This document shows, in pieces, positions 1 through 64,000 of a DNA stretch of 64,000 bases (its first letter is position 1; every line of letters starts with the position of its first letter). Made by a program: the position numbers and the translations under genes. A model generated the notes under the pieces. The model had not been told where the DNA came from. It saw only the letters and a list, made by a program, of their open reading frames with translations, and did no database searches. The stretch comes from Nilaparvata lugens (Eukaryota; Arthropoda; Insecta; Hemiptera; Delphacidae). Location: contig NC_052507.1 in the NCBI RefSeq assembly GCF_014356525.2, positions 37,214,216 through 37,278,215 of the forward strand, read 5' to 3'.

Positions 1-417
1 AGTTAATACTAATTATTTGATTCAACTACACTTACATTTTATCCCATTTACAATATATTATAGACGCTATATTACATAATAGTATGGACTTCCGTTGAAG
101 ATACAATATGTTATGTTCACAAATTACAAACACAATAATTGCAACAGCATGACAATAATAACAAAACAATAATCTTAATTGTTAAATATAATACTAGAAC
201 AATATATCCGAATGTAATAAATATTATTACAGAAATCGGTTACATCTTATTTTACTGGAGACCAGTTTTGTACATATAGGCCTAAATGCTATTCTTAAAA
301 CTCTCGCCACACATCATCTTCCATCTCTTACTTTTACTTGCACCATCACCACCTCATCAATTCAGTAATAGCTGTAATAAGGAAACAGTCGTTACTCAAG
401 AAGCGCAAAATGTTCTG

Positions 418-423
418 TTTATT
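418..423 (-). terminator. FGFR: Candidate polyadenylation signal of the FGFR gene
   Basis: AATAAA on the minus strand, 33 nt after the receptor stop codon at 458-456. It is the only such hexamer I see between the stop and the window edge. A 3' UTR this short is possible, but the true signal may lie beyond position 1. The remaining sequence from 1 to 417 is AT-rich and shows no other recognisable feature. Confidence 0.35.
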
Positions 424-455
424 AGAGTGACCGTTCCCTAATGCAATAAATGCGA

Positions 456-548
456 CTATAACAGGTACTGGAACTGTTCTTCTCCCAGGCTTGACTCTTG
501 GCTCGATGGCGGTGTATCAAGATGAGGAAGTTCCAGATCTAGGTACTC
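456..548 (-). CDS. FGFR: FGFR last coding exon: C-terminal tail and stop
   Basis: Acceptor is TTGCAG, entry is phase 0, and the stop is TAG at 458-456. It encodes 30 residues (974-1003) beginning Glu-Tyr-Leu-Asp-Leu. That motif matches the phospholipase C gamma docking tyrosine near the C-terminus of vertebrate FGFRs (the Glu-Tyr-Leu-Asp-Leu context of FGFR1 Tyr766), so Tyr975 is the likely equivalent. The tail after it is short and rich in Ser, Pro and Glu. Docking function is inferred from family knowledge. Confidence 0.93.
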   Translation of the reverse strand, partial: EYLDLELPHLDTPPSSQESSLGEEQFQYLL

Positions 549-856
549 CTGCAATTAAAAAAAGATGACATTTCTAATGATAACAAAAATATGAATATTA
601 TAGAGATGAGACTCCTTGCAGCGCGAGGAGCAGCTTGCTTTTTGTAAGTCACTTGTGAAAATGTAACTTTAACAAAAAACAATTATTTCTCAATGATTTT
701 ATGGTTTCAAATGAATTTTGTCAATGATGGTTATTGTTATTGTTATTATGGTTATTTTTGTCATTATTTAGCAGCCCTATATGTGAAGGTTTATTGGAAT
801 ATTGAAAAGATTATATACTTTATAATACCTAGAGAGCATAAAATTTATTATTCTAC

Positions 857-962
857 CTTGTTCGCAGTAACTGTGAGTATCCTATCAAGATCTTCGACTA
901 GTTCTTCGAATTTCGGCCGTTCGTTGGGCTGATAACTCCAGCAGTCTCTCATTAGTAGGTAG
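857..962 (-). CDS. FGFR: FGFR kinase exon: C-lobe end
   Basis: Entry is phase 2 and exit phase 0 (AACAAG|GTAGAA). Residues 938-973 contain Met-Arg-Asp-Cys-Trp followed by an Arg-Pro pair and Leu-Val-Glu-Asp-Leu-Asp-Arg-Ile, the standard last helices of an FGFR kinase C-lobe. The buried Arg of the Asn-Glu-Arg-Pro motif is kept. The intron towards the last exon is only about 300 bp, while the one before this exon (963-1949) is AT-rich and holds nothing I recognise. Confidence 0.95.
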
Positions 963-1949
963 CTGTGAAAAATAAAAAGGTAATTTGAAATAACAAACAT
1001 GACTGATAAAGAGAACCAATTCAACGGATGTTTTACTTAATAATTTGAGGAACTTGGTGGACTTTCAGATGATGGTTTTTATAACCGGTACCTACCAGAA
1101 TCTTTTAGCTCAATAGGTAATTATTATTAGACTACCCTATAAATTGAAGAGTGTACCGTACCATATTTGAAAATTATCACTAACCCACTAATAAATTAAA
1201 AAACTAAAAAAGTTGGAACATTTTCAACTTGAGAGTTGAATAATTAGGTATAAAATTCCGTATTGATATTGATAATAAACTATCATATAGAATAGAGTGA
1301 CTGCCTTTATTTTTCCTGCGAAGTTTTGGCGCAGTCGGTTCTCTCTTACATTACACTTACACATTCACAAACACATCATTTTCATTTAGTTACATTTCTT
1401 ATATATACTACAGTGAAATATGTATACGGTATTCTCTCTATATTAACTACCGTATGCTATAAAAAATATTACCTATGTATAATTTCTATTCTGATATAAA
1501 GTCTCCAATATATTACCGTACTATACAATATAAATATGCCCTACACCGAATTTATCTTTGGCATTGCCCTGCAATGCATTAATACACTCTAAAGAAAATA
1601 TTTGTAGATAAAATCATCGCAAATACCCAAATTTATCACAAAGGAATGCTCTTAGTAGTGCCAACACAATTCAATAATTTGTTTGGTTTGAAATTCGTGT
1701 ATTTATATATTAATGGTAGCTTATTAGGTTAAAGCAGTTGTGTAATTTATTAGAGGTCAAAGTAATATTATCAAAAAGTCACCTAATACATAAAATGTAT
1801 CAATTACTGAGCATAACGCATAGAATAATTCTATTTGAAAAATGAAAATAAAAGATTCAATGTCATTTTTAAGATGTAAGATCATCCATTAATGAAGATG
1901 CGACTCACATGGATATGGTATTTATGTATTTTATGGTAGGCCGACTTAC

Positions 1950-2090
1950 ATTTCAAGTGAACAGCAAGGGGGTTTTTCCATTCGATGTCCACTCCTCAGC
2001 AATTGGAACAATTTCTCCATGCTGGGAACTGATGGGTATGGTGTACCTCCAAGTGTCATTATTTCCCACAATAACACTCCATATGACCAT
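1950..2090 (-). CDS. FGFR: FGFR kinase exon: helix F-G region
   Basis: Acceptor TTTACAG, donor AAT|GTAAGT; phase 2 in and out. The two bases GT carried from the upstream exon plus A complete the Val of Asp-Val-Trp-Ser-Tyr-Gly. It encodes Val891 to about residue 937, with [12 protein letters not shown] typical of tyrosine kinases and Gly-His-Arg-Met-Glu-Lys-Pro typical of FGFRs. A double Cys follows where the vertebrate sequence has Asn-Cys. Confidence 0.95.
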
Positions 2091-2520
2091 CTGTAAAGGC
2101 ATTGAAAATAAATTACAACTCTCATAATAGGTAGGTACTTCAAAAATCAATTAAAATCGTCCTTAAAATGAGAGAAATTTATTTTTCTTGTAAGATTGAG
2201 AATCTGGAGTACCGGTAACAAAAGGTCAGATCAAAAAATACTTTTTTCTAACAAAAACATCTATAAAGAAAAGATACTGTAAGTTTTGTGACATATCTCT
2301 AACACAAAAACTACAAAAGGTTTAGAAATTGAACTTAGTTTGTTTCTTTCCATTCTCCTTCCAATTATGTTGTCCTATTAATGTAATTCATTATTGAAAA
2401 CAAATTTAAAATTGGTTTAAATATTGTGAAGATATTCAAAATCCTCTTTCAACCTCTGTTACGAAGCATTATATTGGACCTGTAAGTTATGTTTATGAGA
2501 ACGATTTAATTTATTTTTGA

Positions 2521-3548
2521 TGAGTTGAATTGAATTGAATTGAAAATTTCTTTATTCATCAAAATGCACAAAATACATCTGAACAGTGTCAAATTACAAA
2601 AAGAATTATTAATATCGTCACAAAATCATCCTTTACACATACAGAAGTCAAAAATTCTGATAAAAAACAAGATTCTAAAATCTTACAGTCAAATTGACAT
2701 ACTCCTGCAAAGAGTATAGAGATAGTCCCACCAAATATTCCTTTAATTTTTTTTGTAGGTATTCAACCTCCTCTATTTCTTTCAACTCTCTAGGAAGTAT
2801 ATTGAAAAATTTTCTCCCCATAAAAAGTGTTTTTTTTCTTAAAGAAATCCAATCTATGCCTCTCCTCGACCCTTCCAAATCTGGTGTTGTAGCCATGTGT
2901 TTCGTTTCTTGATCCTTGACGAGCATTTTTTAAAGTACATGACTACGTCAAAAATATATTGCCCATAGATTGTTAAAATTCCAAACTGTGGAAAAACGAG
3001 TTTTACTGAGTCTAATCTTTCTAACTTCATTATTATTCTGAGAGCTCTTTTTTGTTGTAATAGTATCTTATCAAGGTTACTCTTGGTTGTACTTCCATAG
3101 ATAGCAAGTCCGTATGCCAGATGAAAATGTATTAAAGAGTGGTACAGGGATTTCATTGTCTGTATACTGCAGATATCTGTCAATTGCCGCAAAGCAAAAA
3201 GGCCGGGGATATATTTTTTACAACCTGAGAAACATGTTTATCCCATGATAAGCTGCTATCAATATCAAGGCCTAAGAATTTTGTGCCATCCACTAGTTCT
3301 AAGGTTTCGCCATTTATTTCAACATTTGGGGACCAATGATTGATTCTTTGCCTTGTAGAAAAAGGAACTACAATAGACTTGCTGGCGTTTAAAAGAAGAT
3401 TCCTATTATTTAGAAATTTATTAATGGAATACAAGCCAACATAATAAAAACACAAATAATCAAATTGTGAGGTATAGCTTGAAAATGGCATGGAAATACC
3501 GAAACTATAGTTGATGTTGTGTTTTATATAAAAAAGTTTTGAAAACAA
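2521..3548 (-). pseudogene. 5'-truncated, frameshifted non-LTR retrotransposon (LINE)
   Basis: This lies inside the FGFR intron 2091-4393, in the gene's orientation. Three overlapping frames carry successive parts of a LINE ORF2 C-terminus. At 3180-3510 a reverse-transcriptase thumb region reads Lys-Phe-Leu-Gly-Leu-Asp-Ile-Asp followed by Ser-Trp-Asp-Lys-His. At 2854-3192 is the usual post-RT stretch, with Tyr-Gly and a Gln-Lys-Arg-Ala-Leu-Arg segment. At 2675-2926 is the C-terminal end, with Phe-Asn-Ile-Leu-Pro. The frame shifts between parts make it non-functional. The 3' end has AATAAA and a tail of repeated CAATT units at 2524-2545. The clade (Jockey or CR1-like) is a guess from the protein style. 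No 5' part is visible. Confidence 0.8.
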
Positions 3549-3604
3549 AATGGTACTATGGAATTATTTCCTATTAATTAACAAATTCACACAATACAAA
3601 AATA

Positions 3605-4345
3605 CGAAAATAAATTTTTCGACTATAAATCACATGTACATACATCTAGCTTTATTCAAGTCCATATATACTTTTGAAAAAATGTATGAATTTAGGGCTA
3701 ATTATATTTATTTATAAAAAAGAATTATATATTACCTTTTTTGAAATTAATCAAATAATAGATTGAAAATACAAATTATAAAAACTAGTTAGTTTCAGTG
3801 TTCCACACCATCTTCAGGTTTTAAAAAATAAATTGTAAATCATAGATTATTAAATAAAAAAAAATTTAACCTGAAGATGGTGTGGATCATTATAACTAAC
3901 TAGTTGTCATAATTTGTATTTTTAATCTATTATTTTATTAATTTCAAAAAAGGGTATTATAATTCTATTTTATAAATAAATACTTTTGAAAATATACTTT
4001 TCTCCCATAAATCACATCTACATATAGCTTCATTATACCGTACTCTTGAAAATACATTTTCCAAACATAAATCACATCTACAGACATCTAGCTTTATTCA
4101 AGTCCATATACCGTAGGTCTTGAAAATACATTTTCCAAACATAAATCACATCTACATACATCTAGCTTTATTCAAGTATGTATATTCTTGAAAATAAACT
4201 TTTCGACCATGAATCACATCTGCATACATCTAGCCTCATTCAGGTCCACAATAATACTCTTGAAAATAAATTTTTCGACCATAAATCAAATCTACATACA
4301 TCTAGCTTCATTCAAGTCTATATACACTTGAAAATAAATTTTTTG
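3605..4345. repeat. Tandem array, about 65-74 bp unit, interrupted
   Basis: About six degenerate copies of a unit carrying the core ATAAATCACATCTACATA and a TTCAAGTCTATATA segment ending in CTTGAAAATA. Five are contiguous from about 3990 to 4345. One lies apart at about 3610-3680, separated by the foldback element at 3697-3980. The array ends about 50 bp from the splice donor of the HRD/DFG kinase exon (4394). Confidence 0.8.
3697..3980. mobile_element. Foldback element inside the tandem array
   Basis: Two inverted arms of about 115 bp flank an AT-rich spacer of about 45 bp. The outer ends read TTTATAAATAAATA-like and the inner ends AACCTGAAGATGG. Each arm contains CTGAAGATG, a GTGT/ACAC mini-hairpin and then TGAAAC or a decayed form, followed by TAACTAGTT. 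It splits the flanking tandem array, so it inserted after the array formed. There is no coding capacity. Confidence 0.75.
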
Positions 4346-4392
4346 ATAATCATTATTCAGCATCAAATATTAGAAGTTTTTGAGAATACCTA

Positions 4393-4593
<201 letters not shown>

Positions 4594-5452
4594 TCATAAA
4601 GTTCAATATTATCATTTACTTATTCATTCATTAACCCTTTTCGGTCGGAATAGTGTTTTAAAGAATGGTCTCTCAGGTCGGATGGGCCACTATAATAGCC
4701 ATGGCGTTTTGCTTCACCAAGTCGGAGTCTGTTTTTCCTTACTATAGTGCAATCGTGAGTCCCTCCATATATTTTATAATAGAAAAAATCAATTTCAATA
4801 AATGTTCATTTAGTTTGAAAGTTAAAATATAAACAAGTTTGTTTTTATCGGTTAAACAACAAAACAATGAGATATTGATAATGATAAAAATAATTGAAAA
4901 GTTAATAAAAATGTAGAGCTACAAAATTTCATTATCACTTCTCTTTTTGAAACAATTAATCAGAAGTGTTACTTGAGTGATACTTCTCGAAACAGAGTCC
5001 TATTCCATTTCCTGGTTCAACCTCACAGTTAGGCCTATCTGATATTAAATGTGTTATAATTTGTAGTACCGTACGCTAGTTTACTAGACTGTGAGTTGTC
5101 TTCTTCCGTGATATATTTTTATGATTCGACGGACGACCGACTTTCAACGAATCTACAAAGAGTAGGGTTTGATCGAGCATTAAATTATTGGTTTATACTG
5201 TTGGCCTCTTTTTATTGTTAGTTAGTTTGAATGCATGGAAGAATCCATCGAATATCCTCTTATGCTTTCCCAAGTAGTAAAAACAGTCTATATCTGTATT
5301 TCCATAAGGTCTATAGTTTCAATCAGGTACTTGTGGATGAGCATACTGCGTGAGGTCTACTGTTCACAGAACTACTAGTAGAGTCACTGTAATTAATTTA
5401 TACATATATGCAGTGCCAAAATTGAGCGAGGTAGCCCTAATGGCCAGTTGCA

Positions 5453-5576
5453 CAAAAGAAAATCTAATTTAATCAATGTAAGATGATGTCTCTAACAGAG
5501 CCAGTGCAACAACTTCCCTATCCAGCACTGTAAGAGGACGTCATCTTAAGGTGATTTAATAAAATTTTCTTTCATT
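5453..5576. repeat. Small foldback MITE
   Basis: Imperfect inverted arms: AAAGAAAATCTAATTTAATC on the left and its diverged complement on the right, followed inwards by TAAGATGATGTC and TAAGATGACGTC. It lies in the FGFR intron 4588-6054 and is preceded by GGCCAGTTGCAC, a common style of MITE end in insects. No clear target duplication is seen. Confidence 0.55.
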
Positions 5577-5589
5577 TGATATTTTTAAA

Positions 5590-5935
5590 ACAATTTTTTA
5601 CAAATATATAACAATATTTGAAATTATTTTATAAATATTGTTTTGAAACAAACTTACATATAACAATAAGTATTTTTCAAAAAATATTGAAACGATTTTG
5701 TCGAAATATTTTGTCATTTTTTTTAAAGATGGTTTTCATATTGATTAAATGTTAAATCAACATTAAAACCATATCTAAAAAATATCTACAAAATATTTCC
5801 ACAATATTGTTTCAATATTTTACAATACCGTATTGTTTTGTAAAAATTTATTGATGTGTAAGTTTGTTTCAAAACAATGTTCATAAAATGTTAAGAAAAT
5901 AATTTTCAATATTGTAAATACATTGTACCAATATT
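5590..5935. repeat. Large AT-rich foldback MITE
   Basis: The two halves are diverged inverted copies of about 165 bp. Both contain ATTGTTTTGAAACAAACTTA, then a run of AATATTTTG-like words, and meet near 5745-5765 at TTAAATGTTAAATCAAC. It is non-coding and lies beside the smaller element at 5453-5576 in the same intron. Confidence 0.65.
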
Positions 5936-6054
5936 TTTTACTATATTGCTTGAATATTTTTCTGCTACTTGGGTTATTTTCTCTACAGTATGGTATTGGT
6001 TGTTGGCCTGTTTCTATTATCAGTTTGATTAGGTGAATGAATAGACTGACTTAC

Positions 6055-6374
6055 CCTCCTAGAGGCGAGATACTGCATGCCGCGGGCGACCTGATAGGCG
6101 AACGAGACGAGGTCCTTCTGCGTGAGCGAGGTGCGATCGTTGAGTGCTTCCGCCCCTCCGCCCCCGCCGATAGCCGGCTCGTATCCGGAGCTAGGGCGAT
6201 GTTGCCGCAGAAAGTCGCGCAGGTTGCCATGCGGCGCGAACTCGACGATCACGAACAACGGGCCGTCCTGCGTGCAGCAGCCGAGCAAGTTGATGATGTT
6301 GCGGTGCTTGCCGATCATCTTCATCATCTCCATCTCCGACACCAGGTCCATCATCTCGGCGTCCGTGTGCCCTT
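6055..6374 (-). CDS. FGFR: FGFR kinase exon: helix C, hinge and kinase insert
   Basis: Acceptor GTACAG, donor AGG|GTAAGT; phase 1 in, phase 0 out. Residues 720-826 include the helix C segment Ser-Glu-Met-Glu-Met-Met-Lys (Glu733 pairs with Lys716 in the active kinase), [10 protein letters not shown] and the hinge [11 protein letters not shown]. The kinase insert carries a run of five Gly. Then comes [10 protein letters not shown]. The exon is strikingly GC-rich compared with the neighbouring kinase exons, so its long antisense open frames are shadows. Confidence 0.97.
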
Positions 6375-6419
6375 CTGTACCACACAAATCAGTCAAATTG
6401 TTATTTCTATTATTTTATT

Positions 6420-6540
6420 TGTGGATATGATTACAAAATCATATGAATATGATTGGGAAAGAACAACATGCTTGTCAAAAAACTATTCTATTCCCAAATT
6501 TTGATAATGAATAACATGTTCAAAAAATATGTTATTTTCT
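6420..6540 (-). repeat. Dispersed repeat, copy 1 (SINE/LINE 3'-end type)
   Basis: This shares ATATGATTGGGAAAGAACAA, then ACTATTCTATTCCCAAATTTTG and TAATGAATAACATG (split here for length), with 25885-25995, 38340-38465 and 38925-39050. Strand is set by the copy at 38340, whose 3' end is an AAAT-rich tail. It lies in the FGFR intron 6375-8355. No coding capacity. Confidence 0.65.
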
Positions 6541-7176
6541 TACTGTTTTTATGTTATTCTTCTTTTCATTCCATTCTGTGGTTTATTTGTTTTTCGTTTT
6601 TATTTGTTTTTTTCAATCTGTGTTTTATTATTGAGATTTATTACTCTATCATTGTAGTCTATTTTTATCTTTTTTCTTATTCCTCATACCGTATCTCTTT
6701 CATGGAATGACAAGGGTATGACAATGAAGTGCATGAATAGAAGGCTAGGTACTATACATCTCACAAATGAATCCATTATCGTTTCCCACTGTATATATGT
6801 TGATTGATTCCTGTTCATCTTATTACTGCTGATATGTAGGTACTATAAATAAGCCACATTACTTTATTATATTATTCATTTCAAATATATTATTATTGTG
6901 TATTATTGTTACACAATATCACTTACTGTTATCATGAGAATATAGTAGAATAATAGTAGTAGGGAGACTGGAGCACTCTCCCTGTAGCTCTTTCATATAG
7001 AGTTGCACTCATGTGCAACTTTTTAAGCACAATCAAATTTCAAAATATTTATTCACACGATTATCCAAGAATTCATTAAAAGTAAGTATCAAAGTATGGC
7101 GAGAAACATTTATTTTGATTGGATTTCTTTCACGTTGAATAATCTCACAAAATATGTGAATTATGTTTAATTTCTT

Positions 7177-7318
7177 AGTCCGGGCGCAAATGTATTAAAA
7201 AAGGCACTCCTTGGTCATTTTTGGGTAACAACCGTAAAAGATGTCAAACGAAGAATTTGAGACATCTTTCACGGTTGTCACCCATGAATGACCACGGAAG
7301 TACATTTGTGCTCGGACT
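7177..7318. mobile_element. Foldback MITE with TA target duplication
   Basis: Nearly full-length inverted repeat of 142 bp. The left end is TAGTCCGGGCGCAAATGTA and the right end TACATTTGTGCTCGGACTA; the arms stay alignable to a small central loop. The element is bounded by TA on both sides, which is typical of Tc1/mariner-type MITEs. It is immediately followed by the larger element starting near 7325. Confidence 0.75.
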
Positions 7319-7324
7319 ATCTTG

Positions 7325-8342
7325 TTAATATTCATGATGCACATGAAGCTGCGTACAGACTTGATTGCCACGAACACGCGCATTCCACTTATCATCAGCT
7401 ATTATATCTATATTTGTACAGGACAGTGATGTACTGATATGGGAACGCGCCAACTAAGCTCCTCGACAGTAAAGCTCCCCGTCAGTAGAGCTGAAAGAGC
7501 TCCTTTTAAAACCACTTTCGAGGGGATCTACTAACGGCGTCAACTGAGCTCCTGAGAGAGGAGCTTAACTGACGGGGAGCTTGGTTGTCGTGAGCGTCCG
7601 AGGAGCTTGATTGGCGTCTACGGTCCCGACAACTTGTCCCCTCTGAACCAGTAGGGAATTTGCTGTCGGGGAGACTAGTTGACCTTAGCATGCAAGGAGC
7701 TTGGTTTTTGCTAGTATTTTGCGTTGTCGTTCAAGAAAGTTTGAAGAATTTGCAGTGTCGAAAAATGTAAATCATTTTTACATTTCAAGTTGTAATTTAT
7801 TTCTTTCATTCTCATTCCTTTACTTCTTTGGATATTTTTCATGCAACATGATTCATATTTAATGCTGATCTGCGTTATCTGAGTTATATGCTATGAATTG
7901 AAATAATGAATTGATTATTACATTGACTATTACATGATTGACATACATTAATAATTGGAACATTGTCTTCTTACAATCTTACCCTATTTGATCTTATTTT
8001 CCTGTACGATCACGACAACCAGACCCCTCATATCCAGCAGGGGACCTACTGTCGGGGAGCTTATAGTTGTCGTGAGCGTGTGAGGAGCTTAGTTGTCGCC
8101 GACAACCAAGCACATTCGTTCTAGTAGGGGATAAACTGTCGGGGAGACTAGTCTACGGCAATGGTATATTTTGCCAGGGGATTTACTGTCGCCTGTGATC
8201 AAAATAGTAAGGAGCTTAGTTGTCGGGGAGACAGGTTGGCGGCGACCCACTTATATAATACCCATAAAGCATCAGCAGCTGATAAAAAGTGAAATGCGCG
8301 TGTTCGTGGCGCTCAAGTCTGTACTGGTACATGAATAATTAA
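7325..8342. mobile_element. Non-autonomous DNA transposon full of short internal repeats
   Basis: About 1 kb bounded by inverted ends sharing TACAGACTTGA, GCCACGAACACGCGCATT and TATCAGCT. The outermost parts, TTAATATTCATG and its complement, also match loosely. Inside, at 7440-7690 and 7990-8250, words such as GGAGCTTAGTTGTCG, GTCGGGGAG and AAGCTCC recur many times in both orientations. This resembles subterminal transposase-binding repeats, but the superfamily is not recognised and no transposase frame is seen. Its right edge is only about 12 bp from the kinase exon donor at 8355. Confidence 0.65.
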
Positions 8343-8355
8343 AACTATCACATAC

Positions 8356-8584
8356 CTTTGAGCATCTTGACAGCGACAACGTTGGAGACTCCCTGTTGAA
8401 TGATTGCCTGCGCCTCGGCTTTGATGACTTTTCCGAAAGCGCCCTCGCCGAGGGTTCGACCGAGCGACAGCGACTCGCGAGGGAACTCCCACTCCGAGTC
8501 GAGGGGCAGCTCGTACTCAGACATCGACGAAGAGTCCAGCTTGGCTCGAGATTTCTGTTTTTCTATTTTTACAACTGGCATCAT
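8356..8584 (-). CDS. FGFR: FGFR juxtamembrane and kinase N-lobe exon
   Basis: Acceptor TTTGCAG, donor AAAG|GTATGT; phase 0 in, phase 1 out. Residues 644-719 begin with a basic juxtamembrane stretch, then Ser-Glu-Tyr-Glu-Leu-Pro and Trp-Glu-Phe-Pro-Arg, the FGFR signature just before the kinase. The glycine loop is Leu-Gly-Glu-Gly-Ala-Phe-Gly-Lys-Val (688-696), followed by Val-Ala-Val-Lys with ATP-anchoring Lys716. A Met codon opens the exon, but it is internal, since the frame continues through upstream exons. Confidence 0.97.
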
Positions 8585-8869
8585 CTGCAAATTAAAATCA
8601 TTGAATCAATGAAAGAATAAAAAATATATAAAATTGGCAAACCGTAAAAAATAACCCCCCTGCGATGTACATCAAATCCTTTCCCGTCAGACCCTTCCAT
8701 GGACTGTGAATCTTCCCTCGGTTCCAACTCCAACCTATCTAGACACAAGGCTTGATTAGATCCAAATCAAAAACGTTTTGCCTTATATAGGTAATAGAAC
8801 TTATTTAGTGTCTTATTATGTATTTTATAAATTTGTGATTTATATAATTGAATATATGTTAAATTGTGA

Positions 8870-8955
8870 CAATGTAAAAATGCTTTGCATGTTGTAGCTG
8901 ATAATATTGTAAACGAATGAAATTGCAAATAAATAATTTGAATTTGAATTGCTCG
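8870..8955 (+). repeat. Probable 3' end of a non-LTR retrotransposon
   Basis: Plus-strand AT-rich sequence with TTGCAAATAAATAATTTG followed by repeated TTGAATT units, the same layout (AATAAA plus a penta/hexanucleotide tail) as the proven LINE at 2521. No coding part is kept. It lies in the FGFR intron 8585-10032; the rest of that intron shows only AT-rich sequence. Confidence 0.4.
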
Positions 8956-10032
8956 GCTGGCGATTGTCTGATCAAGCCGTACGTAGTAAATGTGTGTATG
9001 TATAATATATTAAATTGTGTTAACTTGAATAATAAAGTATTCCTTCTATTCTATTCTCTATTGTGAATTTTCCTAGTGTATGAGTAATCATAGAATAATA
9101 ATTGCCTTCATAAGACGGAGTTAGGACTCTAGGTCCTCTACCACACAACCCATAGTTGAGAGAACCGCCGATTCATTCTTTATTCATTCATGTACACACA
9201 GTATTATGATTTCTTTGTATTGAATTAAGAAATAACAGATTGAAATTGAATTTCTCTTCCTTAAACATCACACTTTTTTCAGTATTGGCCTCCCTCTTTT
9301 TTAGTTACTCCATAAAATGTAACCGGTATTTATATTGTAGGCTATTATGTTTGCTATTGTGTTGTGTGTGGAATGAGTGAATAAAATGAAATCGAACTAT
9401 TTATATATTTTAGTTTATCAACACATCACTACTGCTGCCACACTGGAAGATCAACTGTAATTTTAAATATTGAGTGGGATCATTTTCTTTTTTTTTTATT
9501 AATATCTTTCAATACATATCTTGAGCCAATTTCTCACCGTTGTAAAATATTTCATTTTGCTTTTATAGTAAGATTTACAAAGTAACATGTGTTTTTTTAT
9601 TTTATTGACCACTTTATCTTGTAATACAATTTCTGATAATAAATAAATCCTAGAATAAATCATTGAATGAAGCAGAAAAATAAAAACGAATAGATTATTC
9701 ATTTTTCAACAACGAATCAATAAATAAATCTAGTTGATAATTTAAAAAAGTTAAGAGAATATTTTTTTCATTTTATAATTATATTAATGCTATAATGTTC
9801 AAGGAGAGTAGGTATAACAATTATTAAAATAGAATCTAGGCAATTGAGAAGGTACTCAAATATTGAAACTCTTGTTTTCAAATTTTCAAAGTGTAAATAT
9901 TCAGCTACGTAGCCTACTCTGATTGCCAATGAGTAGAGTAGAGACTCATTGCCTAGTACAGAAATAATTACCGGTATATCAGATCTGATATTAAATTTCT
10001 ATATTCATATATATTTTTCAAAAATTACTTAC

Positions 10033-10150
10033 CAATAAGGAGTTCTCCTCATTGGAGAGCGTCTGCTTCTCGACAATCACCTTCTTGGTCCACTGAGTGC
10101 CGATGACTGCACGCGCCGTTTCAATAGCCAGCAGTTTCTTCAACTTCTCT
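10033..10150 (-). CDS. FGFR: FGFR juxtamembrane exon
   Basis: Acceptor TTTAAAG, a weak pyrimidine tract; donor TTG|GTAAGT. Phase 2 in, phase 0 out. Residues 604-643 are basic near the membrane (Arg-Glu-Lys-Leu-Lys-Lys-Leu), followed by Trp-Thr-Lys-Lys-Val-Ile-Val-Glu-Lys. This is where vertebrate FGFRs bind the adaptor FRS2. I see no obvious copy of the vertebrate FRS2 site, and insects use a different adaptor (Dof/Stumps). That role is inference. Confidence 0.92.
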
Positions 10151-11171
10151 CTTTAAAACAAAATTTGTCTTTGCAATTTTCCTCTCAGATTAAACACTTC
10201 ATTTCACATGTAAGGGATGCGCATGCTGCTTGTTAGTAATGTACAGTCTTGTTAAAGGAATAAAGAGAAAGAAATGTTTATGTTGCACATGCATTTATTC
10301 ACGATAAGTGTAACATATACAAAGACAACATTTACAAGCAACATAGACTTGTCTTAGAATTAAAGTACCTATTCAAGTTGAGCCAGTAATCATTGCTACT
10401 AAATGAACATTGAAAATAATGTAGGCTATTTCATACATTAAAAATAATTATGAATCATTGAACATTAAAGTAGTATGAAGAAGTAGCCTATCTGATTTCC
10501 ATTACTACACTACTTGAACCGGTAATATATCCATAAGATATTCTTATATATTCTGGGAATTTCGTTATAATTGACTTGATAAAAAGATGAAAATTTGTTC
10601 AAAATTGCAGTCGTGATCTTACATAATTATTAATTATAGGAATTCATTTTCCTTTGTTCAACAGGATTTATTGTTTGAATAAAGTTCGAATAACTCATTT
10701 TAAAATTTTGAAAAATTCAAGAATAAGACATATGAATAAATTATCACACATTATACTCTTTCTGTAGTTATAGACACGATACTTTTGAAAAACTATCCGA
10801 TGAGTAACATTTTATGCTTCTAATCTGATTCAATTAGCATTATATAACATACAAAAGTAATATTCCTAGATACCGTAACGTAATAATTATCATAATACCT
10901 GAGAAAAATGACTAGAACAATTAAATAGTTACAATCGATAAAACAAAATGACTAGACAGCTTAAAGTTTAATTACCGTACAAAAGTAAAAAATAATGAAA
11001 ACACCACAAATAAAACTCAACTCTGGTAATTCATTCGCTGTATCCATTACAGTGTATAAAATCAAATAATTGTCTCAGATATTTTATTTAAGTAAGAATT
11101 TTCCAGTATCAAATTCTCATTTTGGATGGAAACTGGATGAACTAAAGTCTTTTCATGAAGTCAACACTAAC

Positions 11172-11298
11172 CTTTTCAGTCTTCTGAAGATATTCATGAC
11201 AATACAGACGCAGACTAGGAACATAACACACAGAACTACAGCCAGAATGTTGACCAGCTTGGAGTGAGGCGCCAATACTACTTGCGTGGTTGGCAGTT
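11172..11298 (-). CDS. FGFR: FGFR transmembrane exon
   Basis: Acceptor TTTTTTACAG, donor AAAAG|GTTAGT; phase 1 in, phase 2 out. Residues 562-603 comprise a short extracellular stalk and a single hydrophobic segment, about Leu576-Ile598, with three cysteines (585, 591, 593). The stop-transfer cluster Phe-Arg-Arg-Leu-Lys follows. The orientation fits a type I membrane protein with the kinase in the cytoplasm. Confidence 0.95.
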
Positions 11299-11934
11299 CT
11301 GTAAAAAAAAATGCAGATTTAAACTCGATGTGGAATTTGAAAAATAAAATACGGTATCGTATGATTCCAATTAGATTATTGACTACAGCGCTTGCTACTT
11401 GAAGGGAGATAGCTTGTTGTCAAGGATCTTTTACTTAGATGATTTCAAAAACACTTCGAGGTCGTTCGGAACCTACTCAGACTAGATCAGTTAGGTAGAT
11501 ACCATTCAGATCTCATTATCATCCACTCTACAAGTAGCCTACTAATGCACCAGTCTTGAGCTCATAAAAAAAGCTAAAAGTTTAACAATATAGAAAACAA
11601 AAATGGTAGTTAATTTCATTGGAAAGAACAAGTACCTATTCATTGAGATACACAAGTCTTACAAATTGTAACTACGAATAGAACTATTTTCGGTGATCCC
11701 CAAAAATTTAAATTGCTAAGAATTTTTCAAGCTGTAATGTAATTCTGAAGAAGCTACAAACAGTGTCATTGAAGATAGAACATTTTTTTGAATTGTTTTT
11801 AGTATATTACCGTACTTTGATGCTATTGTGTAATCAAAATATTTTATTTCCTCGTTTAATATAACATATTAGAACGTATTGTGTTGATGTTTTCACTACT
11901 CTGTATTAGGTACTTTTTATAAGGAATGGCCTAT

Positions 11935-12010
11935 AATTATTCAAATTCAAATTTATTCCACACAAAAGGTGCATTACAATAGAAGAGCACAATATTAAAT
12001 ACAGGTGATG
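11935..12010 (-). repeat. Possible LINE 3' tail
   Basis: On the minus strand the sequence reads GGAATAAATTTGAATTTGAA, again AATAAA followed by a TTTGAA repeat. It lies in the FGFR intron 11299-12929; the rest of that intron holds no exon I can support. Confidence 0.35.
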
Positions 12011-12929
12011 AAGTAAGATAAAGTTGTTTGCCAGTGGAGTAGGAGAAGAAAACGCTATCTTATGCAGAGTGATTTTTTAAGTAGTCCTGCTACCCTGTTG
12101 GTGTGGTAATTTTTTTCTAATAAAGGGGATGTTTTGTCGCACGAAGTTGATCGCCCCCTACTTAATCGGTATACACATGGCAGTAGGCCTACGCGTTGAT
12201 CAGGTATCCTTGAGCTGAGATTCTGTGTGCATTCCGTTCGTCTCATGAACAGAATGTCTTTCACCATACATGAATATGAACATGAAAATGAATATTTATT
12301 TTTAGTGAAAAGAGTAAAAACGTGTATAGTCTCAATAAAATAGAACACTTTGAGCATATATTTAAATAATCTTCAGTAAAACTAAGAAATGAGTAATAAA
12401 GTATTATAATATTATTGTATTTAACAAACATACATTTTATTTATTCAACAATGATAAACATACATAATCATGAAATGATTGGAATAAACAGGCTTAGTCT
12501 ATAGCCTTTACTATTCCATTCTCATTCTATTCTATTCCATTCACAACTGAATTTTATTTTACAAATTACATTGAAAATTGGATAACAGGGCTAAAAATCA
12601 CTCTGCATAAATGAGGTGCTTAACTTTTAAAACCCTGAACTTTCCATAACTTCTGAACTTCATACGTAAGACATTCATAGAAAATGAACATTGATTCTCT
12701 ATCTATCAACAGGAGAAAATATTTTCTAGCATTATCGTCAAAAAGTTCCATGTTTACTTTTTTCAAATACAAAAATAAAACCGGCACTTGTAAAGGCGCA
12801 AATCGAATCCTAATTTTTATCAATTGTTATAATATTGTTTCTTATAGATAATAATAAGTGTGCTAGAATAATTCTTTGGGTATTTTTGTTTGGAAATGAT
12901 ACATAAAATAAGATTGAAGAGTGAATTAC

Positions 12930-13065
12930 CTTCAACGACTTGCAGATAAGCACTGGCGTGCGTGAATCCGAGACCATTGCTCGCCACACATGTGTACCAA
13001 CCCTCGTCCTCGAATGTGATGTTGTTCAGCTGCAGAATCTCCTGGTTGTCTGCACCGTCGCTAGC
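12930..13065 (-). CDS. FGFR: FGFR Ig5 second-half exon (constant)
   Basis: Acceptor TTATTGCAG, donor GAAG|GTAATT; phase 0 in, phase 1 out. Residues 517-561 (isoform A) carry Ile-Thr-Phe-Glu-Asp-Glu-Gly-Trp-Tyr-Thr-Cys (Cys542, closing the Ig disulphide) and then Ser-Asn-Gly-Leu-Gly. It corresponds to the vertebrate IIIb/IIIc position, but I find only one copy. I searched by eye between 11299 and 12929 and between 13066 and 15578 and saw no second version. Confidence 0.95.
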
Positions 13066-15578
13066 CTGCAATAAATACCACTGTAGCTTTATGCATTCTA
13101 GTCCTTCCAATAGCACAATCAACTTGTACAATAATATGATATTAAAAGGGAAATAAGACAATTTCCACCTCAAAGATGTTGTCTTATAATATTTCAGATG
13201 ATAAGGTTATTGATTATGAGTTGGAGATAATAAAATGCATCATGCTATGATATGGTACAATAATAATCAATAATCATATAGTATTTATAATGATAATAGG
13301 TTAGTGTACTTTGTACAAGAGCTAGTAGCATTCTTGTAGATGTAGAATTTACAGTCATCGCATTAGCACTATGTTTCTCTTAACTGTAAAAAGCGACCAC
13401 TTGAGATCTTTAGCAAATGCTTGCTGCTTGCATTTACGCCTATGTAGCCTATAAATGCTTTTTAGGCCTGTGTATATGTATAAAGTTAAGAGATCTATTT
13501 AATCGATAATATTTTTGAAATGACTCTGGAATATCCATCACCGGTAGTTGGATTGTTTAAATAGCAGATTAGCTATATAGCATTTTTTGCCTTTCGATTT
13601 TTCACGCCTTTTTTGAACGGATATTCAACTTTGAGACTGATTATATTCAACAAACGTATATTTTGTCTAATACGGTAAAGCCTATTTGTTCTAGTGCAGA
13701 AATCGACAAAATTAGATTTAAAATATCGCCATTAACAATAATATTAAAAACAAAAATTACACTTGATTCCATTATCAACTTAATGCTTGAATGTGAAACG
13801 TTAGACAAGCATTCCAAACAAAACAATAATCAAGCACTCCCATTCAGATTCCTTACAAAAAACATAATTTACACGTATTATTATCAATGCTTTAAAATTG
13901 GTTAGTATAATCACACAACTATGATGATACCCCGTTCTTTACTTTGTAGTAGCCTATACGGTAATGTTGAAAATTTGTACAAAATTTCATTTTTTCAGCT
14001 TGCAATCATTCAAAATACTGTACCCTTCATTGATGAACTATATATATTCTACTTAGATAGTTTGGTAAAAAGTTTTCTACTGATTGATAACAATAATTTC
14101 ATTTTATAATTGAGAAAAACTACTGGAACGGTACTGGATTAGTTATGCATTAGTCATTTATGAATAATGATTGAGATATTCATCGATAGGAAGTGTAATA
14201 CTAATAATTACGGTAGCGGTTATTAGTGATAAAGAAAATGTTGAGCGATGATCAATGAATTAATATTTTGATGATTGATTGTTAACAATGAATGACTATT
14301 ACTGATTATACTAGAGGAATGAATATACAGTGCAAGATTAGTGAATTATCAAGTTAGTATGAATGGCATTATCTTCAAAAAATCTAATTCTACAAAAACA
14401 TTCTTCTATAAAAACTGACAATGATAATAATTTATTAGCATTCCTATACTTCAATTGTTTGTCCTGAATGACAAATAGAATCATCAAACATACAGGACAT
14501 TTTGTTTGTTACGGTACCGTACTTTTCATACTCACATGATCTGTGTGTTTTGGAGTTACCGTAAACTGACTTGCGGAAGAAATTAAATATAGCTTTTGTA
14601 AAGATAAAGAAATATATTATTCAATTAATGAATATAAAAAACTGTGAATTTGATTGTCCACTTGATTTCGAGAGTCCAGTTTAGAATAAGTTCAACGGAA
14701 TTCAAAAGTGTCAAATCAGGGAGTAGCCTAACACAGATGACATTAATAATAGCCTAAGTGACAAAATTATCCTCATGATAATGACTGCATGTCTGTAAAG
14801 GAATGAAAAGTGAAATGTGCAATTTTCATAAGAGATATAATAACGTTTTCAAAGTAGAAACTATTCTACCCTCAAAATGCAAGTTTGAGAACACTTTTTT
14901 ACCGTTCATTGAGTCACTTGATTCCATCATTAATGTCACTTGATTCCATCATATTAAGTTAACGGTATATTGGAAGCCAATAGACTTGAGTAAATTTACA
15001 AAAGAATACCGTAATGTAGCAACAGAATAAATATCAATGTAATTGTTCAATTGAATAAGTAGTTGTTCAAATGAGTGTTCAGTTTCATTAAACCCTATAA
15101 ATAGATGCAAAAAAGAGAATAATGTAAAAAAATCGTATATAGTAGAGACACTATACGGAAGCTATGGTATCTATTGAGCTCGCTTTCAAAGTGTAGTTAG
15201 GTTTGTGGCCTATATTTATATAGAAACAAAAATTATCATGAACCTAACCAGCTCCGCAGCATGTGGCAGTGTCCATATCATATCCAAGAACACATAGTTC
15301 ACTTTCAAAAATGTTTCAAATTTCAGAATTGTGAGGGGAATAGACGAGTAGAGAGCATGCGCTCCACGTCTCTTGCAATCTGTTCTCTACTAACAGACAG
15401 GGCAGCCAATCAAACCTATTTTCTTGACTGAACAATCTTCACCAAAAATCATCCTGAACACATCGGTTAGTTGAATAAACTCACAATTCAGTTAAAGTCG
15501 TCAGACAGGCAGTGAGACGAGCATCGGTAGTAGCAGGTAGCAACGTGCAATCCCCAATCGTTCACATGCAATTTATAC

Positions 15579-15751
15579 CTTCACCGAGCTATTAGAGCTT
15601 GTGTCATTGACGTTGGTGACTTGGCCCTTAAACCAGCCGATGTGCGGATGCAAGTCTGAAAGTATTTTGCACTTGAATGTGGCGTTCGAGCCCACCACCA
15701 TTGTGCTGTTCTGGGGTGCCTCCGTCAGAATCGGACTGTGGTGCAGACGCT
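15579..15751 (-). CDS. FGFR: FGFR Ig5 first-half exon, variant C
   Basis: 173 nt, acceptor CACATCCAG, donor AAG|GTATAA; phase 1 in, phase 0 out. It encodes about 58 residues starting Glu-Arg-Leu-His-His-Ser-Pro-Ile. It has the first Ig cysteine in Thr-Phe-Lys-Cys-Lys and Ser-Asp-Leu-His-Pro-His-Ile-Gly-Trp. Of the three variants this most resembles the canonical vertebrate D3 first half (Ser-Asp-x-x-Pro-His-Ile-x-Trp). Several Asn-x-Ser/Thr glycosylation sites are present. Its 3n+2 length means it can substitute for A or B but not be added to one of them. Confidence 0.93.
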
Positions 15752-18149
15752 CTGGATGTGCCAAAACATATAACATTAATAATAGAACAAAACATTGTGA
15801 ATGAGCAGGATACAGCACATCACTGCAACCACACCAAATTACCTAAGCTAGAGAAACATAATAGCACGATTTAATATTAAATAACAGACACATGTATCTG
15901 CTGGATATGAATTATACAAGTGATGGAATACGACACCACACCACATATAAACTTAGATTATACAATGTACATAGAAGTGTAAATATATACAAGAGAGGGA
16001 GTACACAACAAATAGCGCACATAATAGCATAAATAAATAAAATACTGTGTACAGAATGTTCAAGAGAAAATGGATACTTATACTTTCTTCATGAAGGAGG
16101 ATCATAATAAGGGGAGATTTGATGAGCCTGAGCTGAGCTTAATGTGCTGTTGCTATACTTTAAATTTAAGGCTCAAAAATTTTAGAGAACACATCGTGTT
16201 TAAGAATAGGTGAAGAATTTAATGTAGAGAACGTTGGTTTCTGGAAAAGAGTTCATTTACGAAAGATATAAAGAATCATATTTCTGAGTTTTCCTTGTAG
16301 AATCACTTCAATTTGAAATTCATATCTGCATTTTTAGGGAGTTTTATAGGAGGAATATGAATAAGTTGAAGATTTTATTCAATGGTTTAGAATAGATTAT
16401 AATCACATTCAATCTCCCATATTACATTTTCAAATATAATTGGTGCAATTAGTTGAGGATTGATAAAATATTGTAGAACAAAATTTTAAATAAATTTTAG
16501 TAAACTCCTTTCGAAACACAACATTCTGGTATAATTTGAGAAACTCATTGCAAAAATAAATGTTGTAATATCGGCAATGGTGGGTAAATTGAGAACTCAA
16601 TAATGTTGATGATAAATACATTCTGGAATTCAAAATATACTATATTAGATCGATCAACTGCAGAAATGAAAAACTTCATCATCGAATACAGATAAATATC
16701 AATTAGAAAAAATACAATTGAAAAAAAATTAAAATAAAAAATAAACAAAGTTGGCTATCAACCGTTTAAACTACATGTCATTTCTCACAATATATAAAAA
16801 ATTACATTATGTAAGTGGGAAAATTTTGAGAGAAATAAAATAGAGGGTAGGCTACTTTGATTTTCTTTCGATTTTCACATGAATATGAGTAGCCGTTACA
16901 AAGAAAGTAAAAATTGAAAAAATCAGTATTGCGGTCTACTTATTAATTCATGAAAAAAATATGGGGATATGGTTGATGGATCTGTAGTTTACTTTCATAT
17001 CAAGAAAATACTATTGTACTATGGTAGTATCAGATTTCGTTTTTTCATAAAAATTAATTTATACAGTTTTTATCTATTTTTGCAGGAAATTATTTTTTTA
17101 AGATACTTGATAATCAAGTGAGGTTTTATTAATTAATATGTTCTTTTCCATCCCCATTCATTCTCTGTGTTTCTATTTATATCCCTAAAGAACATTTATT
17201 ACACTATTTCTCAGTGAAAATAGTCTATATAGATTCAGTTGACAATGTAAAAGCTTCAAAATTTTTCAGGTACGGTAACAAGCCATCAAGACAATATTAG
17301 CCAATGTCTAGTTGCAATATGAATTCTCCACCATTATTCCCACAATATTTTGTTCCTTGAAAATTCTGTACACAGCTGCAATAGGAATTAATTCAACCAC
17401 CTTATAATAGTGTGACGATTAACAACCACCATTTACATCTCACCCGTAACCTTTATGAATAGCATTCAGTCTTAAGAGGGGATTTATCTGAAATTGATTC
17501 ACTTGGCTACTTCTCAGAAAGTTATAAGTATAATTCATAAATATAAATCGTTTACAAAATAACCATTTCATGGTACAAAAAAAAAAATGATCAAACATCT
17601 CAATACAAGGACTCCCATCCAAAGTCAATGGTTTTTCTCGTAATCAAACCATAGAAAGCCAGTGCTTTAGATATAGTGACATGGATGCAAAGCTACCGTG
17701 CAGTGTTACAGACTCAGATTACAGATAGAGAGACAGCTGGAAAAACTGACTTATTTCAAGATTGGCTGTACGAGGTAGTTCAATGCTCCCAATCACAACA
17801 CTTGAAAAAATCAGAAATCTATCGCGGCAAACTATTTATAGAATTTGCTCTGGTTTCAGCCTCAAGGATTTAAAAATATTGTTTTTATCATTTGATTTTT
17901 GTGAACAATCAATATTTCAAACCAATGTATAACACTGCATTCTTTCATATTAGAAACAACGGAAACTAGAAGAAAATGTTAATCGAATAAAGCTATGTGA
18001 TTGGTCAATATATTACTATATTTTTCCCGTAATGGTTGACCTTTAATTATCATGTAACTATCACCTACAAACCGTAATTTCTCTATCTGCAATCTGTGCT
18101 TATGAAAGCCTGAGCCCTGACCCACGATCATGTTGCAAAATACGCGTAC

Positions 18150-18349
18150 CTTAATGACGGTACCATTGAGATAGTCAGGGTAGTCACCCTCCTCGAGAGG
18201 TTTACTGTGTTTCAGCCACTGAAAGTGATCATGACTAGTTTTGTCCGGGAAAGTAACCGGACATTCGAAATGCACCGAGGCAGAGTTGATGAGTGCGGTC
18301 ACATTGCGTGGGAATCCCTCCTTCACATAGGGGATGTGGGGACGTCTGC
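18150..18349 (-). CDS. FGFR: FGFR Ig5 first-half exon, variant B
   Basis: 200 nt, acceptor ATACAAACAG, donor AAG|GTACGC; phase 1 in, phase 0 out. It encodes about 67 residues starting Gly-Arg-Arg-Pro-His-Ile-Pro-Tyr, with Phe-Glu-Cys and Phe-Gln-Trp-Leu-Lys-His at the Ig core positions. It is the longest variant, with extra residues between the cysteine and the tryptophan (a Thr-Ser-His-Asp insertion). It is strongly diverged from A and C but matches their domain position and splice phases. Confidence 0.92.
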
Positions 18350-19009
18350 CTGTTTGTATTAACAAGCAATAAGTTCCAAATTGGAAATAATGGTAGAGAT
18401 AGTGTTTTAATTAAATTCTAAAAAAGCAAAAATTCTTATCCCGTCACAAATTAATCATAATATGGTTCACATATTCGATAAAATGTGAGGGTGATATTTT
18501 TATTCTAATTTGATTCATTTCACTACACAAAGTTGCTGCATATACTATTAATGAGTATATACCTCATATTCATAGCAGTCGCCTTAGCTTAATGGATATA
18601 CAAACAACAAGAGAAAAAATATCTTCATCCTGAGCTGGTTAATTCCTGTTACATTCATATGTTTAAATAACTTAAACTGCTTTAAAGGTCCGAATTTTTC
18701 CGCACAAGAATTATAGTATACAGGCTTCATTACAGCAGTGGGGTAACAAGTTTGTTAAATGATTCAAGGGTTTACAAAGTCCCATTCCTGAATTTGGATA
18801 TCATTTATATTGGTGATTCTTATTTCAAAGTCAACGCCAACGATATTTGCGACAAGCGTCTATATCTGCTACAAATGTTTCCATCTAATAATAAATCTCA
18901 ATTTTTATCGAGTATCTTTGTAAGTAACTTTTTGGAAATATAAAGCAAGTGTATCAATTTCATGATAAATCCGTCTTGAGGTGACTTGCACAGGTGCGGT
19001 AACGGGTAC

Positions 19010-19194
19010 CTTGAGTTTAATGCCCTGAGGATAGAGGTTGTCGGAGGGGGGTGGGGGTTGCGACACCCTCATCCACACAATGAATGGCTCCAGGTCGGAA
19101 ACGGGGTTGCACCGCAGAGTCACATTCGATGACACTAGTGACGTCACGTTTTCCACTGTGCCGTCGGGAATGAACGGCTTATGTGGGTAGCGTT
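19010..19194 (-). CDS. FGFR: FGFR Ig5 first-half exon, variant A
   Basis: 185 nt, acceptor TTACACACAG, donor AAG|GTACCC; phase 1 in, phase 0 out. It encodes residues 455-516, starting Glu-Arg-Tyr-Pro-His-Lys-Pro-Phe-Ile, with Cys483 in Thr-Leu-Arg-Cys and Trp495 in Phe-Ile-Val-Trp. A proline run (four consecutive Pro) follows, and the exon ends Ile-Lys-Leu-Lys. The donor lacks the usual +4 to +6 bases, as in variants B and C, which fits regulated splicing. Confidence 0.92.
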
Positions 19195-19942
19195 CTGTGT
19201 GTAACATATCACTTATTCATCAATTTCGATCTCCTTTGACTTGGGGTTTTCTTGTAAACCTGATTGATGACTATCTGTTATTATGAATTTCAAACACATT
19301 TTGAATGATTTTTTCTATGCTTTCAAGTCTAATGTATCATATTATGACCCTCTTGAATCATCAAGTGGATTCCTCTTCTGAAATGAGATGAATTAATAAT
19401 GTTTGACTTGTAAACCCAGAATAACCAATAAAGCTGCAAATATTCTCACAGTAATTACAGAGTTTCTGTTAGGCTTGATAATGAGCGAAACCAGCACGAA
19501 CTTTGTCGCCACTATTAAACGTAATTGTTTTCACATAAAATCATTTTCATGATGTCTTATAGCAATTAATTACAGTCTTGATAAAATTTGTTGAATGAGA
19601 ATTGATATTGTGGAATTTTTCCATAATTGAAAAAGCACAGTTTTATTTTTATAAATTTGGATGTGACAAGATAAAACTGTGTTTTCTTAATTACAGTCTT
19701 TTTTGCTTGCGTATCATAATATATTAAGAATATGATAATCTCAGTGGAGTTTACCATCCGGATGATCTATTTTTTCATAAACAATTATTTTATAATATCT
19801 AATCACAATACTCATATATAGTCTTGGTAAATTACACGTAATAAATAAGCCTATACTGTATCTGGGAATACATAAATTACATAATTATAAAATAATATTC
19901 ATTGTACTGAAAAAGAAAACAGATTGGAGTGAACTGTCTCAC

Positions 19943-20131
19943 CGATGATGTCGACTTGAAAGGAGAAGTCGATGCAGCCGAGACTGTTGCAGACAATGCA
20001 CGTGTAGTTGCCGGAGTCGGTGGTGACCAGATCTTCGAGTGTGATGGACCATTGTCTGTAGAGGATGTTGCCCAGCGCCCGTTCGGGAGGTTGCCCATTT
20101 TTCAGCCAAGTTATGTTCGGGTATGGATTTC
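19943..20131 (-). CDS. FGFR: FGFR Ig4 second-half exon
   Basis: Acceptor TTGTTATAG, donor ATCG|GTGAGA; phase 1 in and out. Residues 392-454 contain Gly-Asn-Pro-Tyr-Pro-Asn-Ile-Thr-Trp-Leu-Lys-Asn-Gly, very close to vertebrate FGFR D2, and Asp-Ser-Gly-Asn-Tyr-Thr-Cys (Cys436). Two additional cysteines, 439 and 444, follow within eight residues of the disulphide cysteine, which is unusual. This exon feeds the three alternative Ig5 exons. Confidence 0.96.
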
Positions 20132-20189
20132 CTATAACAAACAGCAAGTAGACAATTAAGAATTATGAATCCATGGTTCACACGTTATA

Positions 20190-20445
20190 ATTAACTAGCA
20201 GTTAATCCATGCTTTGCACCGGGGAAAATTTGGTGTTGTAAAATGCAATCTTCTTATGTCCACATGACAACATATTGGTACATAAAAAATAGAATAATGA
20301 TTTATTATTTGGTTCTAAATTAAGTGGATAATCTTCATGAGAGTTGAACATTTCCAGCAAAAAAAGCTTGATAGGTCTCGAACCTTTGATTCCTGAACCG
20401 CGCGCGCCACCAACTAAGCTACGTAGCCACTTCGAGAATACCCTA
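20190..20445 (-). mobile_element. tRNA-derived SINE
   Basis: On the minus strand an A box (TAGCTTAGTTGG, 20421-20410) and a B box (GGTTCGAGACC, 20384-20374) sit 25 bp apart, the layout of an internal Pol III promoter. The non-tRNA body follows and ends near 20192-20220 with CCGGTGCAAAGCATGGATTA and then ACTGCTAGTTAA, resembling the 3' ends of RTE-mobilised insect SINEs. The anticodon region is degenerate, so it is not a functional tRNA. It lies in the FGFR intron 20132-21007. Confidence 0.7.
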
Positions 20446-21007
20446 TTTGGTTAAGCTTTTAGAGTTACGTGAACTTCAAATTACAAATTAGATAATTTCT
20501 TATAATTATTTAATTAGAATTAATTGATTAATAGCAATCAAAATAAATCTATGTCCATCCTCGTCCATGTCCATAAATATTCTACATTCATAATCTTTAT
20601 GCAAAATTTAAAGTTAATTAGTTCAAATAGCTCAGATCATCAGACGTGATGATGCATCATTCGTGTATTTCATATTCCGTACATGTGTAAGCCGATCCTT
20701 TCCTTTAAATTATTATTATCATTGTTGAAACGTGTTTAATGTTTTCGAGAATAAATTATTATATCAATAAATGAATATCAACAACAAAAGCAAGCGATGT
20801 TCAGTTAAACAGATGCAAACTTTGTGGATACATATTTTATGGCTTTCCATGGATCTATAAATTATGTGGATTTTTTTAAATATATTAAAAAACATTTTTG
20901 TATCAATGTAAATAAGTTATGAGTTAGCCTAAACTTGCAATATGAAAAGAATAAAGATATGACGGAAAGCATTTTATAAGCTATAACTGAAGAAAACTGT
21001 GCCTAAC

Positions 21008-21169
21008 CTTCAGAAGGACACTTCAAACGAAACATATTTCCAGCCGGTTTAGCAACGATTCGATGCATCTGCTTCCTGGCGGTAAAGCGAGGAGGAGTCA
21101 GCTTCTCGGTGCTGTTCAAAGATCCGACCGTTCGTCTCTCGGATCCTGTAGTTTCATCGAAATCCAAAT
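21008..21169 (-). CDS. FGFR: FGFR linker and Ig4 first-half exon
   Basis: Acceptor GATTCCAG, donor GAAG|GTTAGG; phase 1 in and out. Residues 338-391 start with a small acidic patch (Asp-Leu-Asp-Phe-Asp-Glu). Then comes Pro-Pro-Arg-Phe-Thr-Ala-Arg-Lys-Gln-Met-His-Arg, matching the heparin-contact start of vertebrate D2, and Phe-Arg-Leu-Lys-Cys-Pro-Ser (Cys388). Heparan-sulphate binding is inferred from the family. Confidence 0.95.
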
Positions 21170-21272
21170 CTGGAATCGAATCACAAATATCTGAAATTCC
21201 ATTCCAAGCTTCAATATTGTAAAGCTAAAAGCCTATCAATAAGCCTAATCCAATGTAAAATAAAAATCACTA

Positions 21273-21447
21273 AAGGCTCAACTCACACTTACGCGACTCA
21301 GGTCGAGAAGAGACTCGACTCTAGTCGAGAGCATGTGCTTCCAAATTGTGACACTCAGACCAGTCGATTCTAGTCACCATTTGAAAACACATGCTCTCGA
21401 ATAGAGTCGAGCCTCTACCTGAGTCGCGAAAGTGTGAGTTGAGCCTT
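21273..21447. mobile_element. Foldback MITE
   Basis: 175 bp inverted repeat. The arms (about 70 bp) start AAGGCTCAACTCACACTT and continue GCGACTCAGGT and GAGAGCATGTG. They are GC-richer than the intron around them (21170-21957). No clear target duplication; no coding capacity. Confidence 0.8.
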
Positions 21448-21579
21448 GGAATAAATGAATAAAGATTCAAATTTCAAATTCATTCATAAATAAATGAGGA
21501 TTATAACCGAGCTAGAATTATTGAATCATATTGGCTTGTATGTATATCAATAACTCAATAATATGTAGAAAAATGATAA

Positions 21580-21670
21580 AATCACCCTTTTTCAACTTTA
21601 TTTAATTTCTTACTTGAAAATGACATAAGTCGAGATATGTGAGAAATAAAATGAAGCTGAAAAAGGGTTC
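21580..21670. repeat. Foldback element with shared central motif
   Basis: Inverted arms (CCCTTTTTCAACTTTATTT against AAATGAAGCTGAAAAAGGG) enclose CTTGAAAATGAC, a 4-base loop and GTCGAGATATGT. The centre is a decayed version of the hairpin motif also found at 22892-23070 and 63699-63838. Confidence 0.6.
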
Positions 21671-21957
21671 TTTGATTTTTCAATGTTGACTTAAATACGA
21701 GTAACCCTTACTAAGGAAGTGAATACTCAATGATATGTGGTATGGACTATACTACAAAATAGAGAAATCAATAATCCACAAATTTTCGGCTGTATTTCAA
21801 TGGAATAAATTATTAAATATTCATACCTCACAAATATATTATTATCTAATAAGAATGAACATTATGTAGGATATGCTTATCAATGACTCGTTACTTCGAT
21901 ATTATAATTTCGTAGCATTATTACAGTATACATAAATTGTTATAATGTTATATTTAC

Positions 21958-22090
21958 CAGAGTTGACTTGAAGCCAGGCACTGTGGAATTCAGTCCCCTT
22001 TGAACTATTCACTAAACAAGAGTACCAGCCTTTGTCATCGGGTGAAACATCTTCAAGAATCAATTTCTCTTGCGATTTGTCGCCTTGTAT
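21958..22090 (-). CDS. FGFR: FGFR Ig3 second-half exon
   Basis: Acceptor TTTTACAG, donor TCTG|GTAAAT; phase 0 in, phase 1 out. Residues 294-337 include Asp-Asp-Lys-Gly-Trp-Tyr-Ser-Cys (Cys318) and the ending Phe-His-Ser-Ala-Trp-Leu-Gln-Val. The ending closely matches the end of vertebrate D3 (Phe-His-Ser-Ala-Trp-Leu), although the domain is third of five here. It has the same splice phases as the Ig5 second-half exon. Confidence 0.95.
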
Positions 22091-22891
22091 CTGTAAAATT
22101 GAATTTGAAATAAGTTAATGAAATATATTGGAACATGCATTTTCAAGTGCTAATAAGTACGCGTACCGTTCCTTATTTATTGAAAAAAGATCAAGTAGCA
22201 TAATAATACATTAAAATTCAAAAATTGTATTTTCTTAGTAAGGTATTTATATCAAATATCAACATGAGTAAGGTAGGCCTACATGAGGTATCCATTTTAT
22301 TCATGATAAATTATACTCTTATTTCGGTGTCTTCGCCACGGCCCAAGAAACCATTGTTCTGGTTCAAACACTACTACTCGTTTAAACACTGAAATTGAAT
22401 ATACTTCCACTAGAATAAGTCTACCGTATGAATTATGAAAAGTGCCAATATTATTCATATCACAATCAGAATAATTGGGAAATACGTGATATTTATCAAA
22501 TATATTTATATATATCGTATATTTAAATATACGATTTTTAAATATCGTAATATTTGGAAAAGGTTGTATGTCTATAAGATCAAATCCAATGAATTTCCTC
22601 AATATTTTATTATAAAGAACAATACATCCTCAATCACAAATAGCAATCAATAAATCTTTATGAAATCCACTCTTGACGAAACATAACAATTTATGAACTT
22701 CTCCATAGTAAAGGTGAATGAATAGAATAAATATTGTCTATTCAACATTTGTATAGTAACGATTACATAATAATCGATATTCATTTCTTTCATTTATAAT
22801 AATTTTTTATTTTGCCAAACTCAATTATATGATATTACATATTAGCTATATGAACCAAGTTTTGGAAGTAATTGATAAAGTAGAGTATTAT

Positions 22892-23070
22892 TTATTGTCT
22901 TTTTCAGGGTTACTTTCAATAAAAATAAGAATATAAATCTCAGTACCCTTTAAAATTATTTTTTCACAACAATTTTCGGACATTAATGCCATTTTCAAGT
23001 GAAAATTGATGTCCGAAACATGTTGTGATAAAATAATTTAAAAGGATACTGAGATTTATATTTTTATTTA
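22892..23070. mobile_element. Foldback element with 11-bp flanking direct repeat
   Basis: Inverted arms (AATATAAATCTCAGTACCC against GGATACTGAGATTTATATT and onward) converge on a centre reading TTTCAAGTGAAAATTGATG then TCCGAAACATGTTGTG. The same 11 bases, TAGAGTATTAT, flank it at 22881-22891 and 23071-23081, consistent with a target-site duplication. It lies in the FGFR intron 22091-23156. Confidence 0.7.
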
Positions 23071-23156
23071 TAGAGTATTATATACTTTAAAGAAATATGT
23101 CCAAAAGATGATGAATTATGAGGAAAAATAATTGTGCATCTATGCATGTGACTTAC

Positions 23157-23344
23157 ATTGATTCGAAACCTGTCCAGAGGCCAGGTGAAGTTGATCTGCT
23201 TCGGATGCGTATTGTTCAGCCTGAGCCAAACAATTTTGCTGTCATTGGGTGTGGACACTTTGCACACAAACCATGTCGAATCACCTGAGCTCACTGTAGT
23301 GTTTCTCGGCGACTCCAAAATAATTGGCATATCTTTTTCATAAT
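23157..23344 (-). CDS. FGFR: FGFR Ig3 first-half exon
   Basis: Acceptor GATTCCAG, donor AAT|GTAAGT; phase 1 in, phase 0 out, identical to the Ig5 first-half variants. Residues 231-293 carry Met-Pro-Ile-Ile-Leu-Glu, Trp-Phe-Val-Cys (Cys258) and Lys-Ile-Val-Trp (Trp270), with several Asn-x-Ser/Thr sites. Confidence 0.95.
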
Positions 23345-23841
23345 CTGGAATCAAGTAAGAGTTGCTAATAGCTTGAATGTAACTCAAGATGGATTCTAGA
23401 ATACAATAAAAATTACATTGGTAGTAAACAATGAATAATTTATGTACCTTATCAATGAGATTGAGCTATTGGATCAATCAATAAACTCAACTTAATAATT
23501 CGATTGTAGCACAATATATGGATTGTATATAATATAAAAGCTGAAATTGGAACATTAAGGTACCGGTGTACCATCAAATACCAAAGATCAAAATATACTT
23601 TAGTTTATCAATGTGAGTGAAAGTTGATGAATTTATTTACTCACAAGTAACTTGAGTGTTACCAAAAATTTTATTGTAACCCAAATGGAATGTATAGAAT
23701 GATAGAAACTAAAATCGGAGTAACAATAGATTTTTCAAGTGGTTTTTTTCCCAGAGAAGTCTACTTCAAACTTGAAGAAGTTCTTCTAGTAGGAAAAACT
23801 TCTGTATTAAAGTGATTAAGCTATTGAATGAATTCACTCAC

Positions 23842-24009
23842 TATAAACTTGCAGTTCGGTGTTGTGGTGAACGGATCCATATTGATTGCGCACAGTACAC
23901 GTGTAGTTGCCTGCATCCGTCTCGCGAACACTCGCCAGCATCAGCCGATCACTGTTCACCACAATCGCCTTGCCGTTCTTCTCCCAACTTATTTGCAATG
24001 AAGTTGATC
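23842..24009 (-). CDS. FGFR: FGFR Ig2 second-half exon
   Basis: Acceptor ATTTGACAG, donor TATA|GTGAGT; phase 1 in and out. Residues 175-230 contain Ile-Ser-Trp-Glu-Lys-Asn-Gly (Trp183) and Thr-Asp-Ala-Gly-Asn-Tyr-Thr-Cys (Cys212), then Asn-Gln-Tyr-Gly. It has the same phases and fold position as the Ig4 second-half exon. Confidence 0.95.
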
Positions 24010-24708
24010 CTGTCAAATATAAAATTATAATCATACAAAAAATCGATTGCAGGCTCTCTTAGTGGAAAATAGTTGTGTTACTCCAAGACTAACTTACTTG
24101 GAAATTTTTTTCTCATAATAAAATCATATTAAATATAAATTTCTGGTAAGGGCTACTCTTATTTATCAGGAAATGAAGATATAAGTTGTGAAAATAGAAT
24201 AAAAGTTTTTAATAAAGGGCACTTAGATCTCCATTTCCTGTTAGTTTTAAATATTTCTTATTTATCTCTTATTTACATCTGCATCTTAATCACTTTTAAT
24301 CACTAGTAACATTTATTTGTCACTGATTATTTATTACTATAGATTTGGATACTTGATAATGATGCATAATTTCCCGGAACTGGTTGCGTATTCAAAAATA
24401 AAGAGTAGGCCACTTGTGATTCTATGAAAATTGATATTATTTGAGATAGTATTATATGATAATATATTTTATTATATTATCTGCTATTTCTTTGAGATTC
24501 ATTGCAAATCGAAAATAACGTATTGTCTGAATATAAAAAATTGATTATAACATGAATAATGAATGATATTTACTGATGAGAAATCAGATTTGTTGGTTTC
24601 ACCACAACTCTCCAATCGATATCAGGTTGTTGATGAATATATGTTTTTATATAGGTAGGTAATAAATGATAGGTAGGCCTATTCTTCTATGAAAATGAAC
24701 CAAGTTAC

Positions 24709-25013
24709 CATCGGCAGAGCATTTTATGGTGTGGTTCTGCCCTTTGAGCAAGGGCACTATTGAGTGAAGCTCCTCAGGATTGATGAAATATGGAATGTGC
24801 TTCTCATCTTCGTTGGCAAGATCGAAATTGTTGCTTTCTGCGTCTGTGAAGTCACGCTTGTGGTCCATTATTTTCAACGGGCTTTTCTTCTGCTCATCCA
24901 TAGATTTGTAAGTGATCAGAGTCAAGTTATGCCATTTCTCAAACTCGTACTGTTTGGTCACCAGACAGGCATACTTTCCTTCATCGTTGCGTTTCACTGG
25001 TTTCAGTTTCAGC
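24709..25013 (-). CDS. FGFR: FGFR exon: Ig1 end, acidic linker and Ig2 start
   Basis: Acceptor TTTTTAG, donor GATG|GTAACT; phase 2 in, phase 1 out. Residues 73-174 complete Ig1 (Asp-Glu-Gly-Lys-Tyr-Ala-Cys, Cys89) and run through a linker with an acidic cluster (Asn-Glu-Asp-Glu at 140-143), comparable to the acid box of vertebrate FGFRs. They then start Ig2 with Ile-Pro-Tyr-Phe and Thr-Ile-Lys-Cys (Cys171). Confidence 0.95.
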
Positions 25014-25189
25014 CTAAAAATGATAAAATATCGATTTAACTTTGCGATTTCTTCTTATTTCTACAACAGTTAACTTGAAATGTTGTGTTCTCATAGTTTC
25101 TGTTCATAACACATAGGCTGATCATTTATTCTAGCTATTGTAAAACCTTAAGTTTACTATATATTGTTTTTTCAGGCTGGTGGTGATTT

Positions 25190-25260
25190 TCATTCTTATT
25201 AGGCTATATATAATATTTTTTTCGTTTGATTTGACAATAAATTCTTATTTGATTTGATTC
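25190..25260 (+). repeat. Possible LINE 3' tail
   Basis: ACAATAAATTCTTATTTGAT followed by TTGATTC: AATAAA plus TTGAT-type repeats on the plus strand. A second similar tail, GGAATAAATTGACTTTGTTT and TGATTTGATC, lies at 25820-25850. Both are in the FGFR intron 25014-26197. Confidence 0.35.
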
Positions 25261-25884
25261 TAACGAATCAAATAGACCTACTTTTAACATTTTTATTAAT
25301 AACTTTGTTAACAAATGTATATGATTTGAACGTTTTGAACACTTCTACAATGATTGACTTTATTTGAAGATGAGATGATCATATTCACAAAATAAACCAT
25401 TGTAAAAGAACACAAGCAGGTGTACTTCAAATTGAAAATTAACAAAGTACATCGTGCTTCAGAATTTGTGGAGAATATATGTAGAGAATATAAATTACCT
25501 AATAAAAGCTTTTTTCGCAAAAAATTTAAAGAGTATTAGTCATATTTCTAGGTTTTCCTCGTATATCATAGAGATTTCAATTTTTTTGAATTTCTTACTA
25601 TTGTATTTTGTGACTAATAATCTATTCTCAATGAGATCCACGCACTACTCCAGTGCTTAGCGGTATGCTTGCCAATGATTAGCGGTATGAATGAGTTTTC
25701 AAATATCACTTCATTTTCTACATTTCAAAACACACAGACCTCTTACTAGTCTAGTGAAAATACATGTCATAAAATAATTCTTAAAATTCATGAACAGAAT
25801 TCAACTGGTGAATGATGTTTCTGGAATAAATTGACTTTGTTTGATTTGATCTCATTCAAATCTGATCACGTAGGCTACCTTTTT

Positions 25885-25995
25885 TTTCTTTGTTGATACA
25901 ATCACAAATCATATAAATATGATTGGGAAGGAACAACAGGCTTGACCTAAAACTATTCCATTCCCAAATTTTCATAATGAAATGTTCAAAAATAG
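25885..25995 (-). repeat. Dispersed repeat, copy 2
   Basis: CACAAATCATATAAATATGA, then TTGGGAAGGAACAACAGGCT and TTCCCAAATTTTCATAATGA: the same family as 6420, 38340 and 38925. Confidence 0.65.
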
Positions 25996-26197
25996 GTTAT
26001 GATTCTACTTTAAGATTTAACTTTTACCTACTTACATTAGTATTTACTTTTTTCCACCTTTTGTTGTTCAGTTAAGATCAAGAATAGTGATAAGAAGTAC
26101 GGTAGGGCTTATACTTAATTATTTAATATTTATATTTGATTATATTTTTATATATTAGTATTTAATTACTCCACTTCATAAACTCAATCATACTCAC

Positions 26198-26327
26198 CAT
26201 GATCTGGAATTGGGCAGCTTTAAGTCATCCTTATACCATAAGAATGTGACTCCCTGGACTCCATTGAATCTACCACATCGTATCACTAGTTTCTCCCCAA
26301 TCTGAGCTGTTTCTTCTGTGTCATCAT
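26198..26327 (-). CDS. FGFR: FGFR Ig1 first-half exon
   Basis: Acceptor CATTCCAG, donor CATG|GTGAGT; phase 1 in, phase 2 out. Residues 30-72 open with a Glu/Asp-rich stretch, then Val-Ile-Arg-Cys (Cys47) and Phe-Leu-Trp-Tyr-Lys-Asp (Trp60), the first half of an Ig fold. Its intron phase (2) inside the domain differs from Ig2-Ig5, so Ig1 is not part of the duplicated cassette. Confidence 0.93.
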
Positions 26328-26697
26328 CTGGAATGTGAACTAGAAGTTGGTTATAGAGTTTAAAGCATAGAACATATAGAGCATAGAATGAGAATGCTCC
26401 CTCATCAGTAGTTTATGTTAGAACCTATAGCTATATACTAGCAAAACTTTTCTATTCTTAACCTATGAATTCAAGAGTGAAGTGGCACCATAGAGTGGAC
26501 ATATTTAATCTGTTTAATATTCAATTCCTGATTTATTTGTCTCTGGCGGCACTTTCTGTTGAGATAATCTGATTGATTTAGATTTCAGTAGCCTATATTA
26601 TCGACTGTAGGGACTATAGCCATCACTGAAAGCTTAATATGATTGTGTTTGAGTATTAGATTTGTGTTGTGACTAATTTTATTGCACATTCTATGTG

Positions 26698-26782
26698 TTT
26701 CTATGTATTTCACACGACATGCAGTCAAATATGTAATATTTTAATCATTATTTGACTGCATGTCATGTGAAATACATAGAAA
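26698..26782. repeat. Near-perfect 34-bp intronic hairpin
   Basis: Left arm CTATGTATTTCACACGACAT + GCAGTCAAATA (26701-26731) and right arm 26749-26779 pair with one mismatch over 31 bp. Three more pairs lie at the base, and the loop is 17 bases. It lies in the first FGFR coding intron (26328-28615). The size fits a miRNA precursor or a small MITE; the sequence alone does not decide. Confidence 0.7.
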
Positions 26783-28615
26783 AAGTGTGTTAATATATCG
26801 CAGCTCAAAATGGATCAAGATACCATCATCTTTAATTTTATTGCATTTCTCCAGGATGAGTGAAAACAAAAAAATTGTAAATTGTCTACCAGCAGTTGAA
26901 AAATGATTGATAATTTCATATTTTCCTATTTGATCAATATGATTTTCTTTGATTGCTAGTATAAGCTTCTTAAGTAGACCATACTCTTGGTGGTTTCCAT
27001 CCTACCTAAAATAGTGCTTCATTTCCTTGCTTGATCATAGAGGTATCATAGTAAACAACTGATTTACACAACTAGTATATTTGTCTGATGGAAATGCCAT
27101 CTTGTTTCTTTATATGCTTTGCTTATCTATGCTTTCATGATGCTATTACTGTCACCGTAACATGAATAAGAAATAATAATACATCATAGTGCATTATCGA
27201 TTTTAAATTGAGTATAATGATGAGAAATGGTTTTCAGTCATTATTTCCAACTAAGACTATTAAACTAACTCCCGCTCAATTTGGACTATTATAATGAACG
27301 ATTCAGCAAAGGAGATTGTAGTCTATGTACAGAATAAAGAGTTGATTCAATAGGAATTGAATTTGAACAGAAACATTTGATTTTTAATAACATTCATTTC
27401 ATTGGTCAACAGAAATAATACGTTGTCAAATAATTATGACGTCACTTGATATTATCTTTAAAAAAATTAGTGCATCCCTTTAAGAAATTTCAATCTTTTA
27501 AAATTGAAAAGAATTTAGAGTATCCCTTTCATAAATTTCACTTCCTTTTACAAATTTTTGAATACTATATCTTCAGAAGGCTTTATCATAATTATATTTC
27601 TTCCAAGTCCTGCTTTTTCTCTGCAATTTAAAAATATTCAACAACTAGATTCATTCAAGTACCAAACGGAGTTCTCCAAGATGAATATTCAAGGCTTAAA
27701 AAGTTGATTATTTGATGATTAACAAAAAGATAAATATAATATTTTCAATTGGTTTTTAAAGATCACTTCTGACTTTGAATTCTTGACGATTGTCTTTAAA
27801 CTCGAAAAATAAAAATGAATTATTTTTCCTCCTATTAGTGGGCCTACAAAAATTTAATTTCTCATGACTTTTTCAATTGTACAGCTGTATTATTATAATA
27901 GGCTTGAGTACAGGACCGTAGTCTCATACATACTTCATTAACTTGAAAATTGAAAATAATATAAGCTTAAGTTATCCTACTGTTGTTGCATATCCAAATC
28001 TTGTATTTTACCTTCCTCTTGAAAACATTATATATGTCTTCTTACAGAATCACTTGAACACCTCAGATAAATACTAAATGTCATTTTGGTGGCATTATCA
28101 TTTAGGGATGAGGAGTTCTCCAAGATTCTGTATACAGCATAAATTACTTAACTGACATGTTTTTCTAAGAGGAAGTCCCATTAGATTACCTAATCTTCCA
28201 CTTTATCTGTCTTTGACAAATATTTACTTTTAAAATGCTCCTCTTTAACTTTCCAATTCTTCCACAAATATTGAAAAGGCTCTCACAGGTGTTGAACTGA
28301 AAATATTAATCTAGAGTAAACGGTTCCACATTCAGGTTCAAGGTGAATTTCATGTAACAGATGACATGGGCTCACTGCTATTTGTGACTATTTGTGATTA
28401 TTTGAATGAAAGTCATTCAAAATTTCATCATAGCATTCATATAAAAAGTAAAAAATGGCAGTCATTTTGCTAAATGGATATTTGAGGTGGAATTCCGTTG
28501 AGAGACGATATTATTTTCAGTACAGTTCTTATACATTCTTGGGAATGAAAATTGTTTTAGTATATTTGGAGAAATTGTCATATAGATAGTAAGATAGTTG
28601 TGCGCTTCTAGCCAC

Positions 28616-28703
28616 CTTTGAGGAGTATCTCTCTGGATGAGACGGTAGCCGCTAACGTCACCACAGCGACCAACGTCCAGGCCAACAGACGCTGACGCTC
28701 CAT
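28616..28703 (-). CDS. FGFR: FGFR first coding exon: signal peptide
   Basis: ATG at 28703-28701; donor AAAG|GTGGCT; phase 1 out, joining Asp30 in the next exon. It encodes 29 residues: a short basic start (Met-Glu-Arg-Gln-Arg), a hydrophobic core of about 15 residues and small residues Val-Ser-Ser before Arg24, a standard cleavable signal peptide. I chose this start because the hydrophobic core follows it directly and the exon begins just 27 nt upstream. A longer open frame over the same bases is a different frame and a shadow. Confidence 0.88.
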
Positions 28704-28730
28704 CACTCTCTCTCACTCTCACTGCTTCTC
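28704..28730 (-). other. FGFR: FGFR 5' UTR part with upstream splice acceptor
   Basis: A GTGTTGCAG acceptor (AG at 28732-28731) precedes 27 nt of purine-rich GA repeat and then the ATG. At least one non-coding exon must therefore lie further upstream, at higher coordinates. Confidence 0.6.
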
Positions 28731-31700
28731 CTGCAACACAAAATAACAACAAATTCAACAGAAATAGTAACGTGCTTGCGGCAGCTGTTTGTTATTTTTT
28801 CAGTCGCTTTCTTTTAATAATTGCACGCTAGTTTCTGAGAGTTGTACCGGTGCCAAAGTTTAACTATCTCTGCCCTTTTGGCCTCGTCGTTTCAAAAATC
28901 TATCCACTAGCCTACTCTCCGAATGCGTCTACAAAGTTCATGCACTATATCTATATTTATGTGCGTATTGATGATTGCAGACACATCATCTGTAGTGAGA
29001 TCCACTTTACACTGTCAGCATTCCTTATAAGAGCAATCAATGCTTCCCATTCAACCAATTCTGACACTCCAAAGCGAATCTTACTGTATATATATAGAGG
29101 GAGCATTATTTGGAGAAGACCCTCCACGGCTTGTTTTAAACGGTTTGCTTAAGTTATACCGCACTCTCTTCTGCCCCTATAGTCCATTTTTTCTCAGCTC
29201 ACCTTTTTTATTTATATTATTATTTTTATTTTAAGTGTTGGGATGAAAGTTTGAAGAGTTCTGAAATAATATGAATGCATTTTTGGAGAAAGGATACCAA
29301 TTACCAGGGAAAGTGGAGGGATAATAATATATTGTGCTTTTGAAAGTGACTAGGCGAGCAGAATACCGAGTCACAAACCTCACAATTCAAGTATTTCAAA
29401 CGTAGCGTATTGAATGTTGAATACTCTATACAAATTTTTCCGAATCAAATTTCAATTGAAGAGTTTAGTAGTGTACAATTATTGTATTTGCTCTCATGGA
29501 TCACCCTTGCTAGCGTATTACCAAACGACGATAAATTAAAGCAAAAAACCTTTAGAGGAAACCTTTAAGAGAATTCACATCCGCACTAAATGAAGAGAAT
29601 CAGACTAAGTTACGCTCTAAAATGAAGTTCGGGGTGAAATAATTCTTACTACCTACGGTACTTCACCTTTGATTTCCTTTAACTTTCTTATTAAAAGTAA
29701 TGTTTTCATGCATTTTTTTTGACAATTCTCATACTCTGTTAAGAGTCTCTGGGAAGAGGGTATTTTTGTTTGCTGTTTTGTATGCTTGTGTTTGAATTTT
29801 TATCTCTATGAATGTAAATACTTTCTATTTACCATGTTTAATTTATTATGAAGATGCTATGCATTTGTATATAAATGTCTTTCGCAATAAAGAAATCTTG
29901 AATCTTGAAGCTATTAAAAACAAACGAACAAACTTTATAATTGAAAAAAAAAAACGTTCATTTTGCAGGTTCTATTCTACTTATCATTATAAAGACTCAA
30001 AATTAGCAAAATGATTTGTTTTAAATATTTGATTCTCTCTAAAGTGAAAGAGACTAGTCAAGCCACTTAATAGAATACTTTTCTTGATTTCATCAAATTA
30101 AATTCATATGAAATTGGTTTCATCTCCAGCAAACTTCACAATCATCAGGGATTGTGTGAAGCATTTATGAAATTCTCTTCGAAGAGAGTAGCTTCAAAGC
30201 AATTGAATTGCTGCATGTAATTTAAATGTAGCCTACCTATTTTTGCTACTGGTCCAATTAATTAATTCAACGTTACACTATGATTTTTCGTGACGTTATG
30301 GGCTAATCTTCATCTTATCTAGAGTTACTTCTTTGATTGATATTACTTGTTCTCATTACCTAGTTATTATGTGTATTTGTGTGATGGTATTCGTGAACCA
30401 GCATTTAGTAGTGTATATTGTAAGACCAATCTATTCGAATGCGAGTGAATTATAGAATTGGATTGATGACTAAGGAATTGTAAGGAAATTGATGGTAGGC
30501 CTACATTTGTTCTCTGGCAAATTTTAAAACTGGCCAAATTTGTGAGTTCAGTCTCCTGAAAATGCCAGAATCACTTTTGAGACCTCTATGTTCCAATAGC
30601 TATTAGGGGAGAACCGAGAATTTCTAGTCACATTTGTTATCCTATTTTATAACAAGTAAACGCTAACTAGCAATGATGTTCTTCTCAAAAAAAAAACCTA
30701 GGAACTGCCAGGAAGAAAACAATGCTAGAGCAAGCTGACAATAGACAAGCAGTCTTGAACTCAGATGTCAGTCTATTTTCAATTTTCTAATTAGAAACCA
30801 ATTTTGTTTGATTATATTGCTTTCAAGCTCAAGAAAATAGCTCACTATTTAGAAAATTTGGTGTGGTACACTCACACAAATTCTCCTGTTCATTTAAAAG
30901 CAAACCTCACTCCTCAATCAAGAGAAGTAGAGAAAATAATTCAGAACAGTTTGGGAAAACTGTGAAATGCATAAAAGGTGGTGGTGAATCCACCTTATTT
31001 CTTCGTAACTTAAAGGTTACAAAGTTAATCTTTTCAAGGATGACATGGAGCCTCTGCTGACTGTCAAGAAGGAGACCTATTTAGGTTTATAGAACCTACT
31101 ATGCAGGGTAGACTATCAATTAAAGAAGAACTCGGTTGAGCCATTTTTTGAGAAAATCGTGATAAAAAGGTTACAAAATGTATCTTTCCCGAGAATGTTG
31201 CGCAGCTTCTACAACCTTGCCAGATAACGAGACTCATGCCAGTTGATAGGGTTTATGAATGGTATGAATAAAGCCGGTATCGAGAAAAACGTAAAAACAC
31301 AATCTTTGACTCAAAATTCACCTTCTTTTATTACTTTTTATTGAATTTCTTCGAATCGGATCCTCATGGTATGAAGGACCTTTGAATCAATATATAAATC
31401 AATTCATAAAACGAATATTATTATTTTAATGTATCTGAGAGCTCTGAAAGCTCATTGATTCAAGTTAATAGTTTCTTTTAAGAGCTTAATATTCGTGTTA
31501 TTATTTCACTTTTTGTTATATCTGAAGGCATACTTGAATACTTGCTATTATACTGAAGCATTTATAATGAAACAACATTTGCTCTAGTAGAAAATGAAAT
31601 TAAATTACCAGTTATTCACTTTTGTGTAACTCCATGTTTTTGTACACATTGGACATATTCAAATTACTTTTTAAGTACTTCTGTTGAGTATCATGACCAC

Positions 31701-33284
31701 TGTATTGACTTTGTTCCCAAATCCTGAAAGATAAATCTTCCCTGGAAGAATATCTACATAAAGCAACCGACTAAATTCGATGTCTCGTCTGCGCAAAAAA
31801 GAGCAGAAATAGGAAGTCTGGGTGGGTTATTTTTGAAAAGACGATTAACCAACGCTGATAGACAGAAGACAAAGCCGCACTCACTTTGCCAAGAAAGCTT
31901 CTGCCGACAACAAAATCCTCAAATTAAATAAATAGAATGTGCCGGCATCATTCATTAGCGAGCGACCTGATGTTTGTTCCACTTGCCACTGAATTTATGG
32001 CTTGCGATCTCTTCCACTGATCTGAAACTGATTGTAGGCTATCTTGAGGCCATCTCACCTAATTTAGTGTACAGAAATCACACAGATGAGATGATAATAT
32101 TGTGATTTATGCTTTCTTGATCTCATCTTGTTATGAAATTTGCAAGTACAAACCAAACGTGAACTGTTTGAATGAGTTTATGTTTTTGAACATCCAACAT
32201 TCAAGCATTCCCTTCAAATTTTTCTATTATCTGATCTATTGTTGATAACTTGAGATTTTAAGAGGAGTTACACAGCCTGAAAGAGCAAACAATTGACTGA
32301 AAAACTTTATAGAGCGGATATCATGACGTGGAAAACTGTTAGAGATAACAAGAATTTGACTCTACAAAACTTGTAGTTTCCATTCCTTGAATATAATTTC
32401 TGATTGAAAGTAAGGGGGGGCTTGTGCCCCTTAAGACCCCCCTGGTTCAGATCTTAATTATTTCAATTTGTAATGCGTTTCAAAATGAATAGTGGGGGCT
32501 GTCGGAACTCACTTTTATCTGTAATCAAGAAGCTGAGGAGCATAAATTATCATGACTTCTTGGAATAGGAAATTGAAAACTGAATGAAACTTCAATTGAA
32601 ATAATGAATTTCCCGCAGGCCACAAAGTGTTTAATGATTTGACAAATTAATTTCTTATCAATAACCACTGTCCGGCTGTCCCATATTGCCGAGATAATTT
32701 TTCTTGAACTCTTATAGCTAGACTCTACATGAATAGATCACCTCTCTCTCTCACTCACTCTCTCTCTCTCTTTAATCTGATGAAGTATCACTCTTATTCT
32801 TTTTTCTTCCGCTCCTCTTATCTCCTTCTACTGTAGTTCACCATGTCTTGTTTGCTTTATTTTGTTCTTTCTCCAACTTCTTTCTTATCAATTAACTTTT
32901 TTGCAATTCGTAGGCCTATAGAATGTGTATAGACATATTTGAGCTTAATCTTGCTTAGGATGCTCTCAATTTTAAAACACTTGAATATGACGTCACCGAA
33001 GGCTGATTTTAAGGCAGGTTCCTTTTTCTCTTGACAAGCTTTTAATGCATCATCGAACCCTACTTTTTATCGTAAAAAAACAGTAGTTTGGGATTAGTCC
33101 CATTAGACCGCCATCAACCAAGAAACGTTTTCCTATCCCTGACCACAATATCAATTTTTATTTGGTCCTTGATAGAGGCCTGTACTTTTTCAAGGATTAA
33201 GGCAAGACGACCTTAACCAGGCGTAACTACTTGAAAGGCACATGCTATTTGCAGCTCAACTTCAGTCTTGAACCAGGTTTGGTT
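28731..33284. other. Upstream region without a recognised gene
   Basis: AT-rich DNA between the signal-peptide exon and the hAT element, probably a long first intron of the receptor gene. A possible LINE 3' tail lies at 29810-29910 (CAATAAAGAAATCTTGAATC). A CT-rich microsatellite lies at 32741-32772. No exon, RNA gene or conserved motif is supported. Intronic status is inference from the 5' UTR acceptor at 28731. Confidence 0.5.
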
Positions 33285-33500
33285 TGATCTACCAGGGGTG
33301 CCTATCCCCCCTAACGTCTATGACTCCAATCCCCCCCGAATGAACTAAAGATCCTCCCCTTATTTTTGGGTCTTCCTGTTAAACAAGTGAGAGTGGGAAG
33401 TGGGACAATTGGATAACAAGTAAGCTGAATGTTGGGGCTGTACGCCTCACAAACTACAACTTTAGGAGTCCTAAATACGAAATATTGTAGCTTCAAGTAC

Positions 33501-34342
33501 GTACCGTCGACCAGGGTGACTTTGTCTACCCCGGGGTGACTTTGTCCCACCTCGCGGAAAAAATATTCGAATTAGTTCATCTCCGATCTCTGTTATCCGA
33601 AATCGATGTTCAAAATTGATACCCGTAGCCCTGATCATTGTCGAGGTTCTACAATCGATATCTTGTCGAATCTCGATATATTAGTTGAATTATCGAGATA
33701 AAAGCTAACTGCTTGCTTCATCTTGTAATTTTGTTTTCGGAAAACTTCGTATTAGAAAACTTATTTCTAAAAGACTTATGATATCGGAGAGCACATTTTA
33801 TGTTTGCCTTTTTATTATATTTCAATTGGTATATCCATAATATCCCATAATATCCATAATAAAACAAAATATTCACCTCTTAAAATTAATACGTTCTCAA
33901 TATTCTTTTTTGCTGATTCTGTAGTTGGAGCCATCATGCCATAATATTTTTAGGCAGCAGAAACTGAAATATTTTTCAATAAATAATTTGTGATTTTTTG
34001 AAGTGGATTTCATTTGTTTTTTATGTCATTGTTCATTTTAAAGGTTAACAGTTGGTTTCACTTTGTCTGACTCTTGAAAATTAATTTTTTTCCATATATT
34101 TTTCAAAGTGAGACAAAGTCAACCCAACCCCTGATTGACATTGTCTCTTATTTTCAAAAAAATATGTCTCTGTTCAAGTTGAGGAAAATATTAACTTTTT
34201 AAAATGAAAAATACTCTTTAAACATTGCAGAGTGCAATAAAAAATATTGCAATAGATTTGTTGCAATTCAAGTATTGATTGCAAGCTGTTTAAAATGTCA
34301 ACTCCCCAAAATTAAGACAAAGTCACCCCGGTTTACTGGTAC
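33501..34342. mobile_element. Nested DNA element with GGGGTGACTTTGTC inverted ends
   Basis: The ends share GTACC then GGGTGACTTTGTC in inverted orientation (33501-33528 and 34315-34342). The motif repeats next to the left end (CCGGGGTGACTTTGTCCC) and in weaker form near 34065 and 34116. AGTAC flanks both sides (33496-33500 and 34343-34347), a possible 5-bp target duplication. It is non-coding; the superfamily is unknown. Confidence 0.65.
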
Positions 34343-34496
34343 AGTACCTTATTTTCCCAACTGGAACTGTTATTCTCACTGCAGCCGAGCATCTGGTTAG
34401 AATCCCTCTTGGACCCGGTGCTGGAAGGTGAAGAGACTGCTTGCTGCTTGCAAGGATGCTGTAGTTCAGTCTTTTTCCTGGCGAGGATAACACTAG

Positions 34497-34870
34497 GGGC
34501 CGGTTTCCGAGCTCGGGATTTAGCTAAGTTCTAGACTTTAAACAGCTGGAGTAAGAAAATTGGCTTTCCAAAACGGGGCGTAGTCGTAGTCTTAGTCAAA
34601 GTCATATTTAAATTAAATTTCGAAAAACTAGAAAATTGAACACAAAATAAAATAAAGAGAATATAGTGTAAAACTTCAGCTATTTTGAATTATTTAAAAA
34701 TGTTTCATTTCGTCAAGGAGAAACCTTTCCAATTATAGAGATCAGAAAATAAATATTTATTTTGCTGCAATTATTTACTGCGACTTCGCCCAGTTTTGGA
34801 AAGCCAATTTTCTGACTCCAGCGGTTCAAAGTCTAGAACTTAGCTAAATCCCGAGCTCGGAAACCGGCCC
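34497..34870. mobile_element. Nested MITE with long GGGCCGG inverted repeats
   Basis: Arms of about 90 bp beginning GGGCCGGTTTCCGAGCTCGG are almost identical, with a few differences such as CAGCTGGAGT against CCGCTGGAGT. The central part is AT-rich. High arm identity implies a fairly recent insertion into the hAT element. No obvious target duplication. Confidence 0.85.
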
Positions 34871-35309
34871 GAGATGTTCTTTTAGATGAATGTTCTCGCG
34901 TTTATGCGCATGTACTGAAACGATACACTCCTGAATATTCAATCTGACTGTTTGATGTCGATCAATTACCTAGTCTATCCATATTGACAATATTGCCTGT
35001 CAGCTAATCCAAGTGCGGGAAAATCCTGAAATTGAAATTCTCGATACGATTTCCAAAAACCTGTAAGCTGGCGCTTACACTGATCATAAGTAATTTATTT
35101 CAGTAGGAACTCATCATTTACATCGTTTGGAAATACAAAGCAGTAATGAATAAAATAATTAATAAATACAAATAATTATAAAAAATGAATGAAATAAAAA
35201 TTATTAGAGAGAATCGGTTCTCTAGGTTAAAAATTAATCCCCCCCAAAAATTTATATGACGCCGTTGGCGTCATGTCCCCCCCCCCCTGTAGGCACCCCT
35301 GTGATCTAC

Positions 35310-36886
35310 TGATGGTAAAACTGTTGTACTATGATAATGACTAGTAATGGCGCTTAATAGAAGTTAATATCTCAGAGGGAAAAACGTTCAAATTACCATA
35401 AAGCCTAGTTCTAATTCAAAAATAAGTTCATATATTCAAGGAAAATAAGTTCAGGGAGGGAAAAGACAGGCCATTCTTCGGTACAGGAATTTGTTGATCT
35501 ATAATGATTCTCTTTTGTTCTGTACTGTATACTTCCTTACAAAAAGTCTTAGTACTACGACAAACTCAACTGATGTGAATACTATATTATGAATCACATA
35601 ATAATATACACATAGTAATTAGTATTCAAGCTTCATTAAACAAGGATTATTGATATTAAACAAGGCTACTTGTTATTTTTAGTATTTTTCTATTAGACTA
35701 CTTATTATAGTTTGTTAGAAACGTTCATTTGTAAAGTATCTGGATCAGTTCGGAACCAATCCAGTATACATGTATTATAAGAGGTAAGAAGGATTTATAG
35801 GTTATAATCATATCAAGGTATTTGATATGATACATGATACTGGAATATCTTGCAGTCACTTTTCTGTGATGATCAATATTTGGCATCCAATTAAGCTCCT
35901 TCCAAGAACTAGCTCTTCATTCTCAGGCTCACAAGCGGCACTGCCTTGCAAATCTAATCAAGCAGGCTGAGCAATCGTTTAGCAGTAATGAAACTACTTG
36001 TTGAATGAATAAGTAAACAGTAATGCCAGATTCATGCGGAAGCACAAGGACAAATTCCTAACTTTTCCTAGATCTTCTTCACTGGAATCATAGTTGATTA
36101 AACTATAGTTATATCAAGCTTAATAAAAAGTTCAAGTTTTTTAATTCATTAGAAATTTTCAACTGATTATCAAATTTTGTTTAAAAAATTGATTTGTATG
36201 ATACTTGAGTGGCATTTCGACCTTCAATTACTGGCAAAAATAGTACCTTCTAGAGGCTAGAGTGTAAGTTGACAACATTATTGAGACAATTTTGTACTAT
36301 TGCTGCTCTTCAATGGAGTTGCTTGTGTGTTCTTTGGTTTCAATGTTCCTTGAACAATTTGAGCTGCTCTGCTCATAAAAATGTCGTCAGCTCTTCAAAG
36401 ATACGCCGCATGTCGAATCATTTGCGCTTTATTAGATTATGCCATTTCACATTCTATACTTAGCTTGTCATTTCTATTGCTCTGTGCTTATACTTCTCGA
36501 TTACTTAAAATGAGATTGTTCACTCATCATGTTGCATTTCTTTCCCCTTCAAGTCTATTTATATTCCACTGGAAATTGATCTCAATCAGCCAAGTTCATT
36601 TTATCAGTTGTTATCAAAATCTCAATTTGAATCCCTATTCTAATTTTCATCTCAATATTATTTTTTTAGACAGAATAAGTAAATCTTCATCTTGGTAAAG
36701 TAGTTAAAGTTATATTAACCTATGTTAACCTACTAATGTATTTTCATTTTCTAATTTTCTTTAAATTTAAAACTCAATCAATCATTCGAGAAATAAATAT
36801 TGGTAGGTATACAGTAGTAGTGAGTGAGAGTAGTAGGTAGTTAGTGTTAGTGAGTTGATCTTGGTAAGCTAGTTATTTACAATCAG
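35310..36886. other. Region without a recognised feature
   Basis: AT-rich sequence. Small open frames at 36269-36463 and 36381-36698 have no splice sites or family motifs that support them. Nothing else is recognised. Confidence 0.4.
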
Positions 36887-37172
36887 TCCATGAAGCATCT
36901 CTTGGTTTGGAGGTTTCACAACAACATTGTTTTGCCAAGCCCTGGTTTAGAGTATTTAGAAAGGGAGCTTTGTCACTCTACTGGCATTTTAGTGTTGTTT
37001 CATTGTGATCCAAGAGAAGGAAACTTTCAAACCGCTCCTAAACTACAGTTGGCATATGCTCCAGTTCCCTTCTCGTTGGCTAGCAACGGAGCATATGGTT
37101 CTCATTTGCAGTTGACAGTTCGTGGACACCCTGACTATAATGGCATAGTTTGCGAACTGGACATTGGAATTG
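36887..37172 (+). CDS. Tentative exon of an unrecognised plus-strand gene (1)
   Basis: Open for 95 codons between a TTTACAATCAG acceptor and an ATTG|GTGAGA donor. The first Met is the second codon. The protein is not low-complexity and has a Cys-His-Ser-Thr-Gly segment, a Cys-Asp-Pro, a Tyr-Ala-Pro-Val-Pro and Arg-Gly-His-Pro-Asp-Tyr. I recognise no domain. The frame would also stay open past the donor to a TAA at 37219, so it could be a small single-exon ORF instead. It could equally be a remnant of a mobile element. Confidence 0.35.
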
Positions 37173-38339
37173 GTGAGAAAATAGATTTATTCCCAGGACC
37201 TTCAAATGATAAGATATAAATCTTATGTATATGGGCATTGGAAAATTTGGATGTATGTCTGCTATCAACAAGAATTTATTATGAAAGATTATGAATCTTC
37301 TGGAAAATTTTTTCACGACACGAGTTTATAATTTTATTATCAATGAATCAATATAAAACCTTTTCTTATCCATACAGACTATCCATAACATATTGGCTTG
37401 TTCCTCCGTCAACTATCACTGCTTTTCACATCAGACCAAAACATTAGTTACGAGACGCTGAATAGAATTTTAGAGTTGAAAAACATCATGTAACACCTCC
37501 ACGTTACTGGAATACCAATAAATCGTTATTTACTTATTTAAATACAAATTCTCCGTGGGAATGGTGAGGCAAGTGGCAACGGATCTCGACTTCCCATCAG
37601 GTATTCGATTTGTTCATTGCGCCGCTTGACTCTGAATTAGCCGGACAGGAAACGCGTTTTCATTTGATTGTTGAAAATGATTACTACTCAGGCAGGTGTA
37701 CGAAGACGTGATACTAATATAATCGATGCTGGACGTGTCTCAAATAGCAATTCGTACCAGAAGTGTGAAGCTCTGCTAATTTCGACGCCTTATTTGAGAA
37801 GCAGTGTGATATGGATTGATTAGCGGGCAAAATATAGGGGATTAGGCTATACTTTAACGGTGTTGGTGGACTCAACGGTGGTTCAGATTTTACAAGCTGT
37901 GTAACGGTGGTTGAAAATGTTTTGAATTGTTTGTTTTTCAGTTTTTGTTTGTTTGGATATTATTGCATTCTGGAAAAAATGCTTTTATAAAGATGAGTTC
38001 AGAACAAAATGTGAATATTCACTTATTTTTCACTGTAATTATTAAAACAGGTTGAGCATTAAGTTTTAACAATAGTTTTCTGAAAATGATTCAATTCAAT
38101 GGTAGAGTACAGTAACAACATTTATAGCACATTCAGCTGTGCTTAGTGAGAGAAGTTGTGTGTATTTTTGGGTTCAAAATTTTATAAAATAACTTGATTA
38201 ATTCAATATGAAGTGATAATCAAGTGTTATATTCAAATATAGTTTGGTGTTTTAATTTCTCTAAATTCAAATGTTCAGCTTATACATATTTGTGGAAGAA
38301 AATTGAACTTGAACGTTTTACAGTAGAAACTTAGCCTAT

Positions 38340-38465
38340 TTTTTGGACATTTTATTAATAATTTATCAAAATTTGGGAATGGAATAGATTTGGGCCAAGC
38401 CTGTTGTTCCTTCCTAATCATATTTATATGATTTGTGATTCTGTCCACGAATAAATAAATAAATC
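38340..38465 (+). repeat. Dispersed repeat, copy 3, with AAAT tail
   Basis: TTGGGAATGGAATAGATTTG, GGCCAAGCCTGTTGTTCCTT and ATCATATTTATATGATTTGT, followed by CCACGAATAAATAAATAAAT. The simple tail marks the 3' end of this retroelement-like family and gives its orientation. Confidence 0.7.
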
Positions 38466-38924
38466 AATTTCTAGTGGTAATGATTGTGATGGCTTAAGAA
38501 TCGTCGATATCTACGTTATGTAAGTTATGATGAATTGTTGCTTCATATTTAACATTTATTATAGAAAATACGCCAAATACTATAAATTTAATCGAAAATA
38601 TGAAATGATTTCAGAACTATGACTGTGTTTTTCATGTATCATGCTTAAATTAATGTACACTTTCTTTGAAATATTCTAGTGAACTTATTAGGCTTATTCT
38701 TTCACTCCGTAGATTCTCACTTCTCAAATTGACAAAATTGTTTGGTCCATAATCAAATAATGACTATCAACGTCTCACCAATCAATTTTCAGTCCTGTCT
38801 TGAATGTTTCGTTGAATCTTGATTTTACAATCTTGACTTGAATATAAATTATTATTCTTCTTCAACAAAACCCAGCTTTGAAAATTACACTTAATATTTA
38901 TTATTATTATTTATTTTCTGTGGA

Positions 38925-39050
38925 TACAATTACAAATGATAAAAAATATGATTGGGAGAGATCAACAGGCATGGCCCAAAACTATTCTGTTCCCAAATCT
39001 TGATAATGAATAACATGTCCGAAAAAAGGTTAGTTTGTTGATTCTGTTCA
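38925..39050 (-). repeat. Dispersed repeat, copy 4
   Basis: Inverted relative to the copy at 38340 and about 460 bp from it: GTGGATACAATTACAAATGA, then ATGATTGGGAGAGATCAACA and CTATTCTGTTCCCAAATCTT. Confidence 0.7.
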
Positions 39051-40350
39051 CCTTCACACTTTACTTATCACTCTAATAGAATGATACTCTACCAAAATGA
39101 TACCAAATTGGTATCATTTTTCTTCTTAGAAATTCAAAAAATCTCAGTGTTGAGAAGACTAATAAAATTAGTCTTATCTGAAACGTATGCTAGCCACTTG
39201 TTTCGAAACGAAAGGGAAACGAGCTACTTTTGTTTCTCAGCAACCTTATTAGCATATAGTCAATTATCTAATTAGGCCATTTGAGTTGTTGGCCCAGATG
39301 AAATTTCAACTAATAGACTGATCTCTAAATTATATAGGGCAGTCCATGAGAATTTGAAAACCATGAAAAATCAGGGTGAAACTGAATTTAGGGGAAATTA
39401 ATGAGACATTCAATAAGTTCTTCAGATAACAAATAACTTTCTAGGAATTGGAGATTGATGTCCCAGTGATATTGAGGATAATAATTGAATGTCCGATTGA
39501 AAATGCATCCAGCCAGATATCTCAAGCGAGAAACAAATCTAGCTCATTTAATTGGCTACTGGTTCAAGAATTATGTTGGACTTCCTGATAACGTACAAGG
39601 TCGTTTTCACTGATTCCAAAATAAGGCTACACATTATTACAATTTACCCGATCCATTACTCCATTAGCTCTCAAGAAGTTTTTTCCTGACTTAAACATTT
39701 TATTTTTAAAAGCTTCCAATGGCTTGATTATTAGGTATGATTTTACTTGACTTCATATTGTTTATATTGTGAGGATAATTGATATTCAATAAATTTGTGC
39801 ACCCTGAACGTTTTGATAGTATCACTGGTTCAATGAAGTATGAATTCCATTGATTATTATTATCAGGTACAATTATATTGTCTCCAATCAGAATCTTCTT
39901 GATGTTTACCTGTATTTTTGTTTTTAAAAAACGCTATTTTCATTCATTATAAAAGTAGTATACAGAGATTATTGTTTCTACTTACAGATTTATGAGATTA
40001 AAAAGTATCCCTTTCAAAAGTCTGGTTGTAATATCCCCTGAAATGAAAGAAATAAAATGAATATACTAACATCAAACGAATAACTTGTGTTCTAGTCATA
40101 AACTTAAAAAAAAATTCTTCAAAAAGCTTTTTTTCATTCACTAGTTCAACTAACGTACTTGAACAGCTTCTATGACTAAAATATGCAAATTGAGTTATTT
40201 TTCTTCGTATTGAGAAAAGAGGATGATTATGTAGAGAGGAATGTCATTAGAATCCTAATTCAGAATTACAATAACGACTTTGAAGCTATTCAAATGCAAA
40301 TATGCAAGAAGCGTAGTTAGCTTGGGTGAATCAGTGTATTTCAACCATAG

Positions 40351-40533
40351 AACTTTATAAATATTGTTTGAGAATAGGAGAGTTTTGTGATCCTTCCTTT
40401 GAAACTTGGTTTTGTAAGAGGAAAAGTAATGGCATGTTGGAGAAATATGTTACAGCTTACGGTTCTATGGACACTTGGTACAGAAAAATGCCTGAAATTA
40501 TCACAATACACTATCATCACAAAATCCGTACTG
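40351..40533 (+). CDS. Tentative exon of an unrecognised plus-strand gene (2)
   Basis: Acceptor TTCAACCATAG, donor ACTG|GTAAAA. It enters in phase 1, matching the exit phase of the candidate at 36887-37172. Content includes Glu-Phe-Cys-Asp-Pro-Ser-Phe-Glu-Thr-Trp-Phe-Cys. The frame alternatively runs on to a TGA at 40598. Function unknown; it could be chance. Confidence 0.27.
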
Positions 40534-41371
40534 GTAAAACATCTATAACAAATTTAATTATTCATTTCGAGAGAGCACCGTTGATGTTTAATCATTGATG
40601 TTGAGTTTCAAATAAAGTTGTTCAAACCAAAATTAATTATTTCCAGACTAATTTTGATTAATTTCACTCAAATCCGTCTTTTAAATACTCACAAAATGTT
40701 CAATCTATAGATCGGTATTATTTAGACACCCTGGTTGTATTTATTTATTCATTTTCGGGCACACCAGGGCAGCAGTGATGATATGCTACTTTCTGTGTGG
40801 GTGGTCCAATTGAATTGAATGGTTTATAAACTGTGCAGCCCCATTCTGACATGACTAATCATTTTTGACAAGCGTTGACATGAGCATGGCGCTTATTTAT
40901 CCTCAATAATTTTTCAATTCGTGTGTACTTCCAACTAAATAGCATGTTAAAAGAACAATAACGTATTGGAGTGTCTTGTTTTGCATGAATGGAAAACAGT
41001 ACTTTTGCTTTGGGAAAAAATTTTATGAAAGGAAAACGTCACAAAGTAAGGATGGTATGTATTTTTTGCAAGGAAGATTTTTAGGAGTGAAAAGGCATCT
41101 GTGATTGTTGTTATTAATTACAATAAATTCATCTCTGTCATTTCAACTAATTTTAAAGAAAGATTTCAATACTCTGTGATCATCGATAATATATTTATCC
41201 TTCTGGATTCCGGAAGAAAGTAGAACAGTCAATTCTCTGATAATATTCATTTCATTCGAAATGTTACAAATTCTGTATTTGTTTTATCCAATATTCAAAT
41301 ATTTTGAATTTGTGACAGCCAAAATCGTCATACAATTTTTTACCTGATAATAAAAATCATCGTACCAATAG

Positions 41372-41600
41372 CAGGGGTGCCCACCCTCTCCAAGCTTAAT
41401 GACTTACCCCCCTTTTATTTCCTCAATTTAGTCATGCTCCCTGCTACCCTTTAAATAGGGAGTCACTCTCGCAAAGTCAGTCGTCATTTCAAACACTGCT
41501 GACATCTTTTGGAATCCCCACAAAAATAGTTTTTGAACCCCCCACATAAGAATTTTGAGGCGCAATCTGCGTCTGCGCTCCCTCTCTGTGGACACCCCTC
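41372..41600. mobile_element. Small hAT-type MITE
   Basis: Left end CAGGGGTGCCCACC, right end GTGGACACCCCT in inverted orientation, about 228 bp. CCAATA occurs immediately outside both ends, consistent with a decayed 8-bp target duplication. The ends resemble those of the larger element at 33293 but are not identical. Confidence 0.65.
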
Positions 41601-42717
41601 CCAATAACTAATCTAAGGTTATCTTGTAGTGTTAATCTGAAGCTATAATGGAAATGTTGATCCTGCTATTGTACAATAATTATTGGGTGATGCGCTATTG
41701 GAAAGTTGAACTACGGTATGCGTATTAGTAATTAGTACAATATCCTTCCAATATCCAAGATTTATAATTTGAAAAATTATTCATTCATTCAACTCAACAT
41801 TATTTTTCATGTCCATCCTGTTTTCTACTGTGCGTTGTTCACAGAGCGTGTAAAAAGAAGAAGAAATAGAATAATCTAAAAGAGAAGAAGAAAACGAATG
41901 TGGAGTGTTCTTGCAATTGTACATTGTTATTTTTCTTCACTAAGTTACTGCTTATCTCAAATCGCATGTATGCAATGTTAAGTGTTTAGGTAGCATCAAT
42001 TTAGAGTCTGTTAGTTGTCCATATTTAATAGTAGATCTTGAGCATGTCTATATAGTGATTTGTATACAGTAGCCTACTGTATAGGCTAAGCTACTGTTGG
42101 CTTACACCCTCCCTCTTGAGATGAGACATGAACGGTCAGCCAGCCAGCAAGCCAAGTGATTCAAAACACCACTAGACTATATAGGCCTACATCGCTACTG
42201 TCCTTGAAGACGGTTCAATATTAATAATGCACTGTCTACAATTGGATAATAGTGGAAGACCTAATCCAGGCCATCAGCTGAACTGTCTTTGATTTCGGGC
42301 CCGCTTATTTCGGGCTCACTCCTCCTCCTCACGTTACTTCACTCTTTATGACCTCTTCTCCTTTCCTTCTCTTCTCCTCTTCTTCTTACCGCTTTTGCAT
42401 ACTTCTTACTTTCCCTAACTGCTTCCAATTCGAAATTATATATCACAGCATTTCAGTATGTTTCTTTTGTATTTATTTTTGTTTCACGAGCTTGGATGAG
42501 AACATTTTTCATAGATAACCTGTGAGTTATGAAGATAGAAGGTGTGAGTATGTTACACCTAATGTATCTAGAATACATTCCTTGGTTAAACCTATATGAT
42601 TATACATTCCTCGTCCTAATAATATTTAAATACTCACACCTAAAACTTGAACTTTAATAGAATCTGAATTTTATTTCTTGTTAACAGAACAATATTTTCG
42701 TATTTGAAATTTGTTTT

Positions 42718-43038
42718 TGAATAGGGTAAATTCTCAATTCCTATATGTATCTGCCCAATTATCTATTATGTACTTCTTCATTGAAAACGAAGATTATACA
42801 TTTTTTATATTGAATCGCGGCAAAAGAATTAATTCAAAATTTTATCAATATTCTATACATTTTTTTGAAAGAAAAAATTCCCTTCAATGCTGTTTGAGGG
42901 CTATAGTTGGAAATTTTAGGCTTAATTTCGGGCATTCCACTCTAATCTCATCAGAGAGGAGTAACGATTTTTCAAGTGTTATACTTTTAGACAAACTTTT
43001 ATACTTTGAACAAATGAACGAACCATCATCCATAATTT
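42718..43038 (+). other. Unassigned open frame, 107 codons
   Basis: It starts after a possible acceptor TTTTTGAATAG and is open to TAA. The composition is mixed, with two adjacent cysteines and no recognised motif. It is in the right orientation to belong to the tentative plus-strand gene but does not match the neighbouring exon phases without further exons. Weak. Confidence 0.15.
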
Positions 43039-43039
43039 A

Positions 43040-46000
43040 ATTGCTATTAAAAACATAAACTCGACTGAATGAAGAATGCTTGAGCCTCAATAAAGAATGT
43101 GAAAAACGAAAGAACACCGTGCCAGATAGTTCATTTTGGATTATTCCCTGTTTTTACCGTCGAAAACACATCAGGGTTTTAGCTGATCCACCCTACTATC
43201 CCAACTGGAGAGCGCAATCATTCTAATAAAATATGTTTGTTATTGCTTGTCTTGAAGCAGGATGCTTCTCAGCTATTCTTGTACATCTTAGAACTCGTAG
43301 GGAGGATTCTACTTGTCTTTTTTTATATCTAGAATTTTCTTCGAAAAGTCTGTTGTAGAATGATGATTCTCCAAAACTAGGTTACTGAAGATCGAAAAGA
43401 AACATTTTTCTTTATACGTATTCCATGATATGACAAACATTTTTGTACCAGAAAGCTTATACAGATAATAAATTAAATTTGAGACTGTCGAATGACTTGA
43501 GAAAAAATGGTGTATAATCTATGAGTGGTGTATTCTCATACTTTATCCATTTCACAAGACTGTTATAAGTGAAGTATTCTGCTTCAACCACTTCTCATAC
43601 AACATTTAAGTCGAAAGCTTTGATTCGAACACAATAAAAAGTGAGTTCTTGTGATCTCTACTAAACTACCCTTCTCGTTTGAGTTGAAAATAACACTAAT
43701 ATCATTTTTTAAAGATTGTTCTCAGCTTAAATTCATTTTGTTAACAGCAAACGGGCTGTTCTCTCCTACGAAATTTGAATCCGTTTTTCGGATAATCTTC
43801 AACTTTTCAAATTAACTAACAAATATTATACAAAAGCTTGTTTTGAAATATTCCTTCACACGTTTCAATGATGCAGTAGTAGGCTAGTAATGTACTTGTA
43901 TTATTGTATTCTGATGTTGGAGCTATGCCGGTTTTTTTTTAAAGAGCGGAACCAATGTAATTCTCAGAGTTAGCGCTACAAATGAACCCTTATTGGAAGT
44001 TCAGAGCCGTGAAATTTTCTAGGGACCGCTTCTACCAGTAGTATTTAGAAAGTATGTTTCTAGTTCAGTGCATGTACCAATCAAATCAATATCCTCCACT
44101 CTCTTAGTCTTGCCTTCTAAATCTACAATTGAATTTGGATAGTCAAAGACCTGAGAGGAACATAAAAAGGAACGAATCAACAAAATTTCAACTCACGAAT
44201 ACCTCATCTACTATATGCTCATTACTATATAATTCAATTGATAATTTCCTCACTGAGAATCCCAAATAGTTACCCATATATTAAGTAATTTTACAGACAA
44301 AATAGTTAATGTTCCATATATTCTATCCTCAATTATAGTCATTTAAAGTGCACAGGAAAGATGAATAACGATGAAATAATCATGAGAATGATCTTCAAAA
44401 TAAAATTTATAAATTTCACGATCTTCAAAATAGTTTTTGTGAAGAAAGCGAGTCTGTGGAATCTTCCTCTGTTCTGAGACAATTTGATAGGGAAAATTGA
44501 TCATTAGGAATCTTAGATATCTTAGCGCAATCTGTGTTTATGGATGCATTTAGTTGTGGTCATGTAGACCATCCATTGTTTATAATATCCAATAATAATG
44601 ATTATGATAGCATTATCATTATAGACGGGAATATATTAAAAAAAAGTCGGAAGGGAGAAAGATATGTATGAAGTAGAACGAAATAGAATATTTGAAAGTG
44701 ACAACTGCCCTGAAGATCAAATTCTGTTGTCTCTGTATTCCGTAGAGCACACGCCACTGAAACCAAGTCGGGGGAAGAATCCCGATGCTAGCCATGTGTG
44801 AAGCACATGTGAGGGAGACTTCCACATTCTGTCCCGGTAACTCAACTTCCCTCCTTTTTTTCGAAACCAACCCACCTCAACCATCAGTAGGGCCCAACAT
44901 TTTGTTTATCCTGCTTCTCTGGAGATGCCTCAAACTAAGGGACAGGTATTGCAGCATTTCAAATAACCTCAAGACTTATTTGTGGTAATAAATGCTGTCT
45001 TACTCAAGCTATTCATATTTTTGATTTTCTTTTTTAAGTTTGTGTAACTACCAATGAATATATTTTCATTTATCTCAAATAATAATATGTGGACTCCTCA
45101 ATATAACTTCTTACCAGAAAGGATGCAAATAGACAAGTTTAAGTATCCCTAAACTCTGACATTGAGCATAGAATGAAACTATCTTAAGTTATAAGTTGAG
45201 TTTTCTCTGCCATAAAGTTTGACTCAGGCTCTCACCTATGAAAACAATATAGGCTGTACTCGTATATCTAAGCGTATTTAATTATTATGTTCCATGTTCC
45301 TACAGTCCGTATTCACTATATTATATGTTATGTTACCATCATCGAAGATGTATAGTTGTCTGGGTGGGTGTAGTAGATTTGTCACGTCTATTTGGGTTTC
45401 TGATAGCCGCCTTTCTAAAAAACCAAGATATTCGTCTCCAGAACAAAAACAAGCTTCCGATGTTCTGTAAAAACTCGACACATTCATTCGGCGAGTGGAA
45501 GCTTTTTTATTTTCTAATAGGCTGCTTCAGCAAGACACTCAAGTAATTTACTATATAGTAATAGTAATATACACTACCGTGTTGGTGTTTTAGTAACTGA
45601 GCAGATGACTAATGCTCATTCATCCAGGAAGGCTGGCGCCATCTCTTAAAAAAGGATTTGCATGCATTTGGCCGACCAGCTCATTTTCAACAGTAGCCTT
45701 TCAGAATTGATTCAGGACTCTCTATTGACTGGTTAAATTTTCTCTTTCCAAAACCAAATCCTTTCTTTCCCGTACAATCTTCGTAAGTTTTTCTTCAGAA
45801 ACTTTTTAGTTCTGAATACTTCTGTTTTTTATATTTTCTTTAGAATTTGTAAATGTTTGTCTCCGTTGAAAACTCTTTATGTTTTATCATTCTATAAAAT
45901 TCTTTTGAACTCAAATTCTAAGTCTCAAATCATGCAAGTCACACATTTCAAGTTGATTGTAAGAAGCAACCCGTGCTACAGCAATTAACAATGAAGGAAG

Positions 46001-49000
46001 TGCTTAAAGCTCTGACACATATTCATAATATTCATGTTCTTCTCATCTCCAGCATTATAACGCCACAACTCTATGACTTCCTGTTGTCATCTTCTCCTCT
46101 CACTTCTACGATTTTTCTCCTTCAGCACCATCATTCGTGAATCGCACGTCCATCACATTATTCACAAGTGTTGTAATTTGACAATCAGCTGCATGAGCAT
46201 ATTGACGTTCTTCAATACTACTTCGTATACTACGGTATACTTCGTAGACCGTCTCTGTTCATAGTAATTTTGAAAAGATCCTAAAAACCAATCACTATAT
46301 TCAAATAATAATATGTCTATACTATGACTTTGACTAGACTATGACTATTCTTGACTATACTATGACTCGCCATGAAGGCATGACCGTTTCATACCTAATG
46401 GAGAATGACTTTTCTGTACAACGCCAATTGAATATACAATAATTGTGTGTGAGTGATGAGTCAAGTGATAAGATGATACATGATCTAAAGTACAACATGC
46501 ACTCAGATTTGATACACGTGAGATTTTAGCCCACGATCATCAGTCTATCAATAAAAGATAGTGCCCAATACGACTGGGCTATTGCACTCTACAAATTAAA
46601 TGTAATTGAGTTGTGCACATTCTTCTCTTCTGAAAATTAAATATTTTTATTTTTTGGTGTGAATCGAACTTTAAATTCTCAAAAGAATGAATAAATACAG
46701 GACTTGATTCACAAATACTGATTCATTAATCGATTCAGAGTGACCTATGCATTACATTTTGGAATTGAAGATGTAATGTTATTCTTGTTGATGTGAGAAT
46801 TGATATAATATTTAATGTATAGGAATCATTGAGCTATATGTCATCTATCCTATATCCTTCGTCCTGATAAATGTGATTTCCGATTTGGATGCTGCAGTAT
46901 CAAAATCTCAGAGATAAAAAACTCTTATGAGCATAATTCGATTGGGTAATCCTATGAATTCAAAATTTTGATAATCCTTCAATTCAACCTTCATCATTCA
47001 TCACGTTTAACCAATTGCACACTTCTTATTCAATAAACATTCATAGAAGCAGGAATGTAACAGTAAGCTGCAACTTAGGAACATGATTTAGGATTGAAGA
47101 TCTCTAAATAAAAGTGCAGCTGGACCTCATCAAGCACCCTGACTCTTGCTCACTCGAGTAAAAACAATGTTTGGCCAACTATCCTTATTTGTTTTCGGTC
47201 TCCACCGACATCTTTATTCATCCTCACCCTTTACTTCGTGCATTTTCTCTCTTCATTCTACTACACTCCTCTCTGTCCTCTCTCCTCCTTCGATCTATTC
47301 TTGACGTTCAGTCATCATGATCGTATGAGAAAAGTCCTATTGTACGTTTGCTTGTTTCGCGTATATATCAGTACTGTTTTAAACAAATTTACTCTCAGCT
47401 GACAGATATATTATGTTGGGGTAACAATAAGTTTAATGAGATGGGGTGAACTGGCAGAAAACGCATAAATTGAAAGTTCTGTTAGTATTGTTGTAGAGCT
47501 ACTATAATTTCTCTAGAGAGTAAAACTTAGTAATAGAATTTTGTATTGTTGTAAAAACAACTATAATGTTTCCCTCGTGTGTATAAAAGTTGGTAATAGA
47601 ATTCATTCTATTGAATGGGCTTGCAATACATGGTAATTTTCAAATCACTTTTGACAGCTGAGAGGTTCAGATATTTGAGCCAGTCTGCTTCTTACTGGCA
47701 AGTTACTTGATTCTGGATTTATTTTCCTAGGGTTTTATAGTAACAGTATACCACAGCCTATACGAATAAGGGGCTATGATCATCTCATCATCTTCACTTC
47801 AGGGATTAGGTTTATCAATTAACTTGTTCCGGTACTCATCTCTTTCTTGGCTTTCCTACATCTCTTTTTCCAGTAGGTCTATAGTTTTGGACTTCAAGTG
47901 GAATTCTTCCAGGTGGCATTCTATTAAAAAAACTGCACAAGTTACGTCTATTTTGCATAATTATTTCATGCAGAGGAGCAACCGATAAAACCTGCCTTAT
48001 ATGATTAAACTATGATCGAACTAAATTTTAACAGTGGCAAGATTTCAAGATTACAAGCTTCTTTCTAATTTCTCTTCAATAAATATGAATTTCTTAAGGC
48101 ATGATATTCCTTAAAAATGGAAGAATTTTTAAACAGTTCATTCTATTTTTTTTCAAATTATCGCAATCAGGGATACCGTACATTGAATGCAGGGTATGTA
48201 TTTATGTCTCTCTCATATATTGAGAGTTTACTTCTCTTGACTATTTCAATATTTTAGTTGTAATATTATTCACGTTTCCCTATATCAGTATTAGACTGTT
48301 TTAAAGTGGATGACTCAAAATAATAACGACGAAAGATCGGAAAGTACGATTCATTGATACGCAGAGGATGGAACTATCTTAACAATGATGAATTCCTGAA
48401 TCCATAAGCTTCACCTGATTTAATGTATATGCAATCTATTTATACCCCGTTAATCTGTTTCTAATTTTTTGGCGAGAAAAAGAGATGAGAGCAAATTGTG
48501 TACGGTTACACTGTTGGCCGCGTGTTCGAAAATAGCGAGGCCTGTGTTTAGAAATGGCGGCCAGACATTGAAAGAGTGAGAGAGAGCGAAGGAGTTGCCT
48601 GGCACTGTACACTGTAAACATCCACGCTCGAAATATTGAAAGAGGTCTTGGAACTCATATGCATGCAGTGCTCCCACTCCATAAATATATACTAATGTAT
48701 GGATTTTTGCCTCTGATCTCAGTTTCCTTGCAATATAATCATAGATGTGATTGATGTTTGCTGCAAGGTTTACAAGAAGATTGTTGAGTTTGTTGCATGG
48801 GGTGATCTGAAAACTTTGTTCACATTCAAACAGCTCTCTAACATTTCCTGGGGCTTGTTGTATCCAGTGGTATCAGATTCTAGATTGCCTAGAAGCATTA
48901 ATTTCCAGTCAATTCAAGAATTTACTGAATTCTGAATCAGAACTTCACCTGAAGTGGGGCAATTTGATTCAATTAGCTCTTCGAACTAATTATATGGAAG

Positions 49001-49460
49001 AAAGTCTTAAAAGAATCGAGCTGAAATGAAAAATTAGATCGAATTTCTTTATCAATTATAGATTATTAACATGCAAACAATCGTTAACATGAGATAGATT
49101 GCAAACTATCTTTCATGGAATACTTGAATACATGAATCAGTGGATCATAGTTCATACATAATATTCACATGAAATATGAGCAAGTATGTATATGCGCTAC
49201 TCCAGACATCCAGCTTTTTCATGTAATAAGAGAATAGGGTTGTGTCTTGATTTGATTGTAGTATTTCTAGTAAAATGCACCATGTCATGCAACATAGAAT
49301 ATAAAAATATATCTTTCAAAACATATTATTTTGAAAACTGCGTGATATGCATTTGAAATAATATATCATCAATATCTAATGTATACGTATTTGTCAGCTT
49401 TCAGTTCAGTTCAAAACAGCTTAATTATTGTTTTTTCGTATTAGGTGTTACCTTTTGGAA
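43040..49460. other. Region without a recognised gene
   Basis: Mostly AT-rich DNA. There are CT-rich stretches (47210-47300), a short tandem of GACTATACTATGACT-like words (46318-46372) and a GC-richer patch at 48470-48640 that could be regulatory or a 5' UTR. I see no supportable exon or RNA gene. Confidence 0.4.
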
Positions 49461-49461
49461 A

Positions 49462-49710
49462 AATATCACATTCCACTCACACATTGGAGTTGCATATGGC
49501 TTGTATATTAGTCGCTGTTGATTGAGACATTGGGAGAGGTCGAAGCCAGAAAGCGCGCTTGTTGTGTAACCTGCTCATCACAGATTTACGTCCGAAGCTC
49601 TCAGGCTGAGCGCTAAGGCAAGCACTGTTTGTTGTAAATGAAATCTTCGAATTTGTTTTTCTCCACGGGTAATAAAGCGAACACTGCGGGGCCACGTGCT
49701 TCACAATAAA
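49462..49710 (-). promoter_or_regulatory. FGFR: Candidate non-coding first exon / promoter region of FGFR
   Basis: A GC-richer patch whose minus-strand sequence ends in CCAATGT|GTGAGTGG, a strong splice donor (GT at 49478-49477). No long convincing frame spans it. A receptor 5' UTR exon must exist somewhere above 28731, and this is one of the better candidates, but an exon of another gene is equally possible. Confidence 0.22.
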
Positions 49711-51012
49711 TTTCCAAGTCCAACAACTGATTTTCTCGCCGACTTAACAATTCCAAAAGATTTATGTTCAAGTTTGGAAACTATAGAATGGAGGAAACTA
49801 TAGAAAGACCTTTACCACGTTACTACAGAGTAAAGAAAAATTGAAAATTCATACCAGATTTCAACGAAAGAATAAATTGAATTCCAGTTGTAGTTCTGAA
49901 TGGCAATCCCAAAATATTATCAATATTCATTCGCAATAAACCAATAGATTCACAAATAGTTCTCACTCTTGGGAAAACAAAATCTTGTATCTGGTATGGA
50001 ATAGGATAGAGAAAACTGATTCTGGAACTGTAATGTAAAATCATGGGAATCAAAATTATTGGAAATTTCATAGATATATTTCCTTGAATTGGGAGAAGCA
50101 GTTATTTAAAAAAAATTACATCACAAGGTAACTGTAATTAATTTCTATAGAATGAGGGAGCTGATAGAATGAGGTGTCAAAACAAGAATAAGCGAAAATT
50201 GAAGATGAATGAGTAGAAAATGAGAGGAATCATTTCAATGGAAAATATTGAAAAAGGTGGAATAATTGATTGGAGAAGCAAAACAAAGAAAACATATGAT
50301 GAATTTCATAAAAAAAAAACAGTGCAGTTTAATTATTTAGAAATTGAAAAGAAGCAATAGCTACTCAATCATTTCTATGAATTGTGTATTATCAATCAAT
50401 TTTTTGTAGGTGTGATTGTGCATAAATCAATAAATGAATGAATTGTAATATGGGGAATATTGAGAGGTTTGAATTGTAGTTTTTTGTGCCTCTCTTTCAG
50501 GATGTTGAACTGATCAAAATTGAAATAAATTTTTCCAATATGAACTCTAGTGAACTTGTTTTTGATTGTTAAAGAATTTATTCATGCACAAAGTAAGCAC
50601 CTAAATTTTGTGTTGCGATAAAAGATTTGCTAACTTGCTTCTTATCCATCCATATTATTGCAGTCTTCTAGCATTTCCAAAGTACTGGCTTGAATTTCGT
50701 AATGAAATTAATGCAAATGTATTTGAGCCGTGCGACCCCACGACGTTTTAACCTGGAATTAGGCCGGGCGCTTCACGTGTTTTCTTGCAAAACGGAAAAT
50801 TTGAGTAGAAGAGCGGCAGTTCTAATCGAGTCGTCACCGCGAGAAGATGTAGTCGCAGAACAAGTCTCGGTCTCTAATTTAGGCTTCAGCCTAATTAGAT
50901 GAAAAATCTCCTTGTTATTTTTATTCTGTATAAATTAAAAGCATGTAGTCTGAAAAATAGTACCGTAGTTGAAATGTAAGCGTGAGTGATTGTGAGAGCC
51001 GATTTATTTGTT

Positions 51013-51895
<883 letters not shown>

Positions 51896-51899
51896 CGAA

Positions 51900-54275
51900 T
51901 TTTCGATTCCATGGTTAGTGCCAAAATTATTTTATTAAGCTCAAATGATTGACCAGATAAATTGACCGAGGCCCTAAATTTATTGTAGAGTGAGTTAGCG
52001 AACTCTTGACTAAATATCAATTATGAATAATTGCTATAAAGTAGTAATTTGAGAAATATTATTTGAAATTAAATTTTTTTAATGCTGTAATATTGAAACA
52101 AGTAATTGAATAAACAACCGGATTGGTTACAGTGAAGATTATGATTGAATGTAACAGAATATTTCAAAGATGACCGATTATTTTATGTTTGAATACAACT
52201 AATAAATTAATGTCAGTAGCATTTCTACAAAATCTTTTCTTTTACGTTCCTGGCTCGTGATAAGTTACTTAGTTGCTAAAACAAGTGTTGTTAATAGTGA
52301 AGATCTTGGCATTTGCAAGAGCGAATCCATCCAAAGCTCCCAACCGTTGATTCAAATAATTTAAACAGGTTTATAGTTAAGAAGAGATTTTAAAAACAAT
52401 TATCATACATTATTACTCGTTACAAAGTGGGGTTCTATCATAAAGTCCCCTGGCCTCCAACCGTTACAAATGATGTAAGGCATGGGTGGGGTAATGTTAT
52501 AGATACCTCCTACCATTACTGAATGAAAGAAGTTGGAAATTTAATTCTTTTTGAAAATTAGATTGGGATTTGAAATCATGATTGGAAGAAATTCTATTAT
52601 TGAGACATAGAACATAACTAATTGAATTAGTGCATCACGCTATCCAGTCTGGATGAATTATTGGGTGAGTTCTTATCCTAGGACAAGAAGAAATCCTTGA
52701 AAAAAGTAAGATATATGTTCGTTGCTCTAGGTTCGTGTATCATGCGATTCTGGGATCTCAGATATTTATGAGACTGTGAGCATTTAGAAAGAGATATTAT
52801 GAGAATAGATAGAAAAATATAGAGATGATGAAGAACTATACTATTATTTTTCTAGTTTATGAGAGTATAGAATAGTGAACAAATGTAGTTCATTTTTGGA
52901 TCATTACGTATATATTTTAACTAACCGTACTATATGTGTTGAGTTTTGTTTGGGTCAAATAGTAAATTCTAATAGATAAATCATATTATTTTTGTCCTGC
53001 TTGGATAAATCCAAATGAATTTTCAATAATTCTGTCAATATTATTTTAAATAATCAACTTAATAAACTGATTATTGGCAAATCAGAAAAAAATGGTAATT
53101 CAGTCATAGTTATTCATAACCATATTCAATCATATAATTGTGATGATTACAGAATTGTATCGATTGTAAGATTATTGGTGAATACAAATTTGAAAAGGAC
53201 TTTTCAGATGTTTAAATTGTTTGTTTGATTTTCAATTATTCACAAGATATCGTCGTAACACGAAAAGTATCAAGTAGCTCATAGAAAATTGAAGCATTAA
53301 ACTGCCAGATCGTAGATGATATTAGAAAAAGAATTTTGCTGGAATTCAACATGGATTTATTAAATATAGTTTCTGAATTTAACACCATTGAAAATCTCCT
53401 TTGTTGTCTTACTGACATAAGCGACAAAGCTTCCTCTCATACTTGGAATATCTGCCTGAACTAGGTAGTGCATCAAAATTCAATGCATAACTGTCAGAAG
53501 GCATTATCATATTGTTTTGGAACAATGTCACCTTGTGCTGCCAATAGTTGCGTTGCTATTTTATGATGGTATGCGCATTTTCAAGTAGCAGGGTATATAT
53601 TTCAGTCGAAATAAGTATAGTTCACAAGCTATTGAATTATTTTCAGAGGCACGAGAGAATGAATATAGTACAGTGCAGTTAGATGCTAGAGTTGGATTTG
53701 AAGGAGTGGATGGAGTACGCGTTTCCACGTGCTAAGATGGGATTGCGTCCGATAAGCAAGCAAGCAAGTCTACTGGAGCGGTGAGCTCTTTGTTAGCATG
53801 TGCCAAAACATTTTTTGATGGTCTTTCATTTTATCCATTCTGTACTCATCTTCGTTGTCATGTATTGTCTTTGTTTCTTATCGAGCTATCGTTTCAGGTG
53901 GTAGGGCCTTTGCGACAAACGCTTTTTGCTAGAGCACCATCGTTGGTGATCATTTTAATCTGTAGAGATGTGAGACAATTGAGAGTATAAAAAATGGAAA
54001 TTTCAGTTGATATTTTTATAGTAACCACATGATGTTGCCTCACAAAACTCTGGTTTTTATTAATATCATCCCATTCCAGATTACTGATAGAAAGTAATCA
54101 TTCTGAAAAAGTGAGACATGCTATAATAAATGTATGCATCTCGCACATTATGTATAGAATAGAATCATAAGTTCTGTATGAATGACTTTCAGGTATGAAT
54201 AAATACATTTGAATGACTTTCTGCTCAATGGTATGTTCTCCAACCATTTCATTTTCCTCCTCTATTCCACTTCAG
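51900..54275. other. Region without a recognised gene
   Basis: AT-rich. A short GC-richer patch at 53690-53790 contains a donor-like GAGCG|GTGAGC on the plus strand and could be an untranslated exon. Nothing else supportable. Confidence 0.35.
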
Positions 54276-54391
54276 AATGACCAGACGCACTTTCTGGCAT
54301 TAGGAAAACGCATAACTCATTTCCCAGTTGGTACAACAACGTTCTGCGAGGAGTATGATGACATAAATGGCAACCATTATATCAGCGAAGG
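54276..54391 (+). CDS. Tentative exon of an unrecognised plus-strand gene (3)
   Basis: Strong pyrimidine tract and acceptor (CTCTATTCCACTTCAG), donor GAAG|GTGAAT, open for 38 codons with Phe-Cys-Glu-Glu-Tyr-Asp-Asp-Ile-Asn-Gly. No family recognised. The frame ends at a TGA (54414-54416) if not spliced. It does not follow directly in phase from the candidate at 40351-40533, so it may belong to a different transcript. Confidence 0.28.
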
Positions 54392-54419
54392 TGAATTTAT
54401 CTGTAAGATATGTTGATTT

Positions 54420-57400
54420 CCGAAGCAAACATGAGTCTGAGTACGGCACTGGGTAGGGTCAAGGTTCGTGACAGGATAACATGAGAATGTGCTGCTTGGA
54501 AAGTAAATTTGAAAAAAGAATGAGAAGAGGGGAGGTAAGAGGAGAGGTGAGACAGGGTTCAGTTAGTAAAGAACAATCTTGCACTTTGATCTGAATAATT
54601 GCGTGGGCTTAATCGGCTATTAAGAGTTGAGAGGAGCCAAATGTGATGGCATGTACATTGAACAAGTACTCAGTACAATATTTGCATTTTAAAGAGTTTG
54701 TTGCGCTCGTGGGATTAGCTTGATGAGGAAGAAGGAAATAAGTAGAATTGAAGCAAGTGGAAGAATAAGAAGAGGTGAAAATGAAAGAAGCTGGACTAAA
54801 CTGAATGTAAACAGAATTCATATTTAGGTTCATAGGGAATATCTTCAAGGTATTGCAATAAAAACTGAGTTAAGTTACGTAATTATTTATATACGTAATA
54901 TACCTTTTATTTATTCTTATTCAATGCATCTTATATCCGAAAAACAAAGAAAAGGTTTGCAATATAGCTCATGTTCTGGGTATCACTTCATAAAAGATGT
55001 ATAATGTATATTTTCCTCATTTAATTCTTGTAGCTACTACCTTCTACTCTCTACTTTGATTATTTCTCCATTTATTATTCTTGATACACACAAGAGAATC
55101 AAATTTTAGTAGTTTAATTTCCAGTTCTAGTCCTAAAAAATAACTTATTCCTTTCCGATTTGTTCGAAAAGTAAAATATACTTTTCTCTTGAGCACTCAA
55201 AATATATACCTTATTCTCTGATTAGGTGGATGTGATAAAGAAATTCTTGATTATAATATTAGTCAAAACCTGAACAAACTCATTTATTCATCTACTCAAA
55301 TGATTAGCTAACAAGCATTGGCTACTTAAAGTCTTTTAGACCAATATAAGTGCCCTCCATGGGGCTATTTCAAAAATGGAATCTTTTATAATTGGATGTT
55401 GTACTTCTTACTATCCTTAAATGATTGATTAAGTAGGTTTCTTAATCAGTTATTATGAGTTGAATCACTTTATTAACCTTGTGATGGATTCTAGTGATGA
55501 ATAGGCTATACCGGTCTTAAACTTCAATTTTTTTGAAGTCAATCCCAACACGAACACTCATCACATAATGGAAAGAAAGTCTCATCATCAATTTTATATT
55601 CAATGAACAACTTGATTGATTACGTAAATCATTATCTTAGAATTCCATAGGACTCTGTAGCTGGGATATTATCTAGACCACTTTCATTTTTCAAAAATAA
55701 CACGAGAAGAAGTAGATAATTTGTCCTGAGTGCTCATTACATCTTGTTCGCAGCCCAAACAGTCTAGCCTGAACGAACAAAAGCTGAAAATTGTTATTCT
55801 GTTTGTAAACCGAATGTTACGCATTAGGAGCTACAATGATAAAGAGAGCAGGAAAAGGAGATGAAGGAGTCAGAGTAGAGACAAAGAAGATCACTCCTTA
55901 ATTAACACCAAGCTCATTAGAGTTTGCTGCAGAACGAAACGCATAAGCAGCAAGTCACGAAGGACTTCTTGTAGTAGAAGCTGTTCTTCCGTTCGAGGTA
56001 TCGGTCCCATTCATAAAAGACATCTGATAGCCATGAATGGAGAGCTGTCTGGAACTCCTTCCACTAAAACAGTGTATGTAGTAGCCAACCGGTTGCTCAG
56101 CTTCTAACTCACTATCCGTTCAAAATCAGTCTTTCAAGATCTTTCAAGTCAAACGAATGAATAGATTTGGAGAAAGTAGACAGTGTTCTGAAATTTTTAT
56201 TCACACAATATCCTCTTCAATTTTGGTAGTTTGTATATATGCATAGATGTATTGGATGCATGAATGCATGGGATGTGCTGGAATGGGAATAATGTTTCAA
56301 TTGGATATACTGAATTGAATTGATTAGTTTTGTACGTAGTCAAGGGGTGCCAGGAAAACAAATGTTAGAGTTTAGCTCGCTCGCGTATTGAAAATTATTT
56401 TTGAGAGAAACTCAAATCAACTAAATTAAGGATACTTGAATGCAATGAGTGATACAAACTACAGAGTTATAATACCTTATTTCTGATATCAATATTAATT
56501 ACGCATATGAGCCAGTATATATTATTTCACACACTTTTTAACTGTTGAGAATTAAATAATAATGTCGAATGATATTGAAAGATGAGTTATTAAAAAGGGA
56601 ATTTTTAAACTCAAAACAGATAAAGGTATCTGTTTGGATACAGAATGTATCTGAAAGGAATGCATTAACATATCGAATGTTCGCAACTTTATCTGATAAT
56701 TATTCTAAAACGAATGTAATCAAAAACATCAGATTCTAAACTTTCCAGTTATATCTTTACAATAATTGACTGGTAGGAGGAGATAGCCCAATCGTGAAAC
56801 ACTGGACCTTATTCATTTTTTAATTTTTTTAATAATGCTTCTCATTGATGCATCCCCCTTCCATTGTAATACTTATTACGCCAACGTTAGCAAACTCATG
56901 GCTGTTTTTTTTTTAGATTCATTAAAGGTCGTGAGAAACCAGAAACCATGTACGAGAAAGCGGCTTACAAGCGTTTTTCAAGCACAGCATAAAGAAGGGA
57001 TTGTCCATGTCAATTCATTGTCATTCTGTACAAGGGATGCTCTCAATTGCCCGATTGAATGAGAGGGATGATTGTAGCCTACTTACAAAAGACTGTCTTT
57101 CCACAATAGATGTGGGCGAGCAGACGAAACGCAGTCAATGTGGTCTATTGGCCACAAACGTGGAATTAACTGTCCAAATGTGTCGCTCACAATGCTGGAA
57201 ATAAAAATGTCTTCTATTCGTAGTTCGTGCACAGATGTTTTAATCATTTAGTAAGTGGATGGTGGTGTGGACTGGGGAGTGTTCTTTATGAGGCTTTCAA
57301 CTTACTTCCAGTGTCATTAGAATCAAATGAGAAAAGTAGTTAGATAAGTCCTCAAATGACAAATCCTTGAATAAGTGTCATGAGTCAGATTTGGTCGGTG

Positions 57401-57640
57401 CAGTAATAGTAGTCAAAATAAGGCAAGAATAAACTTCTCAACTGAATCAAATGTTTGGAAGTTTTTTTATCAATCAAAAATGGAAAAAATGATGTCATAT
57501 TGTACAGTGTGAATGATGTGACAGTGATAGTAAAGCTACAAAACGTGAATCAGTACTCGATAAGAGTTTTCACTCGTATAGGCCTAGGCAATATTCAACA
57601 ATGGTTCCATCCATTAAGGGGTTCCACAATATCAACAGAG
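54420..57640. other. Region without a recognised gene
   Basis: AT-rich sequence. The open frames at 56835-57204 and 57455-57682 lack convincing splice sites or motifs. No repeat was identified. Confidence 0.35.
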
Positions 57641-57642
57641 AT

Positions 57643-57875
57643 TTATTCTACAAATAAATTCAAATTTGATTTCTCTATTTGATAAAATAAGATTTTTCGA
57701 TCAATAATTAAATAATCAAAAGGGCACTTTTCATAAACTTTCCGAAGGTAATAAGAAGCTTTGTGATCTGAGCGAATCCGTTTGCCAGTAATGGAATTGT
57801 CTGGAGTTGTATAGTGTTTTATTGTAAAAATTATGGATGTAAAAAGTATGGAAATCAATGATATAACTAAACACA
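57643..57875 (-). CDS. Tentative last exon: membrane segment and tail, DEG/ENaC-like
   Basis: Possible acceptor ATTCTTAG; phase 1 entry fits the exon at 58221-58364. It encodes a hydrophobic segment of about 18 residues with Ile-Ser-Leu-Ile-Ser, then a basic tail ending in a stop. In pickpocket (DEG/ENaC) channels the second membrane helix carries a Gly-x-Ser filter and Leu-Leu-Ser; here the Gly is absent. The channel identity is a guess. Confidence 0.25.
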
Positions 57876-58220
57876 CTAAGAATATTATTCATTATTCATT
57901 CAGCCATTCTACACAACGTTCCACAAATACAAACATTTCAGTGAGTGCCCACTAAAAGTGCGTGCTTCAATGGCTCAATGCAATTGAGCCATAAATCATT
58001 TTTATTGAGGAATCGTAATTAATTTTTGAGTGATGATTTATGACAGAGAAATATTTGTCCGCGTCGTTTGGATTTATTGCATTGTCGGAATAATTTGATT
58101 TATCTAGCTAGGCGATAAAAATAAATCGAAATCCAGAGCCTGAAAGTAATGTGGAAGATTCAATGGTCTCAGTTTTAGAAGTTATTGAACTGAGAATAAC
58201 CACTGTGATTAAATTAGTAC

Positions 58221-58364
58221 CATCCGTATCACTCAGTCCAGACCAAAATTGAACTTGATAATAAATTACCATGTTTTGAATTGGATTATTTCCCAAGAGG
58301 TACGGTATATAGAGTTTCATATCAACATTGCTGATTGTCAATGTTACTACAGACTCAGAAGCAG
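58221..58364 (-). CDS. Tentative exon of a minus-strand gene, possibly DEG/ENaC-like
   Basis: Acceptor TTGATTTTGTCAG, phase 1 in. The proposed donor GATG|GTACTA gives phase 1 out; the frame otherwise runs to a stop at 58108. It encodes about 48 residues including Met-Val-Ile-Tyr-Tyr-Gln-Val-Gln-Phe. The position and style are compatible with the extracellular strand before the second membrane helix of a pickpocket channel, but the similarity is weak. Confidence 0.27.
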
Positions 58365-58649
58365 CTGACAAAATCAAGATTTCCTTAAAAACATCTTATC
58401 ATATGGTTTGCTTAACCAGCTAGTAATGAAAATATGCAGGACCATCAGATACAAAATTCAATCTTGTCATTCATAATAATGCGCAGTCTTAATTGATTTG
58501 GAAGTTGAGACCAATAACCTTTAGATTAATCCCAATCAAAATCAAGGATATTTATGCACAATTGATGGGTCATACAATAATTATTGTTCAGTTCATAATT
58601 CTTTTTCCACTGTTTCTTTTACTCTGTATGTTCTAACATCATCTACTCT

Positions 58650-58890
58650 ATCTTGTTTTTATTGCTAGCTCTCTCTCCTCTTTCTTCGCTCTATTTTCCT
58701 TTCATTTCTTCTAAATAATTTTTCTATTCATCTTGCAGTTTTTTCCACTATCTCAGCCTCTTTCTAAGTTTTCTTTTTCATATTTCAATATTTTCTCATA
58801 TTATACTATTTTCTGTCATCTTTCTCATCTTATCCTTCTCTTCCTTCCCTTCACGTTTCCTCATTTTGTTTTCCCCTTTCATCTTCTTCT
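58650..58890. repeat. Pyrimidine-rich low-complexity tract
   Basis: Long run of CT- and TTC-rich sequence on the plus strand. The Lys/Glu-rich frame on the opposite strand is a translation of this tract, not a gene. It lies in the presumed intron between the exons at 58221-58364 and 59167-59356. Confidence 0.7.
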
Positions 58891-59166
58891 TATTATCAAA
58901 TATGAAATATGAATCTCTTTTACTCTCATTGCTCATCTGTTCATTGCTCTCCACCAATTCTTCTTGTCCCATACATAGTCTTCTTAAATAGAAGTCACAA
59001 TACCATACCACTATACTCCATACTACTACTTCTTGAAAATGTATGCAGACCACTCAGAGGTAAAACCTCGTTTAGCCTCAACTTGAAGCTAAGAGGCCCT
59101 CAAGTATTATTGTAAAGTCAGACCCAACATCCAACACCAGTTCAAAACATCTTCAGCTTTTTTTAC

Positions 59167-59356
59167 CTGGTTGACTATGACAATCAATTTGGAAGCAAGA
59201 ACAATTTGTTCTGTCTTCGTTGATATTTTCACCCTGAATAATTAAAGAACAGCAAGTGAAAGATGAATTGTGATAAACGGTGTAACATTTATAATGCTTA
59301 ATGCCTCTCCGCATCATAAGTCTACTTTCGTGTACAAAATCAATCACAGATTGTTG
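59167..59356 (-). CDS. Tentative cysteine-rich exon, possibly DEG/ENaC-like
   Basis: Acceptor GATATCTCAG, donor CCAG|GTAAAA; phase 0 in, phase 1 out, matching the next candidate exon. It encodes about 63 residues with Cys-Tyr-Thr-Val-Tyr, a Cys-Cys pair and Cys-Ser-Cys-Phe-Gln-Ile-Asp-Cys. Pickpocket channels have a similar Cys-x-Cys-x3-Cys element in the extracellular domain, here with one extra residue. Evidence is suggestive only. No upstream exon could be identified. Confidence 0.3.
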
Positions 59357-59359
59357 CTG

Positions 59360-62300
59360 AGATATCCAAGTTATTTATGTCACGAAGCCGAGAAGTCCCT
59401 GATCGCCCCCTTCTGGATTCGCACCTGCTTCAAATATTGTATTATATTACACAGGCAATTATAGGATAATATTTTTGATTTTTTTTCTACTCTTCTTCAC
59501 TTGTATAATGTTGAAATATGGGTAACATAAATTATTGTCTCACCAATTTTTTAGTAATCATTTAATCACGATCGAAAAGATTATTCTAAATTTATATAAA
59601 CTACAAATAGTATTATATAGTAGGTCTAAAATAGCTGAAGTACAATACCTCATGAGTGGAATACGATTATAAAAATAAATCAACAGTTAATGTCTAAGTG
59701 GAGATAGAATGGTTTCTCGTATCATATCACCTATATTGGAAGCGTTCAAGATTGTTGGAGATTTCTTGAACTGTGAATGATAAAACCTTGAAATTATAAC
59801 TAAAAATATAACATAGTAGTTTGAACTTCTAAAAACAAATCATGTATATTGGTTATCATAAAATGTGCAATAAAGCTGACTTTTGACTAGATTCTGCTTT
59901 GTCGGTTAGTGGCAGTTGAATATCAGACTTTTATTGCGTTGAGTCGATCTTTGGATTATGCGTGAACAAGTGGATAATCGACTCTCTCTTCTTGAACAAA
60001 GACAGAAGAGTGTGGAGATGGATTAAGGGGAAGCGAATGAATTTCTAAACACAATAGGGTCCTTCAAATTTCCTTTTGCATTTGCCGCTCATTGGTTCTT
60101 CAGACTTCTTGTCGAAATAGGTTTGCCTATATGAAAGTAAACCCATTCCAAAGTGTTAGGTCTGTACCATATAACTAAATGAACGTGTAGGCCTAAAAGT
60201 AGTGTTGCCCGATTCTCTAACTATAACTTAAGAACATCGGGTAACATTTTCTATTGTAAATGCTATTGAAGAAATGCCGCTGGCATTGCGTGTTAATTTC
60301 AGGCTCTCGTAATAATTTAGACGCATCGACGAAAGTTCTTATGAAGTTATTCCTGGTAGCGTCACTTTTAATTTCCAGGGCTCGTTTAGTGTAAATCGTT
60401 TTGTATTTAATACATATAATTGTGTATTTGTAAATTTATATTCAGTATTTAATAAAGACCTAATATTCAAAACTGAATTTAACATCTTTCCGCTATAACA
60501 ATGTGGGAATGGTAGAGTAATGACAACACTCAATAAAAGCAGAATGATGTTAGAAACTTGATTACATAGAACTCATTTATGAACTCGTAGATTCAATTAA
60601 AAAACATTGTCAATTTCTAGAAATTTGATTAAATGAAACACTATTTAGAACTCATTACTTGAGTTTTGTCAACTGCAAGGATTATTCAGATAGAGTTGGA
60701 GCACCTCAGAAATGGAGTTGGTGTATATTCTAGCACCAGTCAATATTTTCTAATGTGGATATGTATTGATGTGAAGTAATGCCCGATTACACATGGCCTG
60801 CACCTAGGTTCCGATTACGCATAAATAATAGAGATGCACGATAGCCCTAACGGCTGTATGTTAGGGGTTAGGTCACTAGTCAGGTCGTCAGGTAGGGGTT
60901 AGGTCGATTATTCAGAATTCAATGTTATTTCAAATGAGCAGGCCTCGTTAGAGTTGAATTTGCTCATCCCCAAATAAATCATATTTCTCATTTCAGTTTT
61001 GATACCGAGGCCAAAAACTGTCGGGCATGATTTATTCTGAAAAATATAGAAAGAAATAAACATCACAAATATCCTCACTGTTTCAACGAAAATATTGTTA
61101 TTTATATAATGCTTTTAAGTTTAGGTTCAAGGAACTCTTTTAACTGTCATCCCCTCACTCTCATCCCTTCCCCACCAGCAGCCATTTTAATCGTCATTCG
61201 GTTTCCTGCCGTTCTATTCTCATTCGTTTCCTCTTTCTTTCTATCTCTCTTTTACCTACTTCATCCGTATTTCTCTGTTTCTCCTATGCGTCTTTACTTT
61301 GCGTTCAAAACTATTATAAACCCTCTCGCTTCTTTCTAGTACACCTTCTTTGCTCCCCATTTCTAAAAATAAGGCGCCCATCTTTCTCCCTGTTCTCAAT
61401 GTGGAATAGCTGATTGGACGAAAGGTGTGTGTATGTGTGAAATGTAATGCACTCTGATTAAAAATTACTTTTATTGAAACCCTTAATTTATTCTAATATA
61501 ATATGAATTACGGCATATCGATTATCGATTACAGCATATGCTGGAAATATTCTATTATGATGCGGTTATGTGAATATGCTATTACAGTATATAATATTGA
61601 ATATGAGGGTAACCTATGTAAACGTTGATAAATACATACAAAAATCACAAAACCAGGTAATTTTGGTACGCCTTGTACCAAAAGTTTCATTTTCAAAGTT
61701 TCAAAGTTTCATTTTGGTGATTTGAAACCCATATTAATCAGAACCATCTTTTCTATTATTCTCGCACAGGTTTCTTGTGACTCATGGCCCCTGATTTGAC
61801 ACTATTCAGAAAAAAAGCAATCAAGATAACTCTACTAAATTTATCATTCACTTCCTCAACTCAACTTATTGGTATCAGTAAAAAAACTACAATATTAGAT
61901 GCAGCAAACAGGTACTAAGAACACTCTTCAACAATTTTGTATGGCTCAAACTAAATAGTGTTCTGAGTAGGGAGTTTTTTTTTCAATTGGGGAGTAGCAA
62001 GATGACATTCTTAAAGCTGGAATAATGTTTGTATTTATTTTGATTTAGGTAGAAATGTAACAATATTGTGCTGAAAATGAGTTCCTGATGAATTCATTTC
62101 TTACCCAGATAATTCCTACGTAATTGTTGTTGTTTGATTGGAGTGATTTCTTAATCCACTTCCCACATCATCAAGAGAAGATTGATGTAACAACAAAAAT
62201 GACAATCCATTTTTTAGAAGTCGGTTAGGTGGATGAATAAAATATCTAATCTGCAGCTCGATTGAAAACCATTAGAACGTATTTTTTATTACAATACTCC

Positions 62301-63690
62301 TGGATTTTCCTCTTTTGAAAAAAAAACAATTTAATAAGTCAAGTTAGTTTCCATTTGTTATTCTGTTGAGATTGAATAAATGCAGTTTCGCTTAACTTCC
62401 AACAATAGTCTCTGGCAGTGATGGAATTTTCCTCTCAGATTCATCTAATAATGATGAGAATCTTATTCCGCTTCTTCCTCCTTCCTTGAGACAAGATAAT
62501 ACACAAGAAACAATTGTCACAAATCGTAAAACTGAACGTTTTAATCATGATTCTATTCTTTTCTGATTATTTCTATCAGTCTGAACTGTGATGGAATTGA
62601 TTGCATTGATGATATGTTAGTCGAACCCTGAAATTCAAGCAGAATTACTTATCTATGTTTATTATATTAACGTTTGAAACTTATTTTTTATTTTCAAGGT
62701 ATCATGAATCGCAGATTGTTTTTACATAGAATATTATCATATTTATTAATATTACTCCATAAGTCATCGATTATTCTGTGAAATATGAAAATTCTAAATT
62801 ATATTGCGGATTTCTGACGTTGAAGAATGAATCATTGCAATGTTAACTAAATTGCGACCACGAAACTTCATTTTTATTAAATAAAAATGTCCTGTATTCT
62901 AGAATAGCATACTACACATTATATCATTACATTCCAACACTTACAATAGTTCGATTCTCTTTTAATTCATTTTCTATCATCCTCAACTGGTAGAAATACT
63001 GAAGCTCATTTGATGAACTGTCAAGATTCCTTATGTCAATCTGACGACTATGGTGATGAAATATAATAGAATAATAAGGAGGGAGACAAGACTAACCTTT
63101 AAGTAAGGAGGTGGACAAGACTAAATAATAAACTATGTGTGTGGATGAGAAAAGATAGAAAAACTGAAGCAAAAAAGGGTCTAGTGTTTTGATGTAGAAC
63201 ACTGAGGGCAGAGAACAGTTGAGAAGGTTGAAGAACCTGGGAGAAGCCATATGGCACAACAGGGACTTGCACTATATTGTCACGAGTAGCAGAGCTAACA
63301 TTTCGTGGAAATATTTCATTCATAGTGTATGACGTTGTATTGCTTCTGAGAAATTAATCTATTTTTCGTTTCTTTATGATCAACAGCTCAGCTCATTTTT
63401 AAACTAGGTTGCGAATAAACTATGAAAGAGTACTTAGTTGAGACATGTGAGCATATCGTGTTTGTGATAAAAGGTGAATACGTCCTGTGTAGAGAAGTAT
63501 TGAAAACAGCGATCTGGCTTCCAGCAAAATCTCATAAGCCTTGACCGTTTCCCAAACAAAGAGATTAGCAATAATAATACATTCATATTACACTTTCTCA
63601 AATCCTGAGCAATTATTAGATGAGAAATTATGGTACAAAATATGTTAAACATGAGAAGATTCTATAAAATCACTTCACTTATGGCCTACT
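59360..63690. other. Region without a recognised gene
   Basis: AT-rich. TAGGGGTTAGGTC occurs twice at 60860-60910, and a small AAAGTTTCATTTTC tandem lies near 61680-61715. A minus-strand frame at 60339-60533 follows a possible TTGTTATAG acceptor but has no motif. CT-rich frames near 61109 are low complexity. Confidence 0.35.
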
Positions 63691-63698
63691 TCATTCAA

Positions 63699-63838
63699 AT
63701 TAATAAAAACAATATAACAACTTGTAACTTGTAGCAATATTTTAACTTGAAAATGACTCATGGTCGAAACAAGTCGTTAAAATATTTTAAAGTTTGTAAT
63801 AAAGGGTACTACAAGTTGTTATATAGTTTTTATTAATG
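63699..63838. mobile_element. Foldback element with shared central hairpin motif
   Basis: The outer arms ATTAATAAAAACAATATAAC and the inverted copy of ATTAATAAAAACTATATAAC extend to AACTTGTA. The inner arms AATATTTTAAC surround CTTGAAAATGAC, TCATG, GTCGAAACAAGT. The element is compact and non-coding, with the same central motif as the elements at 21580 and 22892. Confidence 0.75.
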
Positions 63839-64000
63839 AGAATATTTTTACTACGTTGATTGATTCTTGTGATGATTAATAGTCTAGTGATGGATTGAAC
63901 TTAGTTGAATTTGGAACATTTTGCTTATCGGATGTATTGTATGGAATTTAGAATTTGCATGAACTACTACTATCCTGTTATTGTATAGCATTGCAAAGTA

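Follow-up and report, generated by a model that had tools for sequence, protein, structure and literature searches.

In the planthopper Nilaparvata lugens, exon IIIa of the FGF receptor (FGFR) gene exists as three tandem copies, A, B and C, that are quite probably spliced singly and would give receptors of differing ligand preference, C belonging to class 1 of the insect IIIa exons and A and B being diverged members of class 2. What is new in this arrangement is the addition of a third exon, by which one of two old classes comes to be represented twice. The gene lies in a stretch of 64,000 nucleotides of contig NC_052507.1 (positions 37,214,216 to 37,278,215), here called the window, whose own numbering is used for all coordinates.

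A complete FGF receptor coding sequence runs on the reverse strand from 28703 to 456, and its gene model comprises five Ig domains, a transmembrane exon and a tyrosine kinase. The constant upstream exons encode the signal peptide (28703-28616), Ig1 to Ig3 (26327-26198, 25013-24709, 24009-23842, 23344-23157, and 22090-21958), the acidic linker with the first half of D2 (21008-21169, with an alternative acceptor at 21190), and the second half of D2, or Ig4 (19943-20131), which directly precedes A, B and C. Downstream, and on the same strand, the constant exons encode the second half of D3, or Ig5, equivalent to vertebrate IIIb/IIIc (12930-13065), the transmembrane (11298-11172) and juxtamembrane (10150-10033) segments, the kinase (8584-8356, 6374-6055, 4587-4394, 2090-1950, and 962-857), and the tail with the stop (548-456). 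With exon B, the 21169 acceptor and the tail exon, the model reproduces letter for letter all 1008 residues of the N. lugens protein P0008 ("FGFR homolog 1 isoform X3"), and the frame stays just as open when exon A (1003 residues) or exon C (999 residues) is used instead. The two acceptors of the first D2 exon, 21190 and 21169, are 21 nt apart, and both P0008 and the Laodelphax protein P0005 fit the latter. A D3 query against the species' own genome returned seven matches, two of them the window's own and the other five 27-38% identical, and this D3 search suggests one FGFR gene in the N. lugens genome. The same query finds no duplicate of the second half of D3 above 38% identity in the genome, that is, no pair of the vertebrate IIIb/IIIc type, and within the gene this half is present once and constant.

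Several other features were observed along the gene. Tandem acceptors precede the second D3 exon on the reverse strand (CTACAG at 13081 versus 13066), and choice of the upstream one would add 15 nt (13080-13066), or the five residues WYLLQ. At this position the exon C-type protein P0005 of Laodelphax reads WYSLQ, and the upstream choice may go together with exon C. The intron before D2 contains, at 21273-21447, an inverted repeat whose 52-nt arms are 83% complementary; it resembles a small inverted-repeat transposon. A tRNA-like stretch at about 20430-20370 on the reverse strand, with the B-box-like GGTTCGAGACC, is perhaps a tRNA-derived SINE; ARAGORN reports no tRNA in the window. Finally, the intron between two kinase exons contains open frames at 2854-3563 on the reverse strand, which we take to resemble LINE reverse transcriptase.

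All three exons lie on the reverse strand, A at 19010-19194 (185 nt), B at 18150-18349 (200 nt) and C at 15579-15751 (173 nt), and each encodes the same half-domain, running from the D2-D3 linker through the first disulphide Cys to the core Trp of D3. Their lengths are all 3n+2; entry is in phase 1, following the G at 19943, and exit in phase 0, into 13065. The first-pass annotation had given the exons these places, lengths and phases, which are reproduced within the intact receptor gene. It had also claimed that exactly one of the three fits the message, and the frame test bears this out: the single inclusions stay open (3/3), while skipping, the three pairs and the triple all run into stops (5/5) and terminate soon after D2. 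Pillmann et al. 2011 (PMC3228551) name similar length, compatible splice sites and frame, homology, and one exon per message as constraints on mutually exclusive exon clusters, and the present exons were compared with these. Their lengths are much alike, and all are bounded by AG...GT with the shared phases, the donors being AAG/GTACCC (A), AAG/GTACGC (B) and AAG/GTATAA (C) and the acceptors all CAG. Homology is seen in the residue identities (A-B 21/60, A-C 20/58, B-C 16/58) and in profile matches. As for one exon per message, a single exon fits the frame, and P0008 contains B alone and P0005 contains C alone.

The identity of the half-domain, also proposed from the first inspection, is confirmed by comparison with known structures. 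When D2-D3 of each isoform is searched against the PDB, the best matches are FGFR chains (E 2.4e-44 for A, 6.4e-43 for B, and 4.9e-45 for C). By their alignments to FGFR1 and FGFR3 chains, A, B and C are homologues of vertebrate exon IIIa, each directly before the constant IIIb/IIIc homologue. The linker motif, ERSPHRP in human, reads ERYPHKP in A, GRRPHIP in B and ERLHHSP in C. The linker Arg is common to the three, and the next two positions, which we take to be the Apert positions of FGFR2, are Y-P in A, R-P in B and L-H in C. In a comparison with 67 further class 2 segments, 14/20 of the positions conserved ahead of the Cys are retained in A and 15/20 in B. Of those in the Cys-to-Trp stretch, A retains 7/9 and B only 3/9, with three residues added, so that this part of exon B reads as rebuilt. 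In FGF-FGFR structures, the Cys-to-Trp loop and the linker face the ligand. A structure prediction for P0008 (mean pLDDT 65.6, pTM 0.34, with about 62-84 per ten residues in the exon B region) is too weak for statements on the interface.

A hidden fourth exon was considered and ruled out. In the 7.4 kb from 12500 to 19942, the only phase-matched AG...GT stretches with a Cys-x(9-19)-Trp pattern are A, B and C, and a six-frame search of the window with three profiles yields no fourth copy. The mixed profile, which was seeded with the three exons themselves, scores A at 96.7, C at 94.1 and B at 85.7 bits, the next match being the first half of the gene's own Ig3 at 15.6 bits. The class 1 profile contained P0005 and the class 2 profile P0008, so that neither C nor B tests them independently; A was in neither seed, and the class 2 profile gives it 72.0 bits. 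A genome search with exon A recovers the exon in full at one place, in the window, and the only further match is weak (40%, E 0.017) and corresponds to exon C.

The relatives of these exons were collected in three protein searches (the best 120 of 247, 120 of 190, and 120 of 219 matches), giving 172 distinct proteins. The filter applied to these 172 listed proteins retained 141 whose D3 first half has the expected surroundings: 64 with class 1 only, 55 with class 2 only, 13 with both, and nine unclear. Among the 13 with both, three are false (P0009, P0010 and P0154, whose class 1-like match is the upstream Ig3 domain) and two irregular, P0001 having each class in a separate D2-D3 unit and P0006 an irregular repeat. 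The remaining eight place class 2 directly before class 1 in one D3, the order found in N. lugens; they come from Diaphorina, Hetaerina, two Vespula, Acromyrmex, Zootermopsis, Microctonus and Temnothorax. These models look like annotations that join two exclusive exons, and would as such display the pair and its order; in several two-exon models of other insects, odd residues are inserted where the exons meet. At least nine species, such as Camponotus, Vespula pensylvanica, Melanaphis and Diprion, have isoforms of both classes under separate names. If an insect tandem is defined, as here, by one class 2 and one class 1 exon, N. lugens has one, with class 2 present twice. For exon C, the decay in an orthologue that would have spoken against the first-pass annotation is not seen in Laodelphax, whose P0005 is identical to it at 56 of 58 residues.

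Trees were built from rows picked by hand among the retrieved proteins (69, 36 and 50 rows), with about 60 columns, a length at which the finer forks are unsafe. The 69-row tree separates class 1 (27 rows, including C; support 96/84) from class 2 (39 rows, including A and B; 98/91), and the 36-row tree supports the same classes at 97/92 and 97/89, respectively. In the latter, a topology that forces B into a group with C and its Laodelphax counterpart is rejected (p 0.007), and one that forces A and B together is not (p-AU 0.077); A and B are unjoined in the free trees. The 50-row tree includes flies, and there the records named breathless or FGFR homolog 2 group with class 2 (81/95). According to these trees the insect IIIa exons form two old classes, with C in class 1 and A and B in class 2 together with dipteran breathless, and the split extends from dragonflies to wasps. 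The fly receptor breathless, of class 2 only, may be a frozen isoform of the switch. No protein named heartless is among the matches listed. Mosquito FGFR records fall in both classes (P0093 and P0096 in class 1; P0092, P0094 and P0105 in class 2), besides dipteran rows of the P0064 type.

Two of the proteins set aside above deserve a separate mention. In P0009 (residues 284-339) and in P0010 from the termite Cryptotermes (residues 289-341), the upstream Ig3 has a first half similar to class 1 IIIa exons, and this similarity hints that Ig2-Ig3 arose by copying of D2-D3. In P0006 from the mayfly Ephemera danica, residues 686-944 hold IIIa-type segments in the order 2-1-2-1 as nearly identical pairs, which could be either a recent duplication or an assembly duplicate.

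Another reading of the locus, which we consider rather unlikely, is that splicing follows just the two-way switch already described, in which C alternates with a single class 2 exon, and that the other class 2 copy, most likely A, is silent or rarely used. Exon A is carried by no protein among the 172 listed, where isoforms more than 90% alike share one database entry, so that its absence weighs little; it also has the lowest donor score of the three, and it forms the longest branch among the window's exons in two of the three trees. Set against this, exon A is open and retains both phases, the splice dinucleotides, the Cys, the Trp and the 14 class 2 positions ahead of the Cys. A crude simulation of neutral drift with indels (4000 runs), moreover, leaves an A-like exon intact in 2.3% of cases by 70% identity and in 0.35% by 60%. 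When indels are left out, the same simulation keeps it intact in 17% and 7.6%, so that the argument against free decay of exon A is a moderate one.

Under the preferred reading, in which all three exons are spliced singly, the question is what enforces the choice. The first-pass annotation had described the splice sites as weak, which stands for the averages, to a modest degree, and fails for the donor of B. The match of the donors to CAGGTRAGT averages 5.3/9 for A, B and C (n=3) against 6.4 (n=16; p=0.02), both samples being very small. With log-odds, from a matrix entered by hand, the difference has p=0.08, donor B is not weak, and donor A is the lowest of the three. The pyrimidine content of the acceptors is 0.52 (n=3) against 0.69 (n=16; p=0.007), or against 0.67 in an n=15 set (p=0.02) from which the larger one differs by one corrected acceptor and the added last exon, the samples again being very small. 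Steric exclusion is dismissed on the length of the introns between the exons, 660 nt (A-B) and 2,398 nt (B-C), which are too long for it. Mixed U2/U12 sites are likewise rejected: the flanking introns are GT-AG, and the U12 donor consensus is absent by eye.

It is improbable, in our estimation, that exclusivity is imposed by competing RNA pairing through docking and selector sites, as in Dscam exon 6, and not by trans-acting factors. One of 12 region pairs reaches z = -2.06, and three 17-nt inverted repeats are present against 0 to 3 in 12 shuffles, but such signals are within chance for 12 tests, and no site complementary to the flanks of all three exons is seen in this one sequence. The window sequence thus offers nothing beyond chance as an exclusivity-enforcing RNA structure. 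Given the weak sites, a spacing that excludes steric exclusion and the lack of a pairing structure, trans-acting factors are the likely basis of the choice, and would act by regulated recognition of rather weak splice sites. Wrong exon combinations would shift the frame and be lost to decay. Still less credible is that the exons are not strictly exclusive and that messages with none or several are made purposely, as a means of reducing receptor levels or of producing truncated, secreted forms, for while such messages end soon after D2 and the frame of exon A extends into its own intron to 18905, P0008 and P0005 have one exon apiece and the two-exon genome-derived models elsewhere, several with those odd residues, are read as annotation error.

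A possible site of action for such factors lies next to exon C. The Fox-type motif TGCATG occurs at 15565-15570 on the reverse strand, 9 nt past the end of the exon, and from 20131 to 12930 that strand has no other copy. The scan covered 11 motifs, and the window has no excess of this one on the two strands together (33 found against 33.07 expected), so as a Fox-family control site it is a lead only. In FGFR2 switching, Fox proteins are described as acting via UGCAUG (PMC2880598).

As to function, all three exons are presumably used in messages, and each would give the receptor a different linker and D3 surface, and hence a different FGF preference. Exon C could be the form for FGF8-type ligands; A and B could both be suited to Branchless-type ligands, or to a single one of them in separate tissues. 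We would suggest, tentatively, that by this three-way switch the single FGFR might do the work of more than the two receptors of the fly. In this view C would be used for FGF8-type ligands, the Branchless-type exon would have become two, A and B, and the changed linker and rebuilt Cys-to-Trp stretch of B would confer a third ligand or co-receptor specificity, with its own tissue control. A linker of the A/B/C type holds the positions that are mutated in the human Apert and Pfeiffer syndromes, and the three exons for this reason amount to a natural exchange series at a hinge known for specificity. With the two-class split it also becomes testable whether the two receptors of the fly derive, as frozen isoforms, from a single ancestral switch, and whether a third setting was added in planthoppers by exon duplication.

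Splicing in this region of FGFR was reportedly described in the beetle Tribolium by Sharma et al. 2015. The first-pass annotation had seen in the switch of the D3 first half a new way of altering the receptor, a claim that has to be withdrawn for the two-version form, as Burguera et al. 2017 (PMC5703972) already report a mutually exclusive event at insect FGFR exon IIIa. A three-way insect IIIa switch, or an FGFR switch in planthoppers, was not found among the listings of searches in open-access literature. Arrays of the Dscam type likewise consist of tandem exclusive exons for half an Ig domain; N. lugens has only three copies, and no docking-selector pairing stood out in its sequence. Exons 5A and 5B of C. 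elegans egl-15 are exclusive exons in an FGFR ectodomain too, placed between Ig1 and Ig2 and not in D3. The choice between them is under Fox-family control. Vertebrate FGFR1-3 also have exclusive exons within D3, IIIb and IIIc, and according to PMC5703972 and PMC2880598 that switch changes ligand preference; it exchanges the second half of the domain, whereas N. lugens exchanges the first and keeps the second (13065-12930) constant. The closest counterpart is the insect IIIa switch itself, with which N. lugens shares the gene, the half-domain and the class 2 to class 1 order of the eight other insect models, and from which it differs in having three exons, with class 2 present twice, as A and B.
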